Assembly (NCBI RefSeq): GCF_023195925.1
Contig: NZ_JALPRE010000022.1
Coordinates: forward strand, 1 to 64,000
Source of the DNA: Aquimarina acroporae
Lineage (GTDB): Bacteria; Bacteroidota; Bacteroidia; Flavobacteriales; Flavobacteriaceae
Direction: 5' to 3'
DNA length: 64,000 nt
Numbering within the stretch: position 1 is the first letter of the stretch; the number at the start of each line of letters is the position of its first letter. Positions 1 to 64,000 of the stretch are shown here, in pieces. The notes beneath the pieces were generated by a model that saw only the letters and a program-made list of their open reading frames with translations, did no database searches and was not told the DNA's origin. Made by a program: the position numbers and the translations under genes.

Positions 1-1
1 T

Positions 2-1333
2 AGAACCTATAGTGTTACGGATGCTGCCGGAAACAGTATCAATGTCACACAAACAATCACGATTAACGATACTACGAATCCTACTATTGTATGTCCTGCG
101 AATATTACTCAACAAGTAGATTCAGGAGAAGCATCAGCAATAGTTAATTTCTCAACTCCAGTAGGTATGGATAATTGTACTGGAGCATTAACTACTCAAA
201 TTGCTGGGTTATCATCGGGTTCTGAATTTCCAGTAGGAATAACCACAAATACATTTGAAGTAACAGATGGAGCTGGAAATTCAATTACTTGTAGTTTTGA
301 TGTCATAGTTTCCGCAGAGATTATAGCCAATGATGATGAAGTTTCGATAGAAGGGGATTTAGGAGGAAATTCAATGAATGTTGTAGATAGTAATGATACC
401 TTGAATAGTAATGGAGCGATATTGGGAGTAAATGTCGAGATAAATAATGTTATAGATGCTACTCCTGCAGATGGAGTGAGTTTAGATCCATTAACAGGAG
501 AAATATTAGTCTTGCCAGGTACACCTCCAGGAGAATATAATATTACTTATACATTATGTAATACCATAATGCCAATAGTATGCGATGATGCTACAATTAG
601 AATAATCGTGACAGATAATTCGAATGCAAATCTAGCTTTAACTAAGATAGGTACCTATGTAGATCGTAATGGAGATAATGCATTAAATGCTGGGGATGAA
701 ATACATTATACTTTTACAGTTGAGAACAATGGGAACGTAGATATAGATAATATAACCTTGACAGACTTGCTGGATGGTATAAATGTTAGTGGAGGACCTA
801 TAGATTTGATTGCAGGAGAAATAGATGATACCAGTTTTAGCGCTATTTACATCCTAACAGAAGAAGATGTTGTATCTGGAAGTGTTTCGAACCAAGCAAC
901 GGTATCAGGTATATCTATTAATGGAGAAGAGATTATAGATGTTTCAGATGACCCTTCAAATACTACGAATATTGACATTGATGGAGATGGAGATTTTGAA
1001 GATATAACTATAACGCAAATAGGGTTTGGTGAAGAAATCACTATATATACGGGTCTAACTCCTAATGGTGATGGGATAAACGATGTCTTTATAATAAATG
1101 GATTGGAACGATATGAAAACACTTTAACGGTCTATAATAGATGGGGAGTGAAGGTTTTTGAAGCCAATAACTATGGAAGAAATGATAATTTTTTTAGTGG
1201 GGTTTCTAATGGAAGAAGCACTTTTAAGCAGGAGGATGAATTACCTGTAGGTACCTATTATTATTTTGTGGAGTATCAGTTAGAATCGGGAGTGACAAAA
1301 AGTATGTCAGGATATTTATATATCCAACGATAA
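2..1333 (+). CDS. T9SS-secreted adhesin-like protein, C-terminal part (5' truncated by window)
   Basis: The reading frame is open from base 2, so the gene begins outside the window; about 443 residues are visible. In order they show a HYR-like beta-sandwich segment (PTIVCPANIT... to about residue 105), a linker rich in D, N and G, a DUF11-type repeat (NANLALTKIG... GDEIHYTFTVENNG), and a C-terminal module starting near GLTPNGDGINDVF and ending in GYLYIQR. That last module is the gliding-motility-associated C-terminal domain, the type B sorting signal of the type IX secretion system. By family knowledge such proteins are large, exported across the outer membrane and surface-attached or released, often acting in adhesion or gliding. 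The PorP/SprF gene directly downstream fits, because type B cargo is usually encoded beside such a partner. The total length is unknown. Confidence 0.9.
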   Translation, partial: RTYSVTDAAGNSINVTQTITINDTTNPTIVCPANITQQVDSGEASAIVNFSTPVGMDNCTGALTTQIAGLSSGSEFPVGITTNTFEVTDGAGNSITCSFDVIVSAEIIANDDEVSIEGDLGGNSMNVVDSNDTLNSNGAILGVNVEINNVIDATPADGVSLDPLTGEILVLPGTPPGEYNITYTLCNTIMPIVCDDATIRIIVTDNSNANLALTKIGTYVDRNGDNALNAGDEIHYTFTVENNGNVDIDNITLTDLLDGINVSGGPIDLIAGEIDDTSFSAIYILTEEDVVSGSVSNQATVSGISINGEEIIDVSDDPSNTTNIDIDGDGDFEDITITQIGFGEEITIYTGLTPNGDGINDVFIINGLERYENTLTVYNRWGVKVFEANNYGRNDNFFSGVSNGRSTFKQEDELPVGTYYYFVEYQLESGVTKSMSGYLYIQR

Positions 1334-1336
1334 AAA

Positions 1337-1360
1337 ATAAAAGAGTTGAATCTCTTTTAT
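1337..1360 (+). terminator. Hairpin right after the adhesin stop codon
   Basis: ATAAAAGAG (1337-1345) and CTCTTTTAT (1352-1360) form a perfect 9-bp stem around a 6-nt loop, starting 4 nt after the stop codon. It is AT-rich and has no following T-run, so it may be a weak terminator or an RNA-stabilising 3' hairpin. Confidence 0.4.
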
Positions 1361-1370
1361 CCAAAGAGAT

Positions 1371-1407
1371 TGTCGTTTAACCGGAAGTAAACGGTGTCTC
1401 ACCGACA
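1371..1407 (+). promoter_or_regulatory. Candidate compact three-way-junction RNA element upstream of porP/sprF
   Basis: Three helices tile with no unpaired junction bases: TGTC 1371-1374 with GACA 1404-1407, GTTTA 1375-1379 with TAAAC 1388-1392 (8-nt loop), and GGTG 1393-1396 with CACC 1400-1403 (TCT loop). It lies between the adhesin and porP/sprF genes, 84 nt before the ATG. The stems are short, so chance is possible. Confidence 0.3.
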
Positions 1408-1491
1408 TATAAAAATAATGATGAACAACTTTTTCTATGTTTATCATGTAGTAAAGTATTGTTTTTGGATAGTTCTTAATAAACTAGTTAT

Positions 1492-2445
1492 ATGAAAAAA
1501 AAGTTTACAATCGTCATTATGATTTTGAGTGCCATATGTACAGAATTCTATGCCCAGCAAGATGCTCAATACACCCAATATATGTATAATACAATAAGCG
1601 TAAATCCTGCCTATGCAGGAAGTAGAGGAGTAATGAGTATAATGGGACTACATCGTAGTCAATGGGTAGGGTTAGAAGGAGCACCTCGCACACAAACTTT
1701 GACCTTAAATACCCCACTTGGAGAAAATGAAAGAGTAGGGTTAGGATTATCAGTAGTTAACGATGAAATAGGTCCTACAGATGAAACTTATATAGATGTA
1801 GATTTTTCATATACCATTCCTACTTCAGAATATGGGAAATTGAGTTTTGGTATCAAGGCCGGTGCTCACTTATTAAATGTAGACTTTCAACAGCTTATTC
1901 AGTTCAATCAAAATGACGCCTTGTTTGAAAATAATATAGACAATAAGTTTAGTCCTCAGGTAGGTATAGGATTATATTATCATACAGATAAAATGTACCT
2001 GGGTTTAAGTGCTCCAAATTTGTTAGAAACAGCTCATTTTGATGAAAGTACAACTATTAATGATAGCGATGCAGTAAGTTTCTTAGCCGAAGAACGAATC
2101 AACTATTATCTAATCGCGGGTTATGTATTCGATGTCAATGATGATATAAGGTTTAAACCGGCGTTATTGACAAAAATGGTTTTTGGTGCTCCGTTACAGG
2201 TAGATGTTTCGGCTAATTTTTTATTATATCAAAGGTTAACTTTAGGTGTTGCTTATCGTTGGAGTGCCGCAGTGACAGGACAAATAGGAGTGCAGATCTC
2301 AGATTCTATGATGATTGGTTTTGCATATGACCGAGAAAGTACAGAATTAGGACAATCTCAATTTAATGATGGGAGCTATGAAGTCATGCTAAGATTTGAA
2401 TTGTTTAAAAAATATAATAGAATGTTAACCCCTCGTTTTTTCTAA
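1492..2445 (+). CDS. PorP/SprF family type IX secretion membrane protein
   Basis: A 317-residue protein with a signal peptide (MKKKFTIVIMILSAICTEFYAQ) followed by the family's hallmark start QQDAQYTQYMYNT...NPAYAGSRG and a WVGLEGAPRTQ segment. The rest alternates short beta-strands typical of a 14-stranded outer-membrane barrel. PorP/SprF proteins are outer-membrane partners of T9SS; SprF is needed for secretion or anchoring of the SprB adhesin. This copy sits 158 bp downstream of a type B cargo gene on the same strand, so it most likely serves that cargo. The ATG chosen gives a clean signal peptide. The exact role (export, anchoring or processing) cannot be told from sequence. Confidence 0.92.
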   Translation: MKKKFTIVIMILSAICTEFYAQQDAQYTQYMYNTISVNPAYAGSRGVMSIMGLHRSQWVGLEGAPRTQTLTLNTPLGENERVGLGLSVVNDEIGPTDETYIDVDFSYTIPTSEYGKLSFGIKAGAHLLNVDFQQLIQFNQNDALFENNIDNKFSPQVGIGLYYHTDKMYLGLSAPNLLETAHFDESTTINDSDAVSFLAEERINYYLIAGYVFDVNDDIRFKPALLTKMVFGAPLQVDVSANFLLYQRLTLGVAYRWSAAVTGQIGVQISDSMMIGFAYDRESTELGQSQFNDGSYEVMLRFELFKKYNRMLTPRFF

Positions 2446-2515
2446 TTTAGGTATATGTTGTTAAAAATTAGAATGTTTGATAGTTTTGAACTTATTTTTT
2501 ATGGTAAAACCATAA

Positions 2516-2523
2516 TAAATTTG
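2516..2523 (+). promoter_or_regulatory. Bacteroidetes -7 promoter box, TAAATTTG
   Basis: A perfect TAnnTTTG match. The nearest upstream TTTG (2485-2488) is 27 nt away, farther than the usual 19-21, so the promoter is plausible but incomplete. It could drive the non-coding transcript toward 3394. Confidence 0.35.
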
Positions 2524-2651
2524 CGGTTTAATTCTGTGTTAGTTAAGTAAATTGTATTTATATTTAAGTATTGTTTTTAAAGTATAAAAACATAAATAAA
2601 ATAACAGAGCAAAAAACTTATTTTCCCACCCCACCCTGAGTTTTTGTTTCT

Positions 2652-2678
2652 GGTATAAGGAATACCTTTTTTAGGTAT
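2652..2678 (+). terminator. Possible weak terminator downstream of porP/sprF
   Basis: GGTAT (2652-2656) pairs with ATACC (2662-2666) and is followed by TTTTTT. The same ATACCT can instead pair with AGGTAT (2673-2678), so two mutually exclusive small hairpins exist. Both stems are only 5-6 bp. Confidence 0.3.
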
Positions 2679-2866
2679 AGTTGTATATTTTTCTTAGAAA
2701 CATATAGTAAATATAGCACGTTCCTTGAATATTTCTTTTTTAAACTAAAGTAGATTATGGAACCTTAACAGGTTGTTGCAAAAAGGGATCATATTTACAT
2801 TTAATGAAGAATATTGAAAGCTTTCACAATAATAGCTAATTATAGCTTTATGTTGAATGCAATATG

Positions 2867-2919
2867 CAAACAACCCCGCTATTTGTAAAACTTTGGCGAG
2901 CCAACAAAAGCAGGGTTTG
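2867..2919 (+). promoter_or_regulatory. Candidate structured RNA element of unknown class
   Basis: Nested helices close a 53-nt element: CAAA 2867-2870 with TTTG 2916-2919; CCC 2875-2877 with GGG 2913-2915; GCT 2878-2880 with AGC 2909-2911; TTTGT 2882-2886 with ACAAA 2904-2908; and TGG 2894-2896 with CCA 2901-2903 capped by a CGAG tetraloop. That makes about 18 base pairs, with bulges CAAC (2871-2874) and AAAACTT (2887-2893). It ends 29 nt before the ATG at 2949. I cannot match it to a known riboswitch class. Confidence 0.4.
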
Positions 2920-2948
2920 AATAACGATTAATAATTAAATTAACCACT

Positions 2949-3287
2949 ATGAGTGAATTAGTACATACTTCTATGTTTTCAGGATATCAAGCTTATCCTC
3001 ATAAAACATCTCTCATATATACATCTAATTTCTTATGTCTTTTCGTTTCTCTTTTAGACTCGAAATATAGGAATTCTATTAATTATTTATGGTGTTTCCG
3101 TAATACTTTTAAGACTTTATTAACAGAAATTAGACTACCTAGAGTTTTCAATCTTAACAGGCATTTCAGTAGATTATATTCTTATATAATTACTCGTACA
3201 AAACTTTATACAAGACCAACAATCAACATGTTTCATATAACACCCATTTCAAGAGTAAATTTTGAATATTGTGTTTTGGAGACATAA
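2949..3287 (+). CDS. Doubtful 112-residue open frame, possibly not translated
   Basis: An ATG-started frame that I do not recognise. Its composition is odd for a protein: one glycine, one alanine and one aspartate among 112 residues, with many Ser, Thr, Leu, Tyr, Asn and Arg. It has no signal peptide and no convincing domain. It follows the folded element at 2867-2919 and is followed by a strong terminator at 3358, so the region is probably transcribed. It may be a non-coding RNA whose frame is open by chance, or an unusual small protein under control of the upstream fold. Low confidence. Confidence 0.2.
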   Translation: MSELVHTSMFSGYQAYPHKTSLIYTSNFLCLFVSLLDSKYRNSINYLWCFRNTFKTLLTEIRLPRVFNLNRHFSRLYSYIITRTKLYTRPTINMFHITPISRVNFEYCVLET

Positions 3288-3357
3288 AGAAAAAATATTG
3301 ACTATTGACTTTTTAGTCTTTAGTTCTGAAGATGCATTTTGACGATGTGTTTACTTT

Positions 3358-3394
3358 AAACCCCCCGGCTTTAGGGGTAATTCTGGGGGGTTTT
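3358..3394 (+). terminator. Strong rho-independent terminator
   Basis: AAACCCCCC (3358-3366) pairs with GGGGGGTTT (3385-3393) as a 9-bp GC-rich stem running into TTTT. The C-run can alternatively pair with GGGG (3374-3377). It ends whatever transcript crosses 2949-3287. Confidence 0.75.
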
Positions 3395-3464
3395 ACTATT
3401 ATTCGTCAATAAAAGAAGCGTTTTAGATTTTGACCAGTTTTTTAAATTAAATGTAGATTTTGGG

Positions 3465-3499
3465 AAACCGTTTGATACTTGTGATCAGGCGGTTTTTTT
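3465..3499 (+). terminator. Second rho-independent terminator
   Basis: AAACCG (3465-3470) pairs with CGGTTT (3490-3495), with an inner GAT/ATC helix, and runs into seven Ts (3493-3499). It lies only about 70 nt after the first terminator and insulates the methyltransferase gene. Confidence 0.6.
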
Positions 3500-3523
3500 A
3501 TATATGTGATACTGTTAATTTTT

Positions 3524-3531
3524 TATATTTT
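3524..3531 (+). promoter_or_regulatory. -7-like box TATATTTT upstream of trmH-family gene
   Basis: Seven of eight matches to TAnnTTTG, ending 7 nt before the ATG at 3539. It lies inside the frame that would open from the GTG at 3506, which argues for the later start. Confidence 0.35.
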
Positions 3532-3538
3532 AGCAATT

Positions 3539-4204
3539 ATGACCGATGTAAAACTCCTAGAATATTTAGAATCCTTTCTAACTACCAGAAGACTTGGATT
3601 GTATAAAAAAGTGTTGGCGCAAAGAACCAATTTTTTTACGGTTGCCATAGAAGATGTATATCAATTACATAATACTAGTGCGGTAATACGAAGTTGTGAT
3701 GTCTTTGGTATTCAGAATGTTCACATTATAGATGAAATTCACCAGAAACGAATTGATAGAGAAATCGCAATGGGTGCACAAAAGTGGGTAGATATTAATC
3801 GTTATCCAAGCACCAAAGATTGCATTACAAAGCTCAAAGCACAAGGATATCAGATTGTTGCTACAACACCTCATGATGATTCAAAAATTTTAGAAGATTT
3901 TGATATTAATGTTCCATCTGCATTTTTCTTTGGTAGGGAGCAACAAGGTCTTAGTGATATGGTTTTGGAAGAAGCAGATGCGAAATTACATATCCCGATG
4001 GTTGGTTTTACAGAAAGTCTTAATATTTCAGTTTCTGCGGCTATAATACTTCAGTATATTACTAGTGAATTAAGAAAATCCAATATTTCCTGGAAATTAT
4101 CTGAAGAAGAAAAATTGGCAAAAAGAATGGAATGGGCAAAAAAAGCTATAAAAAGCCATCATGAAATTATTGAAAGATTCTATCATGAACAGGGATTGAA
4201 GTAG
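3539..4204 (+). CDS. TrmH/SpoU-family RNA 2'-O-methyltransferase (probable tRNA Gm18)
   Basis: A 222-residue SPOUT-class methyltransferase. It shows the family motifs in order: RTNFFTVAIEDVYQLHNTSAVIRSCDVFGIQ near residues 25-55 (motif 1, with the N..A..R pattern), FFFGREQQGLSDMVLEEAD (motif 2) and IPMVGFTESLNISVSAAIIL (motif 3, cofactor knot). SPOUT enzymes methylate the ribose 2'-OH of a guanosine using S-adenosylmethionine. Similarity to flavobacterial TrmH proteins suggests tRNA G18, but rRNA cannot be excluded. An upstream in-frame GTG at 3506 would add a hydrophobic stretch (MILLIFYILAI) that overlaps a promoter-like box, so the ATG at 3539 is preferred. Confidence 0.85.
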   Translation: MTDVKLLEYLESFLTTRRLGLYKKVLAQRTNFFTVAIEDVYQLHNTSAVIRSCDVFGIQNVHIIDEIHQKRIDREIAMGAQKWVDINRYPSTKDCITKLKAQGYQIVATTPHDDSKILEDFDINVPSAFFFGREQQGLSDMVLEEADAKLHIPMVGFTESLNISVSAAIILQYITSELRKSNISWKLSEEEKLAKRMEWAKKAIKSHHEIIERFYHEQGLK

Positions 4205-4301
4205 CCTTTGCATCTTGACATAAAAATTGCTAAGGTTTACATATTTTATTTTTAGACGATTTAAATTGTTGGTATATTTCTAAAACACTAAAAAGTTTGT
4301 G

Positions 4302-4667
4302 ATGGTTATATGGTTTGAGATTCCGGTAATTGATATGGAAAGAGCAAAAGCGTTTTATGAAAAAGTTTTTGATATTAAGATTAGCATACACAATATGGAT
4401 GGTTTAGAAATGTGATGGTTCCCTAATAAAAATCAAACAGGGTTGTCAACAGGGACTTTGGTTAAAGCTGATGAACATTATAGTCCAAGCCGTAATGGTG
4501 TTTTGGTATATTTTGCTTGTGAGGACGTTGGTAATGAAATCGGTAGAGTAGAAGCGGCAGGGGGCACTGTAGTTTCTGGTAAAAAACAGATTTCAGAAAA
4601 CAATGGGTATATGGCTTACTTCGTAGATTCAGAAGGAAACCGAATTGCATTGCATTCGCAAAAGTAA
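4302..4667 (+). pseudogene. VOC (glyoxalase/bleomycin-resistance) family gene with in-frame TGA
   Basis: The frame from the ATG at 4302 reads MVIWFEIPVIDMERAKAFYEKVF, the usual start of a small VOC metalloprotein, and continues in the same frame to TAA at 4667. It is interrupted by a single TGA at 4413-4415 (LEM-stop-WFPNK). The downstream part (GVLVYFACEDVGNEIGRVEAAGGTVV...GYMAYFVDSEGNRIALHSQ) is well conserved VOC sequence, about 121 residues in all. TGA is used as a normal stop elsewhere here (38682-38684), so recoding is unlikely. This is either a recent nonsense mutation or a sequencing error. A downstream start near 4443 would give only half a VOC fold. Function unknown. Confidence 0.75.
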
Positions 4668-4699
4668 AATGAGATTCAGATTCCTTTTAGGATAAACAA

Positions 4700-5461
4700 T
4701 TATTTACGATCTAGCACTTTATACTCTTCGTAACATTCACTAATCGCATCAAGAATTTGTAGGTCATTAGCAAATTTGATAAAGTCTGCAGAATAGTTGC
4801 AATTTCTCAATATTTCATCAATATCAAGGCGTTCTACTTGTAGTAAAGCCATTAATGTAGCTCTATCGAATTTGTTTTCAAGCAGATTCCTGATCTCATC
4901 ATCCTTTTTCATTTTACGCAACTTTCTAAGTTCTTTAGACCGTTTGCTAAAAATATTATATAAAAAGTCGGCAGGATTAAATATTGCTCCCAATACCTTG
5001 TTTACAGCTCCTGGCTGTCTACTACCTCCTTCATAACCAGAATTAAGTCCAGAAATACTATATCTATAGTTATTGTAAACTGGTATACGTTTAGCATCAA
5101 TCTCAAGATACCCTGTGAGCTGTACATCTGCAACCACAACTTCTTCGAGAGCGATACCCAGTTCGGTCATTTTTATTTTTACATCACCATATTTTACCCA
5201 ATCATTGGTTACTCTTACTCTAATAGGCTTATACCCGATATAAGAAAAATATAGGGTGTCATTTACTTTTGCTTGAATGGTAAAGTCACCTTCTTTATCG
5301 GTTATAGTACCAATAACTTGTGTAAGGTTAACGATATGAACACTTTCTAATTCTTTATCATTAGCAGCATTCAATACTTTACCAGATACGGTTTCGCTGC
5401 CTTCTTGAGCATAGGTAATACAACCAAAAAATAGTACTATGTAAAATAAAAGTTTCTTCAT
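4700..5461 (-). CDS. Secreted protein with carboxypeptidase-regulatory-like domain
   Basis: A 253-residue protein with a signal peptide (MKKLLFYIVLFFGCITYAQ) followed by a CarboxypepD_reg-like beta-sandwich: VSGKVLNAANDKELESVHIVNL...GTITDKEGDFTIQAKVNDTLYFSYIGYKPIRV (about residues 24-85). This is the domain found at the N-terminus of SusC-like receptors, but here no plug or barrel follows. The C-terminal 130 residues are helical and charged (RSKELRKLRKMKKDDEIRN). Such stand-alone proteins are common in Flavobacteriaceae; their function is not established. It is transcribed alone, leftward, and ends 32 bp from the VOC pseudogene that faces it. Confidence 0.75.
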   Translation of the reverse strand: MKKLLFYIVLFFGCITYAQEGSETVSGKVLNAANDKELESVHIVNLTQVIGTITDKEGDFTIQAKVNDTLYFSYIGYKPIRVRVTNDWVKYGDVKIKMTELGIALEEVVVADVQLTGYLEIDAKRIPVYNNYRYSISGLNSGYEGGSRQPGAVNKVLGAIFNPADFLYNIFSKRSKELRKLRKMKKDDEIRNLLENKFDRATLMALLQVERLDIDEILRNCNYSADFIKFANDLQILDAISECYEEYKVLDRK

Positions 5462-5543
5462 ATAGTATATAGACGTTCAATATTTATGAATATAACATAA
5501 AAATCGGGCCAAAAATCATATAACCATGTTAATTAATCTAGAT

Positions 5544-7304
5544 TTATCTTCGATCACTACGTTTTCTTCTATCTCTTCTTGAGTTTCCACCTTGATCTCT
5601 TCCCTCACCACGATCAAAACGTTTTTTTCCTTTAGGTTTAAAACCGTCACTTCTCCTTTTTCCTTTGAAACCGTTACCATCGCGGCGGCGTTTACCTCCT
5701 CCTTTGCGACCAGATCCTTTAGAGATTTCAACATTCACCTTTCTGCCTTCCATTCTGAAATCTTCAAAAATAGAAAGTACACGTTCTTGATATTCTGAAG
5801 TAGTATTAAAAAATGAAAAGCTTTCCTTTACGTCGACACGACTTAAAGAGTCACTTCCTAATTCTAATACTTCTTTAAGGAAATCTTTAAGGGTCATCCA
5901 GTCGAACCCATCTTTTTCACCAACATTTATGAAATAACGGGTAGTACCATCTCCACCAGAACTTCTTTCATTATCTCTTCCCGTTACATTAAGATCTCTG
6001 GCATTTTTGTAATAGTTATGAAAGCGGGAAAATTCTACTGAGAAAAATTTCTTAATTAATTCTTCTTTACTAAAACCGTCTAACACCTCATGAATGGAAG
6101 GTAGATAACTATCAATTTCATGATTAATTTCTGCTTTTCCGATATCACTGGCAAGGTGAAAAAGCTGTACTTGACAAATTTCTTCACCGCTTGGTATTTC
6201 TTTCTTCTCAAATTCTTTTTTGATAATACGCTCTACCGACTTGATCTTTCTTATTTCACTTTTAGAAACGATTACCATAGAAACTCCACTTTTTCCAGCT
6301 CTACCAGTTCTTCCGCTTCGGTGTGTATAGGTTTCTATTTCATCGGGTAATTGATAATTAATAACGTGAGTCACATCATCTACATCGATTCCTCTTGCCG
6401 CTACATCGGTGGCAACCAGCATTTGTATTTGTCGATTTCTGAAGCTCTTCATTACCAAATCTCTTTGGTTTTGGCTTAAATCACCATGTAATGCCGCTGC
6501 GTTATAACCATCTCCAATAAGATTTTCTGCTACCTTTTGAGTGTCTCTTTTTGTTCTACAAAAAATCACCGAGAAGATATCAGGGTTTGCATCTGCCAGT
6601 CTTTTAAGAGCAGCATATCTGTCACGTGAGTTTACAACATAGTATTCATGCGACACATTTTTTGATCCGGTATTTTTATGACCTACCGTAATTTCTTTTG
6701 GGCTATCCATAAATCGCTTAGCGATGGTTGCGACCTCTTTAGGCATAGTTGCAGAAAACAGCCAAGTGTTTTTATGCTCTGGAGTATGAGATAGTATAGC
6801 ATTTATATCTTCATAGAATCCCATATTTAGCATTTCGTCTGCCTCATCTAATACACAAAACCCGATATCGCTAATGTTCACCATTTTGCGATTGATCATA
6901 TCTTGCATACGACCAGGTGTTGCTACAATAATTTGGGCACCACGTTTAATCTGTTTTGCTTGCTCTGTAATACTAGCTCCACCATAAATGGCTACCACGT
7001 TTAGGCCAGAAATATATTTAGAGTAGTTTTTAAGTTCATTGGTAATTTGTAGACATAATTCTCGAGTAGGAGAAAGAATTAACCCCTGGGTAATTCTACT
7101 TTTTACATCAATCTTTTCGATTAATGGAAATCCAAAAGCTGCTGTTTTTCCGGTACCCGTTTGGGCCAGAGCAACTATATCTGTATCTTCATTAAGTAAG
7201 ATAGGAATTGCTTTTTCTTGTACCTCACTTGGGGTTTCAAACCCCATATCATTCACCGCCTTTAGAATTTCATCACCGAGGCCTAAAGCTTCAAATTTGT
7301 TCAT
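5544..7304 (-). CDS. DEAD-box RNA helicase with DbpA-like RNA-binding domain
   Basis: A 586-residue ATP-dependent RNA helicase. Visible motifs are the Q motif region (FEALGLGDEILKAVNDMGFETPSEVQ), motif I AQTGTGKTAA, Ia PTRELCLQ, II DEAD, III SAT, V DVAARGIDVDDV and VI HRSGRTGRAG. After the two RecA lobes (about 1-375) comes a linker, then a DbpA-type RNA-binding domain near residues 460-540 (TRYFINVGEKDGFDW...), and a very basic G/R/K-rich tail. Family members (DeaD/CshA/DbpA) act in ribosome assembly, RNA decay or cold adaptation. The DbpA-like domain suggests structured rRNA as substrate, by inference. It is a single leftward gene with its own promoter. Confidence 0.93.
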   Translation of the reverse strand: MNKFEALGLGDEILKAVNDMGFETPSEVQEKAIPILLNEDTDIVALAQTGTGKTAAFGFPLIEKIDVKSRITQGLILSPTRELCLQITNELKNYSKYISGLNVVAIYGGASITEQAKQIKRGAQIIVATPGRMQDMINRKMVNISDIGFCVLDEADEMLNMGFYEDINAILSHTPEHKNTWLFSATMPKEVATIAKRFMDSPKEITVGHKNTGSKNVSHEYYVVNSRDRYAALKRLADANPDIFSVIFCRTKRDTQKVAENLIGDGYNAAALHGDLSQNQRDLVMKSFRNRQIQMLVATDVAARGIDVDDVTHVINYQLPDEIETYTHRSGRTGRAGKSGVSMVIVSKSEIRKIKSVERIIKKEFEKKEIPSGEEICQVQLFHLASDIGKAEINHEIDSYLPSIHEVLDGFSKEELIKKFFSVEFSRFHNYYKNARDLNVTGRDNERSSGGDGTTRYFINVGEKDGFDWMTLKDFLKEVLELGSDSLSRVDVKESFSFFNTTSEYQERVLSIFEDFRMEGRKVNVEISKGSGRKGGGKRRRDGNGFKGKRRSDGFKPKGKKRFDRGEGRDQGGNSRRDRRKRSDRR

Positions 7305-7321
7305 ATAAATAAAATAAGCCG

Positions 7322-7353
7322 CAAAGGTACGGTTTATTATTGGTCTATAACAA
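7322..7353 (-). promoter_or_regulatory. Promoter of the DEAD-box helicase gene
   Basis: On the minus strand, TACCTTTG (7322-7329) is a perfect -7 box and TTG (7351-7353) lies 21 nt upstream as the -33 element. The start codon is 18 nt downstream of the -7 box. Confidence 0.6.
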
Positions 7354-7437
7354 TAACGTGATATATATTATAGTGTTGCAACAAACTTAATTTATCTGTA
7401 GATTTTTAATTAGGAAGATTTACCTTTTTGTAGGAAC

Positions 7438-8487
7438 TTATTCAACCACTTCAATCTCAAAAAGTTTACCCCAATACTTACCAGTTACAAATAATTGTTG
7501 GGAGTCTTTCTTATAAGCGATACCATTAAGTACATCGAGTTCAGGATGTTGCTTTACTTTGTTTCGAAGTCCAGAAAGATTAATAACACCTTCTAAAGCA
7601 CCGTTTGATGGATTAATAATGGCAATACCATCTTTTTGCCAGGTATTTGCATATATTTTACCATTAACCCATTCTAACTCATTAAATTTTGATTTTACAC
7701 CTTTATTAGTGGTAACTTCAATGTACCCTTTTTCAGCAAGAGTTTCTGCATCTAGGATCCAAATCTTCTCGGTTCCATCACTTTTATAAATATGCTTTCC
7801 ATCATTACATAATCCCCATCCTTGTTTGCTATCGTTGTAAGCAAAATTTCCTGTTTTCTCCATGCTTTCAAGGTCATAGATAAAACCTTCTTTTGCTTGC
7901 CAGGTAAGTTGAAAAATTTTGTTGTTCATTATAGTGATGCCTTCAGCGAAGTATTTTTGAGGAACTTCTTTCTTAATAATCACTTCACCGCTTTTATAAT
8001 CTACTTTTCTTAATGAGGATTGTCCTTTTTTTCCTGTGCTTTCGTATAAAGTATCTCCGACAAATTCTAAACCTTGAGTAAAGGCACCTTCATCATGTGG
8101 ATAATCTGCTACTATTTTATAGGTATACAGTTTTGGTGATTTATTATTTAAAAGCGTAATTTTCTTGGTAATTGTATCTACATTTCCGTCATAGAACACC
8201 AGAGCTTTTAAAACATTATGTCCTAATTTTTCGGTATCTATTTTTTCTTCGAAGCTAAAATTCGTTCCTGAAGTTGTTTTTTCTTCATTTAAGATGTAAG
8301 AAACAGAGTCGATATTGATGTTTTCGTTGTTTTTTATGCTTGCTTTTATGGTTTCTCCTAGCTTAAAAATTCTCTGATTGTTCTCTGTTTCTATCGAAAA
8401 ATATTTTTTTTTCTTTTCTTGATTACTTCCACAAGAAAAAAATAAAATGCTTAATGTAGTGATGACGAAGAGGTTACGAGTATTCAT
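7438..8487 (-). CDS. Glutaminyl-peptide cyclotransferase-like lipoprotein
   Basis: About 349 residues. The start chosen (MNTRNLFVITTLSILFFSCGS) gives a lipoprotein signal with lipobox FFSC; an ATG eight codons upstream would add residues with no clear role. After a beta-rich N-terminal part (about 25-110) comes the glutamine cyclotransferase five-bladed propeller, recognisable from PHDEGAFTQGLEFVGDTLYESTG, FAEGITIMNNKIFQLTWQ, GWGLCNDGKHIYKSDGT and FNELEWVNGKIYANTW. The family (plant and bacterial type QC) converts N-terminal glutamine of peptides to pyroglutamate. Here it is predicted to be tethered to a membrane on the cell surface or in the periplasm. The family call is firm; the in vivo substrates are unknown. 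Confidence 0.88.
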   Translation of the reverse strand: MNTRNLFVITTLSILFFSCGSNQEKKKKYFSIETENNQRIFKLGETIKASIKNNENINIDSVSYILNEEKTTSGTNFSFEEKIDTEKLGHNVLKALVFYDGNVDTITKKITLLNNKSPKLYTYKIVADYPHDEGAFTQGLEFVGDTLYESTGKKGQSSLRKVDYKSGEVIIKKEVPQKYFAEGITIMNNKIFQLTWQAKEGFIYDLESMEKTGNFAYNDSKQGWGLCNDGKHIYKSDGTEKIWILDAETLAEKGYIEVTTNKGVKSKFNELEWVNGKIYANTWQKDGIAIINPSNGALEGVINLSGLRNKVKQHPELDVLNGIAYKKDSQQLFVTGKYWGKLFEIEVVE

Positions 8488-8542
8488 TGTAATATTTAAA
8501 GTTTGAAGCAAGATATTTATTTTAATTGGGTTTGAAAAATGA

Positions 8543-8572
8543 TTGTAATATTAACTAAAGGTTGTATCTTTG
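8543..8572 (+). promoter_or_regulatory. Promoter of the SRP RNA gene
   Basis: TTG (8543-8545), a 19-nt spacer and a perfect -7 box TATCTTTG (8565-8572) directly precede the RNA at 8578. This is the best-formed promoter in the window and serves as an internal reference for the TAnnTTTG consensus. Confidence 0.8.
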
Positions 8573-8577
8573 CAGCC

Positions 8578-8675
8578 GGCAAGTCCTACACAACCAGCTC
8601 CTGTTGAATCCTCCAGGGCGGGAACGCAGCAAAGGTAAATGGTCGTAGCGGTGTGATGTAGGTAGCTTGCCTTTT
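8578..8675 (+). ncRNA. ffs: Signal recognition particle RNA (4.5S type)
   Basis: The ends pair (GGCAAG 8578-8583 with CTTGCC 8666-8671) and the apical part carries the conserved SRP domain IV core CCAGGGCGGGAACGCAGC, with its GGAA tetraloop and the AGCA asymmetric loop that bind Ffh. A T-run (8672-8678) ends it. The size of roughly 95 nt and the sequence match the small bacterial SRP RNA as found in Bacteroidetes. It joins Ffh to target inner-membrane proteins to the translocon. It is preceded by a textbook promoter and has no protein-coding frame. Confidence 0.93.
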
Positions 8676-8776
8676 TTTGTGCCTTATTGTTACCTCTCTA
8701 TTTATCTACTCAAACTTTTACTTGATTTTAAATCCATTTTTCAGAATAGTTGATCTGTTTTCGAAAATCATAATTG

Positions 8777-8784
8777 TATATTTG
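8777..8784 (+). promoter_or_regulatory. -7 box TATATTTG just before the SDR start codon
   Basis: A perfect TAnnTTTG whose last base is 5 nt before the ATG at 8790. Transcription would begin at or within a base or two of the start codon, so the mRNA may be leaderless. Confidence 0.6.
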
Positions 8785-8789
8785 CGGGC

Positions 8790-9611
8790 ATGAATAAAGA
8801 TCATAAATCAACTGTTGTTTTAATCACTGGAGGTTCTTCAGGAATAGGTAAATCTATAGGTACTTTTCTTTTTAATAAAGGATATACGGTTTATGGAACA
8901 AGTCGTAATCCTTCAAAATTTACAGATTTTGGACCTTTTGAACTTTTGCCATTAGATGTAACCCAAAAAGAAACTATACAATCTGCGGTTGAAGAGGTTG
9001 AAAAACGACATGGTCGATTAGATATTTTGATAAATAATGCGGGAGCGGGAATTACAGGGCCAATAGAGGAAACCCCAGAGGAGGAGATTTTTCGAAACTT
9101 TAATACAAATTATTTTGGGGTAATTAATGTTACCAAAGCAGTGTTACCCATAATGAGAAAACAAGGAGGAGGGCTGGTAATTAATATTACATCAATAGCT
9201 GGATATATGGGATTACCCTACCGAGGAATCTATAGTGCTTCCAAAGCAGCGCTAGAAATCACTACGGAAGCCTGGCGAATGGAATTGAAACAGTTTAATA
9301 TTGAAATGACTAATGTAGCTCCTGGAGATTTTGCCACAAATATTGCTGCAGGTAGATTTCACGCTCCAGTGATAAAAGGATCTCCGTACGAAAAAGCGTA
9401 TGGTAAATCACTAGCACTTATGGATGCTCATGTGGATGAAGGAAGTGATCCTCAAGATATGGCTAACGCTATTCTTAAGGTCTTAGAAACTAAAAAACCA
9501 AAGGTACATTATAAGGTAGGTGCTTTTATGCAAAAATTTTCAATTGTACTTAAAAGAGTATTACCTGACAAGACGTATGAAAAACTCCTGATGAATCATT
9601 ATGAGTTATAA
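8790..9611 (+). CDS. Short-chain dehydrogenase/reductase
   Basis: A 273-residue classical SDR. It has the cofactor motif TGGSSGIGKSIG (residues 14-25), NNAG near 90, a Ser in the INITSIAGYMG strand, and the catalytic YSASKAA (Y-x3-K). The basic residue after YGTSRN suggests NADP(H), by inference. Family members reduce or oxidise carbonyls or alcohols of many small molecules, and nothing nearby identifies the substrate. The C-terminal extension (PKVHYKVGAFMQKFSIVLKRVLPDKTYEKLL) resembles SDRs annotated as acting on retinol or sterols, but that is weak evidence. It is transcribed alone, possibly as a leaderless message. Confidence 0.88.
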   Translation: MNKDHKSTVVLITGGSSGIGKSIGTFLFNKGYTVYGTSRNPSKFTDFGPFELLPLDVTQKETIQSAVEEVEKRHGRLDILINNAGAGITGPIEETPEEEIFRNFNTNYFGVINVTKAVLPIMRKQGGGLVINITSIAGYMGLPYRGIYSASKAALEITTEAWRMELKQFNIEMTNVAPGDFATNIAAGRFHAPVIKGSPYEKAYGKSLALMDAHVDEGSDPQDMANAILKVLETKKPKVHYKVGAFMQKFSIVLKRVLPDKTYEKLLMNHYEL

Positions 9612-9669
9612 TTGATTTTGAAGAGTATTGAATTAACAGAACAGATAGCTATAGAATCCTGATTATAGT

Positions 9670-9677
9670 TATCTTCG
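9670..9677 (+). promoter_or_regulatory. -7-like box TATCTTCG upstream of transaldolase
   Basis: Seven of eight matches to TAnnTTTG, 48 nt before the ATG at 9725. Confidence 0.35.
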
Positions 9678-9724
9678 CAAACGAAAAAGAGTAAAACTAA
9701 ACACAACAATTTAAATATCACATT

Positions 9725-10378
9725 ATGAAGTTTTTTATTGATACTGCAAATCTTGATCAAATTAAAGAAGCACAAGATTTAGGTGTTTTGGATGGAGTAA
9801 CTACTAATCCATCTTTAATGGCAAAAGAAGGTATCACAGGAAAAGAAAATATTATTAATCACTACAAAAAAATATGTGAGATTGTTACCGGTGATGTTAG
9901 TGCCGAGGTAATTTCTACAGATTTTGAAGGCATCATCAAAGAAGGAGAGGAGTTGGCAAAACTTCATGATCAAATCATAGTAAAAGTACCTATGATCAAA
10001 GATGGTGTTAAAGCTATAAAGTACTTTAGTGATAATGGTATAAAAACTAACTGTACGTTGGTATTTTCTCCTGGACAAGCATTATTGGCGGCTAAAGCTG
10101 GAGCAACTTATGTTTCACCATTTATTGGTAGATTAGATGATATTTCTACAGATGGTCTTAATCTAATTGCTGAAATTAGAATGATCTATGATAACTATGG
10201 ATTTAATACTCAAATTTTAGCAGCTTCAGTAAGACATACGATGCATGTTATTGATTGTGCTAAAATTGGTGCAGATGTAATGACTGGACCTCTTTCTTCA
10301 ATCGAAGGGTTGTTAAAACACCCATTGACAGACATAGGACTGGCAAAATTCCTTGCAGATTATCAAAAAGGAAATTAA
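9725..10378 (+). CDS. Small transaldolase (annotated widely as fructose-6-phosphate aldolase family)
   Basis: A 217-residue class I aldolase of the short transaldolase group. It starts [31 protein letters not shown], carries the Schiff-base lysine in IIVKVPM, and ends with the usual [19 protein letters not shown]. Two subtypes share this length: true fructose-6-phosphate aldolase has Tyr in the APYVNR segment, whereas transaldolases have Phe. This protein reads [10 protein letters not shown], so Phe is present and transaldolase activity in the pentose phosphate pathway is more likely. It is a single gene ending in a bidirectional terminator. Confidence 0.88.
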
Positions 10379-10406
10379 TAAAGCTTTTAAGTAAGTTAAA
10401 AAGAGT

Positions 10407-10435
10407 AAAGCCATTCATTAAGAGTGGCTTTTTTT
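10407..10435. terminator. Bidirectional terminator between transaldolase and DUF4369 gene
   Basis: A 10-bp stem (10407-10416 with 10422-10431, one G-U pair) with a 5-nt loop, followed by a T-run to 10435. It sits between convergent genes and overlaps the stop codon of the minus-strand gene. Confidence 0.75.
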
Positions 10436-11876
10436 ATTCTAAGCTGGCAAGTCTGGTGTATTGCATAAGCTGCCTTTCAAAAACAGAAGAGAATAGATTT
10501 GCTTTTGCGTTGATGATCTTACCTTCTTGGTCTACGAGAATAACCTTGTTGTTAGAGTGAATCACAAGTTCTTCTGAAGAGCATTTAGGGTATTTAAATT
10601 CATATTCCATACCCAAATTATAATGATGTCTTTTAATGGTTTTTAACCAATTTTTTGTTTGATCGTCATCAGTATTAATGGCGATAAAATCAATTTCAGG
10701 ATATAGAGCACTTAAATATGATGCTTTTTTGTGGGCTCTAATATAATGATCTTTGCTTTCCATAGACCAAAAATATAAAGCGGTAATAGGTTTGTTGAAT
10801 AGAGCTGAAAGTTTTGTGCGTTCTCCTTTTGAAGAAATTAATTCTTGATCGGGAATAACTTTGTTGGGTCTTAATCTTGCAATGGCTTTGGCAAGTTTTT
10901 TAAGTTCTCTTTGTGATTTTTTGTTAGAACTTACCGATAAGTAGTGATTTAAGACTATGTCGGAGTCTTTGTTGTTTTTACTATTCAATAAAAAGTTAGT
11001 AGTCACTCTTCTTAATAAATTGTTCTTTATATAAGGATGATCAATAATACTATCTATATGATCTAATTTGTGAATGGTACTTCCTAAACGTCCTTTATAA
11101 ATATTTTTGATATCCTTAGCATTAGATAATGAAGTGTTGGTAAAATAATAATTCAAATACCTATTGTACGAGTATAACTTTTCTAAGTCGTGATCACTGT
11201 AATTAATATCTTTACGATAATCAAAGAAGGCTTTTGGTAAATCCATTGTAGAATCAAGACCTCCTATGCCATATCGACTGTGAAAATATAGTTCATGTCT
11301 TGTAAAATAGTCAAAAGTAAAACAAGCTTGAGTTACTTTTTTTGCCAAGGGACTTAATTCACATTTATTAGTAAGTTTATTATATGCAACTAACTTCGGT
11401 TTTAATAAAGAATCTTGATTCCTTTTAAAATACGTCGGTGATAACTTTAAATCGGTTCTGCGTAATCGTTCTCTTTCAATTTCATTTTGCAGATACATCT
11501 CTATCAAAAAATTGTTTTTTCTTGCCCCATCACCTGTAAATACCAAAGATTCATCAAATTCAAGAGTGTTGAGTCTAATAAGAACACTATCTCCTTTTTC
11601 TAATATAACAAGTTGGTTTTCTGGAGCATGTTTAAAAGAGTATAATCCTTCTTTTAAATTTTCTATTTTATGGAAAAAACGATTATTTCTATCGAGAAGA
11701 ATGGTATCTCCCGGTTCATCTGCTTTGGATAATACAATATAATTGGTGTTTGGATTAACAATTTCTCCCCCAAAATAGGTGTATTCACGATTACTTTTTT
11801 CTGAAGAGCCACAACCTAAAATAGAGCATGACAACAAAGTAATAGAAACTATATATCGTATAGAGTAGAACTGCAT
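10434..11876 (-). CDS. Thioredoxin-fold lipoprotein lacking the CxxC motif
   Basis: A 480-residue lipoprotein (signal MQFYSIRYIVSITLLSCSILGCGS). The N-terminal 100 residues resemble a DUF4369-type beta domain (FGGEIVNPNTNYIVLSKADEPGDTILLDRNNRF...). The middle is helical, and the last 130 residues have the TlpA/AhpC-TSA fold (LISSKGERTKLSALFNKPITALYFWSMESKDH... FIAINTDDDQTKNWL). Where TlpA proteins have WCxxC, this one reads WSMESKDH, so both redox cysteines are missing. It therefore cannot act as a classic disulfide reductase and may have a binding or structural role. The related gene at 54262 keeps WCKPC. It is transcribed alone, leftward. Confidence 0.75.
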   Translation of the reverse strand: MQFYSIRYIVSITLLSCSILGCGSSEKSNREYTYFGGEIVNPNTNYIVLSKADEPGDTILLDRNNRFFHKIENLKEGLYSFKHAPENQLVILEKGDSVLIRLNTLEFDESLVFTGDGARKNNFLIEMYLQNEIERERLRRTDLKLSPTYFKRNQDSLLKPKLVAYNKLTNKCELSPLAKKVTQACFTFDYFTRHELYFHSRYGIGGLDSTMDLPKAFFDYRKDINYSDHDLEKLYSYNRYLNYYFTNTSLSNAKDIKNIYKGRLGSTIHKLDHIDSIIDHPYIKNNLLRRVTTNFLLNSKNNKDSDIVLNHYLSVSSNKKSQRELKKLAKAIARLRPNKVIPDQELISSKGERTKLSALFNKPITALYFWSMESKDHYIRAHKKASYLSALYPEIDFIAINTDDDQTKNWLKTIKRHHYNLGMEYEFKYPKCSSEELVIHSNNKVILVDQEGKIINAKANLFSSVFERQLMQYTRLASLE

Positions 11877-12089
11877 TTTGGGAACTATTATTAACCGACT
11901 ATCTGGTCAAAAATAAATGGAAACCTATAGTACAGTTGTTAACAATTCGTTAATTCTTTAATAATTAGTATTTTATTAGAAATTGTCCTACCTGTTTAGT
12001 ATTGAGTGATTAATTACATCCTTTGTTTTCGGTTTTGAAAATAATAGCCTTATTATGGTAAAATAATGACTGATTGTTTCAGGTTCTGA

Positions 12090-13763
<1,674 letters not shown>

Positions 13764-13859
13764 GATTTTCGTAACATTTTGAAATTTTTATCGTACTTTG
13801 TATTGAAAGACTAATGAAGCTTTGATCACGTTCAATTAGTAATCATACAATATTATCTT

Positions 13860-14438
13860 TTGAAATCAATAACTAGCGACCAACTTATCATAGAACAAAT
13901 CAGGAACAAAAACGAGAAAGTTTTTGAATCTGTTTTTAAAGAGTACTTCAAAGTACTTACGATACATGCAAAAAAGTATGTGTTGGATCTTGATATTGCG
14001 AAAGATATAACCCAGGAAACTTTTGTTAAACTTTACGAAAAAAGAGAAGAGTTGGTTATTCATACTTCTCTCAAGTCCTTTTTATATACTGCGGTTAGAA
14101 ATAGATGCTTAGATTACATTAAGTTGAATAAAATCAGGCAGAATCACAAAGATGCTATCGCTTACCAATCTGCTACAAACTCTGAAGAGGAGGAAGAAGA
14201 TAAAGAGATACGAATAACCGAATTGAAACAGAAAATTCATAAGGTTATACAAACACTACCTTCTCAAAATCAAAAAATTTTTATGTTAAGTAGATTCGAA
14301 GGAAAAACGAATCAGGAGATTGCAGATGAACTTAACATAAGTAAACGAACTGTAGAAACGCATATAAGCAACGCTCTTAAAAAGATTAGAGTTTCTGTTG
14401 CTATTGCACTATTACTTCTATTTTTGAGTTTTTTGTAA
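13860..14438 (+). CDS. ECF RNA polymerase sigma factor (FecI-like, Bacteroidetes type)
   Basis: A 192-residue ECF sigma factor. Region 2 spans about residues 22-90 (VFESVFKEYFKVLTIHAKKYV...DITQETFVKLYEKRE) and region 4 about 125-180 (LPSQNQKIFMLSRFEGKTNQEIADELNISKRTVETHISNALKKI). The start is TTG; no in-frame ATG exists before region 4, so TTG is needed for a complete protein. The C-terminus ends in a short hydrophobic tail (VAIALLLLFLSFL). It heads a cluster with two anti-sigma/TonB-receptor modules, so it probably directs transcription of both from the shared motif at 14466 and 18035. It is the only sigma gene in the cluster. Confidence 0.9.
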   Translation: MKSITSDQLIIEQIRNKNEKVFESVFKEYFKVLTIHAKKYVLDLDIAKDITQETFVKLYEKREELVIHTSLKSFLYTAVRNRCLDYIKLNKIRQNHKDAIAYQSATNSEEEEEDKEIRITELKQKIHKVIQTLPSQNQKIFMLSRFEGKTNQEIADELNISKRTVETHISNALKKIRVSVAIALLLLFLSFL

Positions 14439-14465
14439 TTTTTTCAAAAATTTTCTTGCTACAAT

Positions 14466-14494
14466 TTACGTGTACCTTATTTTATGTTCGTCAT
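14466..14494 (+). promoter_or_regulatory. Candidate ECF promoter TTACGTGT-N13-TTCGTCAT, copy 1
   Basis: TTACGTGT (14466-14473), 13 nt, then TTCGTCAT (14487-14494). The identical two-block motif with identical spacing occurs at 18035-18063 before the second anti-sigma gene. The CGTC core is typical of ECF -10 elements. It lies between the sigma gene and the short anti-sigma gene. Confidence 0.6.
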
Positions 14495-14511
14495 CCCTAT
14501 GAATTAACCAC

Positions 14512-14534
14512 AGGGTGTCTCAACAAGACACTCT
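14512..14534 (+). promoter_or_regulatory. Hairpin in the leader of the mini anti-sigma gene
   Basis: AGGGTGTCT (14512-14520) and AGACACTCT (14526-14534) pair over 9 bp with one G-U around a CAACA loop, ending 16 nt before the ATG at 14551. No T-run follows, so it is not a standard terminator. Confidence 0.4.
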
Positions 14535-14550
14535 CCAAAAAAGCATAGGT

Positions 14551-14721
14551 ATGAACATGTACAACCAATCCAATTTAGAGTATTCATTAATTAAGTATTT
14601 TTCTGGAAAAGCTACACCTGAAGAAGAGGTTTTTGTAGAGAAATGGGTGTCTCAGAGTAGTGATAACACTTCTTACTACCAGCGATTTCAACGTTTATGG
14701 GCACAGCGAATCATTCTGTAG
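14551..14721 (+). CDS. Truncated FecR-like anti-sigma factor (N-terminal domain only)
   Basis: About 56 residues from the ATG at 14551 (a GTG at 14515 lies inside a hairpin and is less likely). The sequence NLEYSLIKYFSGKATPEEEVFVEKWVSQSS...YYQRFQRLWAQ matches the N-terminal cytoplasmic sigma-binding domain of FecR proteins; compare ILTRYLEDDVELEEQKFVKDWISES at 18243. It then stops after RIIL. The membrane helix, the periplasmic FecR domain and the C-terminal domain are all absent, and the 59 bp to the next gene hold no remnant in another frame. In E. coli, free N-terminal FecR fragments activate FecI without inducer, so this may be a constitutive sigma activator, or a decaying gene. Start codon and function are inferred. 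Confidence 0.65.
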   Translation: MNMYNQSNLEYSLIKYFSGKATPEEEVFVEKWVSQSSDNTSYYQRFQRLWAQRIIL

Positions 14722-14780
14722 TCTTTTACTTGCTAAAGTAAAATCAAACATTTTTTCTTTTCTCTAAAATCATTTACACC

Positions 14781-17120
14781 TTGAAAACAAAACAAGTATT
14801 ACTTGCCTTTTGGGTATTAGCTATAAGTATTACCAATGTCTTTGGTCAATCGTCTAACCAAAAAACCAAAAAACACACCATTAGCGGATATGTAAAAGAA
14901 GTTGGAAGCCAGGAATACCTGCCAATGGTATCTATATATGTACCAGCGAGCAAAGTGGGAACGACTACAAATGATTATGGTTTTTTTTCTCTCACCATTC
15001 CAGAAGGAACACATGAATTGATAGTATCTTTTATTGGTTATGGTACTATTCGAAAAACTGTAGAACTTACAGATGATGTGGAGCTTAGTTTTGAAATGGA
15101 ATTATCTGCAGAAAGCTTAGATGAAGTAATTATTGAGGCAGACCGGGGAGTTAATGAAAGCCAGGTGACTCAAATGAGTGTTGTGACTATTAAACCTTCT
15201 GAAATAGAAGATATACCAGCAATCCTGGGAGAAAAAGATGTAATCAAAGCGTTGCAATTAATGCCAGGAATACAAAGAGGAAATGAAGGAAGTGCAGGTT
15301 TCTTTGTAAGAGGAGGGACTCCAGATCAGAATTTAATTATTCTGGATGAAGCTCCAGTGTATAATTCTAATCACCTTTTCGGAATATTTTCGGTGTTTAA
15401 CGGGGATGCCATAAAATCTATAGAGACTTACAAAGGAGGTTTTCCGGCAAGGTTTGGTGGTAGGTTGTCATCAGTACTAAAAATAGATACCAAAAATGGA
15501 AATAAAGAAAGACTAAGCGGAAAAGTAAATGTAGGTCTTATTTCGTCATCATTAGTTCTAGAAGGACCAATAAAAAAAGGAAAAACTTCGTTTATTTTTA
15601 GTGGTCGTAGAACATACGCCGATTTATTGTCTAAACCATTTCAATCTTCAGATTTTAAAGCAGGATATTTTTTTACAGATCTTAATTTTAAGATTCATCA
15701 TGTCTTTAATGAAAAGAATAAATTGTATTGGAGTAACTATTTTGGACAAGATAGATTTACAGGAGATGAAAGAGACGATGGGGAACGGTTTAAAACTCGA
15801 TTATTTTGGGGTAATATAACATCTACTTTACGATGGAATCGTCAATTTAGCGATAAATTCTTTTCGAATACATCACTAATTTTTAGTAATTACAATTTTG
15901 GATTAAAATATGACGAAAAACTTAATGATAGTCGCTTCTTATTCAAGTTAAGCTCAGGAATAAATGATTATGGAATTAAAGCAGACTTCGATTACTATCC
16001 TAATCCTAATCATTCTATTCGTTTTGGGGTCGCTTCTACGTACCACAGTTTTATACCAAAACAATCAAAAATAAGAGAAACTGGAGAAGATAATAATGAC
16101 GTAAAACAAAAAATAGAATCTCTAGAAAGTGCAATTTATGCTGAGGATAACTGGAAAATAACAGAGAATTTAAGTTTATCTCCTGGTGCTAGAGTTACCC
16201 ATTTTCAATTTAAATCTAAAAGCTATCTCAATTTTGAACCCAGGGCAACTATTGCTTGGAATATAAAGCCGGATCTTGCTTTGAAGGCTTCTTATTCAAA
16301 AATGAATCAATACATACACTTGTTATCTAATTCGGGGATAGGATTACCAACAGATTTATGGGTGTCTTCAACAGATAATCTTAAGCCACAAGTGTCGCAG
16401 CAATATGCTTTGGGCTTAGCAAAAGATTTTTTGGATGAAGGATATGCAATTACGCTGGAAGGATACTATAAAAAGATGGATGATGTGATCTCTTATAAAG
16501 AGGGTGCTTCTTTTTTGTTGCTTGAAGACCTGGAGACGGGTAGAGAAATAGATTGGGAGGAAAATATCACAACAGGTGAGGGATGGGCCTACGGAGCCGA
16601 ATTATTATTAAGAAAGAAAACAGGAAAATTAACAGGTTGGCTGGGGTATACGCTGTCATGGTCAGAGCGACAGTTTGACGAACTTAATCAAGGAAGAAAG
16701 TTTTTTGCAAGATATGACCGTAGACACGATTTGTCATTAGTAGGTATTTATAAACCTCATGAAAGAATTACGCTTTCAGGTTCCTGGGTGTTTTCATCGG
16801 GAAACAACTTTAACTTACCCGATAGAGAAGCGATATCTAATACAGCAAACTTTCCAATTCCTATTAGTTTGTTTAATGGGGGTACGACGCCATTTAGTAC
16901 AGAACGCAATAATTTTAGAGGAGAAAGTTACCATCGCTTAGATCTTGGGGTACAATTTCATAAAAGGTTTGCTAAACATAGAGAACGAACATGGGGATTT
17001 TCGGTGTATAATATCTACGGCCGTAGAAACCCATTCTACTATTATTTTGATGATGCTGAACTTAAAAAGGTATCGATTTTACAGTTTATTCCATCCATAA
17101 ATTATACCTACAAATTCTAA
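14781..17120 (+). CDS. TonB-dependent receptor (SusC/FecA-like) without STN signalling domain
   Basis: A 779-residue outer-membrane receptor with a TTG start and signal peptide (MKTKQVLLAFWVLAISITNVFGQ). Directly after it comes the carboxypeptidase-regulatory-like domain (HTISGYVKEVGSQEYLPMVSIYV...), then the plug (AILGEKDVIKALQLMPGIQRGNEGSAGFFVRGGTPDQN...) and a 22-strand-type barrel ending in INYTYKF. TonB-dependent receptors import large or scarce substrates using TonB energy. The paralogue at 19269 is closely similar but carries an extra STN domain of about 85 residues, which this protein lacks. The neighbour order (anti-sigma, receptor, DUF4249 lipoprotein) is repeated downstream. The substrate is unknown. 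Confidence 0.92.
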   Translation: MKTKQVLLAFWVLAISITNVFGQSSNQKTKKHTISGYVKEVGSQEYLPMVSIYVPASKVGTTTNDYGFFSLTIPEGTHELIVSFIGYGTIRKTVELTDDVELSFEMELSAESLDEVIIEADRGVNESQVTQMSVVTIKPSEIEDIPAILGEKDVIKALQLMPGIQRGNEGSAGFFVRGGTPDQNLIILDEAPVYNSNHLFGIFSVFNGDAIKSIETYKGGFPARFGGRLSSVLKIDTKNGNKERLSGKVNVGLISSSLVLEGPIKKGKTSFIFSGRRTYADLLSKPFQSSDFKAGYFFTDLNFKIHHVFNEKNKLYWSNYFGQDRFTGDERDDGERFKTRLFWGNITSTLRWNRQFSDKFFSNTSLIFSNYNFGLKYDEKLNDSRFLFKLSSGINDYGIKADFDYYPNPNHSIRFGVASTYHSFIPKQSKIRETGEDNNDVKQKIESLESAIYAEDNWKITENLSLSPGARVTHFQFKSKSYLNFEPRATIAWNIKPDLALKASYSKMNQYIHLLSNSGIGLPTDLWVSSTDNLKPQVSQQYALGLAKDFLDEGYAITLEGYYKKMDDVISYKEGASFLLLEDLETGREIDWEENITTGEGWAYGAELLLRKKTGKLTGWLGYTLSWSERQFDELNQGRKFFARYDRRHDLSLVGIYKPHERITLSGSWVFSSGNNFNLPDREAISNTANFPIPISLFNGGTTPFSTERNNFRGESYHRLDLGVQFHKRFAKHRERTWGFSVYNIYGRRNPFYYYFDDAELKKVSILQFIPSINYTYKF

Positions 17121-17158
17121 AGCTGATTATGCACATTAATTCTTTAAAAACAAAATTC

Positions 17159-18019
17159 ATGAAATACATACAATATAGCATTATCATAATTTTAAGCGCG
17201 GTACTCCTAAGTTGCGAAACTAGTGTAGATGCAAGTGACCTCTTAGCAAAAGAACAGTTGGTAGTTATTAATGGGTATTTATCTCCGCAGGATACTACCT
17301 TGAAAGTACAGGTGTCAAAATCGAGATCTAGAGCGGCTTCGGGGTCGCAAAATAATGAAAATTTGATAGTTAATGATGCTTTGGTAGTATTATCAGATGA
17401 AGAAGGAAATGAAGTTACGCTTACCTATTCTAATATTACCTTTAGTTATGAAGCTGCGGCTTCAGAATTAGTTATTACTCCTGGGAGGCAGTATTTTTTG
17501 ACCGCTGTTGTAGAAGGAAAAGAATACAGGGCGTCATGCACTATTCCTGCTGAACAGGCCCAAAATGTAAGAGCCGAAATTTTGGATAGAGAAGATGATG
17601 AATTGGGAAATCAATCTTTAAAAGTAACTGTTGATGACATAAGAGATAAAAGAAATTTCTATATAGTAGGGGCGGCTGTGAACTGGAGGTCGACCGATAT
17701 TGGATCAGGGGAGCCACAGGTAAGTAGAGTAGATTTTGAATTTGAACAATTTACCACCGACAGTAACAGAGAAAATGCATTAATTACCGTAGACGGGTTC
17801 TTTTTTATCGATACGTTTTCAGAAACCTTATCGGCAAATATTCAAGTGGCCAATGCAGAACAGATATTGTATGATGCCCTTAGAGCTACTTTTTTGAACG
17901 ATTATAACGAAGATGATCCTTTTTTTGAACCAGTTATTGCCCCAACTAATATACAAGGAGAAAACGGTTTTGGCGTTTTTGCAGGGTATCAGTTATTAGA
18001 GGAAGAAATAATTTTTTAA
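17159..18019 (+). CDS. DUF4249 family lipoprotein, receptor partner 1
   Basis: A 286-residue lipoprotein. The ATG at 17159 gives a good signal (MKYIQYSIIIILSAVLLSCE); an ATG 30 bp upstream also exists but adds a charged leader. The body is beta-rich and matches DUF4249: QLVVINGYLSPQDTTLKVQVSKS, a central domain with NFYIVGAAV, and a C-terminal DDPFFEPVIAPTNIQGENGFGVFAGYQ. DUF4249 proteins are almost always encoded beside TonB-dependent receptors in Bacteroidetes and are thought to be surface partners, perhaps in substrate capture. The same C-terminal DDPFF-P-I-PTNI pattern occurs in the second copy at 21923, so the pair arose by module duplication. Confidence 0.85.
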   Translation: MKYIQYSIIIILSAVLLSCETSVDASDLLAKEQLVVINGYLSPQDTTLKVQVSKSRSRAASGSQNNENLIVNDALVVLSDEEGNEVTLTYSNITFSYEAAASELVITPGRQYFLTAVVEGKEYRASCTIPAEQAQNVRAEILDREDDELGNQSLKVTVDDIRDKRNFYIVGAAVNWRSTDIGSGEPQVSRVDFEFEQFTTDSNRENALITVDGFFFIDTFSETLSANIQVANAEQILYDALRATFLNDYNEDDPFFEPVIAPTNIQGENGFGVFAGYQLLEEEIIF

Positions 18020-18034
18020 TTTTTTTAAGATTAT

Positions 18035-18063
18035 TTACGTGTTTGTAAAAACTACTTCGTCAT
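18035..18063 (+). promoter_or_regulatory. Candidate ECF promoter TTACGTGT-N13-TTCGTCAT, copy 2
   Basis: TTACGTGT (18035-18042), 13 nt, TTCGTCAT (18056-18063): both blocks and the spacing are identical to 14466-14494, and a T-rich tract precedes both. The ATG of the intact anti-sigma gene is 180 nt downstream. It places the second module under the same sigma factor, by inference. Confidence 0.6.
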
Positions 18064-18210
18064 ATAGGCAAAGAAGTATTATAAAGAACAAGATTAGTAA
18101 ACGAAACATCTTAACTTTTTATTCGCCTTTTAAACGACAAATGGAATTTATATATCAAGAGTATTAAATTTTACTTAAGTCATGACAATACAAGATGAAC
18201 ATATAAATTC

Positions 18211-18218
18211 TATATTTG
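18211..18218 (+). promoter_or_regulatory. -7 box TATATTTG upstream of fecR-like gene
   Basis: A perfect TAnnTTTG 24 nt before the ATG at 18243. No good -33 element is seen. It could give basal, sigma-A-type expression of the second module. Confidence 0.4.
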
Positions 18219-18242
18219 TTACTTTAGAAGTAGATTTAGATT

Positions 18243-19232
18243 ATGGCAATTAAGAACGAAGATCAAATATTAGCAATTTTGACCCGTTATCTGGAGGACG
18301 ACGTGGAGCTGGAAGAGCAGAAGTTTGTGAAAGACTGGATTTCCGAATCTACCGCGAATAAGAATTATTTTGAAGAGGTTAAATCAATCTGGAAGGCCTC
18401 AGAAGACATAGCCGATTTTGATAAGATAGATGTAGAAGAAGAGTGGGGTAGTTTCAAGCAAACAATTTCGGTTCAAGAAAACTCTGCAAAGAATAAAGTT
18501 TCAAATACAGTTTTTTATAGAATAGCTGCTTCAGTAGCGATAATTATCGGTTTGGGATTCTATTTTTTGAATTACTACAATGCTGATGTTACTTTGGTGG
18601 CTGAGGCAGGAAAAGAAAATAGATTCGAACTCCCAGATGCATCTGTTGTTTGGTTGAAAGAAGGAAGCCAATTGACATATGACAAAGGATTTGAAGGAGA
18701 AACAAGAAAAACTCAACTAAATGGGGAAGCATTTTTTGAAGTAACCAAAAATCCTGATAAGCCTTTTATTGTATTAACAAACAATACTGAGACAAAGGTT
18801 TTAGGTACTTCCTTTAATTTAAAAACAAATACTGAAACCAAAGAAACAGAGATTGTTTTAGTAACTGGTAAAGTACAATTCACCGCCGGAGGAAATCAGG
18901 AAATTCTTAGACCTGGTGATAAAGTAACTGCAAAAGCTAATGGTACATTGGCTAAAAAAACAAATGATAATCCCAATTTTATTTCATGGAAATCTAAAGT
19001 GTTGAAGTTTGAAGATACCCTTTTGAGTGAAGTTATTGAGGATATCGAACAATTTTATAATGTTAAACTCGTTATGGAAAACCCACAATTAAGACATTGT
19101 AAACTTACTTCAGTCTTTGAAAATGAATCATTAGAAGATGTTTTGGAAACTCTCACCGTATTATTCGATATTACTCACCAAAAAGATGAGGCAAATCGAA
19201 TTATTATTAAGGGAGGAGATTGTAATTCATAA
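18243..19232 (+). CDS. FecR-like anti-sigma factor, full length
   Basis: A 329-residue single-pass membrane protein. The N-terminal cytoplasmic sigma-binding domain is residues 1-80 (ILTRYLEDDVELEEQKFVKDWISES). One membrane helix follows near 93-112 (IAASVAIIIGLGFYFLNYY), then the periplasmic FecR domain (LVAEAGKENRFELPDASVVWLKEGSQLTYDKGF...GEAFFEV) and a C-terminal DUF4974-type domain (LLSEVIEDIEQFYNVKLVMENPQLRHCKLTSVFENESLEDVLETL). It holds an ECF sigma factor inactive, or co-activates it, until the receptor's STN domain signals. No sigma gene lies directly upstream, so the partner is presumably the one at 13860. Confidence 0.9.
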   Translation: MAIKNEDQILAILTRYLEDDVELEEQKFVKDWISESTANKNYFEEVKSIWKASEDIADFDKIDVEEEWGSFKQTISVQENSAKNKVSNTVFYRIAASVAIIIGLGFYFLNYYNADVTLVAEAGKENRFELPDASVVWLKEGSQLTYDKGFEGETRKTQLNGEAFFEVTKNPDKPFIVLTNNTETKVLGTSFNLKTNTETKETEIVLVTGKVQFTAGGNQEILRPGDKVTAKANGTLAKKTNDNPNFISWKSKVLKFEDTLLSEVIEDIEQFYNVKLVMENPQLRHCKLTSVFENESLEDVLETLTVLFDITHQKDEANRIIIKGGDCNS

Positions 19233-19268
19233 AGAAACATTCTTTATCATTGTAACAAAATATTTTGA

Positions 19269-21911
19269 ATGTTTGATTCAATCATAAAGAATAAAGTCAT
19301 AAAAGTAGTTGTGCTACTACTCATCCTAATTTCTACCAAGGGATACGCACAACAAACCATTCTCAATGAAAGAGTCAGTCTAGTAAAAGAAAACACTTCT
19401 ATTGGAGATATTCTCTCCGAGCTAGAAAATAAACTTGGGTTTACCACAAGCTATTCAGGAAATACCATAGACTTATCTCAGAAAAAATCTATTAATAGTA
19501 GTAACCAAACATTAAATGAGATTCTAAGAAATTTATTCCCGTCTAAATTATACCGCTTTAAGGTATTGGGTAAAAAGCTGTTGATTTATAAAAGAGTACA
19601 ACGAGTTACATTAAGCGGTTATACCTTAGAAGAAGGTAGTCAGGAATATTTGAGTAACGTTTCTATATACATCAAAGAGCAAAGTATTGGTGCTGTAAGT
19701 AATGACTATGGATTTTATTCACTTTCGGTACCAGAGGGAACTCATGAAGTATTTATTTCATTTGTAGGGTACAAGACAATCACCAAAACCATAGATTTTA
19801 ATAAAGATATCACACTAAATTTCATTCTGGAACCCGATACTCAATATCTTGATGAGATTGTAATTACATCAGATCGTAGTTCTTTAAAAAGTGAGGTGAC
19901 TCAAATGAGTTCAGAGAGTATTACTCCAGCAATCATTAAAGATACTCCAGCTATTTTTGGAGAAAAAGACGCCGTTAAAACACTACAGTTATTACCTGGA
20001 GTAAAGGCGGGTAATGAAGGTTCTGCAGGTTTTTATGTTAGGGGAGGAACTCCAGATCAAAATTTAATTATTCTTGATGAGTCTATTGTATATAACTCGA
20101 ACCATCTGTTTGGTATTTTTTCCATTTTTAATGGCGATGCAATTAAAACCGTTGAGATGTTCAAGGGTGGTTTTCCTGCTCGATATGGGGGACGTCTATC
20201 TTCGGTAGTAAAAATTGATACCAAAAATGGAAATAAAGAAAAAATAAAAGGAAATGTGAACATTAGCCTTATTTCGTCGTCCTTTATGTTAGAAGGTCCT
20301 CTTAAAAAGGATAAAACCTCTTTTGTTTTGAGTGGAAGAAGAACATATCTTGATTTATTAGTACGACCCTTTTTAGAAAGTAATAACGACTTTAGTTATA
20401 ATTTTAGTGATATCACCACAAAAATTCACCATGTTTTTGACGAGAAAAACAAGCTGTATTGGAGTTTGTATTTTGGAGAAGATAAATACAAGAGAAAAGA
20501 GCGATTCGAAGATGAAGGGGTAAATGATAAAACAGATGAAAGAATACAATGGGGGAATATCACTTCTACATTGCGTTGGAATCATGAGTTTAATAACAAA
20601 TTATTCTCAAATACCTCTTTAATATTTAGTAATTATAAATTTCAAAATGAGCAGCTCGAAAGCAATATTAATAATAGCTCGTTTAATAGTTCAAATTCGG
20701 GGATCGATGATTATGGATTAAAAGTAGATTTTAATTATTATCCAAACCCAAAACACACTTTAAAGTTTGGGATGTTGTCTACCTATCACAATTTTAAACC
20801 CAAAGCCATTACAATTCGGGATAGTGAGGATATTGATATTTCTAATACTCAAAGAATTCGAACGTTTGAAAGTGCTTTGTATGTTGAAGACAATTGGGAG
20901 TTCAATAAGAAATTGAATATAAATCCAGGGTTACGGTTAAGTTATTTTCAGCATAAATCTAAAGTCTATTTTAAACCAGAAATAAGGTTTGCTTTGGCAT
21001 ATCGACTTAAACCCACATTGGCTATAAAAGCATCGTATGCAAAGATGAATCAATATATTCACCGACTCTCAAATAGTGGGTTAGGATTGCCTACAGATTT
21101 ATGGATATCATCTACCGAAGGACTCAAACCACAAGTTTCTGAACAAGTAGCAATAGGGTTAGCCAAAGATTTTGGAGATGATATGTACGAAGCTACGCTT
21201 GAAGCCTATTACAAAAAGATGGATGATATTATAGAGTTTAAAGAAGGCGCTTCGTTTGCGAGTGTTAATGACTTGTCTAATATCACCAGTTCTATACAAA
21301 CTGTAGATTTTGTTAATGGCTTAACAACTGGTGAGGGATGGGCCTATGGATCAGAGTTTCTATTGCGAAAAAAACGAGGAAAGTTTACTGGTTGGTTAGG
21401 GTATACCCTATCATGGTCTGAACGTCAATTTGAAGAGTTAAACCAAGGTCGTAGATTTAGAGATCGCTTCGATAGAAGACATGATATTTCATTATTAGCG
21501 GTGTATAAGTTAGATAGACCTAAAAAAGAAAACAAAAAAACGACGTTGTCTGCAAACTGGGTATTTTCATCAGGAATAAACTTTAATGTTCCTAATACTG
21601 TAGGATTAGATCCTACTACTGATTTTCCTATAAACGATGGGGATTTTCCTGGAGTTTCAGTGTTTAATGAAGAAAAAAATAATTTTAAAGGAGAAGATTT
21701 CCATAGGTTAGTATTGGGAATTCAGTTTCATAAAATAACAAAACGTAAGAGAGAGCGCACCTGGGGTTTTTCTTTTTATAATGTGTATGCCAGAAAGAAT
21801 CCATTCTTTTATCAGGTAAATACAGTCGATTTTGAAACCAATAGGAGAGTATTAAGCAAAGGATATATTTTCCTATTTGTACCATCATTTAATTACAATT
21901 TGAAATTTTAA
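19269..21911 (+). CDS. TonB-dependent receptor with STN signalling domain
   Basis: An 880-residue outer-membrane receptor. Order: signal peptide (to about residue 28), STN domain (about 29-112, VSLVKENTSIGDILSELENKLGFTTSYSG...), carboxypeptidase-regulatory-like domain (VTLSGYTLEEGSQEYLSNVSIYI), plug (AIFGEKDAVKTLQLLPGVKAGNEGSAGFYVRGGTPDQN) and barrel. The STN domain contacts FecR in the periplasm, so this is a transducer-type receptor. It follows the full-length FecR by 36 bp. Long stretches match the receptor at 14781, which indicates tandem duplication with later divergence. Expected regulation: substrate, then STN, then FecR at 18243, then the sigma at 13860. Confidence 0.93.
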   Translation: MFDSIIKNKVIKVVVLLLILISTKGYAQQTILNERVSLVKENTSIGDILSELENKLGFTTSYSGNTIDLSQKKSINSSNQTLNEILRNLFPSKLYRFKVLGKKLLIYKRVQRVTLSGYTLEEGSQEYLSNVSIYIKEQSIGAVSNDYGFYSLSVPEGTHEVFISFVGYKTITKTIDFNKDITLNFILEPDTQYLDEIVITSDRSSLKSEVTQMSSESITPAIIKDTPAIFGEKDAVKTLQLLPGVKAGNEGSAGFYVRGGTPDQNLIILDESIVYNSNHLFGIFSIFNGDAIKTVEMFKGGFPARYGGRLSSVVKIDTKNGNKEKIKGNVNISLISSSFMLEGPLKKDKTSFVLSGRRTYLDLLVRPFLESNNDFSYNFSDITTKIHHVFDEKNKLYWSLYFGEDKYKRKERFEDEGVNDKTDERIQWGNITSTLRWNHEFNNKLFSNTSLIFSNYKFQNEQLESNINNSSFNSSNSGIDDYGLKVDFNYYPNPKHTLKFGMLSTYHNFKPKAITIRDSEDIDISNTQRIRTFESALYVEDNWEFNKKLNINPGLRLSYFQHKSKVYFKPEIRFALAYRLKPTLAIKASYAKMNQYIHRLSNSGLGLPTDLWISSTEGLKPQVSEQVAIGLAKDFGDDMYEATLEAYYKKMDDIIEFKEGASFASVNDLSNITSSIQTVDFVNGLTTGEGWAYGSEFLLRKKRGKFTGWLGYTLSWSERQFEELNQGRRFRDRFDRRHDISLLAVYKLDRPKKENKKTTLSANWVFSSGINFNVPNTVGLDPTTDFPINDGDFPGVSVFNEEKNNFKGEDFHRLVLGIQFHKITKRKRERTWGFSFYNVYARKNPFFYQVNTVDFETNRRVLSKGYIFLFVPSFNYNLKF

Positions 21912-21922
21912 ACAGGATACAA

Positions 21923-22786
21923 ATGAAAAACTATAGTATAATGTTGTTCGCTTTTATTTTACTAGGTTGTACAGAGTTTGTAGATGATCAAATAAACCAA
22001 CCCGAAGGAGAAGAACTTGTACTTATCTATGGATTTATTTCTCCGGAAGAAGAACAAATTAAGATTTCTGTTTCTGAGACCAAGTCGATTTTTGATGAAG
22101 ATGTAGATTTTGTCTTTGGAACCAATGAAGATTTAATTATTGAAGATGCTACCGTGGCCCTAGAAAATGAAGATGGAACATCAGTATCCTTATTATTTGA
22201 TGATACACTTAAACGATATGTAATACAGGCAAGCTCATTTCCTATAGAACCAGGAAACGAATACCGACTAAATGTTATCGCCAAGGGACAAAGTTTTACT
22301 GCTACATGCACTATTCCTGAAGGGAAAGTAGAAGATGTAGTTTCATCTCTTGGTTTTAAGATTGACGAGTTCGGGCAGCGAATAGAAAACTTAAAAGTGC
22401 AGTTTGAAGATATTAGAGGAACCAATAACTTCTATATCGTGGGAGCAAAGTATAAGCCAATCGGAGGTACCGATATAGAAACGAGCAATGCTTTTTTTGG
22501 ACAACAAAGGTTTGTAACCGATGTCACTGGAGACGGTTTTCCTGTAATTTCTGATGGTCTTGTATCTGGCATTTCTGATGGTCTTGAAATTACAGCACAA
22601 GTGGGACATGTGGATGAGCTTATTTATAGAACCCTGTTGGCTAATTTTATTAATCCAAGAAGGTCTGATGACGATCCGTTTTTCAGGCCGATTATACCAC
22701 CTACAAATATAGTAGGAGAAGGGAGCTATGGTGTTTTTGCTGGATTTAGACTTACCGAGAAAACCGAAAATGTTACCCCAGATTAA
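21923..22786 (+). CDS. DUF4249 family lipoprotein, receptor partner 2
   Basis: A 287-residue lipoprotein (MKNYSIMLFAFILLGCTE) 11 bp after the receptor gene and clearly co-transcribed with it. It is the paralogue of the gene at 17159: both have the G(Y/F)(L/I)SP motif near the start, TCTIP at mid-protein, NFYIVGA, and the terminal DDPFF(E/R)P(V/I)I-PTNI plus FAGF. It is probably an outer-membrane partner of the STN-type receptor. Its stop codon overlaps by 4 bp the stop of the facing TetR gene, so there is no room for a terminator between them. Confidence 0.85.
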   Translation: MKNYSIMLFAFILLGCTEFVDDQINQPEGEELVLIYGFISPEEEQIKISVSETKSIFDEDVDFVFGTNEDLIIEDATVALENEDGTSVSLLFDDTLKRYVIQASSFPIEPGNEYRLNVIAKGQSFTATCTIPEGKVEDVVSSLGFKIDEFGQRIENLKVQFEDIRGTNNFYIVGAKYKPIGGTDIETSNAFFGQQRFVTDVTGDGFPVISDGLVSGISDGLEITAQVGHVDELIYRTLLANFINPRRSDDDPFFRPIIPPTNIVGEGSYGVFAGFRLTEKTENVTPD

Positions 22787-23382
22787 TTCATAAGACCTTC
22801 AAATTTTAAAAACATATAGTCTTTAATGGTGGAGGCCAATGTATCTTTACTTTGATTGAAAAAATGATCATCGGTAATTAACTGGAGAATAAAGTATTCA
22901 TCTAATTTAATAACAAGGTCTACAGAGACCGGATTAAATAATTTATTTTCAATTCCCTTTATGTAAAATTGCTTCAGGTCTTGTAGTAGTGAAAAAAGAA
23001 AACCTTCAATAATCTTCCAGGCGGTAGGATAATGCTGTTGCAATTGTCTAAGATAATGCGCAGAGATATCTTTGGCTCCTTCGGTAAGAATATCAACCAG
23101 AGTATTGTATTTATAATCCAATTGTACGATTTCTCCTGTTATTTCTTCTTTATAGTTATATAACCTTTCTATACGAACCTGAGTAATGTATTCAAAGATT
23201 TCTTCTTTGGTGGTAAAGTATTGATATATGGTCGATTTACTCTTATTCATCAAGAGTGCAAGGTCATCCATGGTTAGATTTCCTAAGTCAGATTGTTTTA
23301 ATTTAGGGAGAATGGCCTGAGTCCATTGCTCAACTTTCTTGTTTTTTTCCTTTCTGTCTTTGGATAACGATTTCCTTCCCAT
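22783..23382 (-). CDS. TetR/AcrR-family transcriptional regulator
   Basis: A 199-residue one-component repressor. The N-terminal helix-turn-helix is at about residues 33-66 (LGNLTMDDLALLMNKSKSTIYQYFTTKEEIFEYI); the rest is the helical ligand-binding and dimer domain. It is transcribed away from the desaturase-GMC pair, with 85 bp between the start codons. That gap holds a perfect 9-bp inverted repeat overlapping the desaturase promoter (see 23402-23429). It therefore most likely represses both itself and the two oxidative genes until a ligand, perhaps a fatty acid or sterol-like compound, binds. The ligand is inference. Confidence 0.88.
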   Translation of the reverse strand: MGRKSLSKDRKEKNKKVEQWTQAILPKLKQSDLGNLTMDDLALLMNKSKSTIYQYFTTKEEIFEYITQVRIERLYNYKEEITGEIVQLDYKYNTLVDILTEGAKDISAHYLRQLQQHYPTAWKIIEGFLFSLLQDLKQFYIKGIENKLFNPVSVDLVIKLDEYFILQLITDDHFFNQSKDTLASTIKDYMFLKFEGLMN

Positions 23383-23401
23383 ATTTGGTAATTTATTAAA
23401 A

Positions 23402-23429
23402 TCGAACTATATTTGATTAAATAGTTCGA
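23402..23429. promoter_or_regulatory. Probable TetR operator: perfect 9-bp inverted repeat
   Basis: TCGAACTAT (23402-23410) and ATAGTTCGA (23421-23429) are perfect inverted repeats separated by 10 bp. The perfect -7 box for the desaturase gene (TATATTTG, 23408-23415) lies inside it. The arms lie about two helical turns apart, as expected for dimeric TetR binding. Confidence 0.7.
23408..23415 (+). promoter_or_regulatory. -7 box TATATTTG of the desaturase fusion gene
   Basis: A perfect TAnnTTTG embedded in the palindrome, so bound repressor would block polymerase. The expected transcription start is near 23421, which gives a leader of about 47 nt. Confidence 0.6.
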
Positions 23430-23447
23430 AAAATAATATTCTTTTTT

Positions 23448-23455
23448 CAAACATA
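23448..23455 (-). promoter_or_regulatory. -7 box TATGTTTG of the tetR gene
   Basis: A perfect TAnnTTTG on the minus strand. The tetR transcript would start near 23442, upstream of the palindrome, so repressor bound at 23402-23429 would block its own elongation. Confidence 0.5.
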
Positions 23456-23467
23456 ATCAATTACTTC

Positions 23468-25321
23468 ATGAAGAATGAAAGAGTATGGCAAAAATATACC
23501 GGAAAAGTGGCCTGGCCTACCATATTGCTATTTGCAGCCCTATTATTAGGGTATGGAGTACTGTGGTATGCATTTAATTCTGGTCTGTCTGGAGTGTGGA
23601 CTTCTTGTATAGGAGCGGTATTCGCATATGGAATGTTTACCATTGCTCACGAAGCCTCTCATGGGAATATTGCTGGAGGAGTAAAATCGGTTGTAGTTTT
23701 TGAAACGATATTAGGTTGGTTGTCGAGTATGTTTTTGCTGTTTCCATTTTGTGCTTTTAAAGTGATACACTTAAGGCATCACGCACATACAAACGACCCG
23801 GTAAAAGATCCAGACCATTATGTGAATGGTAAAAATGCCTTTACCATTTTTATACGATGTCTCACATTAATAGGTCACTACTTTGGGTTAACTCTGGGGA
23901 AAGACAGCAAGAAAGATCCTGCAATGCAGTTGATACGTAAACAATCTATAGGGTTTAGTGTTAGCATATTATTGGGGATCACATTTTTAATTGTTTCTGG
24001 AGACGGGCCCGCATTGTTCTATGTTTTTATACTTTCAGCTTTAATGGCAGCACCAGTTTTGGCATTTGCTTTCGATTGGATTCCTCACTACCCGCATAAT
24101 AATTTAGATAAATATCATAATACAAGAGTGATCACAATCCCAGGGCTTGAGTTTCTTTCATTATACCAAAGTTACCATTTGATGCATCATTTGTATCCTC
24201 GTGTACCTTTCTATCATTATAAAGATTGTTTCCAGGATTATGAAAAGGAGTTATTGGCAGAAAAATCTCCAATAGAAGGTTTTAGAACACAAGATCTTGG
24301 TTTAATGCAAAAGAGGAATACCTATGTCGATGTTATCTCCGGTAAGAGTTGGAGTTTTGTACTTGAAGTTGAAAACGTATTTAAAGAAACACATGATTCA
24401 TTAAAAATAACGTTCAAGAACTTAGATAATATTCCTTTTACATTTAAATCTGGGCAATATGTGGTATTGTCAGATTATGTTGAAGGGCGATTGGTAAGTC
24501 GGTGTTATTCTATTTGTGAAAACCCTTCAACGGGAAAGCTCTCGGTTATTGTAAAACGAGTGCATAAAGGTAAGTTTTCTAATCATCTGGTAGATCAAAT
24601 AAAGGAAAATTATAAATTAAAGGTCTCAGGACCCTATGGTAACTTTGTATTACCCAAAGAACGAAATCAACCTTTAATACTTGTGGCAGGAGGTAGTGGG
24701 ATAACACCAATATTATCTATTTTGAAATGTTATCTTGAAACTTCTGATGCCAATATTACGCTGTTATACGGGTGTAAGAGTAAAAATGATATTATAGCCC
24801 AACAAGAATTAGATAACTTATCTAGTACATATGCAGACCGGTTTAACTACATTGTAGACTTTGATATTTTAGACGAACAAAAGCAGAAAGACTATTTGAA
24901 GAATATCTCCTTGGTTTCTTTATGCTATATTTGTGGTCCTCAACCCATGATGGCCGCCTCAAAAAGGGTGTTGTCGAACTTAGGAATCCCTCAAGAATGT
25001 ATAAAAACCGAAGAATTTGCATCGGCTACCAAAGAATTTACTGGAGTACTTCATGAGATAGAAGTATCTATTCATCAGCATGAACTATTATTTCATTCAG
25101 ATACCTCAGAAACCATTTTGGAAAGTGCTCTAAGAGCCAAAAAAGAAATGCCATATGCTTGTGCAATGGGACAGTGTGGTACCTGTAAGGTAAAATTAAT
25201 AGAAGGGGAGGTAACCTGGAAAAACAAAAGTGAAATCGCACTGTTATCCAATGAAAAAGAACAAGGGTTTATTCTACCCTGTGTTTGTAGTGCAACAACC
25301 AAAATAAGACTAAAAGTATGA
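23468..25321 (+). CDS. Membrane fatty-acid desaturase/hydroxylase fused to ferredoxin reductase and 2Fe-2S ferredoxin
   Basis: A 617-residue three-part protein. Residues 1-270 are a membrane desaturase-superfamily domain with the three histidine boxes HEASH (61-65), HLRHHAH (101-107) and HLMHH (237-241) that bind a di-iron centre. Residues about 295-520 are an FAD/NAD ferredoxin-reductase module (RCYSICENPS, GPYGNF, AGGSGITP, CGPQPMM). The C-terminus is a plant-type 2Fe-2S ferredoxin (C565, C570, C573, C605). The polypeptide thus carries its own electron chain from NAD(P)H to the di-iron site. Expected chemistry is O2-dependent desaturation or hydroxylation of a lipid-like substrate. It overlaps the next gene by 4 bp and is likely TetR-controlled. 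Confidence 0.9.
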   Translation: MKNERVWQKYTGKVAWPTILLFAALLLGYGVLWYAFNSGLSGVWTSCIGAVFAYGMFTIAHEASHGNIAGGVKSVVVFETILGWLSSMFLLFPFCAFKVIHLRHHAHTNDPVKDPDHYVNGKNAFTIFIRCLTLIGHYFGLTLGKDSKKDPAMQLIRKQSIGFSVSILLGITFLIVSGDGPALFYVFILSALMAAPVLAFAFDWIPHYPHNNLDKYHNTRVITIPGLEFLSLYQSYHLMHHLYPRVPFYHYKDCFQDYEKELLAEKSPIEGFRTQDLGLMQKRNTYVDVISGKSWSFVLEVENVFKETHDSLKITFKNLDNIPFTFKSGQYVVLSDYVEGRLVSRCYSICENPSTGKLSVIVKRVHKGKFSNHLVDQIKENYKLKVSGPYGNFVLPKERNQPLILVAGGSGITPILSILKCYLETSDANITLLYGCKSKNDIIAQQELDNLSSTYADRFNYIVDFDILDEQKQKDYLKNISLVSLCYICGPQPMMAASKRVLSNLGIPQECIKTEEFASATKEFTGVLHEIEVSIHQHELLFHSDTSETILESALRAKKEMPYACAMGQCGTCKVKLIEGEVTWKNKSEIALLSNEKEQGFILPCVCSATTKIRLKV

Positions 25322-26871
25322 GTGAAGAGTACGACTATATTATTATAGGAAGTGGTTTTGGTGGTTCAGTAAGTGCTCTACGACTATCAGAAAAAGGATA
25401 TAAAGTGTTGGTAATAGAAAAGGGAAAGTGGTATGCACCCAAGGATTTCCCTAAAACCAATTGGAACCTGAAAAAATGGTTATGGATGCCTTTCTTTAGA
25501 TGGTTTGGGATTATGAAAATGTCTTTTTTTAAACATGTGGTCGTAATATCGGGTACAGGTGTGGGAGGAGGTTCTTTGGTATATGCAAATACGTTACCGG
25601 TTCCCAAAAAAGAATTTTTTACATCAGGTAGTTGGAGACAATTGGCCGATTGGCAAGAAGAATTGGCTCCATTCTATAAAACGGCTTTGTATATGTTGGG
25701 AGCGCAGAAAAATCCTAACTTTTTTGATGGAGATAAGACGTTGCAAAAACTGGCCGGGCAAATGGATCTCGAAGATAAATTTGAAGCCACAGATGTAGCT
25801 GTTTTTTTTGGAAAACCCAATAAAACAGTATCTGATCCTTACTTCGACGGTAAAGGACCCGATAGAACAGGATGCAATTACTGTGGAAGCTGTATGACCG
25901 GTTGCAGAATAGGGGCTAAAAATACATTGGATAAAAATTATCTGTATTTGGCACAACAGCTTGGAGCAAAAATATTGGCAGAACATGAAGTTTATGACGT
26001 GATGCCAGTTGGAGAAGGGTATGAGGTGAAATTTAAATCTTCGACTCGGTTTTTTAAATCTAAGAAAACATTGAAGACCAAAGGAGTGATTTTTTCTGGA
26101 GGAGTTTTAGGAACGGTGAAATTATTGTTGAAATTAAAACAAAAGTCATTACCTAAACTCTCTAACCGTTTGGGGGATGATATTCGAACAAATAATGAAA
26201 GTCTAATTAGCGTTACCAACCTAGACGGGCAAAAAGATATGTCTAAGGGAGTTGCTATAGGTTCTATTTTAAATACCGATGAAAACAGTCACCTTGAGAT
26301 TGTTAGATATGGGAAGGGATCTGGTTTTTGGAGATTATCACATTTACCATTAACCCACGGTAAAAATACCATAGTAAGATTGGCCAAGATGGTAACAAGT
26401 TTTATAAAACACCCTATTTCTTATATTAAGTTATATACAACAAGGGATTGGAGTAAGAGTACTACAGTGCTTCTATTCATGCAAACCTTGGACAGTACTT
26501 TAACGTTCAAACGTAATGGTTTTGGTATGATGAACACAAAAGTCGCAGAAGGTAAAAAGCCATCTGCGTTTATTCCTGAATCCTTAGATTTGGCAAAACG
26601 CTATGCTACTATGGCGAATGGTAAGGAAACCGTTTTTGGTCTTGAACCTTTGGCTGGGATACCTTCTACCGCCCATATATTGGGAGGTGCAGTGATGGGT
26701 GAAAATAGTGATCAAGGAGTGATAGATAAAAACAATAAGGTTTTTGGGTATGACAATATGTATGTGTGTGACGGTTCTATGATTTCTGCCAACCCTGGGG
26801 TGAATCCTTCTTTATCGATTACGGCAATTTCTGAAAGGGCTATGAGTAAGATACCATCAAAATCAAATTAG
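25318..26871 (+). CDS. GMC-family oxidoreductase (cholesterol-oxidase-like)
   Basis: A 517-residue flavoprotein. It has the FAD motif GSGFGGSVSALRLSEKGYKVLVIEKG (from residue 11), GVGGGSLVYAN, and the GMC C-terminal region with TAHILGGAVMG and NPGVNPSLSI. Overall it resembles bacterial cholesterol-oxidase-like members, which oxidise sterol or other alcohols. It also carries C186-x2-C189-x2-C192-x3-C196, a spacing that suits an iron-sulfur cluster. No signal peptide is seen. Translational coupling (ATGA overlap) with the desaturase fusion implies sequential steps: oxygen insertion or desaturation, then alcohol oxidation. The substrate is unknown. It ends 1 bp before the facing gene. Confidence 0.87.
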   Translation: MSEEYDYIIIGSGFGGSVSALRLSEKGYKVLVIEKGKWYAPKDFPKTNWNLKKWLWMPFFRWFGIMKMSFFKHVVVISGTGVGGGSLVYANTLPVPKKEFFTSGSWRQLADWQEELAPFYKTALYMLGAQKNPNFFDGDKTLQKLAGQMDLEDKFEATDVAVFFGKPNKTVSDPYFDGKGPDRTGCNYCGSCMTGCRIGAKNTLDKNYLYLAQQLGAKILAEHEVYDVMPVGEGYEVKFKSSTRFFKSKKTLKTKGVIFSGGVLGTVKLLLKLKQKSLPKLSNRLGDDIRTNNESLISVTNLDGQKDMSKGVAIGSILNTDENSHLEIVRYGKGSGFWRLSHLPLTHGKNTIVRLAKMVTSFIKHPISYIKLYTTRDWSKSTTVLLFMQTLDSTLTFKRNGFGMMNTKVAEGKKPSAFIPESLDLAKRYATMANGKETVFGLEPLAGIPSTAHILGGAVMGENSDQGVIDKNNKVFGYDNMYVCDGSMISANPGVNPSLSITAISERAMSKIPSKSN

Positions 26872-26872
26872 T

Positions 26873-27070
26873 TCAATTTGAAGATCTGAAGTGCCTAAAA
26901 AGAACATAAGCTCCAAAGATTATAAAGATTAGAAGTATAAAGGACCTGCTATTCCATTCTCCCTCTTCCTGAAGCCTGTTATATAATTGCAAGCTACCAA
27001 TAATTACCATGGAAATGCCTATCATTAGGTTCCAGGATCGTTGAGGTCGTTTGTCTTCCTCTTCTTCCAT
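26873..27070 (-). CDS. Small two-helix membrane protein, unknown function
   Basis: About 65 residues from MEEEEDKRPQRSWNL. An ATG eight codons upstream (27094) would overlap the preceding gene by 20 bp; the later start leaves a 4-bp gap and begins with the acidic N-terminus common to such proteins. Two hydrophobic stretches (LMIGISMVIIGSLQLY and SFILLIFIIFGAYVLF) predict an inner-membrane hairpin. It follows the DUF2007 gene and is probably co-transcribed with it. I do not recognise a family. Confidence 0.6.
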   Translation of the reverse strand: MEEEEDKRPQRSWNLMIGISMVIIGSLQLYNRLQEEGEWNSRSFILLIFIIFGAYVLFRHFRSSN

Positions 27071-27074
27071 GAAT

Positions 27075-27302
27075 TTAAGATAAACTTTTTTCAATGATGG
27101 GGATAGCTTCCTCTACATCTGTCTTTTTTACAAATAGTTGTATATGATCAGGGATACCGCCACCAAATCCAGCCATCATTCCAGATTTCATGTCATCTCG
27201 GGTAATGGAGTTAATCCCTTTTTCTTGGAGTACTGTTTGTACAAACTGAATATTAATCAGACTTCCGGTATATACTCTTTCATATTCACTTTCAGGAAAC
27301 AT
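27075..27302 (-). CDS. DUF2007-type putative signal-transducing protein
   Basis: A 75-residue soluble protein. The pattern YERVYTGSLINIQFVQTVLQEKGINSITRDD...GMMAGFGGGIPDHIQLFVKKTDVEEAIPIIEK is the DUF2007 fold, a small ferredoxin-like domain with a PII-like outline. Its role in Bacteroidetes is not established. It lies 12 bp after the 239-residue gene and just before the small membrane protein, so the three probably form an operon. Confidence 0.75.
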   Translation of the reverse strand: MFPESEYERVYTGSLINIQFVQTVLQEKGINSITRDDMKSGMMAGFGGGIPDHIQLFVKKTDVEEAIPIIEKSLS

Positions 27303-27314
27303 AGGTAATGAGGT

Positions 27315-28034
27315 TTAGGCGTTAAAGTATTTACTATTCCAAATAGCAGTATTAAAGTTTTTACCCAATGCAAAACCATAAAACAATACAACCGCGGCAA
27401 CCGATTTAAACATAAAGAAAAAGATCATAAGAAACGTTGAGGTATCACTTGTTTTGCTAAATAAGCCATCGGGTACCATAAGTGTCAGTAGAATACTCAC
27501 CAGAAATGTAAGGATGAGCAGGTTTTCAAAACTTTTGAAGAACCACATCATAAATTTGCGTAACGGGTGTAAATCATTCCCCCATTTATGGACCAAATAA
27601 AAATAATCATTACCCATAGGAGCAAAGAGTAGGGGGTCATCTGCATTTTCAAGCTTAAACAATTTAGAAGGTGCAATAATTTTAAAACCCTTAAGTTCTG
27701 TATCGTGTTTTTTTTCTAACTCTTTTATGGCAGATACGGCAGAAGCAGGGAGCTTACCTTTAAAATATTTTGAATCTAAGAAACGTAGTCGGTAATCGAT
27801 ACAAATCTTTTTAATTTGATCGATATGATAAATTTTACCAGTTTCTAACAGGTCAAAATCGAAATCATTTTTTAATACATCTTCCTTAACATCAAGATTT
27901 TCAAGAATCCTTTCTTCATGAGCTGCATCTTCTTGAAAAACTCTTAGTACCTGCTCTTTCCAGGTAGTAGGCGCATATTCTTTATTTCGTACTTTGTTTA
28001 GTTGATTTTCGATATTCGTTCTAGGCAATAACAT
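27315..28034 (-). CDS. Uncharacterised membrane protein, 239 residues
   Basis: I do not recognise a characterised family. Residues 1-165 are soluble and charged (WKEQVLRVFQEDAAHEERILENLDVKED..., then KIYHIDQIKKICIDYRLRFLDSKYFKG). Two hydrophobic helices follow near 172-192 (ENLLILTFLVSILLTLMVP) and 203-225 (TFLMIFFFMFKSVAAVVLFYGFALG), and the C-terminus is short (NFNTAIWNSKYFNA). The layout suggests an inner-membrane protein with a large cytoplasmic N-terminal domain. It heads the presumed operon with the DUF2007 gene and the small membrane protein. Confidence 0.6.
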   Translation of the reverse strand: MLLPRTNIENQLNKVRNKEYAPTTWKEQVLRVFQEDAAHEERILENLDVKEDVLKNDFDFDLLETGKIYHIDQIKKICIDYRLRFLDSKYFKGKLPASAVSAIKELEKKHDTELKGFKIIAPSKLFKLENADDPLLFAPMGNDYFYLVHKWGNDLHPLRKFMMWFFKSFENLLILTFLVSILLTLMVPDGLFSKTSDTSTFLMIFFFMFKSVAAVVLFYGFALGKNFNTAIWNSKYFNA

Positions 28035-28157
28035 AAACTTTCTTTTTCTATAGCTGTACTAAATTAAGAATTTAGAAAAAGCTTTAAAAATATTAGAACT
28101 ATTAATGTTTTGAAGATGAACAGTTTTAACGATTGTTGAAGTGTGAATAGATACCTA

Positions 28158-28190
28158 ATAAAAAAAAGCAACTGCAGATGCAGTTGCTTT
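28158..28190 (-). terminator. Rho-independent terminator of the leu operon
   Basis: A perfect 11-bp stem (AAAGCAACTGC 28165-28175 with GCAGTTGCTTT 28180-28190) and a 4-nt loop. On the minus strand it ends in a run of eight Ts, 25 bp after the leuB stop. Confidence 0.9.
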
Positions 28191-28215
28191 CTTACAAACA
28201 GAAAAATTATCTAAA

Positions 28216-29331
28216 TTAGATAATCGTAGATTGTCCCACGTGTATATTTTCAAAATTTATATTTGAATCTTCAGGATTTAAAATATGATCTGCGATAAAG
28301 TCTCCCACCTTTTCAGTAGTTAGTGGATTAGTGGCATTTAGATCAGGTGTTGTAAGATTGAGCTCCAAGGCTTTTTCTACTGCATCTCGAACAGCAGCAG
28401 CTTCACCAACCAAATCGAAATGTTCTAATAACATAGCTGCAGAAAGTATAGCAGCTATTGGATTAGCAATTCCTTTTCCAGTAGCTTGAGGATATGAACC
28501 ATGAATAGGTTCGAACATACAGCAAGTATCTCCTACAGAAGCCGATGCCAATAAGCCTATTGAACCTCCTATAACACTTGCTTCATCAGAAATAATATCT
28601 CCAAACATATTTTCTGTTAGAATAACATCAAACTGACTAGGATTCAGGATCATTTGCATGGCTGCGTTATCAACAAATAAGAAATCTAAAGCTACAGCAG
28701 GAAATTCCTTAGAAATTTCGGTAACTACTTTTCTCCATAACCTAGAAGATTCTAATACATTGGCTTTATCGACCAATGTCAATTTATTTCTTCTTTTTTC
28801 AGCTGCTTTAAAAGCTAATCTTGCGATACGCTCAATTTCTGGTTTAGAATATTCACAAAGATCAGAAGCTACAGTCCCTTCTGCATTCAACTCTTTTTTT
28901 CCGAAGTAAATTCCACCGGTCAATTCTCTATAGATAGAAATATCGGTACCTTCAATAATTTCTGGTTTGAGAGGAGATTTATCGATTAAAGTTTGGTATG
29001 CCTTTACTGGTCTTATATTGGCATATAAACCTAGTTCTTTTCTTAATTTTAATAATCCTTGTTCTGGCCTAACTGGCGCACTAGGGTCATTGTCATATTT
29101 AGGGTCTCCAATAGCTCCAAAAAGCACAGCATCAGTATTCACACAAAGTTCGAGCGTTTCGTCGGGTAGGGGGTTACCTGTTTTATCAATGGCAATAGCA
29201 CCTACCAATGCTTCTTTAAATATAAATGTATGATCAAAACTATGCGCTATCGCTTCTAGGGCTTTTATAGCCTGAACTGTTACTTCGGGACCTATACCGT
29301 CACCTGATAATACTGCTATATCTAATTTCAT
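28216..29331 (-). CDS. leuB: 3-isopropylmalate dehydrogenase
   Basis: A 371-residue NAD-dependent decarboxylating dehydrogenase for the third step of leucine synthesis. Recognisable features are [10 protein letters not shown] at the N-terminus, the loop [36 protein letters not shown], and the metal-binding EN(M)[10 protein letters not shown] segment. The nucleotide pocket is [25 protein letters not shown] (split around residues 270-300). It is the last gene of leuACDB, 103 bp after leuD, and is followed by the perfect terminator. The gap before it is the only long one in the operon, but I see no clear internal promoter. Confidence 0.95.
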
Positions 29332-29434
29332 GTGTTCGTAATATTGTTTTATTCGTCATATTCAACTCGCCAAAGTATGTACTTTGTTTCAAATTTGATA
29401 TTGGCGTGTTTCAATTTCTTAATTTCTTTTTATG

Positions 29435-30022
29435 TTATGCTCTTGACATTTCAAAAGCCTCTATTTCTGTTTTATTACTGATTAAGAAATCAATATCATC
29501 ATATCCGTTCATGAGACATGTTTTTTTATAAGGATTGATCTCAAAATTCGATGATGAATTTGTACTTTCTATAGTTATTTTTTGAGCTTCCAGATCGACT
29601 TCTATATGGGTCTTTGCATCCTTTTCTATAGCTTCAAAAATTTCTTTTAGGTATTCTGGAGCTACTTGAACTGGGAGTACTCCATTGTTTAATGCATTTC
29701 CTTTAAAAATATCAGCAAAAAAACTAGATACCACTACTTTTATTCCGTAGTCATGAATCGCCCATGCAGCATGTTCTCTACTAGATCCGCATCCAAAATT
29801 ATCTCCAGCAACCAAAATACTACCTTGGTACTTTTCATTATTAAGAATAAAATCTGAATTGATACTTCCGTCCTTATGAAAACGCCAATCTCTGAACAAA
29901 TTTTCTCCAAAACCTTCGCGACTGGTGGCTTTGAGAAAACGTGCAGGAATAATTTGATCTGTATCTACATTTTCTATGGGTAAGGGTATAGCAGAGGATG
30001 TTAGTTTAGTAAACTTATCCAT
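29435..30022 (-). CDS. leuD: 3-isopropylmalate dehydratase small subunit
   Basis: A 195-residue swivelling-domain subunit of isopropylmalate isomerase. It shows [19 protein letters not shown] at the N-terminus and the substrate-recognition loop [11 protein letters not shown], typical of LeuD and aconitase domain 4. With LeuC it converts 2- to 3-isopropylmalate in the cytoplasm. It starts 4 bp after the leuC stop, which supports translational coupling and equal production of the two subunits. Confidence 0.95.
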
Positions 30023-30026
30023 GATA

Positions 30027-31409
30027 TTAATTTAGTTGTTTTGTAATGTCTATAATTTTTCCTTCAATTGCCGTCGCAGCTGCTACCAATGGGCTTGCCA
30101 AAATGGTTCTGGCTCCTTGTCCTTGCCTTCCTTCAAAGTTTCTATTAGAGGTAGAAACGCAATACTCTCCTTCAGGAATTTTATCATCATTCATCGCTAG
30201 ACATGCTGAGCACCCTGGTTGACGAAGTCTAAATCCAGCATTTTCAAAAACTTCATTTAATCCTTCTTCTACTATTTGTTGTGCTACTTGCCGAGATCCA
30301 GGAACAAACCAGGCGGTAACGTTATCTGCTTTTTTCTTCCCTTTTATGAAACTGGCAGCTACTCTAAAATCTTCAATTCTACTATTGGTGCAGCTTCCGA
30401 TGAAAACATAATTTACTTTTTGGTCAATTAAAGATTGTCCTTTCTCAAAATTCATATAAGCCAGTGATTTCTCAAAAGATGCATTATTCTCTGATGGAAT
30501 TAGCTCTGTGATCTTAATTCCCATTCCCGGGTTAGTTCCATATGTAATCATTGGATCAATATCGGCAGCATCAAAATGATATTCTTTATCAAATACAGCA
30601 CCTTTATCGGTTGAGAGAGTCTTCCAATAGGCTAATTTGTTTTCGAGATCATCACCTTTAGGAGCAAATTCTCTTCCTTTTACATATTCAAAAGTAGTTT
30701 CGTCTGGAGCAATCATTCCTCCACGAGCACCCATCTCAATACTCATATTACAAACGGTCATACGACCTTCCATAGACATTTCTTCGAACACGTTACCAGC
30801 ATATTCACAGAAATAACCAGTGCCCGCATTTGTTCCTAGTTTAGCGATAATATATAAGATCACGTCTTTAGGGAGTACGCCGGGCTTCAACTTTCCATTT
30901 ACATTTACACGTAAGCTTTTAGGTTTTTGTAACAGTAAACACTGGCTGGCGAATACCTGGGCAACCTGACTAGTACCTATACCAAATGCTATGGTCCCGA
31001 ATGCCCCATGAGTAGAGGTGTGGCTATCTCCACATACCATGGTCATGCCCGGTTGTGTAATTCCCAATTCTGGCGCCATAACATGCACAATACCATTGTA
31101 CTTATGACCTAGTCCATATAAAGTAATGTTATTTTTTTCGCAGTTCTTGGTTAGCTCTGCCAATTGATTACGTGATAAATCATCTTTAACAGGAAGATGT
31201 TGATCCACAGTTGGTGTATTATGATCTGCTGTTGCTACTATTTGATCGGGTCTAAAAATAGGAATTCCACGTTGTTCCAATTCTCCAAATGCTTGTGGAC
31301 TTGTAACTTCGTGGATAAGATGCTTGTCAATATACAATATCTGCGGCCCGTCTTTAATTTCTTTGACCACATGTGCATCCCAAACTTTATCAAATAAGGT
31401 TTTCTTCAT
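30027..31409 (-). CDS. leuC: 3-isopropylmalate dehydratase large subunit
   Basis: A 460-residue 4Fe-4S hydro-lyase of the aconitase superfamily. It shows [12 protein letters not shown], the [14 protein letters not shown] motif, and the cluster ligands in FIGSCTNSR and GCSACLAMN (one plus two cysteines). The length matches bacterial LeuC. It works with LeuD and lies 10 bp after leuA in the operon. Confidence 0.95.
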
Positions 31410-31419
31410 TACTATTTTT

Positions 31420-32592
31420 TTATGCTACTACTGCGGAAGTAATATTTGAATTTTTCATGATTACGTGGATATCTTCATCTACCACCTCTTTTTTTCTGTC
31501 TGCGAAGGTCAAAAATTCTCTATATACATCGTCCAGCTGGAGTTTGGTTAATTCATACCCGACCTTTTTAGCTCTATAGGCTAATGCGGCTCTTCCGCTT
31601 CTGGCCGTGAGAACAATGGCTGATTCAGTTACACCAACTTCAGCTGGATCGATGATTTCATATGTTTCTCTGTTTTTGATGACTCCATCCTGATGAATCC
31701 CAGAGCTATGAGCAAATGCATTGGCTCCTACAATTGCCTTGTTCGGTTGAACCAGCATACCCATATGATCAGATACTATCTGACTAGTTTCATACAATAA
31801 TTTAGAATTAATTTCGGTATTAAGATTTAAATACGGATGTTGCTTCATTATCATAACTACTTCTTCTAATGAAGTGTTTCCTGCTCGTTCTCCAATACCG
31901 TTAATAGTACATTCAATTTGCCTTGCACCATTAATTACTCCAGAAATAGAATTGGCTGTAGCAAGTCCTAAATCGTTATGGCAATGGCAAGAGATAACTA
32001 CTTTATCGATTCCAGTGACATTTTCTTTTAGGTATTTGATCTTGGCACCATATTCTTCGGGAAGGCAATATCCCGTGGTATCTGGTATATTAAGAACGGT
32101 CGCCCCAGCTTTGATCATGGCTTCACAAACTCGTGCCAAGAATTCATTGTCGGTGCGACCAGCATCTTCAGCATAAAATTCTACATCTTCAACAAAAGAT
32201 TTAGCATATTTAACCGCAGCAATTCCTCTCTCAATCACTTTTTCCTGAGTACTATTAAATTTGTATTTAATATGAGAGTCAGAAGTTCCTATCCCCGTAT
32301 GTATTCTGGGTCTTTTGGCATATTTTAAGGCTTCAGCGGCTACTTTAATATCGTTTTCTACAGCTCTAGTAAGTCCACAAACAGTAGAATTCTTAACGAT
32401 TTTGGCAATTTCATTTACCGAAGAGAAATCTCCAGGGCTAGAAACAGGAAAACCTGCTTCTATAATATCTACACCAAGTTGGTCTAACTGCTCTGCGATT
32501 ACAAGTTTTTGTTTTGTGTTTAGTTTACAACCAGGGACCTGTTCCCCGTCTCTTAAAGTTGTATCGAATATGTGTACTTTATTATCACTCAT
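31420..32592 (-). CDS. leuA: 2-isopropylmalate synthase, short form
   Basis: A 390-residue HMGL-like TIM-barrel enzyme condensing acetyl-CoA with 2-oxoisovalerate, the committed step of leucine synthesis. Motifs: [14 protein letters not shown] (metal-binding Asp), [26 protein letters not shown] and [14 protein letters not shown]. Classical LeuA is about 510 residues, with a C-terminal regulatory domain that binds leucine. Here the protein stops soon after the catalytic and first accessory region, so that domain is missing. Short forms are common in Bacteroidetes. The position at the head of leuACDB makes homocitrate or citramalate synthase unlikely. Leucine control by another route is inferred. 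Confidence 0.92.
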
Positions 32593-32797
32593 AAGAATCC
32601 CGTGAATTATTTTTTGTGCTTAGTAGAAAAAAGGATCTTTAAAAAATATTCTTCAAAGATGTTTCTTTAATCTCTTACGAATTTATATTTTGGGAATTCA
32701 AAAGGGAAGTATTTGGATGATTGTTTTACAATGCTAAAATGTTTTTTATAAAACTTAACTTCTTTTTAATCAGTTAATTACAATATATTTTCTTACA

Positions 32798-34342
32798 ATG
32801 ACTAATGATCAAAAAGATCCTTTGTTTGTTTTGATAAAGTCACTTTCCAAATCGGAAAAACGCCAATTTAAGGTGTATGTTGGTCGGTTAGGAGTGAATA
32901 CAGATTCAAAATTTCTAGCTTTATTTAATCACTTAGATAAAAATGATGTTTTAGATGAAGAACTTATTGTTAAAAAAGGTATCGTAAAGAAACAACAGCT
33001 TTCTAATTTAAAGGCGCATTTATACAAACAAATTTTGATTAGTCTTAGGTTGAGTCCTTTGCATCAAAATATAAGATCTCAAATTCGAGAGCAGTTAGAT
33101 TTTGCTTCTATATTATATCATAAAGGTTTATATAAGCAAAGTCTCAAGATTTTAGACAAGGCAAAAGCATTGGCAAAAGAGAATGAAGAGCATAATATTG
33201 CTTATGAAATCGTCGAGCTAGAAAAAATCATAGAAACTCAATATATAACTAGAAGTATTAATAACAGAGCCGATGAACTCACCGTAGAGGCAAAAATGTT
33301 AAGCATGAAAAACGTGCTTACCAGTAGACTATCTAACCTGTCACTACAGTTGTATGGTCTTATGCTGAAAAGTGGATATGTTAGGAACGATAAAGAGCAT
33401 AATGTTATTACCAACTATTTTCATAGCAAGTTACCTAAATATGAATGGAATTTACTAGGATTTAGAGAGAAGTTGTGGTTGTATAAAGCTCATTTGTGGT
33501 ATAGTTTTATTATTCAGGATTTTTTGTCTTGTTATAAATATTCTAAAAAATGGGTTGATTTGTTCTATGAGCATCCCAAAATGATAGGTCTAAATCCAGT
33601 ATTTTTTTTAAGAGGTAATCATTATTTATTGGAGTCCTTGTATCTAATCAAGGATAAAACAAAGTTAAAGATGATGCTTGCTGAATTTGAGGAAGCCATA
33701 GAAAAAGAATCTTTCCCCAATGATGATAATATCGAAGTATTGTCATTTCAATTTATCTATAACAATAAATTAAATATTCATTTTTTGGAAGGCACGTTCG
33801 AGGAAGGAGAGTATTTGGTAGAGGAAATATTAAATGGAATTGAAAATTTTAAAAACAGATTAGACGATCACCATATTATGGTGTTTTATTACAAAATAGG
33901 TTGTTTGTATTTTGGAATGGGGAATCATAGGAAGAGTATTGAATATCTTGCGAAAATTATCAATAACAAATCTTTAAAAATGCGGGAAGATTTGATGTGT
34001 TTCTCCAGAGTATTAAGTTTGGTAGCTCATTATGAAGCGGGAATGGATTATCATTTGGAAACACAACTTAAAGAGACTTATAGGTTTCTAATTAAAATGG
34101 ATGATTTGCACGAAGTACAAAAAGAGATGATTAAATTTCTAAGAAACCTTGGAGATATATTTCCGCATCAAATCAAAGATGAATTTAGAAAACTACATAA
34201 AAGGCTAAAACAATATGAAAATCATCCTTATGAGAAAAGGGCTTTCCTGTACTTAGACATATTGTCATGGTTAGAAAGTAATATTGAAGGTAGGCCCGTT
34301 GCCGATATTATTAAAGAAAAGGCAAAAGGGCAGGTGCGATAA
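32798..34342 (+). CDS. Uncharacterised all-helical (TPR-like) protein, 514 residues
   Basis: I do not recognise a functional family, though similar proteins occur across Flavobacteriaceae. It has no signal peptide or membrane segment. It is helical throughout with repeat-like pairs (for example FASILYHKGLYKQSLKILDKAKALAKENEEHNIAYEIVELEK, given here only as helix pair 1), which resembles degenerate TPR repeats. The N-terminus KSLSKSEKRQFKVYVGRL is basic and might bind nucleic acid, but this is a guess. It diverges from leuA with a 205-bp gap and lies 16 bp before the EamA transporter gene, so the two may be co-transcribed. Confidence 0.6.
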   Translation: MTNDQKDPLFVLIKSLSKSEKRQFKVYVGRLGVNTDSKFLALFNHLDKNDVLDEELIVKKGIVKKQQLSNLKAHLYKQILISLRLSPLHQNIRSQIREQLDFASILYHKGLYKQSLKILDKAKALAKENEEHNIAYEIVELEKIIETQYITRSINNRADELTVEAKMLSMKNVLTSRLSNLSLQLYGLMLKSGYVRNDKEHNVITNYFHSKLPKYEWNLLGFREKLWLYKAHLWYSFIIQDFLSCYKYSKKWVDLFYEHPKMIGLNPVFFLRGNHYLLESLYLIKDKTKLKMMLAEFEEAIEKESFPNDDNIEVLSFQFIYNNKLNIHFLEGTFEEGEYLVEEILNGIENFKNRLDDHHIMVFYYKIGCLYFGMGNHRKSIEYLAKIINNKSLKMREDLMCFSRVLSLVAHYEAGMDYHLETQLKETYRFLIKMDDLHEVQKEMIKFLRNLGDIFPHQIKDEFRKLHKRLKQYENHPYEKRAFLYLDILSWLESNIEGRPVADIIKEKAKGQVR

Positions 34343-34358
34343 TATTTTTTAGATTTTT

Positions 34359-35216
34359 ATGGAAAATAATCAACATTTTAAAAATATTCTTGAGCTTAAT
34401 TTGGCGATGTTACTAATTAGTACTTCGGGAGCTTTGGGGAGATATATAGATATGCCGGTTCCGGTAATTATTGGTTTTAGAGCGATATTAGCAGGGATTT
34501 TACTATTTCTTTTTTGTAAGTGGAAAAAAATATCCTTCAGTACAGGAAGTAAGGATCGTCCAACTATTATTTTAAGTGGTGTTTTAATGGGATTGCATTG
34601 GATCACCTATTTCTATGCTTTAAAATTGTCTAATGTGGCTATTGGGATGTTGTCTATTTTCACTTATCCCGTAATTACTGCGCTTTTGGAGCCTCTTTTA
34701 TTAAAAACTAAATTTCAAAAAGTGCATTTATTGTTGGCTCTTTTAGTGCTGTTGGGTATTTATTTTTTAGTGCCAGATTTAGATTTTGAAAATTCCTATA
34801 CCAAGGCAGTTATCTTAGGAATTATTTCGGCACTATGTTATTCGCTGCGAAATCTTATCATGAAAACAAAAGTTGGAAATTATAATGGCTCTGTTTTAAT
34901 GTGGTACCAATTGGTTGTAGTAAGTATATGTTTGTTACCTTTTTTATTCATTTTTGATAGTTCAGGGATAAAAGATCAATGGCCAGCAACTTTAACTCTT
35001 GCACTATTAACTACAGCAATTGGTCATACTTTATTTTTATCTAGTTTTAAGCGGTTTTCGATCACGACGGCTAGCATTATAAGTAGTGTGCAACCTGTAT
35101 ATGGTATTATTATAGGAATTGTTTTTTTGAAAGAAATACCAGCGCTTTCAACGGTAATAGGTGGGGTTCTTATTCTAACTTCAGTAGTAATAGAAAGTAT
35201 AAGAACATATAAATAG
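34359..35216 (+). CDS. EamA/DMT superfamily transporter
   Basis: A 285-residue inner-membrane protein with ten predicted helices arranged as two EamA halves (about 8-135 and 148-280). The second half contains TAIGHTLFLSSFKRFSITTASIISSVQPVYGIIIGIVFLKEIP (abridged), the family's conserved pair of last helices. These carriers export or import metabolites such as amino acids; the substrate cannot be inferred. It probably shares a transcript with the helical protein upstream. Confidence 0.88.
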   Translation: MENNQHFKNILELNLAMLLISTSGALGRYIDMPVPVIIGFRAILAGILLFLFCKWKKISFSTGSKDRPTIILSGVLMGLHWITYFYALKLSNVAIGMLSIFTYPVITALLEPLLLKTKFQKVHLLLALLVLLGIYFLVPDLDFENSYTKAVILGIISALCYSLRNLIMKTKVGNYNGSVLMWYQLVVVSICLLPFLFIFDSSGIKDQWPATLTLALLTTAIGHTLFLSSFKRFSITTASIISSVQPVYGIIIGIVFLKEIPALSTVIGGVLILTSVVIESIRTYK

Positions 35217-35260
35217 AATTTATCTTAACTGTCAATTTTGCTTCATGAGATGACAGGAAA

Positions 35261-37417
35261 TCAAAAATCAAAACGGTAATTCATTTTAAAAGCAACTCCC
35301 CAATTTGTTCTGGAAATTTCTTGGTTAAAATTGTCTGTAATAACAAAGTACAAATAAGACAAAGGTTTGTATTCCCATTGTAACCTGCTATTAACATTGA
35401 AATTGTTTTGTTGAGTGTTGTATTGCAAATAGGTAGTCCAATTAAGACGATTGTTAAAGAAGATTTCTTTAGTAAAACGTACCAAATGAAATGTTTCTTT
35501 ACCTAGAATGTCTAGATCAATATCGTTAATGTCATACGATAGTTCAAAATTTGCAAAAGGTAATAATTGATAGTTTAAATATGCACCTGCTGTTGTTCTT
35601 TTACCACCATAATAGGTACCTTTCTGTATATTAAGTCGGTATCTGAATTTTTGATTATTGGGCGAATTATAGCCGATTTTTAAAATTCCAAAGTGATAAA
35701 TATCTGGTGTTACTGCATTGCCATTACCCAAGGGGTCGAATCCATATTTCAGGTCGATATAATCATAATTAAACACATAATAAATAGCCGATAAGTCTTT
35801 AAAAAACAAAGCAGAATTTAAAAAGTGTGATGATTGTGACAGACTCCCATCTGTATTAAAATAATTGTTGTTACTGTAATTAATTAATCGTATTGAATTT
35901 AGTTTTTTTGAGCTATCATAGAACTTTTCGTACTCCAAACTTACTGTTGTCTGTGTGTAGCCTTCCCTAATTACAACATCATTAATGGCATCATAATTAT
36001 ACAGCCTTGGTGTAAAACCAACATCTGTAATATAATTTTCGCCCAAGCTTTTAAGACTAACATTCCATGCCAAGCCACGTTTGTTAAACCAAATACCAAC
36101 ATTGTAATAATTATTTTTTTTGGTAAGGTTATGATTAAAACTCTTACCGTAATTCGCAACACCTGTCCATTTATTGTTGTCTGATTTAAAATTAAGATTT
36201 ATACCTGTTACCCGGTTGTAATTGTTTAAAAATTGAAATCTATTGGTCTGTTGTCTATTAATTAAAAAACCGGTTGTTGTGAAATTCTTAGATAACTGTT
36301 GTTCTCCTACCAACGCAGTAAAGTTTTGTGCATCAATATCATCATCTTCATTGGTTTGCACATTTAATATTCCAATACGTGTTTTTTGAGAGATATTTCC
36401 AGATAGTTTTATTCCAAATTGTATATCACTGGTTGCTCCAATCCTTCGTGAATAAAATGGATTTACATCATTTACTCCTAGATTAGAAAAGAGATCTGCA
36501 TTTTCTAGAAAAAAATTACGACGTTCAGGAAAAAAGATAGCAAACCGTGTTAGGTTAGTTACCTGCTGATCTACATCTATCTGAGAAAAATCAGGATTGA
36601 TGGTTCCATCCAATCTTAATGATGATGTAAGGTTATATTGTAAATCTAAGCTGGGTTTAAAAGTAGTTTCTTCCTCATTTTCCAAAACATCATTCTGATA
36701 ATTTACGGTCATAGAAGGAGTAACGGTAAAACGAGATGTAGATTTGTTTGGAATGTTTTCAAATATAAACGGTGTGGTAAATCTTAAATCGAATAAGCGA
36801 TAATTACGTTTTACATTACTTAAAATCGTCCAAGAATTCTTTTTGATATCTCTAACATACATTTGAATACCGAATACAGTGTTTCCCTTATTGTAGTTTA
36901 GGTGTTTTAGAGGAATAGCGATTTCATAAATTTTATCGGTGCCATTAACCGATGTTGCAGCTTTCCAGACCGTATTCCAGCTTAAACTAAAATCATACCC
37001 TTCGTTTACCCGCTCAACTAAACCATCTACTTGTGTTCCATAACCATTTACAGCAAAATAGTAAGCGTTTTGTTGTTGATTTTGCGTATCCAAAATCAGT
37101 ATAAACGAATCGCTCAACCCAATTGACGCATCACGTTTTAGTGAATTGGTTTGTATTCTAGATTCAGAATCTTTGTAAATAGCACTCACGAATAAAAACT
37201 CACCATCATGAAACATTTTTACTTTGGTTTGATTCTCTGCTAGCCCTATATCTGTTGGCATCCAATTGTAGAAACCTGTAATTTCCGGGATTTGTGGCCA
37301 AATAGATTCGGTTAGTTTTCCTTCAATGTTTATTTTCTCTTTATAAAAGGGAATACGATGTTCTTGTGAAAAGCCCAAAAAAGAAAGACACGAGAAAAGA
37401 AGGAATAGATTCTTCAT
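35261..37417 (-). CDS. DUF5916 outer-membrane protein with CBM9-like domain
   Basis: A 718-residue protein with a signal peptide (MKNLFLLFSCLSFLGFSQ). Residues about 25-215 are a carbohydrate-binding family 9-like domain (INIEGKLTESIWPQIPEITGF...EIAIPLKHLNYNKGNTVFGIQMYVRDI). The rest is DUF5916, predicted as an outer-membrane barrel, with the conserved FAIFFPERRNFFLENADLF segment and a terminal Phe (MNYRFDF). Family members are common in Bacteroidetes, and their function is not settled. It is divergent from the LytS/LytTR pair, sharing a 202-bp region with paired repeats, so it may be a target of that system. Confidence 0.85.
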   Translation of the reverse strand: MKNLFLLFSCLSFLGFSQEHRIPFYKEKINIEGKLTESIWPQIPEITGFYNWMPTDIGLAENQTKVKMFHDGEFLFVSAIYKDSESRIQTNSLKRDASIGLSDSFILILDTQNQQQNAYYFAVNGYGTQVDGLVERVNEGYDFSLSWNTVWKAATSVNGTDKIYEIAIPLKHLNYNKGNTVFGIQMYVRDIKKNSWTILSNVKRNYRLFDLRFTTPFIFENIPNKSTSRFTVTPSMTVNYQNDVLENEEETTFKPSLDLQYNLTSSLRLDGTINPDFSQIDVDQQVTNLTRFAIFFPERRNFFLENADLFSNLGVNDVNPFYSRRIGATSDIQFGIKLSGNISQKTRIGILNVQTNEDDDIDAQNFTALVGEQQLSKNFTTTGFLINRQQTNRFQFLNNYNRVTGINLNFKSDNNKWTGVANYGKSFNHNLTKKNNYYNVGIWFNKRGLAWNVSLKSLGENYITDVGFTPRLYNYDAINDVVIREGYTQTTVSLEYEKFYDSSKKLNSIRLINYSNNNYFNTDGSLSQSSHFLNSALFFKDLSAIYYVFNYDYIDLKYGFDPLGNGNAVTPDIYHFGILKIGYNSPNNQKFRYRLNIQKGTYYGGKRTTAGAYLNYQLLPFANFELSYDINDIDLDILGKETFHLVRFTKEIFFNNRLNWTTYLQYNTQQNNFNVNSRLQWEYKPLSYLYFVITDNFNQEISRTNWGVAFKMNYRFDF

Positions 37418-37517
37418 GATACCAAATGTTTAAATTCGGTATAAAACTATTTCAACGAAACACTCATTTTAGAAAAAATAGACTAACACGCTATTTACAA
37501 CTATAAAACTTAAATAT

Positions 37518-37572
37518 GGGGTTAGTAGACTATTTTAGCTGAAACATAGGATCAAAACGGGGTATTAGTAGA
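37518..37572 (+). promoter_or_regulatory. Imperfect direct repeats, candidate LytTR regulator sites
   Basis: GGGGTTAGTAGA (37518-37529) and GGGGTATTAGTAGA (37559-37572) share GGGGT and TTAGTAGA. They are spaced 41-43 bp, about four helical turns, in the region between the divergent DUF5916 and LytS-type genes. A possible inverted half-core (GTTAGTC on the minus strand) is at 37481-37487. Confidence 0.45.
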
Positions 37573-37619
37573 TAAAAACAGTTTGGTTTGGGTATAAATT
37601 CTATTTTTACAACTCAATT

Positions 37620-38684
37620 ATGCAGATATTTAAATCACATTTTAATTCAAATCTCGGAAAGCACATTTTGTTTTGGGTCTTTGTGTTTTTATATTTTATT
37701 CTTACTGCTAATTTCAACTTTTATTCTAGTTATGTACAAGTCGTAGAATTTAATCTTATGGTTGTTTTTACTCAGATATTAACAGCATACTCGTGTTTAT
37801 ATATTTTAATTCCCAGGTTTTTAAATAAGAAAAAGTATATAGTGTTTGGCGTACTTCTTTTGGGGTTATTGTTTGGTTTGTTTGTTATCTATAATCTGTT
37901 TAAATTTTGGTATTATGACCCCAAATACTACGAAACCTATAATGAATTAGGAAAGCAATACGCTAAAGAGTCACTTTTGGAACGACTAGCTTACCCAAGC
38001 GTATTTTTAAGTAAATGCATTAAGTTTTTGACTCCCACTGTATTGCTTTTGGTAGGAAGGATTTATAAAAATCAGCAGCAAATATTACAATTTAAAGAGC
38101 AAAAAAAAACCGCAGAACTGTTGGCTTTGAAAAGTCAGTTAAATCCACATTTTTTATTTAACACATTAAATAATTTGTACTCGTTAGCATTAGAAAAATC
38201 TGATAAAACACCAGAAGTTATTGAACGGTTATCGGATATTTTGGATTACATTTTATACAGATGTAAGGATCAATATGTGCCTTTGCAGAAGGAAGTAGAA
38301 CTTATCGAAAATTATTTAGCTTTAGAAAAAGTACGTTATGGGAAACGTGTGAACATAAGTTTCAAACAAGCTATATCTGATGATACTTATATTGCCCCTC
38401 TAATCTTACTAACATTTGTTGAGAACGCTTTTAAACATGGTGTAAAACAAGCCTTAAACCAAGCTCAAATTAATATAGATTTAAAAGCCGAAAACGAGTG
38501 GATTCATTTTAGTGTAGAAAATACCAAACCAAATACAAAGCTTGAAAGTAAAGAGGAACCGTTAGGGTTAAAAAATGTAAGGAAACAATTGGAGTTATTG
38601 TATTTGGAATCTCATTCTCTCACTATTTTAGATATAAATGAACGATATTTGGTAACCCTGGAGCTACACAATAATAAGAAATGA
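37620..38684 (+). CDS. LytS-family sensor histidine kinase
   Basis: A 354-residue membrane kinase. Four hydrophobic segments lie in residues 12-155, followed by a coiled linker (QQQILQFKEQKKTAELLAL). The His_kinase domain has SQLNPHFLFNTLNNLYSLAL, with phospho-acceptor H177, and the ATP-binding part has LILLTFVENAFKHGVKQ and GLKNVRKQLELLY. There is no periplasmic sensor domain of note, so the membrane part itself may sense. It overlaps the response regulator by 4 bp (ATGA). A TTTG/TATTTTTA promoter-like pair lies just upstream (37582-37609), but the spacing is poor. Confidence 0.93.
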   Translation: MQIFKSHFNSNLGKHILFWVFVFLYFILTANFNFYSSYVQVVEFNLMVVFTQILTAYSCLYILIPRFLNKKKYIVFGVLLLGLLFGLFVIYNLFKFWYYDPKYYETYNELGKQYAKESLLERLAYPSVFLSKCIKFLTPTVLLLVGRIYKNQQQILQFKEQKKTAELLALKSQLNPHFLFNTLNNLYSLALEKSDKTPEVIERLSDILDYILYRCKDQYVPLQKEVELIENYLALEKVRYGKRVNISFKQAISDDTYIAPLILLTFVENAFKHGVKQALNQAQINIDLKAENEWIHFSVENTKPNTKLESKEEPLGLKNVRKQLELLYLESHSLTILDINERYLVTLELHNNKK

Positions 38685-39388
38685 GCAAGATCTATAAATG
38701 TATCATAGTAGACGATGAGGAACTTGCAAGAAACCTCATAAAAAATCACCTTAATCAGTTAGACGATTTTGAGATTTTTGCCAGTTGTGAAACAGCTATT
38801 GAAGCTAGTAAAATAATACAACAACAATCGGTAGATTTGTTATTTCTTGATATAGAAATGCCCGTGTTACGAGGTACAGAATTTTTAAAAAACCTTATTC
38901 ATAAACCTAAGGTTATTTTTACCACGGCTTACAGAGATTATGCAATTGAAGGTTTTGAACTCAATGCTGTTGACTACCTTTTGAAACCCATAACATTTGG
39001 ACGTTTTCTTAAAGCTATCGAAAAGTTCTTAGCGCTCCAGGATAATAATCGATTACAAACTAATGTTTTAGAGTCGTCTATAAAACCTGATTTTATATTT
39101 ATTAGGAAAGACCGCAAACAGGTAAAAGTTTTTTTTAATGACATTCTTTACATAGAAAGTATAAAAGATTACATAAGAATTCATTTACCTGACGATAATT
39201 ATGTTACAAAACATAGTATCACTACTTTTTTAGAATTATTGGATGACCGCTTTTTACGTACACATCGGTCGTATATTGTAAACAAGGATAAAGTTACTGC
39301 TTATACCAAACATGATGTGGAAATAGGGAAAACAGAAATACCAATTGGGGATAGTTTTAGAGATGTTTTACATAAGTTAACATCATGA
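38681..39388 (+). CDS. LytTR-family response regulator
   Basis: A 235-residue regulator. The receiver domain (1-120) has the acidic pair D11-D12, phospho-acceptor D57 (LLFLDIEMP), the conserved Thr in FTTAYRDYA and Lys in LLKPI. The LytTR DNA-binding domain follows (about 135-233: FIFIRKDRKQVKVFFNDILYIESIKDYIRIHL...FLRTHRSYIVN). It is the cognate partner of the kinase it overlaps. Expected sites are paired short direct repeats, and a candidate pair lies at 37518-37572 in front of the kinase and the DUF5916 gene. Confidence 0.94.
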   Translation: MSKIYKCIIVDDEELARNLIKNHLNQLDDFEIFASCETAIEASKIIQQQSVDLLFLDIEMPVLRGTEFLKNLIHKPKVIFTTAYRDYAIEGFELNAVDYLLKPITFGRFLKAIEKFLALQDNNRLQTNVLESSIKPDFIFIRKDRKQVKVFFNDILYIESIKDYIRIHLPDDNYVTKHSITTFLELLDDRFLRTHRSYIVNKDKVTAYTKHDVEIGKTEIPIGDSFRDVLHKLTS

Positions 39389-39475
39389 ATTGGTTATGAT
39401 TATTGAGTCAAAGCAACTAAATTATCTAATAAGCTTTTTTTATTTAAAAAGGTATGAACGTGTTGAAAACAATTA

Positions 39476-40174
39476 TTAAACACAATCATTCCATACTGGA
39501 TCTTCTGGAGGTGGAGCTATAATAGTTATAGACTCTTTCTTCACTGGGTGAATAAAACTAAGTTTACGCGCATGTAAATGTATACTACCATTTTTATTGC
39601 TTCTGTCTGCTCCGTATTTTAGATCTCCTTTAATGATAGATCCAATGGTAGAAAGTTGGGCTCGAATTTGATGATGCCTCCCAGTATGAAGATCTATTTC
39701 GAGTAAAAAGTAGTTTTGTAGCTTCTTGAGTATTTTGTATTCTAAAATAGCTTTTTTACTGTCGGGAACTTCATGTTTGTTGGCATAAGACTTATTTTGT
39801 TTTGGGTTTCTTTTTAGCCAATGAGTTAGTAAATCTTGTTGTTTGGGAGGTTCTTTTTTTACGATCGCCCAATAGGTTTTTTGAGCTTCTTTGTTGGCAA
39901 AAAGTTTATTTAACCTTGGTAAAGCTTTGCTGGTTCTGGCAAATACCACAATTCCACTAGTAGGGCGATCTAATCGATGTACTACCCCGAGATATACATT
40001 ACCTGGTTTACTATACTTATCAGCAATATACTCCTTAACAACATCGCTTAAAGGTTTATCCCCAGTTTTGTCACCCTGAACAATATCTCCTGGACGTTTA
40101 TTAATCACTATAATGTGATTATCTTCATGAAGAACCAGGAGATTTTTTTTATTTGAAATTGTTTTTACCGACAA
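39476..40174 (-). CDS. RluA-family RNA pseudouridine synthase
   Basis: A 232-residue pseudouridine synthase with the catalytic motif HRLDRPTSGIVVFARTSKA (Asp in HRLDRxTSG) and the later motif DLHTGRHHQIRAQL. There is no S4 domain, as in the short RluA/RluC-like subgroup. It isomerises uridine in rRNA or tRNA, and the site cannot be assigned. It starts 15 bp after panB and is probably co-transcribed with it. Confidence 0.9.
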   Translation of the reverse strand: MSVKTISNKKNLLVLHEDNHIIVINKRPGDIVQGDKTGDKPLSDVVKEYIADKYSKPGNVYLGVVHRLDRPTSGIVVFARTSKALPRLNKLFANKEAQKTYWAIVKKEPPKQQDLLTHWLKRNPKQNKSYANKHEVPDSKKAILEYKILKKLQNYFLLEIDLHTGRHHQIRAQLSTIGSIIKGDLKYGADRSNKNGSIHLHARKLSFIHPVKKESITIIAPPPEDPVWNDCV

Positions 40175-40189
40175 TGCTGTTAACGTATT

Positions 40190-41008
40190 CTAGTATTGTT
40201 CATTTTCGTTTGGGAAGTCAACAGATTTGACATCGCTTACATATTGTTTGAAAGCATTGGTCATTTCTGTGTACATATCTAGATAACGTCTAAGAAATCT
40301 AGGGTTAAATTCGTGTGTCATTCCTAACATGTCATGTGTAACAAGAACCTGTCCATCAACTCCGCTTCCTGCACCAATACCTATTACCGGAATGGTTAAA
40401 CTGTCTGCCACTTCTTTGGCTAACTTTGCCGGAACCTTTTCAAGTACAATAGCAAAGCAACCTATTTTTTCTAACATTAGGGCATCTTCCTTTAATTTAC
40501 GGGCTTCTTCTTCTTCCTTAGCTCTTACTGTATATGTTCCAAATTTATAGATCGATTGAGGAGTTAACCCAAGATGTCCCATTACAGGAATTCCCGCATT
40601 CAACGTTCTTTTGATAGATTCTTTAACTTCTTTTCCACCTTCCATTTTTACTGCATGTGCTCCAGACTCTTTCATAATTCTAATGGCAGATCGTAAGGCT
40701 TCTTTAGGATCACTTTGATAACTTCCAAAAGGAATGTCAACAACTATAAGAGCGCGATAGATAGCCCGAATCACAGATGAAGCATGATATATCATTTGAT
40801 CTAATGTAATGGGTAATGTAGTTTCATGACCAGCCATTACATTTGAAGCCGAATCACCAACAAGAATTACGTCGACTCCCGCACCATCTACAATTTTGGC
40901 CATTGTGAAATCATAGGCTGTTAACATAGAAATTTTCTCTCCGTTAGCTTTCATTTCTACAAGAGATTTAACCGTAACGCGTTTATAGTCTTTTTTTGCT
41001 GTGGACAT
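40190..41008 (-). CDS. panB: 3-methyl-2-oxobutanoate hydroxymethyltransferase
   Basis: A 272-residue enzyme for the first committed step of pantothenate synthesis, adding a hydroxymethyl group from 5,10-methylene-THF to 2-oxoisovalerate. Motifs: [61 protein letters not shown] and [18 protein letters not shown]. The metal-binding Asp residues are in LVGDS and VDIPFGSY. It shares its substrate 2-oxoisovalerate with LeuA. A -7-like box (TACTTTTA on the minus strand, 41030-41037) lies 22 bp upstream. Confidence 0.95.
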
Positions 41009-41029
41009 TGTAGTTATAATTTAGAGCTG

Positions 41030-41037
41030 TAAAAGTA
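41030..41037 (-). promoter_or_regulatory. -7-like box TACTTTTA of panB
   Basis: Seven of eight matches to TAnnTTTG on the minus strand, 21 bp upstream of the panB start codon. Confidence 0.35.
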
Positions 41038-41162
41038 ATCATTTACTTATATCATGACAAGTATATATCATTGAGAAAAGGGTATAATTTCCCTTTAAGC
41101 ATGTTTCAAATTTGAGATAACATTTAAAATCTTATTTTTATGCAAATCAATAAAACGACTTT

Positions 41163-41648
41163 ATGTATAAAATTTCAATCACTCTTGGCTTACTTTTTTT
41201 CTGTTTTATGTATGGATATTCGCAACAAAATTCCTCAACAGATGAAAGTAAAATTTACAAGGAACAGGTAAAAGCTACCATTTTAGAGTTTTTTGAAGGT
41301 TTTCATCAAGGAGATACTTCAAAAATTAGTAAAACAATTGATTCAGGAATGGTATTGCAAACCATTGTAACAACCAAAGAAGGAGAAATAAAAGCGGTGA
41401 AAACCGACGTTCAGAAATTTTTGACTGTTATACATAAGCGACCCGCTGATCAGAAATGGGATGAAAGATTATTATCATTTAAAATTGATGCGAATGATGG
41501 CATTGCAAATGTTTGGACACCCTATGAATTTTATCTTAATGGTATCTTTAGCCATTGTGGGGTGAATGTTTTCCAATTGTACAATAGCGGTACTTCTTGG
41601 AAAATCATGGCACTTGCAGACACTCGCAGGAAAGAAGGATGTAAATAA
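41163..41648 (+). CDS. Secreted NTF2/SnoaL-like protein
   Basis: A 161-residue protein with a signal peptide (MYKISITLGLLFFCFMYGYSQQ). The mature part has the cone-shaped NTF2-like layout: first helix with VKATILEFFEGFHQGDTSKI, mid strand VLQTIVTTKEGEIKAVK, then GIANVWTPYEFYLNGIFSHCGVNVFQLYNSGTSWKIMALADTR (quoted as a strand series). Such proteins are annotated as lumazine-binding-like or SnoaL-like. No enzymatic residue set is evident. It is transcribed alone and ends 16 bp from the facing serine dehydratase gene. Confidence 0.75.
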   Translation: MYKISITLGLLFFCFMYGYSQQNSSTDESKIYKEQVKATILEFFEGFHQGDTSKISKTIDSGMVLQTIVTTKEGEIKAVKTDVQKFLTVIHKRPADQKWDERLLSFKIDANDGIANVWTPYEFYLNGIFSHCGVNVFQLYNSGTSWKIMALADTRRKEGCK

Positions 41649-41664
41649 ATAGGTATGTTAAGTT

Positions 41665-43089
41665 TTAGCAATCGCTTAAACTTACTTTTACTGCTAAACC
41701 TCCTTCGCTAGTTTCCTTGTATTTGGTATGCATATCCTGAGCTGTTTCCCACATGGTTTCTATAACCTTATCAAGGGGAACTTTGGCATTTGCAGCATCG
41801 GTATCTAGTGCCATTTCACATGCATTTATAGCCTTTACAGCACCCATTGCATTTCTTTCGATACAAGGAACTTGTACCAATCCTGCTATTGGGTCACAAG
41901 TTAATCCAAGATGATGTTCCATTGCTATTTCGCTTGCCATTAAAACCTGTTCTGGAGTACCTCCCATGAGTTCGGTGAGTGCTCCAGCTGCCATTGCCGA
42001 TGAAACTCCTATTTCGGCCTGACAACCTCCCATAGCAGCAGAAATGGTAGCCCCTTTTTTGAAGAGACTTCCAATTTCACCAGCCACCAGCATAAATTGT
42101 TTTATATCATCAAAGTTGGCATCGTGATTTTCGATAACCATATAATACATCATTACTGCGGGTATGACCCCAGCACTTCCGTTGGTTGGAGCAGTAACTA
42201 CTCTACCTAAAGAGGCATTAACTTCATTCACTGCCAATGCAAAACAAGATACCCATTTAAGAATTTGACGAAATTTCACTTCTGTATCTCGTATAGCTTC
42301 TATCCATTCTTCCGGTGTAGTATAGGGTGTCTCACCAATCAGTTTTTTATGAGTATCAAAGGCCCGTCTGCGAACATTCAATCCACCAGGTAGTGTTCCT
42401 TCGGTATGACAACCGGTATACATAGATTCCAACATTACTTTCCATACCTCGGCAATTCTTTGATCTATTTCTTTATCGCTTCGTAAAGATTGTTCATTTT
42501 CCAGAACAATTTCTGAAACGTTTTTATTTTTTTCCTTGCAGTATGCCAAAAGGTCTGTGGCTTTTTGTATGGGTAGAGGGAAACCTTTAAATTCCTCTAA
42601 TTTCTTTTCTTGTCTCTTTCTTTCTTCTTTAACCACGAATCCACCTCCAATAGAATAGAAGGAAGAAGATATTTTCTGACCACTTTCTAATTGTGCATGA
42701 AAAGTGATCGCGTTAGGATGAAAATCTTTGAACTCTTTATTAAAAACAATTTGTGTCTTTGGGTCAAAATCTACTTGTAACTCAGTGTTAAAATTAAGTT
42801 TTTTGGAAGTTGTTATATGATCTATTAAAGAACCAATAGAAGCGACTTCTATAGTTTGTGGGTCATATCCACATAACCCCAAAATAACGGCAATATCTGT
42901 AGCATGGCCTTTACCAGTTAAGGATAAAGAACCAAATAAGTCTACTTTAATAGTAGTGATATGGTCAAATGCTCCTTCTTTTTTTAATTCAGCAATCCAT
43001 CTTCGCCCTGCACGCCAAGGTCCTAAGGTGTGGGAGCTAGATGGTCCTACACCAATTTTCAGCATATCAAAAATACTGATACATTCCAT
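41665..43089 (-). CDS. sdaA: L-serine ammonia-lyase, iron-sulfur type (single chain)
   Basis: A 474-residue enzyme that deaminates L-serine to pyruvate and ammonia. The beta domain comes first ([24 protein letters not shown]) and the alpha domain second, with the 4Fe-4S cysteines in [26 protein letters not shown] and nearby, and [14 protein letters not shown]. It is the fused (E. coli SdaA-like) form; the length is usual. Cytoplasmic, catabolic. It is transcribed alone and divergent from dnaK. Confidence 0.94.
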
Positions 43090-43224
43090 AATTCGTAATT
43101 ATTGAAATATTTAACGGGGTAAATATAGTTTTTTGGTAATAAATAAATCTGTTTTTTGCAGAATTCTTATTGGTTGTGGTTTATGGTAGAAACTATAAAT
43201 TAGAAGGTGTGATTAACTATCTTA

Positions 43225-43239
43225 ATGACAACCTGTCAT
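43225..43239. promoter_or_regulatory. Inverted repeat upstream of dnaK
   Basis: ATGACA (43225-43230) and TGTCAT (43234-43239) form a perfect 6-bp inverted repeat with a 3-bp spacer, 80 bp upstream of the dnaK ATG. No CIRCE element is present, so this may be the operator or part of the heat-shock promoter. The role is inferred from position only. Confidence 0.35.
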
Positions 43240-43318
43240 ATAGATCGTATTGGCATAATCATTGACCTAAGTCGGTTGTGAATATTTAGGAACAACACTA
43301 TAACAATTTATAATAAAA

Positions 43319-45232
43319 ATGAGTAAAATAATAGGAATAGATTTAGGAACTACCAACTCTTGTGTTTCTGTAATGGAAGGTAATGATCCTGTGGTTATTA
43401 CTAACTCAGAAGGAAAAAGAACAACTCCATCGGTGATTGCTTTTGTTGAAGGTGGAGAGATTAAGGTAGGAGATCCAGCAAAACGTCAGGCGGTAACCAA
43501 TCCAACCAAGACGATTGCTTCTATTAAAAGGTTCATGGGGAATAAATTCTCAGAATCTTCAAAAGAAGTAGAAAGAGCAGCTTATAAAGTGGTAAAAGGA
43601 GATAACGACACACCAAGAGTAGATATCGATGGTCGTTTATATACTCCACAAGAACTTTCGGCAATGACACTTCAGAAAATGAAGAAAACGGCAGAGGAGT
43701 TTTTGGATCAAGAAGTAACTCGTGCAGTAATTACTGTACCAGCATATTTTAATGATGCACAGCGCCAGGCTACTAAAGAGGCTGGAGAAATTGCAGGTTT
43801 AAAAGTAGAAAGAATTATTAATGAGCCAACTGCAGCGGCATTGGCTTATGGTTTAGATAAAAAAGGAACCGATCAAAAAATTGTTGTATTCGATTTTGGT
43901 GGAGGTACTCATGACGTTTCTATTCTAGAATTAGGAGATGGAGTATTCGAAGTATTATCTACAGATGGTGATACCCACTTAGGAGGAGATGATGTAGATC
44001 AAAAAATAATTGATTGGTTGGCTGAAGAATTTAAGGCAGATGAGAACATGGATCTTAGAGAAGACCCAATGGCATTACAACGTCTTAAAGAAGCTGCAGA
44101 GAAAGCAAAAATAGAGTTGTCATCGTCTCCACAGACTGAAATCAACTTACCTTATGTTACTGCTACTGCAAGTGGACCAAAACACTTAGTAAGATCACTT
44201 ACAAAATCTAAGTTTGATCAATTAATTGATGATTTAGTAAAACGTACTATCGAGCCTTGTCGAACAGCATTAAAAGCTGCAGGATTATCAACAAGTGATA
44301 TCGATGAGATTATCTTAGTAGGAGGATCTACTCGTATTCCTGCGGTACAAGAAGCGGTAGAAAAGTTCTTTGGGAAAGCACCAAGTAAAGGAGTAAACCC
44401 AGATGAGGTTGTGGCAATTGGAGCAGCAATTCAAGGAGGTGTATTAACAGGAGATGTTAAGGATGTACTTTTATTAGATGTAACTCCACTTTCTTTAGGA
44501 ATTGAAACAATGGGTAATGTAATGACAAAACTTATTGAAGCCAATACAACAATTCCTACTAAGAAATCACAGGTGTTCTCTACAGCGGCAGATAATCAGC
44601 CTTCTGTTGAAATTCATGTGCTACAAGGGGAGCGCCCAATGGCAGCAGATAATAAAACTATTGGTAGATTCCACTTAGATGGAATACCACCTGCACAAAG
44701 AGGAGTTCCGCAGATTGAAGTTACTTTTGATATTGATGCAAATGGTATTATCAAAGTATCTGCAACAGATAAAGCAACAAATAAGTCTCAGGATATTCGT
44801 ATCGAAGCGTCTTCTGGATTAACAGAGGAAGAAATCGAAAGAATGAAACAAGAAGCCGAAGCAAATGCTGAGGCAGATAAAGCTGCAAAAGAAACTGCAG
44901 ACAAATTAAATGAAGCTGATGGAATGATCTTCCAAACAGAAAAGCAGTTGAAAGAGTTTGGTGACAAATTATCTGATGATAAGAAAAAACCAATCGAAGA
45001 AGCTTTGGAAGAGCTTAAAAAAGCTTACGAATCTAAAGATTTAGCTGTAATACAGCCAGCTCTTGATAAAATCAATGAAGCATGGAAAGTAGCTAGTGAA
45101 GAGATGTACAAAGCACAAGCGGAAGCACAACAAAATGGACAGCCAGGACCAGATGCCGGAGGAGATCAATCTGGAGGTGATGGATCTGAAGGAAGCGATG
45201 TAGAAGATGTTGACTTTGAAGAAGTGAAGTAA
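43319..45232 (+). CDS. dnaK: Molecular chaperone DnaK (Hsp70)
   Basis: A 637-residue Hsp70. The N-terminal ATPase domain begins [18 protein letters not shown] and contains [32 protein letters not shown] and [11 protein letters not shown]. The substrate-binding domain follows from about 390 ([13 protein letters not shown]), then the helical lid, and the acidic tail ends EDVDFEEVK. The His in GGGTHDVS is normal for Bacteroidetes. With DnaJ and GrpE (not in this window) it refolds cytoplasmic proteins. It is monocistronic, ending in a strong terminator. The 229-bp upstream region holds an inverted repeat but no CIRCE. Confidence 0.98.
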
Positions 45233-45250
45233 AACTCATATATATTGTAA

Positions 45251-45280
45251 AAAGGGAGCTATTTATAGCTCCCTTTTTTT
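45251..45280 (+). terminator. Rho-independent terminator of dnaK
   Basis: AAAGGGAGCTA (45251-45261) and TAGCTCCCTTT (45266-45276) form a perfect 11-bp stem with a TTTA loop, running into seven Ts, 19 bp after the stop codon. Confidence 0.95.
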
Positions 45281-45397
45281 ATTCCTTAAAATTAAGATTC
45301 TTTAACAAAAAGATAGTTTTTTTTAACGCTCAAAGGGCTCGATTCAATGGAGTAACTTTCATACTTTTATCCCAATTAATCACATAAATTATTGAAA

Positions 45398-45919
45398 ATG
45401 AAAAAAGTATTTTTAGCCATTTTTTTGTTGGGGGCATTAACGACTATGAATGCTCAGGAAGTTGTATTTGGTGTTAAAGCCGGGGTGAACTTTTCAAAAT
45501 TTGGTCAAGATGCCGATGCCGATGGCAGAACAAGTTTGTTTATTGGAGGTTTGGCAGATTTTACCTTAAATGAGAAATTTCACATTCAACCAGAACTTTT
45601 ATATTCTTCTGAAGGGTCAGAGGATATAGAGGCGAATTTTATTAGAGTACTGGGGATAGGGAAGTACTATCCGGTAGAAGGTTTTAGTTTAGAGGCAGGA
45701 CCACAATTTGGTATTAGAGTTTCTGCAGATGATGCCATTGAAGATTCGACAAAATCATTTGATTTTGGTTTATCTTTTGGAGCTGGGTATGAGTTAACAG
45801 ATATAGGTTTGTTATTTAACCTAAGATATAACGCCGGTATTGCCAACCTTTCTGATGTAGATGGTTTCGATACAAACTTAGGGACTTTCCAACTGGGAGT
45901 TGGTTATAAGTTCTATTAG
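45398..45919 (+). CDS. Small outer-membrane beta-barrel protein
   Basis: About 173 residues from the ATG at 45398 (signal MKKVFLAIFLLGALTTMNAQ); a TTG two codons upstream is less likely. The mature part VVFGVKAGVNFSKFGQDADADGRTSLFIGG...FHIQPELLYSS...YELTDIGLLFNLRYNAGIANL...FQLGVGYKFY (shown as separate strands) alternates as in eight-stranded barrels of the OmpA-N or porin-family (PF13568) type, ending in a C-terminal aromatic. Function unknown. A TACTTTTA box (45362-45369) is a possible -7 element. It ends in a terminator shared with the facing gene. Confidence 0.8.
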   Translation: MKKVFLAIFLLGALTTMNAQEVVFGVKAGVNFSKFGQDADADGRTSLFIGGLADFTLNEKFHIQPELLYSSEGSEDIEANFIRVLGIGKYYPVEGFSLEAGPQFGIRVSADDAIEDSTKSFDFGLSFGAGYELTDIGLLFNLRYNAGIANLSDVDGFDTNLGTFQLGVGYKFY

Positions 45920-45938
45920 TAAATTAATAAATAGTTTT

Positions 45939-45975
45939 AAAAAGCATGGTTATTATATAATAATCATGCTTTTTT
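45939..45975. terminator. Bidirectional terminator
   Basis: AAAAAGCATG (45939-45948) pairs with CATGCTTTTT (45965-45974), and the interior is almost fully self-complementary too. It sits between convergent genes, with A- and T-runs on each side. Confidence 0.85.
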
Positions 45976-46648
45976 ATAGCTGTATTCTTTTCAAAGCTTC
46001 TTTTTCTGATAGGGGCTTTAATTTAGTTTTGGAGACAAAATCTTTTACCGCCCGTGGATTAACTTTTGAATATTCTCGCAAAGCCCATCCAATGGCTTTT
46101 TTTATAAAAAACTCATCAGATGATTTGTGCTGCGCACAAAGCGAAAATAATAGTTTGGTATCTGTTTTATCTTTATATCCCAACTGAAATAGAATTGCAC
46201 TTCTATTTAACCACATATTTTCTGAATTGGAGAATTCAGGAATCACGCTAGAAATTTCTTTAGGAAATAGAAGTAAATAATTTCCTAAAACGTGTTTAGC
46301 AATAAAGTCTACGCTATCCCACCAGGAATTGGTAGTAATTAAAGTCTTTATAAAATCTAGATCACTTACTTTATATGTTTTCTTCAAAAACCTGGCTGTT
46401 AATTCGATCGCACAATAATGTAATTCACGATGTGGTTTTTTATACAAAGTGTGGGTTATTTTGGTTACGTTAGAATGTGTAAAATAGTCCTTATGATCAT
46501 CTACAAGCTCCTTCAATATCTTTTTTCGTATTGGTGCCTTAATACCATAAAACTGGAATAAGTTTTTCATATAGGCTTCCATGCCTTTTGCTTCTTCGGC
46601 ATTAGCGGTATCTTCGAATGCGTTAATTAGTTTTGAAACAAATTCCAT
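45974..46648 (-). CDS. AlkD-like DNA alkylation repair protein
   Basis: A 224-residue HEAT-repeat protein of the AlkD family. Recognisable parts are AYMKNLFQFYGIKAPIRKKILKEL near the start, PHRELHYCAIELTARFLKK, TTNSWWDSVDFIAKHVLGNYL (the Trp and Asp of the active-site cleft), MWLNRSAILFQL, FFIKKAIGWALREYSKVNP and PLSEKEALKRI. AlkD excises alkylated bases such as 3- and 7-methylpurines without base flipping. The length agrees with the family. It is a single gene on the minus strand, separate from the gamma-glutamyltransferase upstream by 32 bp. Confidence 0.88.
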   Translation of the reverse strand: MEFVSKLINAFEDTANAEEAKGMEAYMKNLFQFYGIKAPIRKKILKELVDDHKDYFTHSNVTKITHTLYKKPHRELHYCAIELTARFLKKTYKVSDLDFIKTLITTNSWWDSVDFIAKHVLGNYLLLFPKEISSVIPEFSNSENMWLNRSAILFQLGYKDKTDTKLLFSLCAQHKSSDEFFIKKAIGWALREYSKVNPRAVKDFVSKTKLKPLSEKEALKRIQL

Positions 46649-46680
46649 TGTTACATGTTTAGTAGATACGCATGACGATT

Positions 46681-48381
46681 TTAAAAACCATCAGCAGTAT
46701 CGTCTCCACGTTTATCTGCGCCTCCTTCTAGAGTTCCATCTGGTAGTGCAAGAATACCATCAACTTTACCAATAATTCTAGACTCTTCTTCGTTGATGTT
46801 GTACCCTTTGGATTGCAATTGTTGCAAGAGGGTTTTGTCAAAAGAATTAGGTTCGAATACAACCACATCTGGTAACCACTGATGATGAAATCTTGGAGCA
46901 TTTACAGCTTCTTGCATGGTCATTTCAAATTCTTCCACATTGAGTATGGTTTGTAATACCGATGTGATAATGGTAGAACCTCCTGGAGTCCCAACAGACA
47001 TCCAAAATTTATCATTTTTTTCAACTATGGTAGGTGTCATAGAGCTCAACATTCTTTTTTCTGGGGCAATAGCATTGGCTTCGGCTCCTATAAGCCCAAA
47101 CATATTTGGTGTACCCGGCTTGGCACTAAAATCGTCCATTTCGTTGTTTAGGAAGAAACCTAGCTCGTCTACATACAATTTAGAACCATAAGCTCCATTA
47201 AGTGTTGTAGTTACAGAAATTGCATTACCAAAAGAGTCTACAATAGAGTAGTGAGTAGTCTCTTCGCTTTCATAACCAGGAATTTGGCCATAATCGATTT
47301 CTGAAGACAGTGTGGCTTTGTCAAAGCTAAAACTATCCATTCTTCCTTTTAAGTATGAGTTATCGATGAGCGTATCGATAGGGATTTTTACAAAATCAGG
47401 ATCACCAAGGTAAAAACTACGATCTGCATAAGCTCTTCTTTCTGCCTCTGTAATCACTTGTATAGTTTTTAAGCTATTATGACCAAAACTCGTAAGATCA
47501 TGAGGTTCTATCATTTTCATGATTTGAGCAAGGCAAATACCTCCACTAGAAGGCGGAGACATCGAGATTACTTTGAGATCTTTATATTTAAACTCTACTG
47601 GTTTTCGCCATTTTGCTTTGTATTTTTTAAGATCATTCATGGTTATAATTCCGCCATGATTACGGATAAAAGCCACTAGTTTTTTAGCGGTTTCACCTTT
47701 GTAAAATTCATCTTTTCCGTTTTCAATAATTCGTTCTAAAGTTGATGCTAAGGCTTCATTTTTTAGGGTGTCGTTTGCTGTATACCCTCTTAGTATTGGG
47801 ATGGTGTCAGTATTTACCTTAAGAAATAGGTCTTTATAATGTTGAAAACGTTTTTCTTGTTTTTCGGTAACTACAAATCCTTTTTTAGCTAGATCAACCA
47901 CAGGAGATAATAGTTCTTTAATTGGTAATGTTCCGAACTTTTCATGTACTTCAAATATTCCAGCAATTGTTCCCGGTACTCCAACGGCTAAACTACCCAA
48001 TTGGCTTTTCTCTGGGATAGGATCTCCGTTTTCATCAAGATACATGTCTTTTGATGCAGCAAGAGGTGCTTTTTCACGATAATCTAAGGCACCAATATCT
48101 CCATTGGCCATTCGGTAGACCATAAATCCACCGCCGCCAAGATTACCGGCGTAGGGGTATGCTACTGCTAAGGCCATTTCGGTAGCGACCATAGCGTCAA
48201 AAGCATTACCACCTTTAAGCATAATCTCTTTACCGATTTTTGATGCTTCAGCTCTAGCAGAAACCACCATGGCTTTATTAGCAATTAGTCCTCTTATAGG
48301 TGCTTTTACAGGAGGTTTGGTAGTTTCAGTTTTACAAGAATAACTAAGAATAAGGAGTAATGATAATACTAAAACTCTCAT
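46681..48381 (-). CDS. ggt: Gamma-glutamyltransferase, lipoprotein form
   Basis: A 566-residue Ntn-hydrolase precursor with a lipoprotein signal (MRVLVLSLLLILSYSCK). The large subunit has GGNAFDAMVATEMALAVAYPYAGNLGGGGFMVYR and KAPLAASKDMY. The autoprocessing site is in YESEETTHYSIVD, where the Thr after E-T becomes the nucleophile, followed by VTTTLNGAYGS and the small-subunit GTPGGSTI. It cleaves gamma-glutamyl bonds (glutathione and peptides) at the cell envelope. It overlaps the acyl-carrier phosphodiesterase gene by 4 bp, so the two are co-translated. Confidence 0.94.
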   Translation of the reverse strand: MRVLVLSLLLILSYSCKTETTKPPVKAPIRGLIANKAMVVSARAEASKIGKEIMLKGGNAFDAMVATEMALAVAYPYAGNLGGGGFMVYRMANGDIGALDYREKAPLAASKDMYLDENGDPIPEKSQLGSLAVGVPGTIAGIFEVHEKFGTLPIKELLSPVVDLAKKGFVVTEKQEKRFQHYKDLFLKVNTDTIPILRGYTANDTLKNEALASTLERIIENGKDEFYKGETAKKLVAFIRNHGGIITMNDLKKYKAKWRKPVEFKYKDLKVISMSPPSSGGICLAQIMKMIEPHDLTSFGHNSLKTIQVITEAERRAYADRSFYLGDPDFVKIPIDTLIDNSYLKGRMDSFSFDKATLSSEIDYGQIPGYESEETTHYSIVDSFGNAISVTTTLNGAYGSKLYVDELGFFLNNEMDDFSAKPGTPNMFGLIGAEANAIAPEKRMLSSMTPTIVEKNDKFWMSVGTPGGSTIITSVLQTILNVEEFEMTMQEAVNAPRFHHQWLPDVVVFEPNSFDKTLLQQLQSKGYNINEEESRIIGKVDGILALPDGTLEGGADKRGDDTADGF

Positions 48382-48962
48382 AATGTTCTCATTTCGTTTT
48401 TGGTGAATACTTCGAGTTCTTCAAAAAAGGAACGAAATTCCTTTTCAAAATCTGTATAATACTGCTCTAGTTCGATAACAGCAAAATTCATTTTTGATCT
48501 ATTTTTTGTTCTTCGGTTCATGCCCGAAAGTACACTTCCTATACCAGAAATAGTCGCATAGCTTAATAACCAGTTGTCTCGAATCATGTAAGGAAGAAAG
48601 TTCTGAATTTTTTGAGGTAAAATCTCATAGTAATCAAGTAATAAATCATAAAAATCCAAGGTGTACTGTTCCAGCGGAGTGGCAGAATAGTCTTTCCAGT
48701 TTGCGGCCAAAAAATGATCATAGAGAATATCTACAATTACCGAACTATATCTCCCATACTTTGGAGATAATCTAGATATACTTTGCTTTACAATTTCATG
48801 AGAATCAGTATAACTATCAATTTTTCGATGCAGTGTAATGCCCTGGCTTATTCTTTTTGGATATTCTAAGAATTTTTTTCCTTTTACAGAATCGGCGATA
48901 AAATTGCCAATTTTTAGTTCTGGATCTTGGCCAGAGAGATAGATATGAGCTAAAAAATTCAT
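48378..48962 (-). CDS. Acyl-carrier-protein phosphodiesterase-like protein (AcpH family)
   Basis: A 194-residue DUF479 protein: MNFLAHIYLSGQDPELKIGNFIADSVKG, GITLHRKIDSYTDSH and VDILYDHFLAANW. The conserved His/Asp residues (LAHIYLS, LHRKID, DILYDHF) place it in the HD-like AcpH family, which removes the phosphopantetheine group from acyl carrier protein. Whether this protein is active on ACP is unproven. It is the first gene of a pair with ggt. Confidence 0.82.
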   Translation of the reverse strand: MNFLAHIYLSGQDPELKIGNFIADSVKGKKFLEYPKRISQGITLHRKIDSYTDSHEIVKQSISRLSPKYGRYSSVIVDILYDHFLAANWKDYSATPLEQYTLDFYDLLLDYYEILPQKIQNFLPYMIRDNWLLSYATISGIGSVLSGMNRRTKNRSKMNFAVIELEQYYTDFEKEFRSFFEELEVFTKNEMRTL

Positions 48963-49024
48963 TAGGGGAATTTACAATTTTTTGGGAATTGAATATTGTT
49001 TTTTTGTAAACTTTATTAGTAAAG

Positions 49025-49055
49025 TTGTAGTAATGTATGATACCTTGTACATTTG
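49025..49055 (+). promoter_or_regulatory. Promoter of glmM
   Basis: TTG (49025-49027), a 20-nt spacer and a perfect -7 box TACATTTG (49048-49055). It lies downstream of an in-frame ATG at 49037, which therefore cannot be the start; the ATG at 49088 is used. Confidence 0.7.
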
Positions 49056-49087
49056 CGTTCAAATTATACAACAGACATCAATATTAT

Positions 49088-50476
49088 ATGACATTAATAA
49101 AATCTATTTCAGGAATAAGAGGAACTATTGGAGGTGTGGTAGGGAACAATCTTACGCCTGTAGATGCCGTAAAATTTGCCTCGGCATATGGGACCTGGCT
49201 GAAAAAAGAATCAGAAAAAGAACATCCTATTGTTGTTGTTGGGAGAGATGCCAGAATTTCTGGTTCAATGATCCAACAATTAGTTATGAATAGCTTGGTA
49301 GGTTTGGGAATACATGTGGTAGATTTAGGTCTCTCAACCACTCCTACAGTCGAAGTTGCTGTTCCTTTAGAAAAAGCCAATGGAGGCATTATTCTAACAG
49401 CTAGTCATAACCCTAAGCAATGGAATGCATTAAAATTACTAAACCATAAAGGAGAGTTTTTAAATGCTGAAAATGGTAAAAAGATTTTAGAAATAGCTGA
49501 AAATGACGATTATGTTTTTGCTGAAGTGGATGACTTAGGTACTATCACAGTTAATGATACTTATATTGACAAGCATATCGATGAAGTTTTAGATCTTTCA
49601 CTGGTAAATGCCGATTTAGTAAAAGAAGCTGGCTTTAAAGTGGTTGTAGATGCAGTTAATTCTACTGGAGGAATCGCTATCCCTAAGTTGTTGAAGAAAA
49701 TGGGGGTAGACGTAGTAGAGTTATATTGTGAACCAAATGGGCATTTCCCTCACAACCCGGAGCCGCTTAAGGAGCATTTAACAGACTTGTCAGAATTAGT
49801 GGTTAAGGAAAAGGCCGATTTTGGACTAACCGTTGATCCTGATGTAGATCGATTGGCTTTTATGAGCGAAGATGGAGAAATGTTTGGTGAAGAATATACA
49901 TTGGTTGCTTGTGCAGATTTTGTGTTAGGAAAAACTCCTGGAAATACAGTTTCTAACTTGTCGTCGAGTAGAGCGTTAAGAGATGTGACGCAAAAACATA
50001 ATGGTACCTACGAAGCTAGTGCAGTTGGAGAGGTAAATGTGGTAGAAAAAATGAAAGCGAATAAAGCCGTGATAGGTGGAGAAGGTAATGGAGGTATTAT
50101 CTATCCCGAATTGCACTACGGAAGAGATTCTTTGGTAGGCGTTGCTTTGTTTTTAACACACTTGGCAGAGAAAAAATGTAGCGTAAGTGAGCTTAGAAAT
50201 AGCTACCCATCTTATTTTATGAGTAAAAATAAAGTACAACTTACTCCAGAGTTAGATGTTGATGCTATTTTAAAAGGATTTCATCAAAAACACCAGCAAG
50301 AAGAAGTGTCTACTGTAGACGGGGTAAAAGTCGATTTTGAAGATTGTTGGGTGCATCTGAGAAAAAGTAATACAGAACCTATTATTCGTATTTATACAGA
50401 AGCTATGAGTCAGGAGAAAGCAGATCAATTAGCGGAAGAAACAATAAAAGTATTAAAAGGAATTGCAGGTATTTAA
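49088..50476 (+). CDS. glmM: Phosphoglucosamine mutase (phosphohexomutase family)
   Basis: A 462-residue alpha-D-phosphohexomutase. Order: MTLIKSISGIRGTIGG, active-site TASHNPKQWNALKLL (phosphoserine), metal-binding DPDVDRLAF, sugar-specificity GEGNGGIIYPELHYGRDSL and phosphate-binding RKSNTEPIIRIYTEA. Glucosamine-6-phosphate to glucosamine-1-phosphate conversion for peptidoglycan and LPS precursors is the expected role. The sugar loop (GEGNGG) differs from classic GlmM, but this form is the usual one in Flavobacteriaceae. The start follows the promoter at 49048. A phosphomannomutase role cannot be fully excluded. Confidence 0.87.
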   Translation: MTLIKSISGIRGTIGGVVGNNLTPVDAVKFASAYGTWLKKESEKEHPIVVVGRDARISGSMIQQLVMNSLVGLGIHVVDLGLSTTPTVEVAVPLEKANGGIILTASHNPKQWNALKLLNHKGEFLNAENGKKILEIAENDDYVFAEVDDLGTITVNDTYIDKHIDEVLDLSLVNADLVKEAGFKVVVDAVNSTGGIAIPKLLKKMGVDVVELYCEPNGHFPHNPEPLKEHLTDLSELVVKEKADFGLTVDPDVDRLAFMSEDGEMFGEEYTLVACADFVLGKTPGNTVSNLSSSRALRDVTQKHNGTYEASAVGEVNVVEKMKANKAVIGGEGNGGIIYPELHYGRDSLVGVALFLTHLAEKKCSVSELRNSYPSYFMSKNKVQLTPELDVDAILKGFHQKHQQEEVSTVDGVKVDFEDCWVHLRKSNTEPIIRIYTEAMSQEKADQLAEETIKVLKGIAGI

Positions 50477-50513
50477 TTTACATGGTACTTATTTAAACAT
50501 GGATCGGAAGGAA

Positions 50514-51413
50514 CTAATCAATAATAGCACCTTCCGGTTTAGGTGAATCTTTATGTTTCCAACGTTTATGAGTCCATAGGTAGTATTGGGGCTTTTCTCG
50601 TATTTGTTTTTCTAGAAGTTGTAGATACTGTTTTATAACATAGAATTTTTCTTCTTCTTTACTATTTTCGGTTATTGGGATGAACTTTACCTCATAATAT
50701 CCTCTTTTTATTTTTTCGACATGTAGGTATAAAACAATAACATCAAGACGTTGTGCTAAAAATTCACCACCAAGAAATATTGGCACTTTTATTCCCAAAA
50801 AATCTGTCCAGTATTTAGCATTATTTATTTTCGGAGATTGATCAGATATCATACCATAAGTGCATATTGTATTCTCTCGTTTATCTTTAATTATTTGTCT
50901 CGCTACCTTATGACTAGCTATAAGTCTTGAGTTAAATCGACCACGTATTCGATGTGCCAATTTATCAAAATGTTTATTTTTAATTTGTTTGTAGATACCA
51001 ACACACGGATTTACAGATACTAAGTCGATAGCATTAGACCATTCAAAGCTTCCATAATGCCCCATTAGTGTGATAATACCTTTGTTTTTCCTTTCAAATT
51101 CGTGAAACTCATTGAGATTTGTCACTTTATATCGTTTTATCAATTCTTCGCGAGAAATAGAAAGCGATTTTGTCATTTCTAAAAACATATCACACATATG
51201 TTTATAAAAAGCTTTACGTATTTTTTTTATTTCTTTCTTAGATTTTTCTGGAAAAACTAGGTTTAGATTTTCTGTCACCGTTTTTCTTCTGTATCGTATT
51301 ATATAGTAAGTTAAAAGATATATACAGGTAGAGAATGAATAGAACAGTTTCCAAGGTAATTTAGATATTCCTAAGATTATTGGATAGGTAATACTATAAA
51401 TTAGTAATTGCAT
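50514..51413 (-). CDS. LpxL-like lysophospholipid/lipid A acyltransferase, copy 3 of 3
   Basis: A 299-residue inner-membrane-associated acyltransferase (PF03279 type). The N-terminal hydrophobic part (about 1-38) is followed by KTVTENLNLVFPEKSKKEI and FYKHMCDMFLEM, then the catalytic HX4E in MGHYGSFEW (near residue 118), YGMISDQSP and YWTDFLGIKVPIFLGGEFLA. The family adds secondary acyl chains to lipid A or related lipids. It is the last of three tandem paralogues. Its own -7-like box (TACCTTTA on the minus strand, 51434-51441) lies just upstream. Confidence 0.87.
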   Translation of the reverse strand: MQLLIYSITYPIILGISKLPWKLFYSFSTCIYLLTYYIIRYRRKTVTENLNLVFPEKSKKEIKKIRKAFYKHMCDMFLEMTKSLSISREELIKRYKVTNLNEFHEFERKNKGIITLMGHYGSFEWSNAIDLVSVNPCVGIYKQIKNKHFDKLAHRIRGRFNSRLIASHKVARQIIKDKRENTICTYGMISDQSPKINNAKYWTDFLGIKVPIFLGGEFLAQRLDVIVLYLHVEKIKRGYYEVKFIPITENSKEEEKFYVIKQYLQLLEKQIREKPQYYLWTHKRWKHKDSPKPEGAIID

Positions 51414-51433
51414 GTGTATGTATTAAAAACTCA

Positions 51434-51441
51434 TAAAGGTA
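51434..51441 (-). promoter_or_regulatory. -7-like box TACCTTTA before acyltransferase copy 3
   Basis: Seven of eight matches to TAnnTTTG on the minus strand, 20 bp before the start codon. Confidence 0.3.
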
Positions 51442-51475
51442 AGTTATTTATCAGTATTGGATACATAAACATTTA

Positions 51476-52381
51476 TTAATCTATTGTAGCGCCTTCCGGA
51501 GCTTTAGATAAAGCCTCGCGATGTTTCCAGCGTTTATGTGACCAGAGGTAGTACTCCGGATTACTCTTGATTTGCTCTTCTAGCATTCTAAGGTATCTTT
51601 TAACGATACTGTAATCCTCACAGTTTTTAGTGTCTTCGGTTATGGGGACAAAAGTAGCCTCGTAATATCCACGTTTTATTTTCTCTACTTTTAGATAGTA
51701 TACATTTATACCTAACCTTTTTGCCAATACTTCTGCACCCATAAATGTGGGGACTTTAATTCCCAGGAAGTCAGTCCAGTACATGGCATTGTATATTTTT
51801 GGGGATTGATCGGAGACCAAACCATACATATATAAACCATCACGATTTTGATCTGCCATAATCTCTTTCATTGCATTTTTGGTCGTTACTACTCTGGATC
51901 CAAAACGCGCTCTAATTCTTCGAACCAAACGATCAAAATACTTGTTTTCTATACGTTTATACACACCTACGGCTTGAAAACCTGTTTGTATATCTACTAC
52001 ATTCGACCATTCATAGCTGGCATAATGTGCCATAAATACCATAATGTTTTCACCTTTGGCTTCTAGTTCCTGAAGCTTTTCAAGATTGGTGACTTTAAAT
52101 CTCTGTTTCATTTCTTCATTAGAAATAGAAATAGATTTAATCATTTCCAAAAACATGTCGCACATATGTTGATAGAACCCCTTCCTTATTCTTGCAATTT
52201 CTTTGGATGATTTTTCAGGGAATACAAGTTTTAAGTTATCAGTGACCGTTTTTCGTCTGTATCGTATAACATAATAGATAAGAAGAAAAATTCCTGTAGA
52301 AAAAGCATAGAACAGCCTCCATGGTAATTTAGAAATTAACCATAGTATAGGATAAACAATTCTATAAATAAGTAACTGCAT
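51476..52381 (-). CDS. LpxL-like lysophospholipid/lipid A acyltransferase, copy 2 of 3
   Basis: A 301-residue paralogue of its neighbours, with the same layout: membrane N-terminus, KTVTDNLKLVFPEKSSKEI, FYQHMCDMFLEM, catalytic HX4E as MAHYASYEW, YGLVSDQSPK and YWTDFLGIKVPTFMGAEVLA, ending GATID. All expected active-site residues are present. It lies 62 bp upstream of copy 3 and 122 bp downstream of copy 1 on the same strand. Confidence 0.87.
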   Translation of the reverse strand: MQLLIYRIVYPILWLISKLPWRLFYAFSTGIFLLIYYVIRYRRKTVTDNLKLVFPEKSSKEIARIRKGFYQHMCDMFLEMIKSISISNEEMKQRFKVTNLEKLQELEAKGENIMVFMAHYASYEWSNVVDIQTGFQAVGVYKRIENKYFDRLVRRIRARFGSRVVTTKNAMKEIMADQNRDGLYMYGLVSDQSPKIYNAMYWTDFLGIKVPTFMGAEVLAKRLGINVYYLKVEKIKRGYYEATFVPITEDTKNCEDYSIVKRYLRMLEEQIKSNPEYYLWSHKRWKHREALSKAPEGATID

Positions 52382-52503
52382 ATAGTAGGGTAGGGTTTTG
52401 GATGGCGAAAATACGGGTATTTTGTCAATACCGACTCATAATGTGTTAAAAAAAACTAAAAATGAGTTTCTTTTAAAAGAAGTTATAATCAAAAAAAGGT
52501 ATG

Positions 52504-53403
52504 TTAATCTACCACAGCACCTTTAGGAATCTGAGCGTTGCGGTGTTTCCAACGTTTATGAGTCCATAAATAGAATTCTGGGCGGCTATATATCTGCTCT
52601 TCTAGCATTTTTAGATAAGTTTTGGTAATGTAGTGGTCTTCACAATTTTTTGGATCATCAGTTATTGTTACAAACTGCGCCTGGTAATATCCACGTTTTA
52701 CCTTTTCTACTTTGAGGTATACCACAGGTAAATCCATTCTTTTAGCTAGCACTTCACCTCCAGTAATTATAGGAATTTTTATCCCCATAAAGTCGGTCCA
52801 GTACATCGCGTTTTTTAGTCTAGGTGATTGATCTGATAACAACCCGTAAGCCGCTAGCTTATGGTTTACTTTATCTCTTGTGATTTCTTTTACTACATGA
52901 TGACTTCTAATAAGTGATGCTTTAAATCGTCCTCTTATTCTATGAACAAGCGCATCAAAATACTTGTTTTTAATACGTTTGTATGCTCCAACAATAGGAA
53001 AGTCTAAAACGAATTGTGCTGCGATTGCCCATTCATAACTGGCGTAATGTCCCATTAAAACAATAATACTTTTATCTTGTTTTTGTAATTCTTTAAACCC
53101 TTCTATATCCTTAATTTCAAATCGCTCGATCATTTCCTCTTTAGAAATAGATAGTGTTTTGACCATTTCTAAAAACATATCGCACATATGTTTGTAAAAC
53201 GCTTTTCGAATTTGAAATATCTCTTCTTTAGGCTTGTTTGGGAAAACCAGTTGTAAGTTTTGGGTGACTACCTTTTTTCTGTAACCAATAACATAATAGG
53301 CAAATACATATATGATCGTAGAAAACATATAAAATATGCGCCAAGGTAGTTTAGAAATAATCCATAAAATAGGATACACAAGACGATATGTGAGTAATTG
53401 CAT
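52504..53403 (-). CDS. LpxL-like lysophospholipid/lipid A acyltransferase, copy 1 of 3
   Basis: A 299-residue paralogue, the first of the tandem triplet. The HX4E motif is MGHYASYEW, with YGLLSDQSPRLKN and YWTDFMGIKIPIITGGEVLA following, and the C-terminus is PKGAVVD. It has the best promoter of the three: a perfect -7 box (TATCTTTG on the minus strand, 53425-53432) 21 bp upstream. The three copies may acylate different positions of the same lipid, or different lipids. Confidence 0.87.
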   Translation of the reverse strand: MQLLTYRLVYPILWIISKLPWRIFYMFSTIIYVFAYYVIGYRKKVVTQNLQLVFPNKPKEEIFQIRKAFYKHMCDMFLEMVKTLSISKEEMIERFEIKDIEGFKELQKQDKSIIVLMGHYASYEWAIAAQFVLDFPIVGAYKRIKNKYFDALVHRIRGRFKASLIRSHHVVKEITRDKVNHKLAAYGLLSDQSPRLKNAMYWTDFMGIKIPIITGGEVLAKRMDLPVVYLKVEKVKRGYYQAQFVTITDDPKNCEDHYITKTYLKMLEEQIYSRPEFYLWTHKRWKHRNAQIPKGAVVD

Positions 53404-53424
53404 GAAAAAAATAATATCAGCCTA

Positions 53425-53432
53425 CAAAGATA
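53425..53432 (-). promoter_or_regulatory. -7 box TATCTTTG of the acyltransferase cluster
   Basis: A perfect TAnnTTTG on the minus strand, 21 bp before the first acyltransferase start codon. Confidence 0.5.
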
Positions 53433-53516
53433 TAATTATTCAATGCCATATTTCATAAACTTTTGCTAATACCAAAGTCTTAAAATATGATGATTTTCTT
53501 AGGTGAAAATATATGG

Positions 53517-53524
53517 TATATTTG
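53517..53524 (+). promoter_or_regulatory. -7 box TATATTTG of the rhomboid gene
   Basis: A perfect TAnnTTTG 18 nt before the ATG at 53543. It overlaps the first codons of a longer frame beginning at 53513, ruling that start out. Confidence 0.55.
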
Positions 53525-53542
53525 AATCAAAATCATAATTGC

Positions 53543-54199
53543 ATGAGTACACTTGGTATCGATATTGTTCTTATTGTTATTATAGCAATAAATGTTCTGG
53601 TTTCTATTACCGGATTCAACGATTTCTCTTTTTTAGAAAAATACAAGTTTAATATTGGAGGTATACGCAGGGGAGAACATGTAAGAATGCTCTCGTCTGG
53701 GTTTTTACATGTGGATACAACACATTTGTTTTTTAACATGTTCACCTTGTATTTCTTTGGTCCGGTGGTTCTTAAGCATGTTGGAAATCTTCAATTTTTG
53801 CTTATTTATTTTGGGAGTCTTTTGTTTGGTAATCTATTTTCTTTATTCTTTCATAAAGATGAATATCATTACAGTGCTGTAGGAGCTAGTGGAGCGGTTT
53901 CAGGAATTATATACTCAGGAATCTTGTTTGAGCCGTCTATGAGTTTATATTTAATGCTTATCCCAATCCCAATTCCTGCATACATTTTTGGAATAGGATA
54001 CCTTTTGTATTCAATTTTTGGTATGAAAAATAGGGTGGGGAATATTGGTCATGATGCCCATTTTGGAGGAGCTGTTGGGGGATATTTGATTACCCTACTT
54101 TTAGCCCCAGTGTTGTTTCAAGAAAACTTATTTATGATTGGTTTATTGGCTATACCCATCGTTATTTTGTTTGTAATGCAAAGACTTGGAAAATTATAA
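53543..54199 (+). CDS. Rhomboid-family intramembrane serine protease
   Basis: A 218-residue membrane protein with six predicted helices, starting MSTLGIDIVLIVIIAINVL. The catalytic Ser is in GASGAVSG (S116) and the catalytic His in HDAHFGGAVGGYL (H173). HVDTTHLFFNMFTLYFFG is the conserved N-terminal family segment with the HxxxNM-type pattern. Rhomboids cleave membrane proteins within the bilayer; the substrate here is unknown. It is a single gene ending in a strong terminator. Confidence 0.92.
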   Translation: MSTLGIDIVLIVIIAINVLVSITGFNDFSFLEKYKFNIGGIRRGEHVRMLSSGFLHVDTTHLFFNMFTLYFFGPVVLKHVGNLQFLLIYFGSLLFGNLFSLFFHKDEYHYSAVGASGAVSGIIYSGILFEPSMSLYLMLIPIPIPAYIFGIGYLLYSIFGMKNRVGNIGHDAHFGGAVGGYLITLLLAPVLFQENLFMIGLLAIPIVILFVMQRLGKL

Positions 54200-54213
54200 G
54201 TTATATGTATAAA

Positions 54214-54238
54214 AAAACGACCCAAACAGGGTCGTTTT
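54214..54238. terminator. Terminator after the rhomboid gene (bidirectional)
   Basis: AAAACGACCC (54214-54223) pairs perfectly with GGGTCGTTTT (54229-54238) around AAACA. It sits between convergent genes, with A/T runs on both sides. Confidence 0.9.
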
Positions 54239-54261
54239 CTATTTCTTATTTTTTTTACTTA

Positions 54262-55398
54262 CTATAAGGACTTTTCTTCAAGTAATTCAGAAATCTTCTT
54301 TTCTAAAGCAGGCCCTCTAAGGTTTTTAGCAATCACCTTTCCTGACTCATCAATAATAAATGTTGCAGGAATAGAACGTACTCCATAAGCACGAGCAATA
54401 GGATCTTGCCAGAATTTAAGATTAGAAACATGATTCCAATCTAGGTTGTCATCGGCAATGGCCTTGGTCCATGATTCTTGTTTCTTGTCAAGAGATACAC
54501 CAATAATATTTAATCCTTTGTCATGGTATTTGTTGTATACTCTTACAACATTTGGATTTTCCATTCTACATGGCTTACACCAAGAAGCCCAAAAATCTAT
54601 GATTGTAATTTTACCCATAGATTCCTTAAGCGATATAGTTTTTCCGTTTGGAGTTGGCGCAGAAAAGTCTTCTGCCTCACTACCAATATCAATTCTTTTT
54701 TGCATCGACATTGCAACTGCGTTATTGATAAGTCTATCTAAGTTTTTTCCCAATCTAGACTTTTTTACGGTATCGGGTAAAGCAGTGTATTTTTCTTTAG
54801 CTTCCTTGCCAGAAAGTGCCTTGAGATTCAGTAAATCTGTCAGTGCCATAATCGAAACTAATGAATTACTATTGTTATCTATAAGATCTTTTCGGTATTG
54901 TTTTTCTTGTTCTAGAATCTCTTCTTTTTCTGTAGCTATTTTTAATGCCTTCTCAGTTTCTTTTAATTTTGAAGCGATCTGATATTTGTTACTAAGATCA
55001 ATTTTCTTCTCATTAAAATTTTTCATGGTATTCACATAATCAAAAAATAGCTCATTTTCATGACCACCTTTAACCACAGAAGATCTAAGACTATCTTTGT
55101 AGATAGTCATTTGTATAGGATAGTTTTCTGCTAGAAACAGTATGTTCCCAGGGACGTTTTTAAATGTAATATAATTGAAATCGTTACTTTCTGCTGGAGG
55201 AAGGGAAATTTTGAATTTTCCTTGATTGATTACTGCAGTATCAATTACAACAGGCCTATTAGATTGGCTGATGGCATTGATATAAACTTGAGTGCCATCT
55301 TCAAAGCCAGCGGCATCAGCGGTTATAGAGTATCCTTTCTCTTCTTTTTGACACGCGACAAGTAGGAGTATTGAAGCAAATAGAGCAATTCTTTTCAT
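54262..55398 (-). CDS. TlpA-like thioredoxin lipoprotein with DUF4369 domain
   Basis: A 378-residue lipoprotein from MKRIALFASILLLVACQ; an ATG 13 codons upstream gives no better signal. The N-terminal DUF4369 beta domain (YSITADAAGFEDGTQVYINAI...) is followed by a helical middle, then a TlpA/AhpC-type thioredoxin domain with the redox motif WCKPC (W273 to C277) and the cis-proline region SIPATFII. It is predicted to act as a disulfide reductase or peroxidase-like protein in the periplasm, on unknown partners. Compare the cysteine-free relative at 10434. Confidence 0.9.
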   Translation of the reverse strand: MKRIALFASILLLVACQKEEKGYSITADAAGFEDGTQVYINAISQSNRPVVIDTAVINQGKFKISLPPAESNDFNYITFKNVPGNILFLAENYPIQMTIYKDSLRSSVVKGGHENELFFDYVNTMKNFNEKKIDLSNKYQIASKLKETEKALKIATEKEEILEQEKQYRKDLIDNNSNSLVSIMALTDLLNLKALSGKEAKEKYTALPDTVKKSRLGKNLDRLINNAVAMSMQKRIDIGSEAEDFSAPTPNGKTISLKESMGKITIIDFWASWCKPCRMENPNVVRVYNKYHDKGLNIIGVSLDKKQESWTKAIADDNLDWNHVSNLKFWQDPIARAYGVRSIPATFIIDESGKVIAKNLRGPALEKKISELLEEKSL

Positions 55399-55762
55399 AG
55401 TGTTTCGATTTATTGGTGATAAAAATAAAGAATCCAAGGTATAAACACCAAAAATTAACTTTTTGATATCATATATTTAGGTAAGTTTTTGTGTAAAAAA
55501 GAAAAAACCTAATTATCTTAAGTGGGGTGTAACAAAATTGATGTATTTCAAGTCTAATAGGATGTGACATACAGCTTACAAAATTAGATTCCTTGATAAA
55601 TTTTTATTTTTTTTCATTTTTGGGTCTAATTATTGATAGTATAAACGTCATATTTATATAGACAACTAACTAATAAAATAATATAGTTTTAATATATTGT
55701 TAATATCTAGCAAGACCGCTAGCTTTGTATTACTTTTGTTGAAACCAGCTAAATGAATAGGT
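55399..55762. other. AT-rich divergent intergenic region
   Basis: 364 bp between divergent genes with no open frame of note. On the plus strand it contains a perfect -7 box TACTTTTG (55731-55738), 24 bp before the ATG at 55763. On the minus strand it contains a weak box (TACCTTGG, 55435-55442) upstream of the thioredoxin gene. Nothing else is seen. Confidence 0.6.
55731..55738 (+). promoter_or_regulatory. -7 box TACTTTTG of the GAF-protein gene
   Basis: A perfect TAnnTTTG, 24 nt before the start codon. No convincing -33 element is visible. Confidence 0.45.
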
Positions 55763-58126
55763 ATGAGGGTGTTAGAGCAAGATTTTCCATTAGAAATTGC
55801 GATTAGCTTTTCGAAGTTTTTTGAACAATACAGAACCTTTTTAGATAGTGATAACCAGCTTCTTAAGGAGAGAGCAAGAAGTGTTTTAAAAATTGCTGAG
55901 GAATATCCTGAGTTAGAAGAAGGGGTTAAAGATGAAGAGCGGGTAATCGAATTACTTCCGCAAATAGATCTTATTTTGGAAGATTCTTTCTCCCAAATTT
56001 TACAATTGAATGAAATAAAAATAGCAACTATACCTTTTCATAATACTGTATTAAAGTCTACTAAGCGCTACCAAAACATTATAGAAACTGCGGGTGAAGA
56101 CTTTGAACCTCAGATCAAGAACCTAGCCGAAGACCAGTATTACATTATGGGCTGTAGTATTATATTAGGCAGTTATTATGGGTATAATATAGATTTTAGA
56201 AGACCATTTTTTTATGATATTCCTGATGCCAATGGTATTATTAGGCATTATAGAATTCTCTATAATGGAGATTTTATTGAAATTATAAAGACCGATAAAG
56301 CCAAAGATATTACAGATGAGGATGTTGCAGAGTTACTGGACAATTTTGATAATATAGAAATATGGAAAGAAAAGTTCCCGCCGCATAGCTGGATCTTTAA
56401 AGGGATTGTCATTGCCAATATGTTTGATGTCACAACAGATGTCTCTTTGTCAGATTTTAAAACCAGCCTGATCAGATATGACAAAACGCAAGGAGACTTT
56501 ATAGGAAGTTTTCAAGATATATTTAGGGCTATATTTAATCTTACAGAGATTAAAGTTGGTTTCTCCAATTATAATGACGAAGATGATGTTTTTGAAAGAG
56601 TACCATTTAAGAATATAGATAGTTATATTCTTTACGACAAATTTTCTGATAATTGCGAAGCAGCTCTTTGTCGTGGAACATATTACTACTTATTCGAGAA
56701 GTCTACCTATTTTGCGATTTCTGATGTAAAAAGATATCAGAAATCTACTCCAGAGGAAAAGATGTATAAAAACCTAGTTGCGCAAGGAATAAACAGTGCT
56801 ATTATTGCTCCTATAAAAAGTGACGGTAAACTATTAGGGATTCTTGAAATTGTATCACCTAATGTTCAAGAGCTTAACAGCATTAATGCTAATAAGCTGA
56901 AAGATATTATGCCATATTTGGTAGATTCGGTATTGCGTTCTAAGGCGAAGGCAGAAAATGAATTAGAATTGGTCATACAACAAGAGTGTACTTCTATTCA
57001 CCCAAGTGTACATTGGAAATTTAGACATGAAGCAAAACGCTTTATGAGAGCCATGGTAGAGGAAAATCCCGTATCTTTCAGAGAAGTAGTCTTTGACAAT
57101 GTTTATCCTCTTTATGGTCAAATTGATATAAAAGGTTCTTCAGAAGCAAGAAATCATGCCATTCAAAAAGATTTGGTGCTACAGCTTAAAGGAATAACCA
57201 AGGTAATAGACAAGGTAATAGAGGTAGATCCATTGCCAATCTATGAACAACTTAGTTATAGAACAAATCGTTATATTGAAACGATAAGTGAACAGCTACA
57301 AGTTGATAGTGAGCAAAAGATCACCAATTTTATTAAGAAGGACATCTCACCACTCTTTAAACATCTTAAAAAGAAAGATAGGGATTTAAATAGTCTTATC
57401 GATCAGTATAACGAAATGCTGGATAAGAATATCAAAACAGTTTATAAACATAGAAAAGCCTATGATGAATCTGTAATGCTTATCAATAAAAAAATGGCAG
57501 CATTACTGGATCAAAAACAGGATGAAGCTCAAGGAATGTATCCTCATTATTTTGAAAGATTTAAATCTGATGGAGTTGAGCATAACATGTACATAGGAGA
57601 ATCTATTACGAAGCAAACCAATTTTAATAGGGTATATCTTTATAATCTTAGGTTGTGGCAATTACAGGTGATGTGCGAGATGGAAAATGCCTATTACCAG
57701 ATGAAAAATGACCTGCCTGTTGCGCTAGATGTTGCATCTATGGTACTTGTATTCAATACATCACTTTCAGTGAGATTTAGGATGGATGAGAAGAGGTTTG
57801 ATGTTGATGGAACATATAATGCCAGATATGAAGTAGTTAAGAAACGTGTAGATAAATCTAAAATAAAAGGTACCGACCAACGTGTGACCGAAAAAGGAAA
57901 GCTGGTGGTTATATATTCACAACGTTCAGACGAAAGAGAGTATATTAAATACCTTAATTTCTTACAGTCTAAGAACTATCTGGAAGACGACATAGAAATT
58001 GTTGAACTTGAGGATTTACAAGGCGTAACGGGTCTTAAAGCGTTGCGAGTAAATATACTTTATCATAAAAACGCTCATGATAAAGAGTTTTATACCTATG
58101 AAGACCTTATGAAAGAAATTAGCTAG
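55763..58126 (+). CDS. Large GAF-domain protein, unknown function
   Basis: A 787-residue soluble protein. The N-terminal 240 residues are helical and unassigned. A GAF-like domain lies near 255-395 (AIFNLTEIKVGFSNYN...INSAIIAPIKSDGKLLGILEIVSPN). The central and C-terminal parts are largely helical (RNHAIQKDLVLQLKGITKVID..., then FIKKDISPLFKHLKKKDRDLN), with a final alpha/beta part carrying VIYSQRSDEREYIKYLNFLQSKNYLEDDIEIVELEDLQ. There are no kinase, cyclase or DNA-binding motifs. It is probably a cytoplasmic sensory or scaffold protein conserved in Flavobacteriaceae. It ends 6 bp from the facing HD-PycTM gene. Confidence 0.75.
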   Translation: MRVLEQDFPLEIAISFSKFFEQYRTFLDSDNQLLKERARSVLKIAEEYPELEEGVKDEERVIELLPQIDLILEDSFSQILQLNEIKIATIPFHNTVLKSTKRYQNIIETAGEDFEPQIKNLAEDQYYIMGCSIILGSYYGYNIDFRRPFFYDIPDANGIIRHYRILYNGDFIEIIKTDKAKDITDEDVAELLDNFDNIEIWKEKFPPHSWIFKGIVIANMFDVTTDVSLSDFKTSLIRYDKTQGDFIGSFQDIFRAIFNLTEIKVGFSNYNDEDDVFERVPFKNIDSYILYDKFSDNCEAALCRGTYYYLFEKSTYFAISDVKRYQKSTPEEKMYKNLVAQGINSAIIAPIKSDGKLLGILEIVSPNVQELNSINANKLKDIMPYLVDSVLRSKAKAENELELVIQQECTSIHPSVHWKFRHEAKRFMRAMVEENPVSFREVVFDNVYPLYGQIDIKGSSEARNHAIQKDLVLQLKGITKVIDKVIEVDPLPIYEQLSYRTNRYIETISEQLQVDSEQKITNFIKKDISPLFKHLKKKDRDLNSLIDQYNEMLDKNIKTVYKHRKAYDESVMLINKKMAALLDQKQDEAQGMYPHYFERFKSDGVEHNMYIGESITKQTNFNRVYLYNLRLWQLQVMCEMENAYYQMKNDLPVALDVASMVLVFNTSLSVRFRMDEKRFDVDGTYNARYEVVKKRVDKSKIKGTDQRVTEKGKLVVIYSQRSDEREYIKYLNFLQSKNYLEDDIEIVELEDLQGVTGLKALRVNILYHKNAHDKEFYTYEDLMKEIS

Positions 58127-58132
58127 ATTTCT

Positions 58133-59314
58133 TTATTGTAAGGTATTAAACGCTATTGCAAAACTTATTACAGATGTAATGATACCGATCATGAAAACGG
58201 TATAAGTGATACGAAGAATTTTATACTTTTTGTGTAGTACCTTACCCAAAAAGTATAAATCTTTTATCATGGTATCATAAATATATTCTTTATCGTCCAT
58301 GAGTTCGGCCATGGCAGATTTATATTCATTTAGAGGCATTTTATGAAAATTTCCAAAGAATAGAAGGTTAACCTTTTTTTCCTCAATCTCTTTTCTGGTA
58401 AATTCACCGCTAGTAATATTGGGTCTTGTGGCAAGAACTGACAATACTATTGAGGCTATACTAAATAGTAAAAAGATAAGTGTAGGATAAATGAGGTACT
58501 GGTTAGAGGGGTTGTCAAGTTTTGGAATTAGATTAGATAATGCAAGCGATATTATGATCGCATTTACCGAGAGAAGGATATTGGCCTTGGTATCTGCAAT
58601 ATCACTTAATTTTAAATGGTTTCTCAATGTAACCCTAAAGAGAGTTTGAATGCCTTTTTCGGGGCTTTCTTCCTTCAACATTTTCTTGAGCTTTTCTTTT
58701 TCTTTCTTTTTTTGCTTTTTTAATCGTTCTTGCTCTTCTAGCATCTTAGCCAAATTTTCTTCCTTTTTTGGTTGCCAATGTTCGATAGCATAAGCGGTAT
58801 AATAACGATGTTTGTTTGTGAAAAGATCAATATTTGCCTTTAACCAGTCTGTAGTGTTTAGATTTTTTATTTTATTTAGCTTAAACTCTCTTCTTAATAA
58901 TTCACTGGTTTCACCATAATAATCTTTGGCAAAATGGGAGGCATCAGCATCACGTATAATCTCTTCTAATAAATTCGTAGGATTATGTTCCATCTTTGTG
59001 GCCATAATTTGCTCAGAAACTTTGGCGATAACTTCTTCAGAAACTTTTTGCTTAGACAAAAAATCCTTTGCTATTTCGACACTGTGTTCTTCATGATTAT
59101 CAGTGCTTTCAGAATATCCGGTATCATGCAACAAGGCAGTGAGTAATAAAACTTCTTGATCTTCGACAGATAAATTGGTATTGTCTATGATTTCTTTTGT
59201 ACTTTTAAATACTCTTTTGGTATGATCGTAATTGTGATAAATACAAGAGTTCGGAAGTTTTTTTTCAAAAAGTTCCAATACAAAATTGTCAGTTTTTTCT
59301 AAAAGAGAGGACAT
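58133..59314 (-). CDS. HD-domain phosphohydrolase fused to a Pycsar-type transmembrane effector domain (PycTM)
   Basis: A 393-residue protein. Residues 1-180 form an HD domain, with H27/H31 (YHNYDHT), H63-D64 (LLHDTG), H74/H77 and D122/D124 (RDADASH), a full set of metal ligands. A lysine/glutamate-rich coiled linker covers about 185-225. Residues about 228-393 match the PycTM effector family: HLKLSDIADTKANILLSVNAIIISLALS (helix 1), YLIYPTLIFLLFSIASIVLSVL (helix 2) and a third helix near the C-terminus. PycTM effectors act in Pycsar anti-phage defence, responding to cCMP/cUMP. No cyclase gene is near, so this may be a chromosomal relative rather than an active defence system. It diverges from the gene at 59370. 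Confidence 0.82.
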   Translation of the reverse strand: MSSLLEKTDNFVLELFEKKLPNSCIYHNYDHTKRVFKSTKEIIDNTNLSVEDQEVLLLTALLHDTGYSESTDNHEEHSVEIAKDFLSKQKVSEEVIAKVSEQIMATKMEHNPTNLLEEIIRDADASHFAKDYYGETSELLRREFKLNKIKNLNTTDWLKANIDLFTNKHRYYTAYAIEHWQPKKEENLAKMLEEQERLKKQKKKEKEKLKKMLKEESPEKGIQTLFRVTLRNHLKLSDIADTKANILLSVNAIIISLALSNLIPKLDNPSNQYLIYPTLIFLLFSIASIVLSVLATRPNITSGEFTRKEIEEKKVNLLFFGNFHKMPLNEYKSAMAELMDDKEYIYDTMIKDLYFLGKVLHKKYKILRITYTVFMIGIITSVISFAIAFNTLQ

Positions 59315-59369
59315 AATTACATTTTTCGGTAACCAAAATAATTAAAAAAAAGAGATTGTAGTTCAAACA

Positions 59370-62300
59370 ATGAATAAATATAATAAGATTCTTACTATTA
59401 GCATTCTAACTTTGCTTAGTTCTTGTGCAACCTATTCACCTAGTTATAAGGTCGAAAACTTTTCAAAATCATTACCTAAAAAGGCTATAGAAAAAACATT
59501 TTATTTGGTAGGAGATGCTGGGTATGCTAATCTAAATGAAAGCACAAAAGGTCTCACTGCTTTGGAAAAAGTATTAGATACAGCCAAAACCAACGATAGT
59601 TATATGCTTTTTTTAGGGGATAATATTTATCAAAAAGGAATGCCCAAAAAGGATGCTCCCGATAGAGAACTATCAGAACATAGAATAAATGCACAGGTAG
59701 AAACGACCAAGAAGTTTAATGGTACTTCAATTTTTATTCCTGGAAATCACGATTGGTATAACAATGGGATCGAAGGGTTAAGAAGACAGGAAAAGTATGT
59801 CATTGAACAAATGAAAAAGAAAAACGCTTTTCTTCCCAATAACGGTTGCCCATTAGAAAGTGTAGAAATTAATGATAAAGTTCATTTATTAATTATCGAT
59901 ACACAATGGTATCTGGTAAATTGGGATAAACACCCTACGATTAATGATAATTGTGATATAAAAACGAGGGATAAGTTTTTTGTAGAATTAGAAGGAGAAT
60001 TAAAGAAACATAGTAAGAAAACCATAATATTGGCTATGCATCACCCTATGTTTACTAATGGGCCTCATGGAGGAAAATTTCATTTCATGAAACATATATT
60101 TCCTTCAAAGAAAAAAATACCACTTCCAATCCTAGGTTCTTTAGTTAGCTTAATGCGTTCGCAAGGAGGAGTAACTACTCAAGATATTTCTAATGCTCAC
60201 TATAATAGAATGATGAGACGATTAGCTACGATGGCAAGAAGTATTGATCGTATAGTTTTTGTATCTGGGCACGAACATTCTTTACAATATATTGATAGTG
60301 ATGGTCTCAAACAGATTGTGTCTGGTTCGGGATCTAAGGTTTCTGCAGCTGCTCTTGGGAAAGATGGTTTGTTTGCCTTTCCTGGGCAAGGTTTTGCGAT
60401 ATTGGATGTGTATACCGATGGATCCTCTAACGTGCGTTTCTACAGCGGAGAATCTGAAACTCCAGAATTGGTATATCAAACCGAGGTTCATGAAAAGGAT
60501 AGAGAATATGATATAAGTAATATCCCCAATATTTTTAAGCCAAGAACCTCTGCTTCTATATACAAAAAAGAAGAGGTACAAAAATCTGGGCTTTATAGGT
60601 TTTTTTGGGGAGATCACCACAGATCGGTTTACGGTAAAGAGCTTAATGTTCCGGTAGCAACTTTAGATACATTGATGGGAGGATTTACCATAGATAGGCA
60701 AGGAGGAGGGCAGGTTACTAAATCCCTTCGATTAATAGACAAAGATGGTAAACGTTATAGCCTTAGAGCAATGAGAAAAAGTGTGACACAGTTTCTGCAG
60801 AAAGGGGCGTTTAAGTTTACCTATATCGATGATGGATTTGATGATACTTATACCGAAGAAGTATTGGCAGATTTTTATACTTCCAGCTATCCTTACGCGT
60901 TTTTAGCCGTGGGAAACATGGCAGAATCTATAGGCGTGTATCATACAAACCCAAGTTTATACTACATTCCTAAGCATGCCACTTTAGGCAAGTACAATGA
61001 GAATTTTGGGGATGAATTATATTTCCTGGAAGAGCGACCAGGCAAAGAATTCGGTGAAGAACCCTCATTTGGAAGTCCCGATGATATTGAGAGTACAGAT
61101 GACATGATTAGCAAACTTCGTAAAGATGAAAAATATCAGATAGATGAGAAAAGTTATATAAGAGCAAGGTTATTCGATATGATTTTAGGAGATTGGGATC
61201 GCCATCCAGATCAATGGCGATGGTCACAATTTGATACCGAAAATGGTAAAATTTATAGACCAATCCCAAGAGACAGAGATCAGGTGTTCTGTAACTATGA
61301 TGGACTAATTCTGGGAATTGTAAAGTTTGTATCTCCGTTGTCTCGCAAATTTCAGATTTATGATGAAGAACTGAAAAATGTAAGATGGATTAATTCTTCC
61401 GGATTACGACTAGATAAAGCTTTATTACAGCAATCTAGAAAAGAGGACTGGTTGGCACAGGCAGAGCATATCAAAGAAAATTTGACGGATGATGTTATAG
61501 AAAAATCGTTTGCCAATCTTCCCGAAGAATTACAAGATGAAACCATACAAAAGATTAAAACCTTTGTAAAAGGTAGAAGAAATCAAATAAAAGATATAGC
61601 GAGCAGGTATTACTCTTACCTCTCGAAACATGCAATTATTAAAGGAACCGACAAGGATGATTATTTTGAAATTGAACGATTAGAAAGTAAAACCAGAATT
61701 AAAGTTTCTAGAATTAAAAAAGGAAAAATTAAAAAACCATATATAGATGTGACTTTTGATGCCAATCAAACCAAAGAAATTTGGATTTATGGGTTAGATG
61801 ATGATGATCGTTTTCTCGTTAGAGGAAAAGGAAAAAGACCTATTAAAATACGTATTGTTGGAGGTCAAAATAATGATGAGTATACCATAGAGAACGGACG
61901 AAAAATAAAAGTATATGATCATAAATCGAAACCCAATACATTCAAGGAAAAAGGGGGTGCAAAGGTTCGTTTAACCGATATTTACAATTACAACATCTAC
62001 GATTATAATAAGTTTATTGACAAAACTAATGTAGTAATGCCTTTTGTTGGGTTTAATCCTGATGACGGACTTAATGTAAATCTTACAGATGTGTATACTG
62101 TAAAAGGGTTTAAAAATAATCCGTATCAAAGTAAACATACGTTTAGAGCCGCATACTATTTTCAGACAGAGGGCTACGATATATCTTATGCAGGAGAGTT
62201 TATGAATGCCCTTGGGAATTGGAATTTCTTAATGAATGCCATTTATACCAGTGAGAACTTTGCTCAGAACTTTTTTGGCTTCGGAAACAATACATTAAAC

Positions 62301-63074
62301 TTTGATGATGACCTTGGATTCGATTATAACAGAGTTAAAACTGCAATTTGGTCTTTCGGGATAGGTGTGTCAAGAAAAAATATCTATGGTAGTCAATTTT
62401 CTATAAAAGCCAAATATGAAGGAGTAGAAGTACAAGATACTCCTGGGCGTTTAATCACTTCAGGTTTAAACTTTGTAACAGCAGATCCCGATTTTTTTGA
62501 AAGAAAATTCTTTGCAAATCTCGATGTACATTATCAATTTGAGAGTTACGATAATAAGGTAAACCCTACCAGAGGGATGTTATTTAGTATTCGGGCAGGA
62601 GCTACAACCAATGTAGATGATACAGAAAGAACGTATGGGTATATTATACCTAAACTTGGGTTTTATGGAGCAATTTCTAGAAATCGTAAGTTGGTACTTA
62701 AAACCGATATCCTGGCGGAAGTTAATATCGGTGATGATTTTGAATTTTACCAAGGTACTACTTTGGGTGGTACCCAAGGGCTTAGAGGATTCAGAGAAGA
62801 ACGGTTTACAGGAGAAAGTGCTTTGGCATTTAGTAATGATCTAAGATATAGCTTCAACAGGTTTAAAACGGGAATAGTGCCTTTACAATTAGGTGTTTTT
62901 GGAGGTTATGATATTGGTCGTGTATGGTTAGACGGAGAAGATTCTGATATATGGCATGACTCTTTTGGAGGAGGAATGTGGATCAATGCTATGGATACTA
63001 TTGGAGGACAATTAGGATTGTTTAACAGTGATGACGGACTAAGGTTTACTTTTGGTTTAGGTTTAGATTTTTAG
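59370..63074 (+). CDS. Calcineurin-like phosphoesterase with kinase-like middle and BamA-type barrel
   Basis: A 1,234-residue lipoprotein (MNKYNKILTISILTLLSSCA). Residues about 40-330 are a calcineurin-type phosphoesterase with all metal motifs: GDAGY (48-52), GDN (83-85), GNHD (125-128), HHP (224-226) and GHEH (300-303). Residues about 420-760 contain GDWDRHPDQ (607-615) and RDRDQ (634-638), which resemble the catalytic DRH and metal-binding Asp of HipA/FAM20/CotH-like atypical kinases. The last 380 residues form a bacterial surface antigen (BamA-like) barrel with TLGGTQGLRGFREERFTGES and a C-terminal Phe. It would place two catalytic modules at the outer membrane. The kinase call is inference. 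It shares a 55-bp divergent region with HD-PycTM. Confidence 0.82.
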   Translation: MNKYNKILTISILTLLSSCATYSPSYKVENFSKSLPKKAIEKTFYLVGDAGYANLNESTKGLTALEKVLDTAKTNDSYMLFLGDNIYQKGMPKKDAPDRELSEHRINAQVETTKKFNGTSIFIPGNHDWYNNGIEGLRRQEKYVIEQMKKKNAFLPNNGCPLESVEINDKVHLLIIDTQWYLVNWDKHPTINDNCDIKTRDKFFVELEGELKKHSKKTIILAMHHPMFTNGPHGGKFHFMKHIFPSKKKIPLPILGSLVSLMRSQGGVTTQDISNAHYNRMMRRLATMARSIDRIVFVSGHEHSLQYIDSDGLKQIVSGSGSKVSAAALGKDGLFAFPGQGFAILDVYTDGSSNVRFYSGESETPELVYQTEVHEKDREYDISNIPNIFKPRTSASIYKKEEVQKSGLYRFFWGDHHRSVYGKELNVPVATLDTLMGGFTIDRQGGGQVTKSLRLIDKDGKRYSLRAMRKSVTQFLQKGAFKFTYIDDGFDDTYTEEVLADFYTSSYPYAFLAVGNMAESIGVYHTNPSLYYIPKHATLGKYNENFGDELYFLEERPGKEFGEEPSFGSPDDIESTDDMISKLRKDEKYQIDEKSYIRARLFDMILGDWDRHPDQWRWSQFDTENGKIYRPIPRDRDQVFCNYDGLILGIVKFVSPLSRKFQIYDEELKNVRWINSSGLRLDKALLQQSRKEDWLAQAEHIKENLTDDVIEKSFANLPEELQDETIQKIKTFVKGRRNQIKDIASRYYSYLSKHAIIKGTDKDDYFEIERLESKTRIKVSRIKKGKIKKPYIDVTFDANQTKEIWIYGLDDDDRFLVRGKGKRPIKIRIVGGQNNDEYTIENGRKIKVYDHKSKPNTFKEKGGAKVRLTDIYNYNIYDYNKFIDKTNVVMPFVGFNPDDGLNVNLTDVYTVKGFKNNPYQSKHTFRAAYYFQTEGYDISYAGEFMNALGNWNFLMNAIYTSENFAQNFFGFGNNTLNFDDDLGFDYNRVKTAIWSFGIGVSRKNIYGSQFSIKAKYEGVEVQDTPGRLITSGLNFVTADPDFFERKFFANLDVHYQFESYDNKVNPTRGMLFSIRAGATTNVDDTERTYGYIIPKLGFYGAISRNRKLVLKTDILAEVNIGDDFEFYQGTTLGGTQGLRGFREERFTGESALAFSNDLRYSFNRFKTGIVPLQLGVFGGYDIGRVWLDGEDSDIWHDSFGGGMWINAMDTIGGQLGLFNSDDGLRFTFGLGLDF

Positions 63075-63080
63075 ATAAAA

Positions 63081-63962
63081 TTATTTCAAAAGAAACTTAT
63101 ATAGCTTGGGTTTTTTATGCTTTGTTTTTTCGGAAGTAATATATAAGGTGTTCTCGTCTTTAAAACAAACCCCTTCTTTTTGAGAAAAATGATTCAATTT
63201 TATTTTTTGAATATCACCAGAAAATAATTGATCTCCCTTGAAATTTGAAAGCACATATAGTTTGTTATAAGTAAGAAGTACTATTTTATCTCCTTTTCTA
63301 TTTATAGCAGCACCAGTAATAAAACAATCACTAGGATCTGAGCAAGTATTGTATGTGCCAATAAGTTTTGCAACGTGTTTACCGGGAGTCGTTGGTATTT
63401 TGTACAATTTTGTAGCACCTTCAAATTTTGAACTTCTATTTTTTGAGAAGAGATATAAGTTTCCGTTAAGATGAATAAATGCTTCAATATCATAATTCAT
63501 CTTTTTCTTTTTAGGAGGAAACTTTTTCTGATCTTCTAAAGAAAAGTGAATTTTAGCTGTGGAAATTTGTTGCGAGTCTATCCCAGAAATACGATAGATC
63601 GTTAAATCTTTACGATTATTATTATTGTTACCAAAGTCCCCAACGTAGATATTTTGTTTATGATCATAAGCTAAATCTTCCCAGTCGACATTTTTAGTCT
63701 CCGGAAGTTTTATCTCCTCTAAAATTTTACCCTCTGAGTTTAGCCGAAACATCACATTTTTATTGCCTGAATCGTTTATGGCGAATAACTCTTTGCCTGA
63801 GAAGGAAGTAATTCCCGAGACTTCATTTAGCAAACTTGATAGCGTACTAATTTTATGTAAATTGGTAATGACCTTAGGTGACTTTTGACAACTTCCTGAG
63901 AAAGTTGCCAAAGCCATAAGGTATACTATGTATGATATTTTAACTTCTCTGGTTCCAGGCAT
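63081..63962 (-). CDS. Beta-propeller lipoprotein, unknown function
   Basis: A 293-residue protein with a lipoprotein-like signal (MPGTREVKISYIVYLMALATFSGSC). An internal Met at codon 16 is an alternative start but would leave a very short leader. The mature part repeats propeller-blade patterns: LLNEVSGITSFSGKELFAINDSGN, VDWEDLAYDHKQNIYVGDFGNN, NYDIEAFIHLNGNLYLFSKNR, ITGAAINRKGDKIVLLTY and KEGVCFKDENTLYITSEK. It resembles SdiA-regulated or NHL-type propellers seen in secreted proteins. No catalytic residues are evident. It faces the phosphoesterase gene with a 6-bp gap. Confidence 0.7.
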   Translation of the reverse strand: MPGTREVKISYIVYLMALATFSGSCQKSPKVITNLHKISTLSSLLNEVSGITSFSGKELFAINDSGNKNVMFRLNSEGKILEEIKLPETKNVDWEDLAYDHKQNIYVGDFGNNNNNRKDLTIYRISGIDSQQISTAKIHFSLEDQKKFPPKKKKMNYDIEAFIHLNGNLYLFSKNRSSKFEGATKLYKIPTTPGKHVAKLIGTYNTCSDPSDCFITGAAINRKGDKIVLLTYNKLYVLSNFKGDQLFSGDIQKIKLNHFSQKEGVCFKDENTLYITSEKTKHKKPKLYKFLLK

Positions 63963-64000
63963 TAAGCATCCAGCTGGTTTTTTCTAATTCTCCTATATAA

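Follow-up and report, generated by a model that had tools for sequence, protein, structure and literature searches.

A stand-alone FecR N-domain microprotein as a candidate feedback element in a FecI-like sigma factor locus of Aquimarina

Organization of the sigma factor locus

We analyzed a 64,000-nucleotide stretch of DNA from Aquimarina acroporae (the window), which contains a sigma factor locus with all its features on the forward strand. The locus has a single sigma gene (13860..14438), which starts with TTG. Its product scores 164.5 bits on TIGR02985, above the curated cut-off of 126.4, and is thereby a Bacteroidetes FecI-like ECF sigma factor; it ends in a hydrophobic C-terminal tail. 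Directly behind it lies a promoter-like motif, TTACGTGT-N13-TTCGTCAT (P1, 14466..14494), whose TTCGTC box ends 58 bases before the ATG of a 56-amino acid open reading frame (14551..14721). This microprotein (mini-FecR) corresponds to a stand-alone FecR N-domain. It is followed by a TonB-dependent receptor without an STN domain (receptor 1, 14781..17120) and by a DUF4249 protein (17129..18019), its partner as presumed from position. A second exact copy of the motif (P2, 18035..18063) is found upstream of a full-length FecR anti-sigma/sigma regulator (18243..19232), in which the FecR (60.6 bits) and FecR_C (50.9 bits) domains both score above their cut-offs and the N-domain aligns. A second TonB-dependent receptor with a probable STN-type N-domain (receptor 2, 19269..21911) and a second DUF4249 protein (21923..22786), again a partner presumed from position, complete the locus. 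The coordinates of the sigma gene, the 56-amino acid frame, both receptors and the full FecR were confirmed. The intact sister module that the original prediction had placed at 18243-21911 indeed contains a full FecR and likely an STN domain in receptor 2, but the locus does not hold two complete modules, because it has one sigma gene.

In receptor 1, the carboxypeptidase-regulatory-like domain starts at residue 34 and there is no N-terminal extension; receptor 2 has about 80 extra residues ahead of this domain. At a threshold of E 1, the Pfam STN model (PF07660) matches the N-terminal region of receptor 2 in all nine orthologues; the best match has E 7e-6, and the window copy, at E 0.012, falls short of the curated cut-off. 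The FecR_C model scores better in this region (8 of 9, best E 3e-9), and we thus regard an STN assignment, made by place and length, as likely rather than as a clean call. The predicted lack of STN in receptor 1 was borne out, with the window copy reaching E 0.17 against a locus-specific STN profile. This profile also covers the first part of the following domain, and the lowest E-value among receptor 1 orthologues is 0.006.

A conserved microprotein related to the FecR N-domain

A short open reading frame that matches no Pfam (E up to 1) or NCBIfam model could be a chance frame, a sequencing artefact or a pseudogene. Copies of the microprotein are present in 18 genomes, one in each, and all 18 have an ATG start and exactly 56 residues, although identity to the window copy falls as low as 36%. 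The median dN/dS is 0.14 (77 of 153 pairs, those with dS between 0.1 and 1.6). An alternative GTG at 14515 would give 68 amino acids, but the conserved start is the ATG at 14551. Given the invariant length, the conserved start and the low dN/dS, the microprotein is, as far as sequence comparison can tell, a separately maintained gene, neither artefactual nor decaying, and the chance of a spurious frame is negligible. The original description of a truncated FecR is consequently not supported, and in a tree the microproteins branch separately from the N-domains of the FecR proteins that these loci encode (support 79/22, weak, over 50 columns).

Comparison of a microprotein profile with FecR N-domains yielded an hhalign probability of 98.8 and an E-value of 7e-17 over columns 1-52. 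This supports the proposed homology to the sigma-binding N-domain, and the microprotein can be placed, by homology of this domain, with the cytoplasmic part of FecR-family proteins. The periplasmic FecR and FecR_C domains are absent (Pfam, E up to 1), as is the single membrane helix: the protein stops at residue 56 in all copies, and its predicted helices are the three of the N-domain. An AlphaFold2 model has three helices at a mean pLDDT of 90. Of 11 Foldseek matches in the PDB, 8 are anti-sigma cytoplasmic domains (MucA, RsiW, PupR); all are insignificant (E of 2.4 or worse) and were used only for their nature. Searching PDB sequences with the profile gave nothing at E up to 10. When sigma factor and microprotein were modeled as one read-through chain, the pTM was 0.39 and the packing was not confident.

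Free N-terminal fragments of Escherichia coli FecR bind FecI and activate it without inducer, as the original prediction had stated; PMC9249621 lists fragments 1-59, 61, 65, 68 and 116 as active and 1-56 as inactive. MAFFT and hhalign both align Leu-49 of the microprotein with Leu-56 of E. coli FecR (hhalign probability only 25%, E 7.5e-4), and the microprotein end would thus correspond to about FecR residue 63, inside the span of the activating fragments and beyond the inactive one (PMC9249621).

Distribution of the motif and the microprotein in related genomes

Exact copies of TTACGTGT-N13-TTCGTCAT occur twice in this genome, both in this locus. With up to two mismatches, the genome holds 8 sites against 4 in a reversed control, and we therefore counted only the two exact copies. 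Across 57 genomes, the motif gave 19 hits against 7 in the reversed control, 14 of the 19 being in the sigma locus. The five unlinked matches, as a class, do not rise above the reversed-control background, so that we rely only on the two pairs that G016 and G076 have in common before matching genes. In these two genomes, an unlinked gene preceded by the motif encodes a predicted envelope protein, DUF3575-like, and G066 and G072 carry a 55-56% identical homologue of it within their sigma operon. The core motif is present in 18/18 loci with the sigma gene and in 0/5 without it (Fisher p = 3e-5, shared descent ignored). It lies further upstream, rather than directly before the microprotein, in Aquimarina sp. 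RZ0, G066 and G072. The 15 other loci that were scanned have no counterpart of P2 at 330 bases or less from fecR.

An intact microprotein is encoded in 17 of the 18 sigma-bearing loci and in one of the five sigma-less loci (Fisher p = 0.0027, again ignoring shared descent). Both tables omit L065, where the contig ends too early, and L066 and L071, whose records name another genus or none; in G003, the orthologous sigma gene was sought only beside receptor 1. This genome has another sigma-FecR-receptor locus (L048), whose sigma factor is 47% identical. The microprotein gene sits between sigma and fecR in all 17 loci having both sigma and microprotein, and in RZ0 it immediately precedes the full-length fecR. 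In G018 (L051), the sigma gene, the motif and a full FecR related to that at 18243 are present, and both microprotein and receptor 1 are missing; the system can thus do without the microprotein. At the five receptor-1 loci without linked sigma, the place of the microprotein holds a 56-amino acid frame, a remnant or nothing. A full FecR at this position in relatives, which would have spoken against the original prediction, occurs in none of them. The microprotein is absent or broken in four of the five, and of two remnants one is very weak (remnant E-values were computed for 33 frames only).

Profile scans of family (397 genomes), order (296) and phylum (395) samples gave no stand-alone copy outside Aquimarina among the matches listed (E up to 0.001); as the samples overlap and scoring was limited to at most 16 to 22 first-look candidates in each genome, this is no proof of absence. 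The profile matches long reading frames (189-431 amino acids) in at least 41 of 394 phylum-sample genomes, our own excluded (best E 8e-11). One short-frame match in the family sample (L188) was antisense within an unrelated gene and was rejected. A literature search, conducted mostly outside subscription papers, found no gene for a stand-alone FecR N-domain.

Possible roles of the microprotein and relation to known systems

In this group of marine Aquimarina, the 56-amino acid protein probably serves in sigma-dependent feedback, whether positive or negative. It may represent a dedicated sigma-binding domain that acts on the adjacent ECF sigma factor. A signal at receptor 2 would be passed to the full FecR and free the sigma factor, as is known for FecA-FecR-FecI. 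The freed sigma factor would then transcribe from the motif behind its own gene, as motif position and co-occurrence suggest, yielding the microprotein first and receptor 1 next; full FecR and receptor 2 would follow by read-through or from P2. The free microprotein could replace membrane-held FecR on the sigma factor, which would stay stable and active without further proteolysis and may thus sustain the response or provide a memory of it. By analogy with the E. coli fragments, we tentatively favor such activating binding, at slightly less than even confidence. It is possible, at slightly lower confidence, that a gene-encoded free FecR N-domain, probably transcribed by the sigma factor it activates, forms a self-sustaining or hysteretic switch, for which the intact FecR of the same operon would provide the reset.

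The opposite sign is nearly as likely. A sigma-induced microprotein may silence the sigma factor in the cytoplasm, as a soluble brake that provides negative feedback or a threshold. There is precedent in Bacillus subtilis CsfB (Gin), a small cytoplasmic anti-sigma protein that is not known to share this fold and is produced as part of the sigma cascade on which it acts, and in the locus studied here the full FecR is also located downstream of the motif. N-terminal pieces of FpvR (67 residues; PMC9249621) and LIC12756 (PMC13118517) inhibit their own sigma factors, but in FecI-FecR fragments as long as the microprotein activate (PMC9249621). The original proposal was that the FecR periplasmic part and the receptor STN had been lost together, which uncoupled the module, and that the mini-FecR could now be a constitutive activator. 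Both parts are missing at this locus, but receptor 1 is absent from G066 and G072, which do have the microprotein, and in L061 and L064 receptor 1 lacks STN although the microprotein is absent. The RZ0 arrangement likewise contradicts a paired loss. In a tree of 49 of the 51 receptors (one partial and one distant row were dropped), every one of the 14 rows in the receptor-1 clade lacks STN, a feature that is also common elsewhere among the receptors. In typical loci, moreover, the sigma-associated motif lies between sigma and microprotein, so that activity of the sigma factor probably induces the microprotein, in feedback rather than constitutively. We thus regard the joint-loss scenario as very improbable.

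The microprotein could also serve another sigma factor or partner and merely travel with this operon, which we consider unlikely. It is intact in A. aggregata (L062), where linked sigma, FecR and motif are all absent and the best genome-wide match to the sigma factor is 31% identical; the four sigma-less genomes searched hold 20-31 sigma matches each, and G018 has the sigma gene and no microprotein. However, the microprotein is absent or broken in the other sigma-less loci, and it lies between sigma and fecR wherever sigma and microprotein occur together. The A. aggregata microprotein sits on a long branch (0.49, compared with 0.25 for L063; 50 columns only) and receptor 1 of this species on a short one (0.086 against 0.15), which suggests relaxed constraint.

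If the activating version is true, this bacterium has a separate gene for a product that related signalling systems obtain only through intramembrane proteolysis, and one signal through FecR would flip a self-sustaining or hysteretic switch. FecR N-domains activate or inhibit depending on the system, and work on this has used cut or truncated proteins. In Aquimarina the domain is naturally free, at a locus that also encodes a full FecR and just one sigma factor, and the question of sign is thus reduced to the deletion of one 171-bp gene. The microprotein is a small, conserved part that could be used for feedback on an ECF sigma factor, and the motif is a candidate promoter for a sigma factor of the Bacteroidetes FecI-like kind.

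Like E. coli FecI-FecR-FecA, as described in PMC9249621, the Aquimarina locus combines an ECF sigma factor, a full FecR and a receptor that is likely of the STN type, with the microprotein aligning to about FecR 1-63. In E. coli, the free N-domain arises from proteolysis, nonsense mutants or constructs, whereas Aquimarina devotes a conserved gene to it, next to an intact FecR and near a promoter-like motif of the system. In Pseudomonas FpvR and Leptospira LIC12756, the cytoplasmic N-domain alone suffices to act on the sigma factor, as an inhibitor, but these are laboratory-made pieces and not a separate gene (PMC9249621 and PMC13118517). Pseudomonas putida IutY likewise shows an unusual partition of the FecI/FecR pair; it is a sigma/anti-sigma fusion, the reverse of the split-off N-domain in Aquimarina (PMC9249621).

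The 56-residue protein and its gene

The small open reading frame at 14551-14721 is a real gene. We found it in 18 genomes, comprising 16 of the 66 genus genomes searched (15 matches at E <= 3.5e-21, G066 at 2e-9) and those holding loci L055 and L060. All 18 copies begin with ATG and are exactly 56 codons long; RI(I/V)L closes 16 of them, and seven columns, including W32, N39, L49 and W50, are invariant among 16 aligned copies. The median pairwise dN/dS is 0.14 (77 of 153 pairs, dS 0.1-1.6). Within this filter the maximum is 0.91, and every value >0.5 comes from a pair with the divergent copy of L070 or L168. A near-identical pair that falls outside the filter gives 1.09.

As judged from profile comparisons, the microprotein is the FecR sigma-binding domain alone and nothing further. 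Its profile aligns with that of full FecR N-domains over columns 1-52 (E 7e-17). The membrane helix and periplasmic domains are absent, and on its own features the protein does not qualify as a full FecR. Across 395 genomes sampled from the phylum, the microprotein profile matches long open reading frames (189-431 residues) in 41 genomes besides its own, and among the matches listed the only short one is ours. In a family sample, the majority of inspected frames have a FecR-like start, many adjoining an ECF sigma gene, and a few are unrelated. An AlphaFold2 model contains three helices (pLDDT 90), and its best solved-structure matches are the anti-sigma cytoplasmic domains of MucA, RsiW and PupR, with insignificant E-values. 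In an alignment with E. coli FecR (hhalign, single sequence against the microprotein profile, probability 25%, E 7.5e-4; E. coli FecR against Bacteroidetes FecR N-domains, E 0.1), W32 pairs with FecR Trp-39 and L49 with Leu-56 after a one-residue gap. The microprotein would therefore end at the equivalent of about FecR residue 63.

Gene order and the promoter-like motif

In this Aquimarina genome, the locus opens with an ABC-type ATPase gene (assigned by look), followed by the ECF sigma gene (13860-14438, a TIGR02985 member), the microprotein gene, the STN-less TonB-dependent receptor 1 (14781-17120), a DUF4249 gene (17129-18019), a full fecR (18243-19232), receptor 2 (19269-21911) and a second DUF4249 gene (21923-22786). 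The N-domain of receptor 2 is STN-type, yet FecR_C scores higher there than STN. The original prediction described two modules; two receptors with one full and one minimal FecR are indeed present, but they share a locus with a single sigma gene.

The sigma C terminus forms a hydrophobic tail of ~15-20 residues (SVAIALLLLFLSFL in the window), which recurs in all 17 members of the sigma group inspected (window and 16 relatives); L032, another sigma from the same genome, has none. In the 14 sigma genes viewed (window and 13 other loci), an in-frame ATG is missing around the start. Twelve could begin at TTG or GTG, and L053 and L051 offer none of the three codons. The missing ATG could act as a throttle on sigma synthesis.

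The window contains two occurrences of the motif TACGTGT-N12..14-TTCGTC, and 100 shuffles contain none. Extended by a trailing CAT, the motif has exactly two copies genome-wide (14466 and 18035). It lies directly behind the sigma gene in all 18 loci with an orthologous sigma, G018 included, and is missing from the five receptor-1 loci that lack a linked sigma (L047, L061, L062, L064 and L068). In Aquimarina sp. RZ0 it deviates past TTCGTC. The end of the box precedes the microprotein ATG by 52-92 bases (11 loci measured). The 110 bases before sigma hold no copy with <=4 substitutions in 14 loci scanned, and the sigma is thus probably not autoregulated through the motif. Expression of the microprotein is probably downstream of this promoter-like element, which putatively ties it to the sigma. 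An exact copy <=330 bases before full fecR (18035-18063) was seen in our genome only, among 16 fecR loci scanned.

Two unlinked genes in G016 and G076, both for predicted envelope proteins of DUF3575-like type, likewise have the motif upstream; one scores above and the other below the Pfam cut-off. Within the sigma operons of G066 and G072 lie homologues (55 and 56% identical) of one of the two. For this gene, preceded by the exact motif in G016 and G076, the orthologue in our genome (71%; C53:71696-72291; L221, L229; cf. L218, L219) carries a two-mismatch motif 31 bases before its ATG. As a class, the five unlinked hits are no excess over the seven of a reversed control (57 genomes).

Independence from receptor 1 and linkage to the sigma

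The microprotein had been taken for one half of a module broken by paired loss. This is contradicted by our comparison, since microprotein and receptor 1 each occur without the other: the pair is present in most lineages, but G066, G072, L061 and L064 have one alone. The order in G066 (L167) and G072 (L168) is sigma, lipocalin-like protein, microprotein, envelope-type genes, full fecR, receptor 2 and DUF4249, with no receptor 1 in either locus. In RZ0 (L070), a full fecR lies 128 bases downstream of the microprotein. In a 49-row receptor tree, the receptor 1 sequences group as an STN-less clade (14 rows, 94/92) with sigma-less loci among its members, receptor 2 forms an STN clade (11 rows, 100/100), and STN-less receptors are frequent outside both. 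G020 receptor 2 (L044, 2906-6473, minus strand) is split, with nearly 1 kb separating its two pieces, as if by an insertion. The microprotein tree needs a single label change, weakly supported (79/22; in 74% of bootstrap trees). A simple history would be a single origin of the microprotein in an ancestral sigma-fecR-receptor 2 operon; receptor 1 now adjoins the microprotein in most lineages.

The microprotein is found in 17 of 18 sigma-bearing loci and is intact in one of five sigma-less receptor-1 loci (Fisher p 0.0027, uncorrected for descent). The sigma-bearing exception, G018 (L051), has neither microprotein nor receptor 1 but carries the sigma, a lipocalin-like protein, a full fecR and receptor 2, and shows that the sigma can dispense with the microprotein. 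Among the five sigma-less receptor-1 loci, A. algicola (L061) and L064 have an STN-less receptor 1 and no trace of the microprotein, and L047 (E 2e-6) and L068 (domain E only 0.03; both values apply to 33 frames) carry stop-bearing remnants at the expected site. The fifth, L062 of A. aggregata, has an intact copy on a relatively long branch, which speaks against a strictly sigma-bound role. Whole-genome sigma searches in four of these five genomes (all except G003) gave best matches by E-value of 28 to 37% identity. Receptor 1 of L068 (5767-8329), downstream of the remnant in a genome that lacks the sigma, changes frame near residue 230, by decay or assembly error.

Sign of regulation and comparison with FecI-FecR

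Domain, place and motif together suggest feedback by the microprotein on its linked sigma. We lean slightly toward activation on two grounds: the microprotein matches active FecR fragments in length, and the operon already includes the customary brake, an intact FecR. A microprotein acting against the sigma is nearly as likely: free N-domains inhibit FpvI/PvdS (PMC9249621) and LIC12757 (PMC13118517), whereas they activate FecI (PMC9249621). An AlphaFold2 read-through chain of sigma and microprotein (pTM 0.39, packing not confident) carries little weight with its 24 unpaired rows.

Pro-sigma activity of proteolytically released FecR-type N-domains is described as established (PMC9249621); in the literature searched, we found none with a conserved gene of its own. 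According to the fragment data in the same source, E. coli FecR 1-46 and 1-56 do not induce FecI, and fragments 1-59, 1-61, 1-65, 1-68 and 1-116 induce it without citrate. By its alignment to about FecR residue 63, the microprotein would be like the active fragments of the FecI-FecR system in its length.
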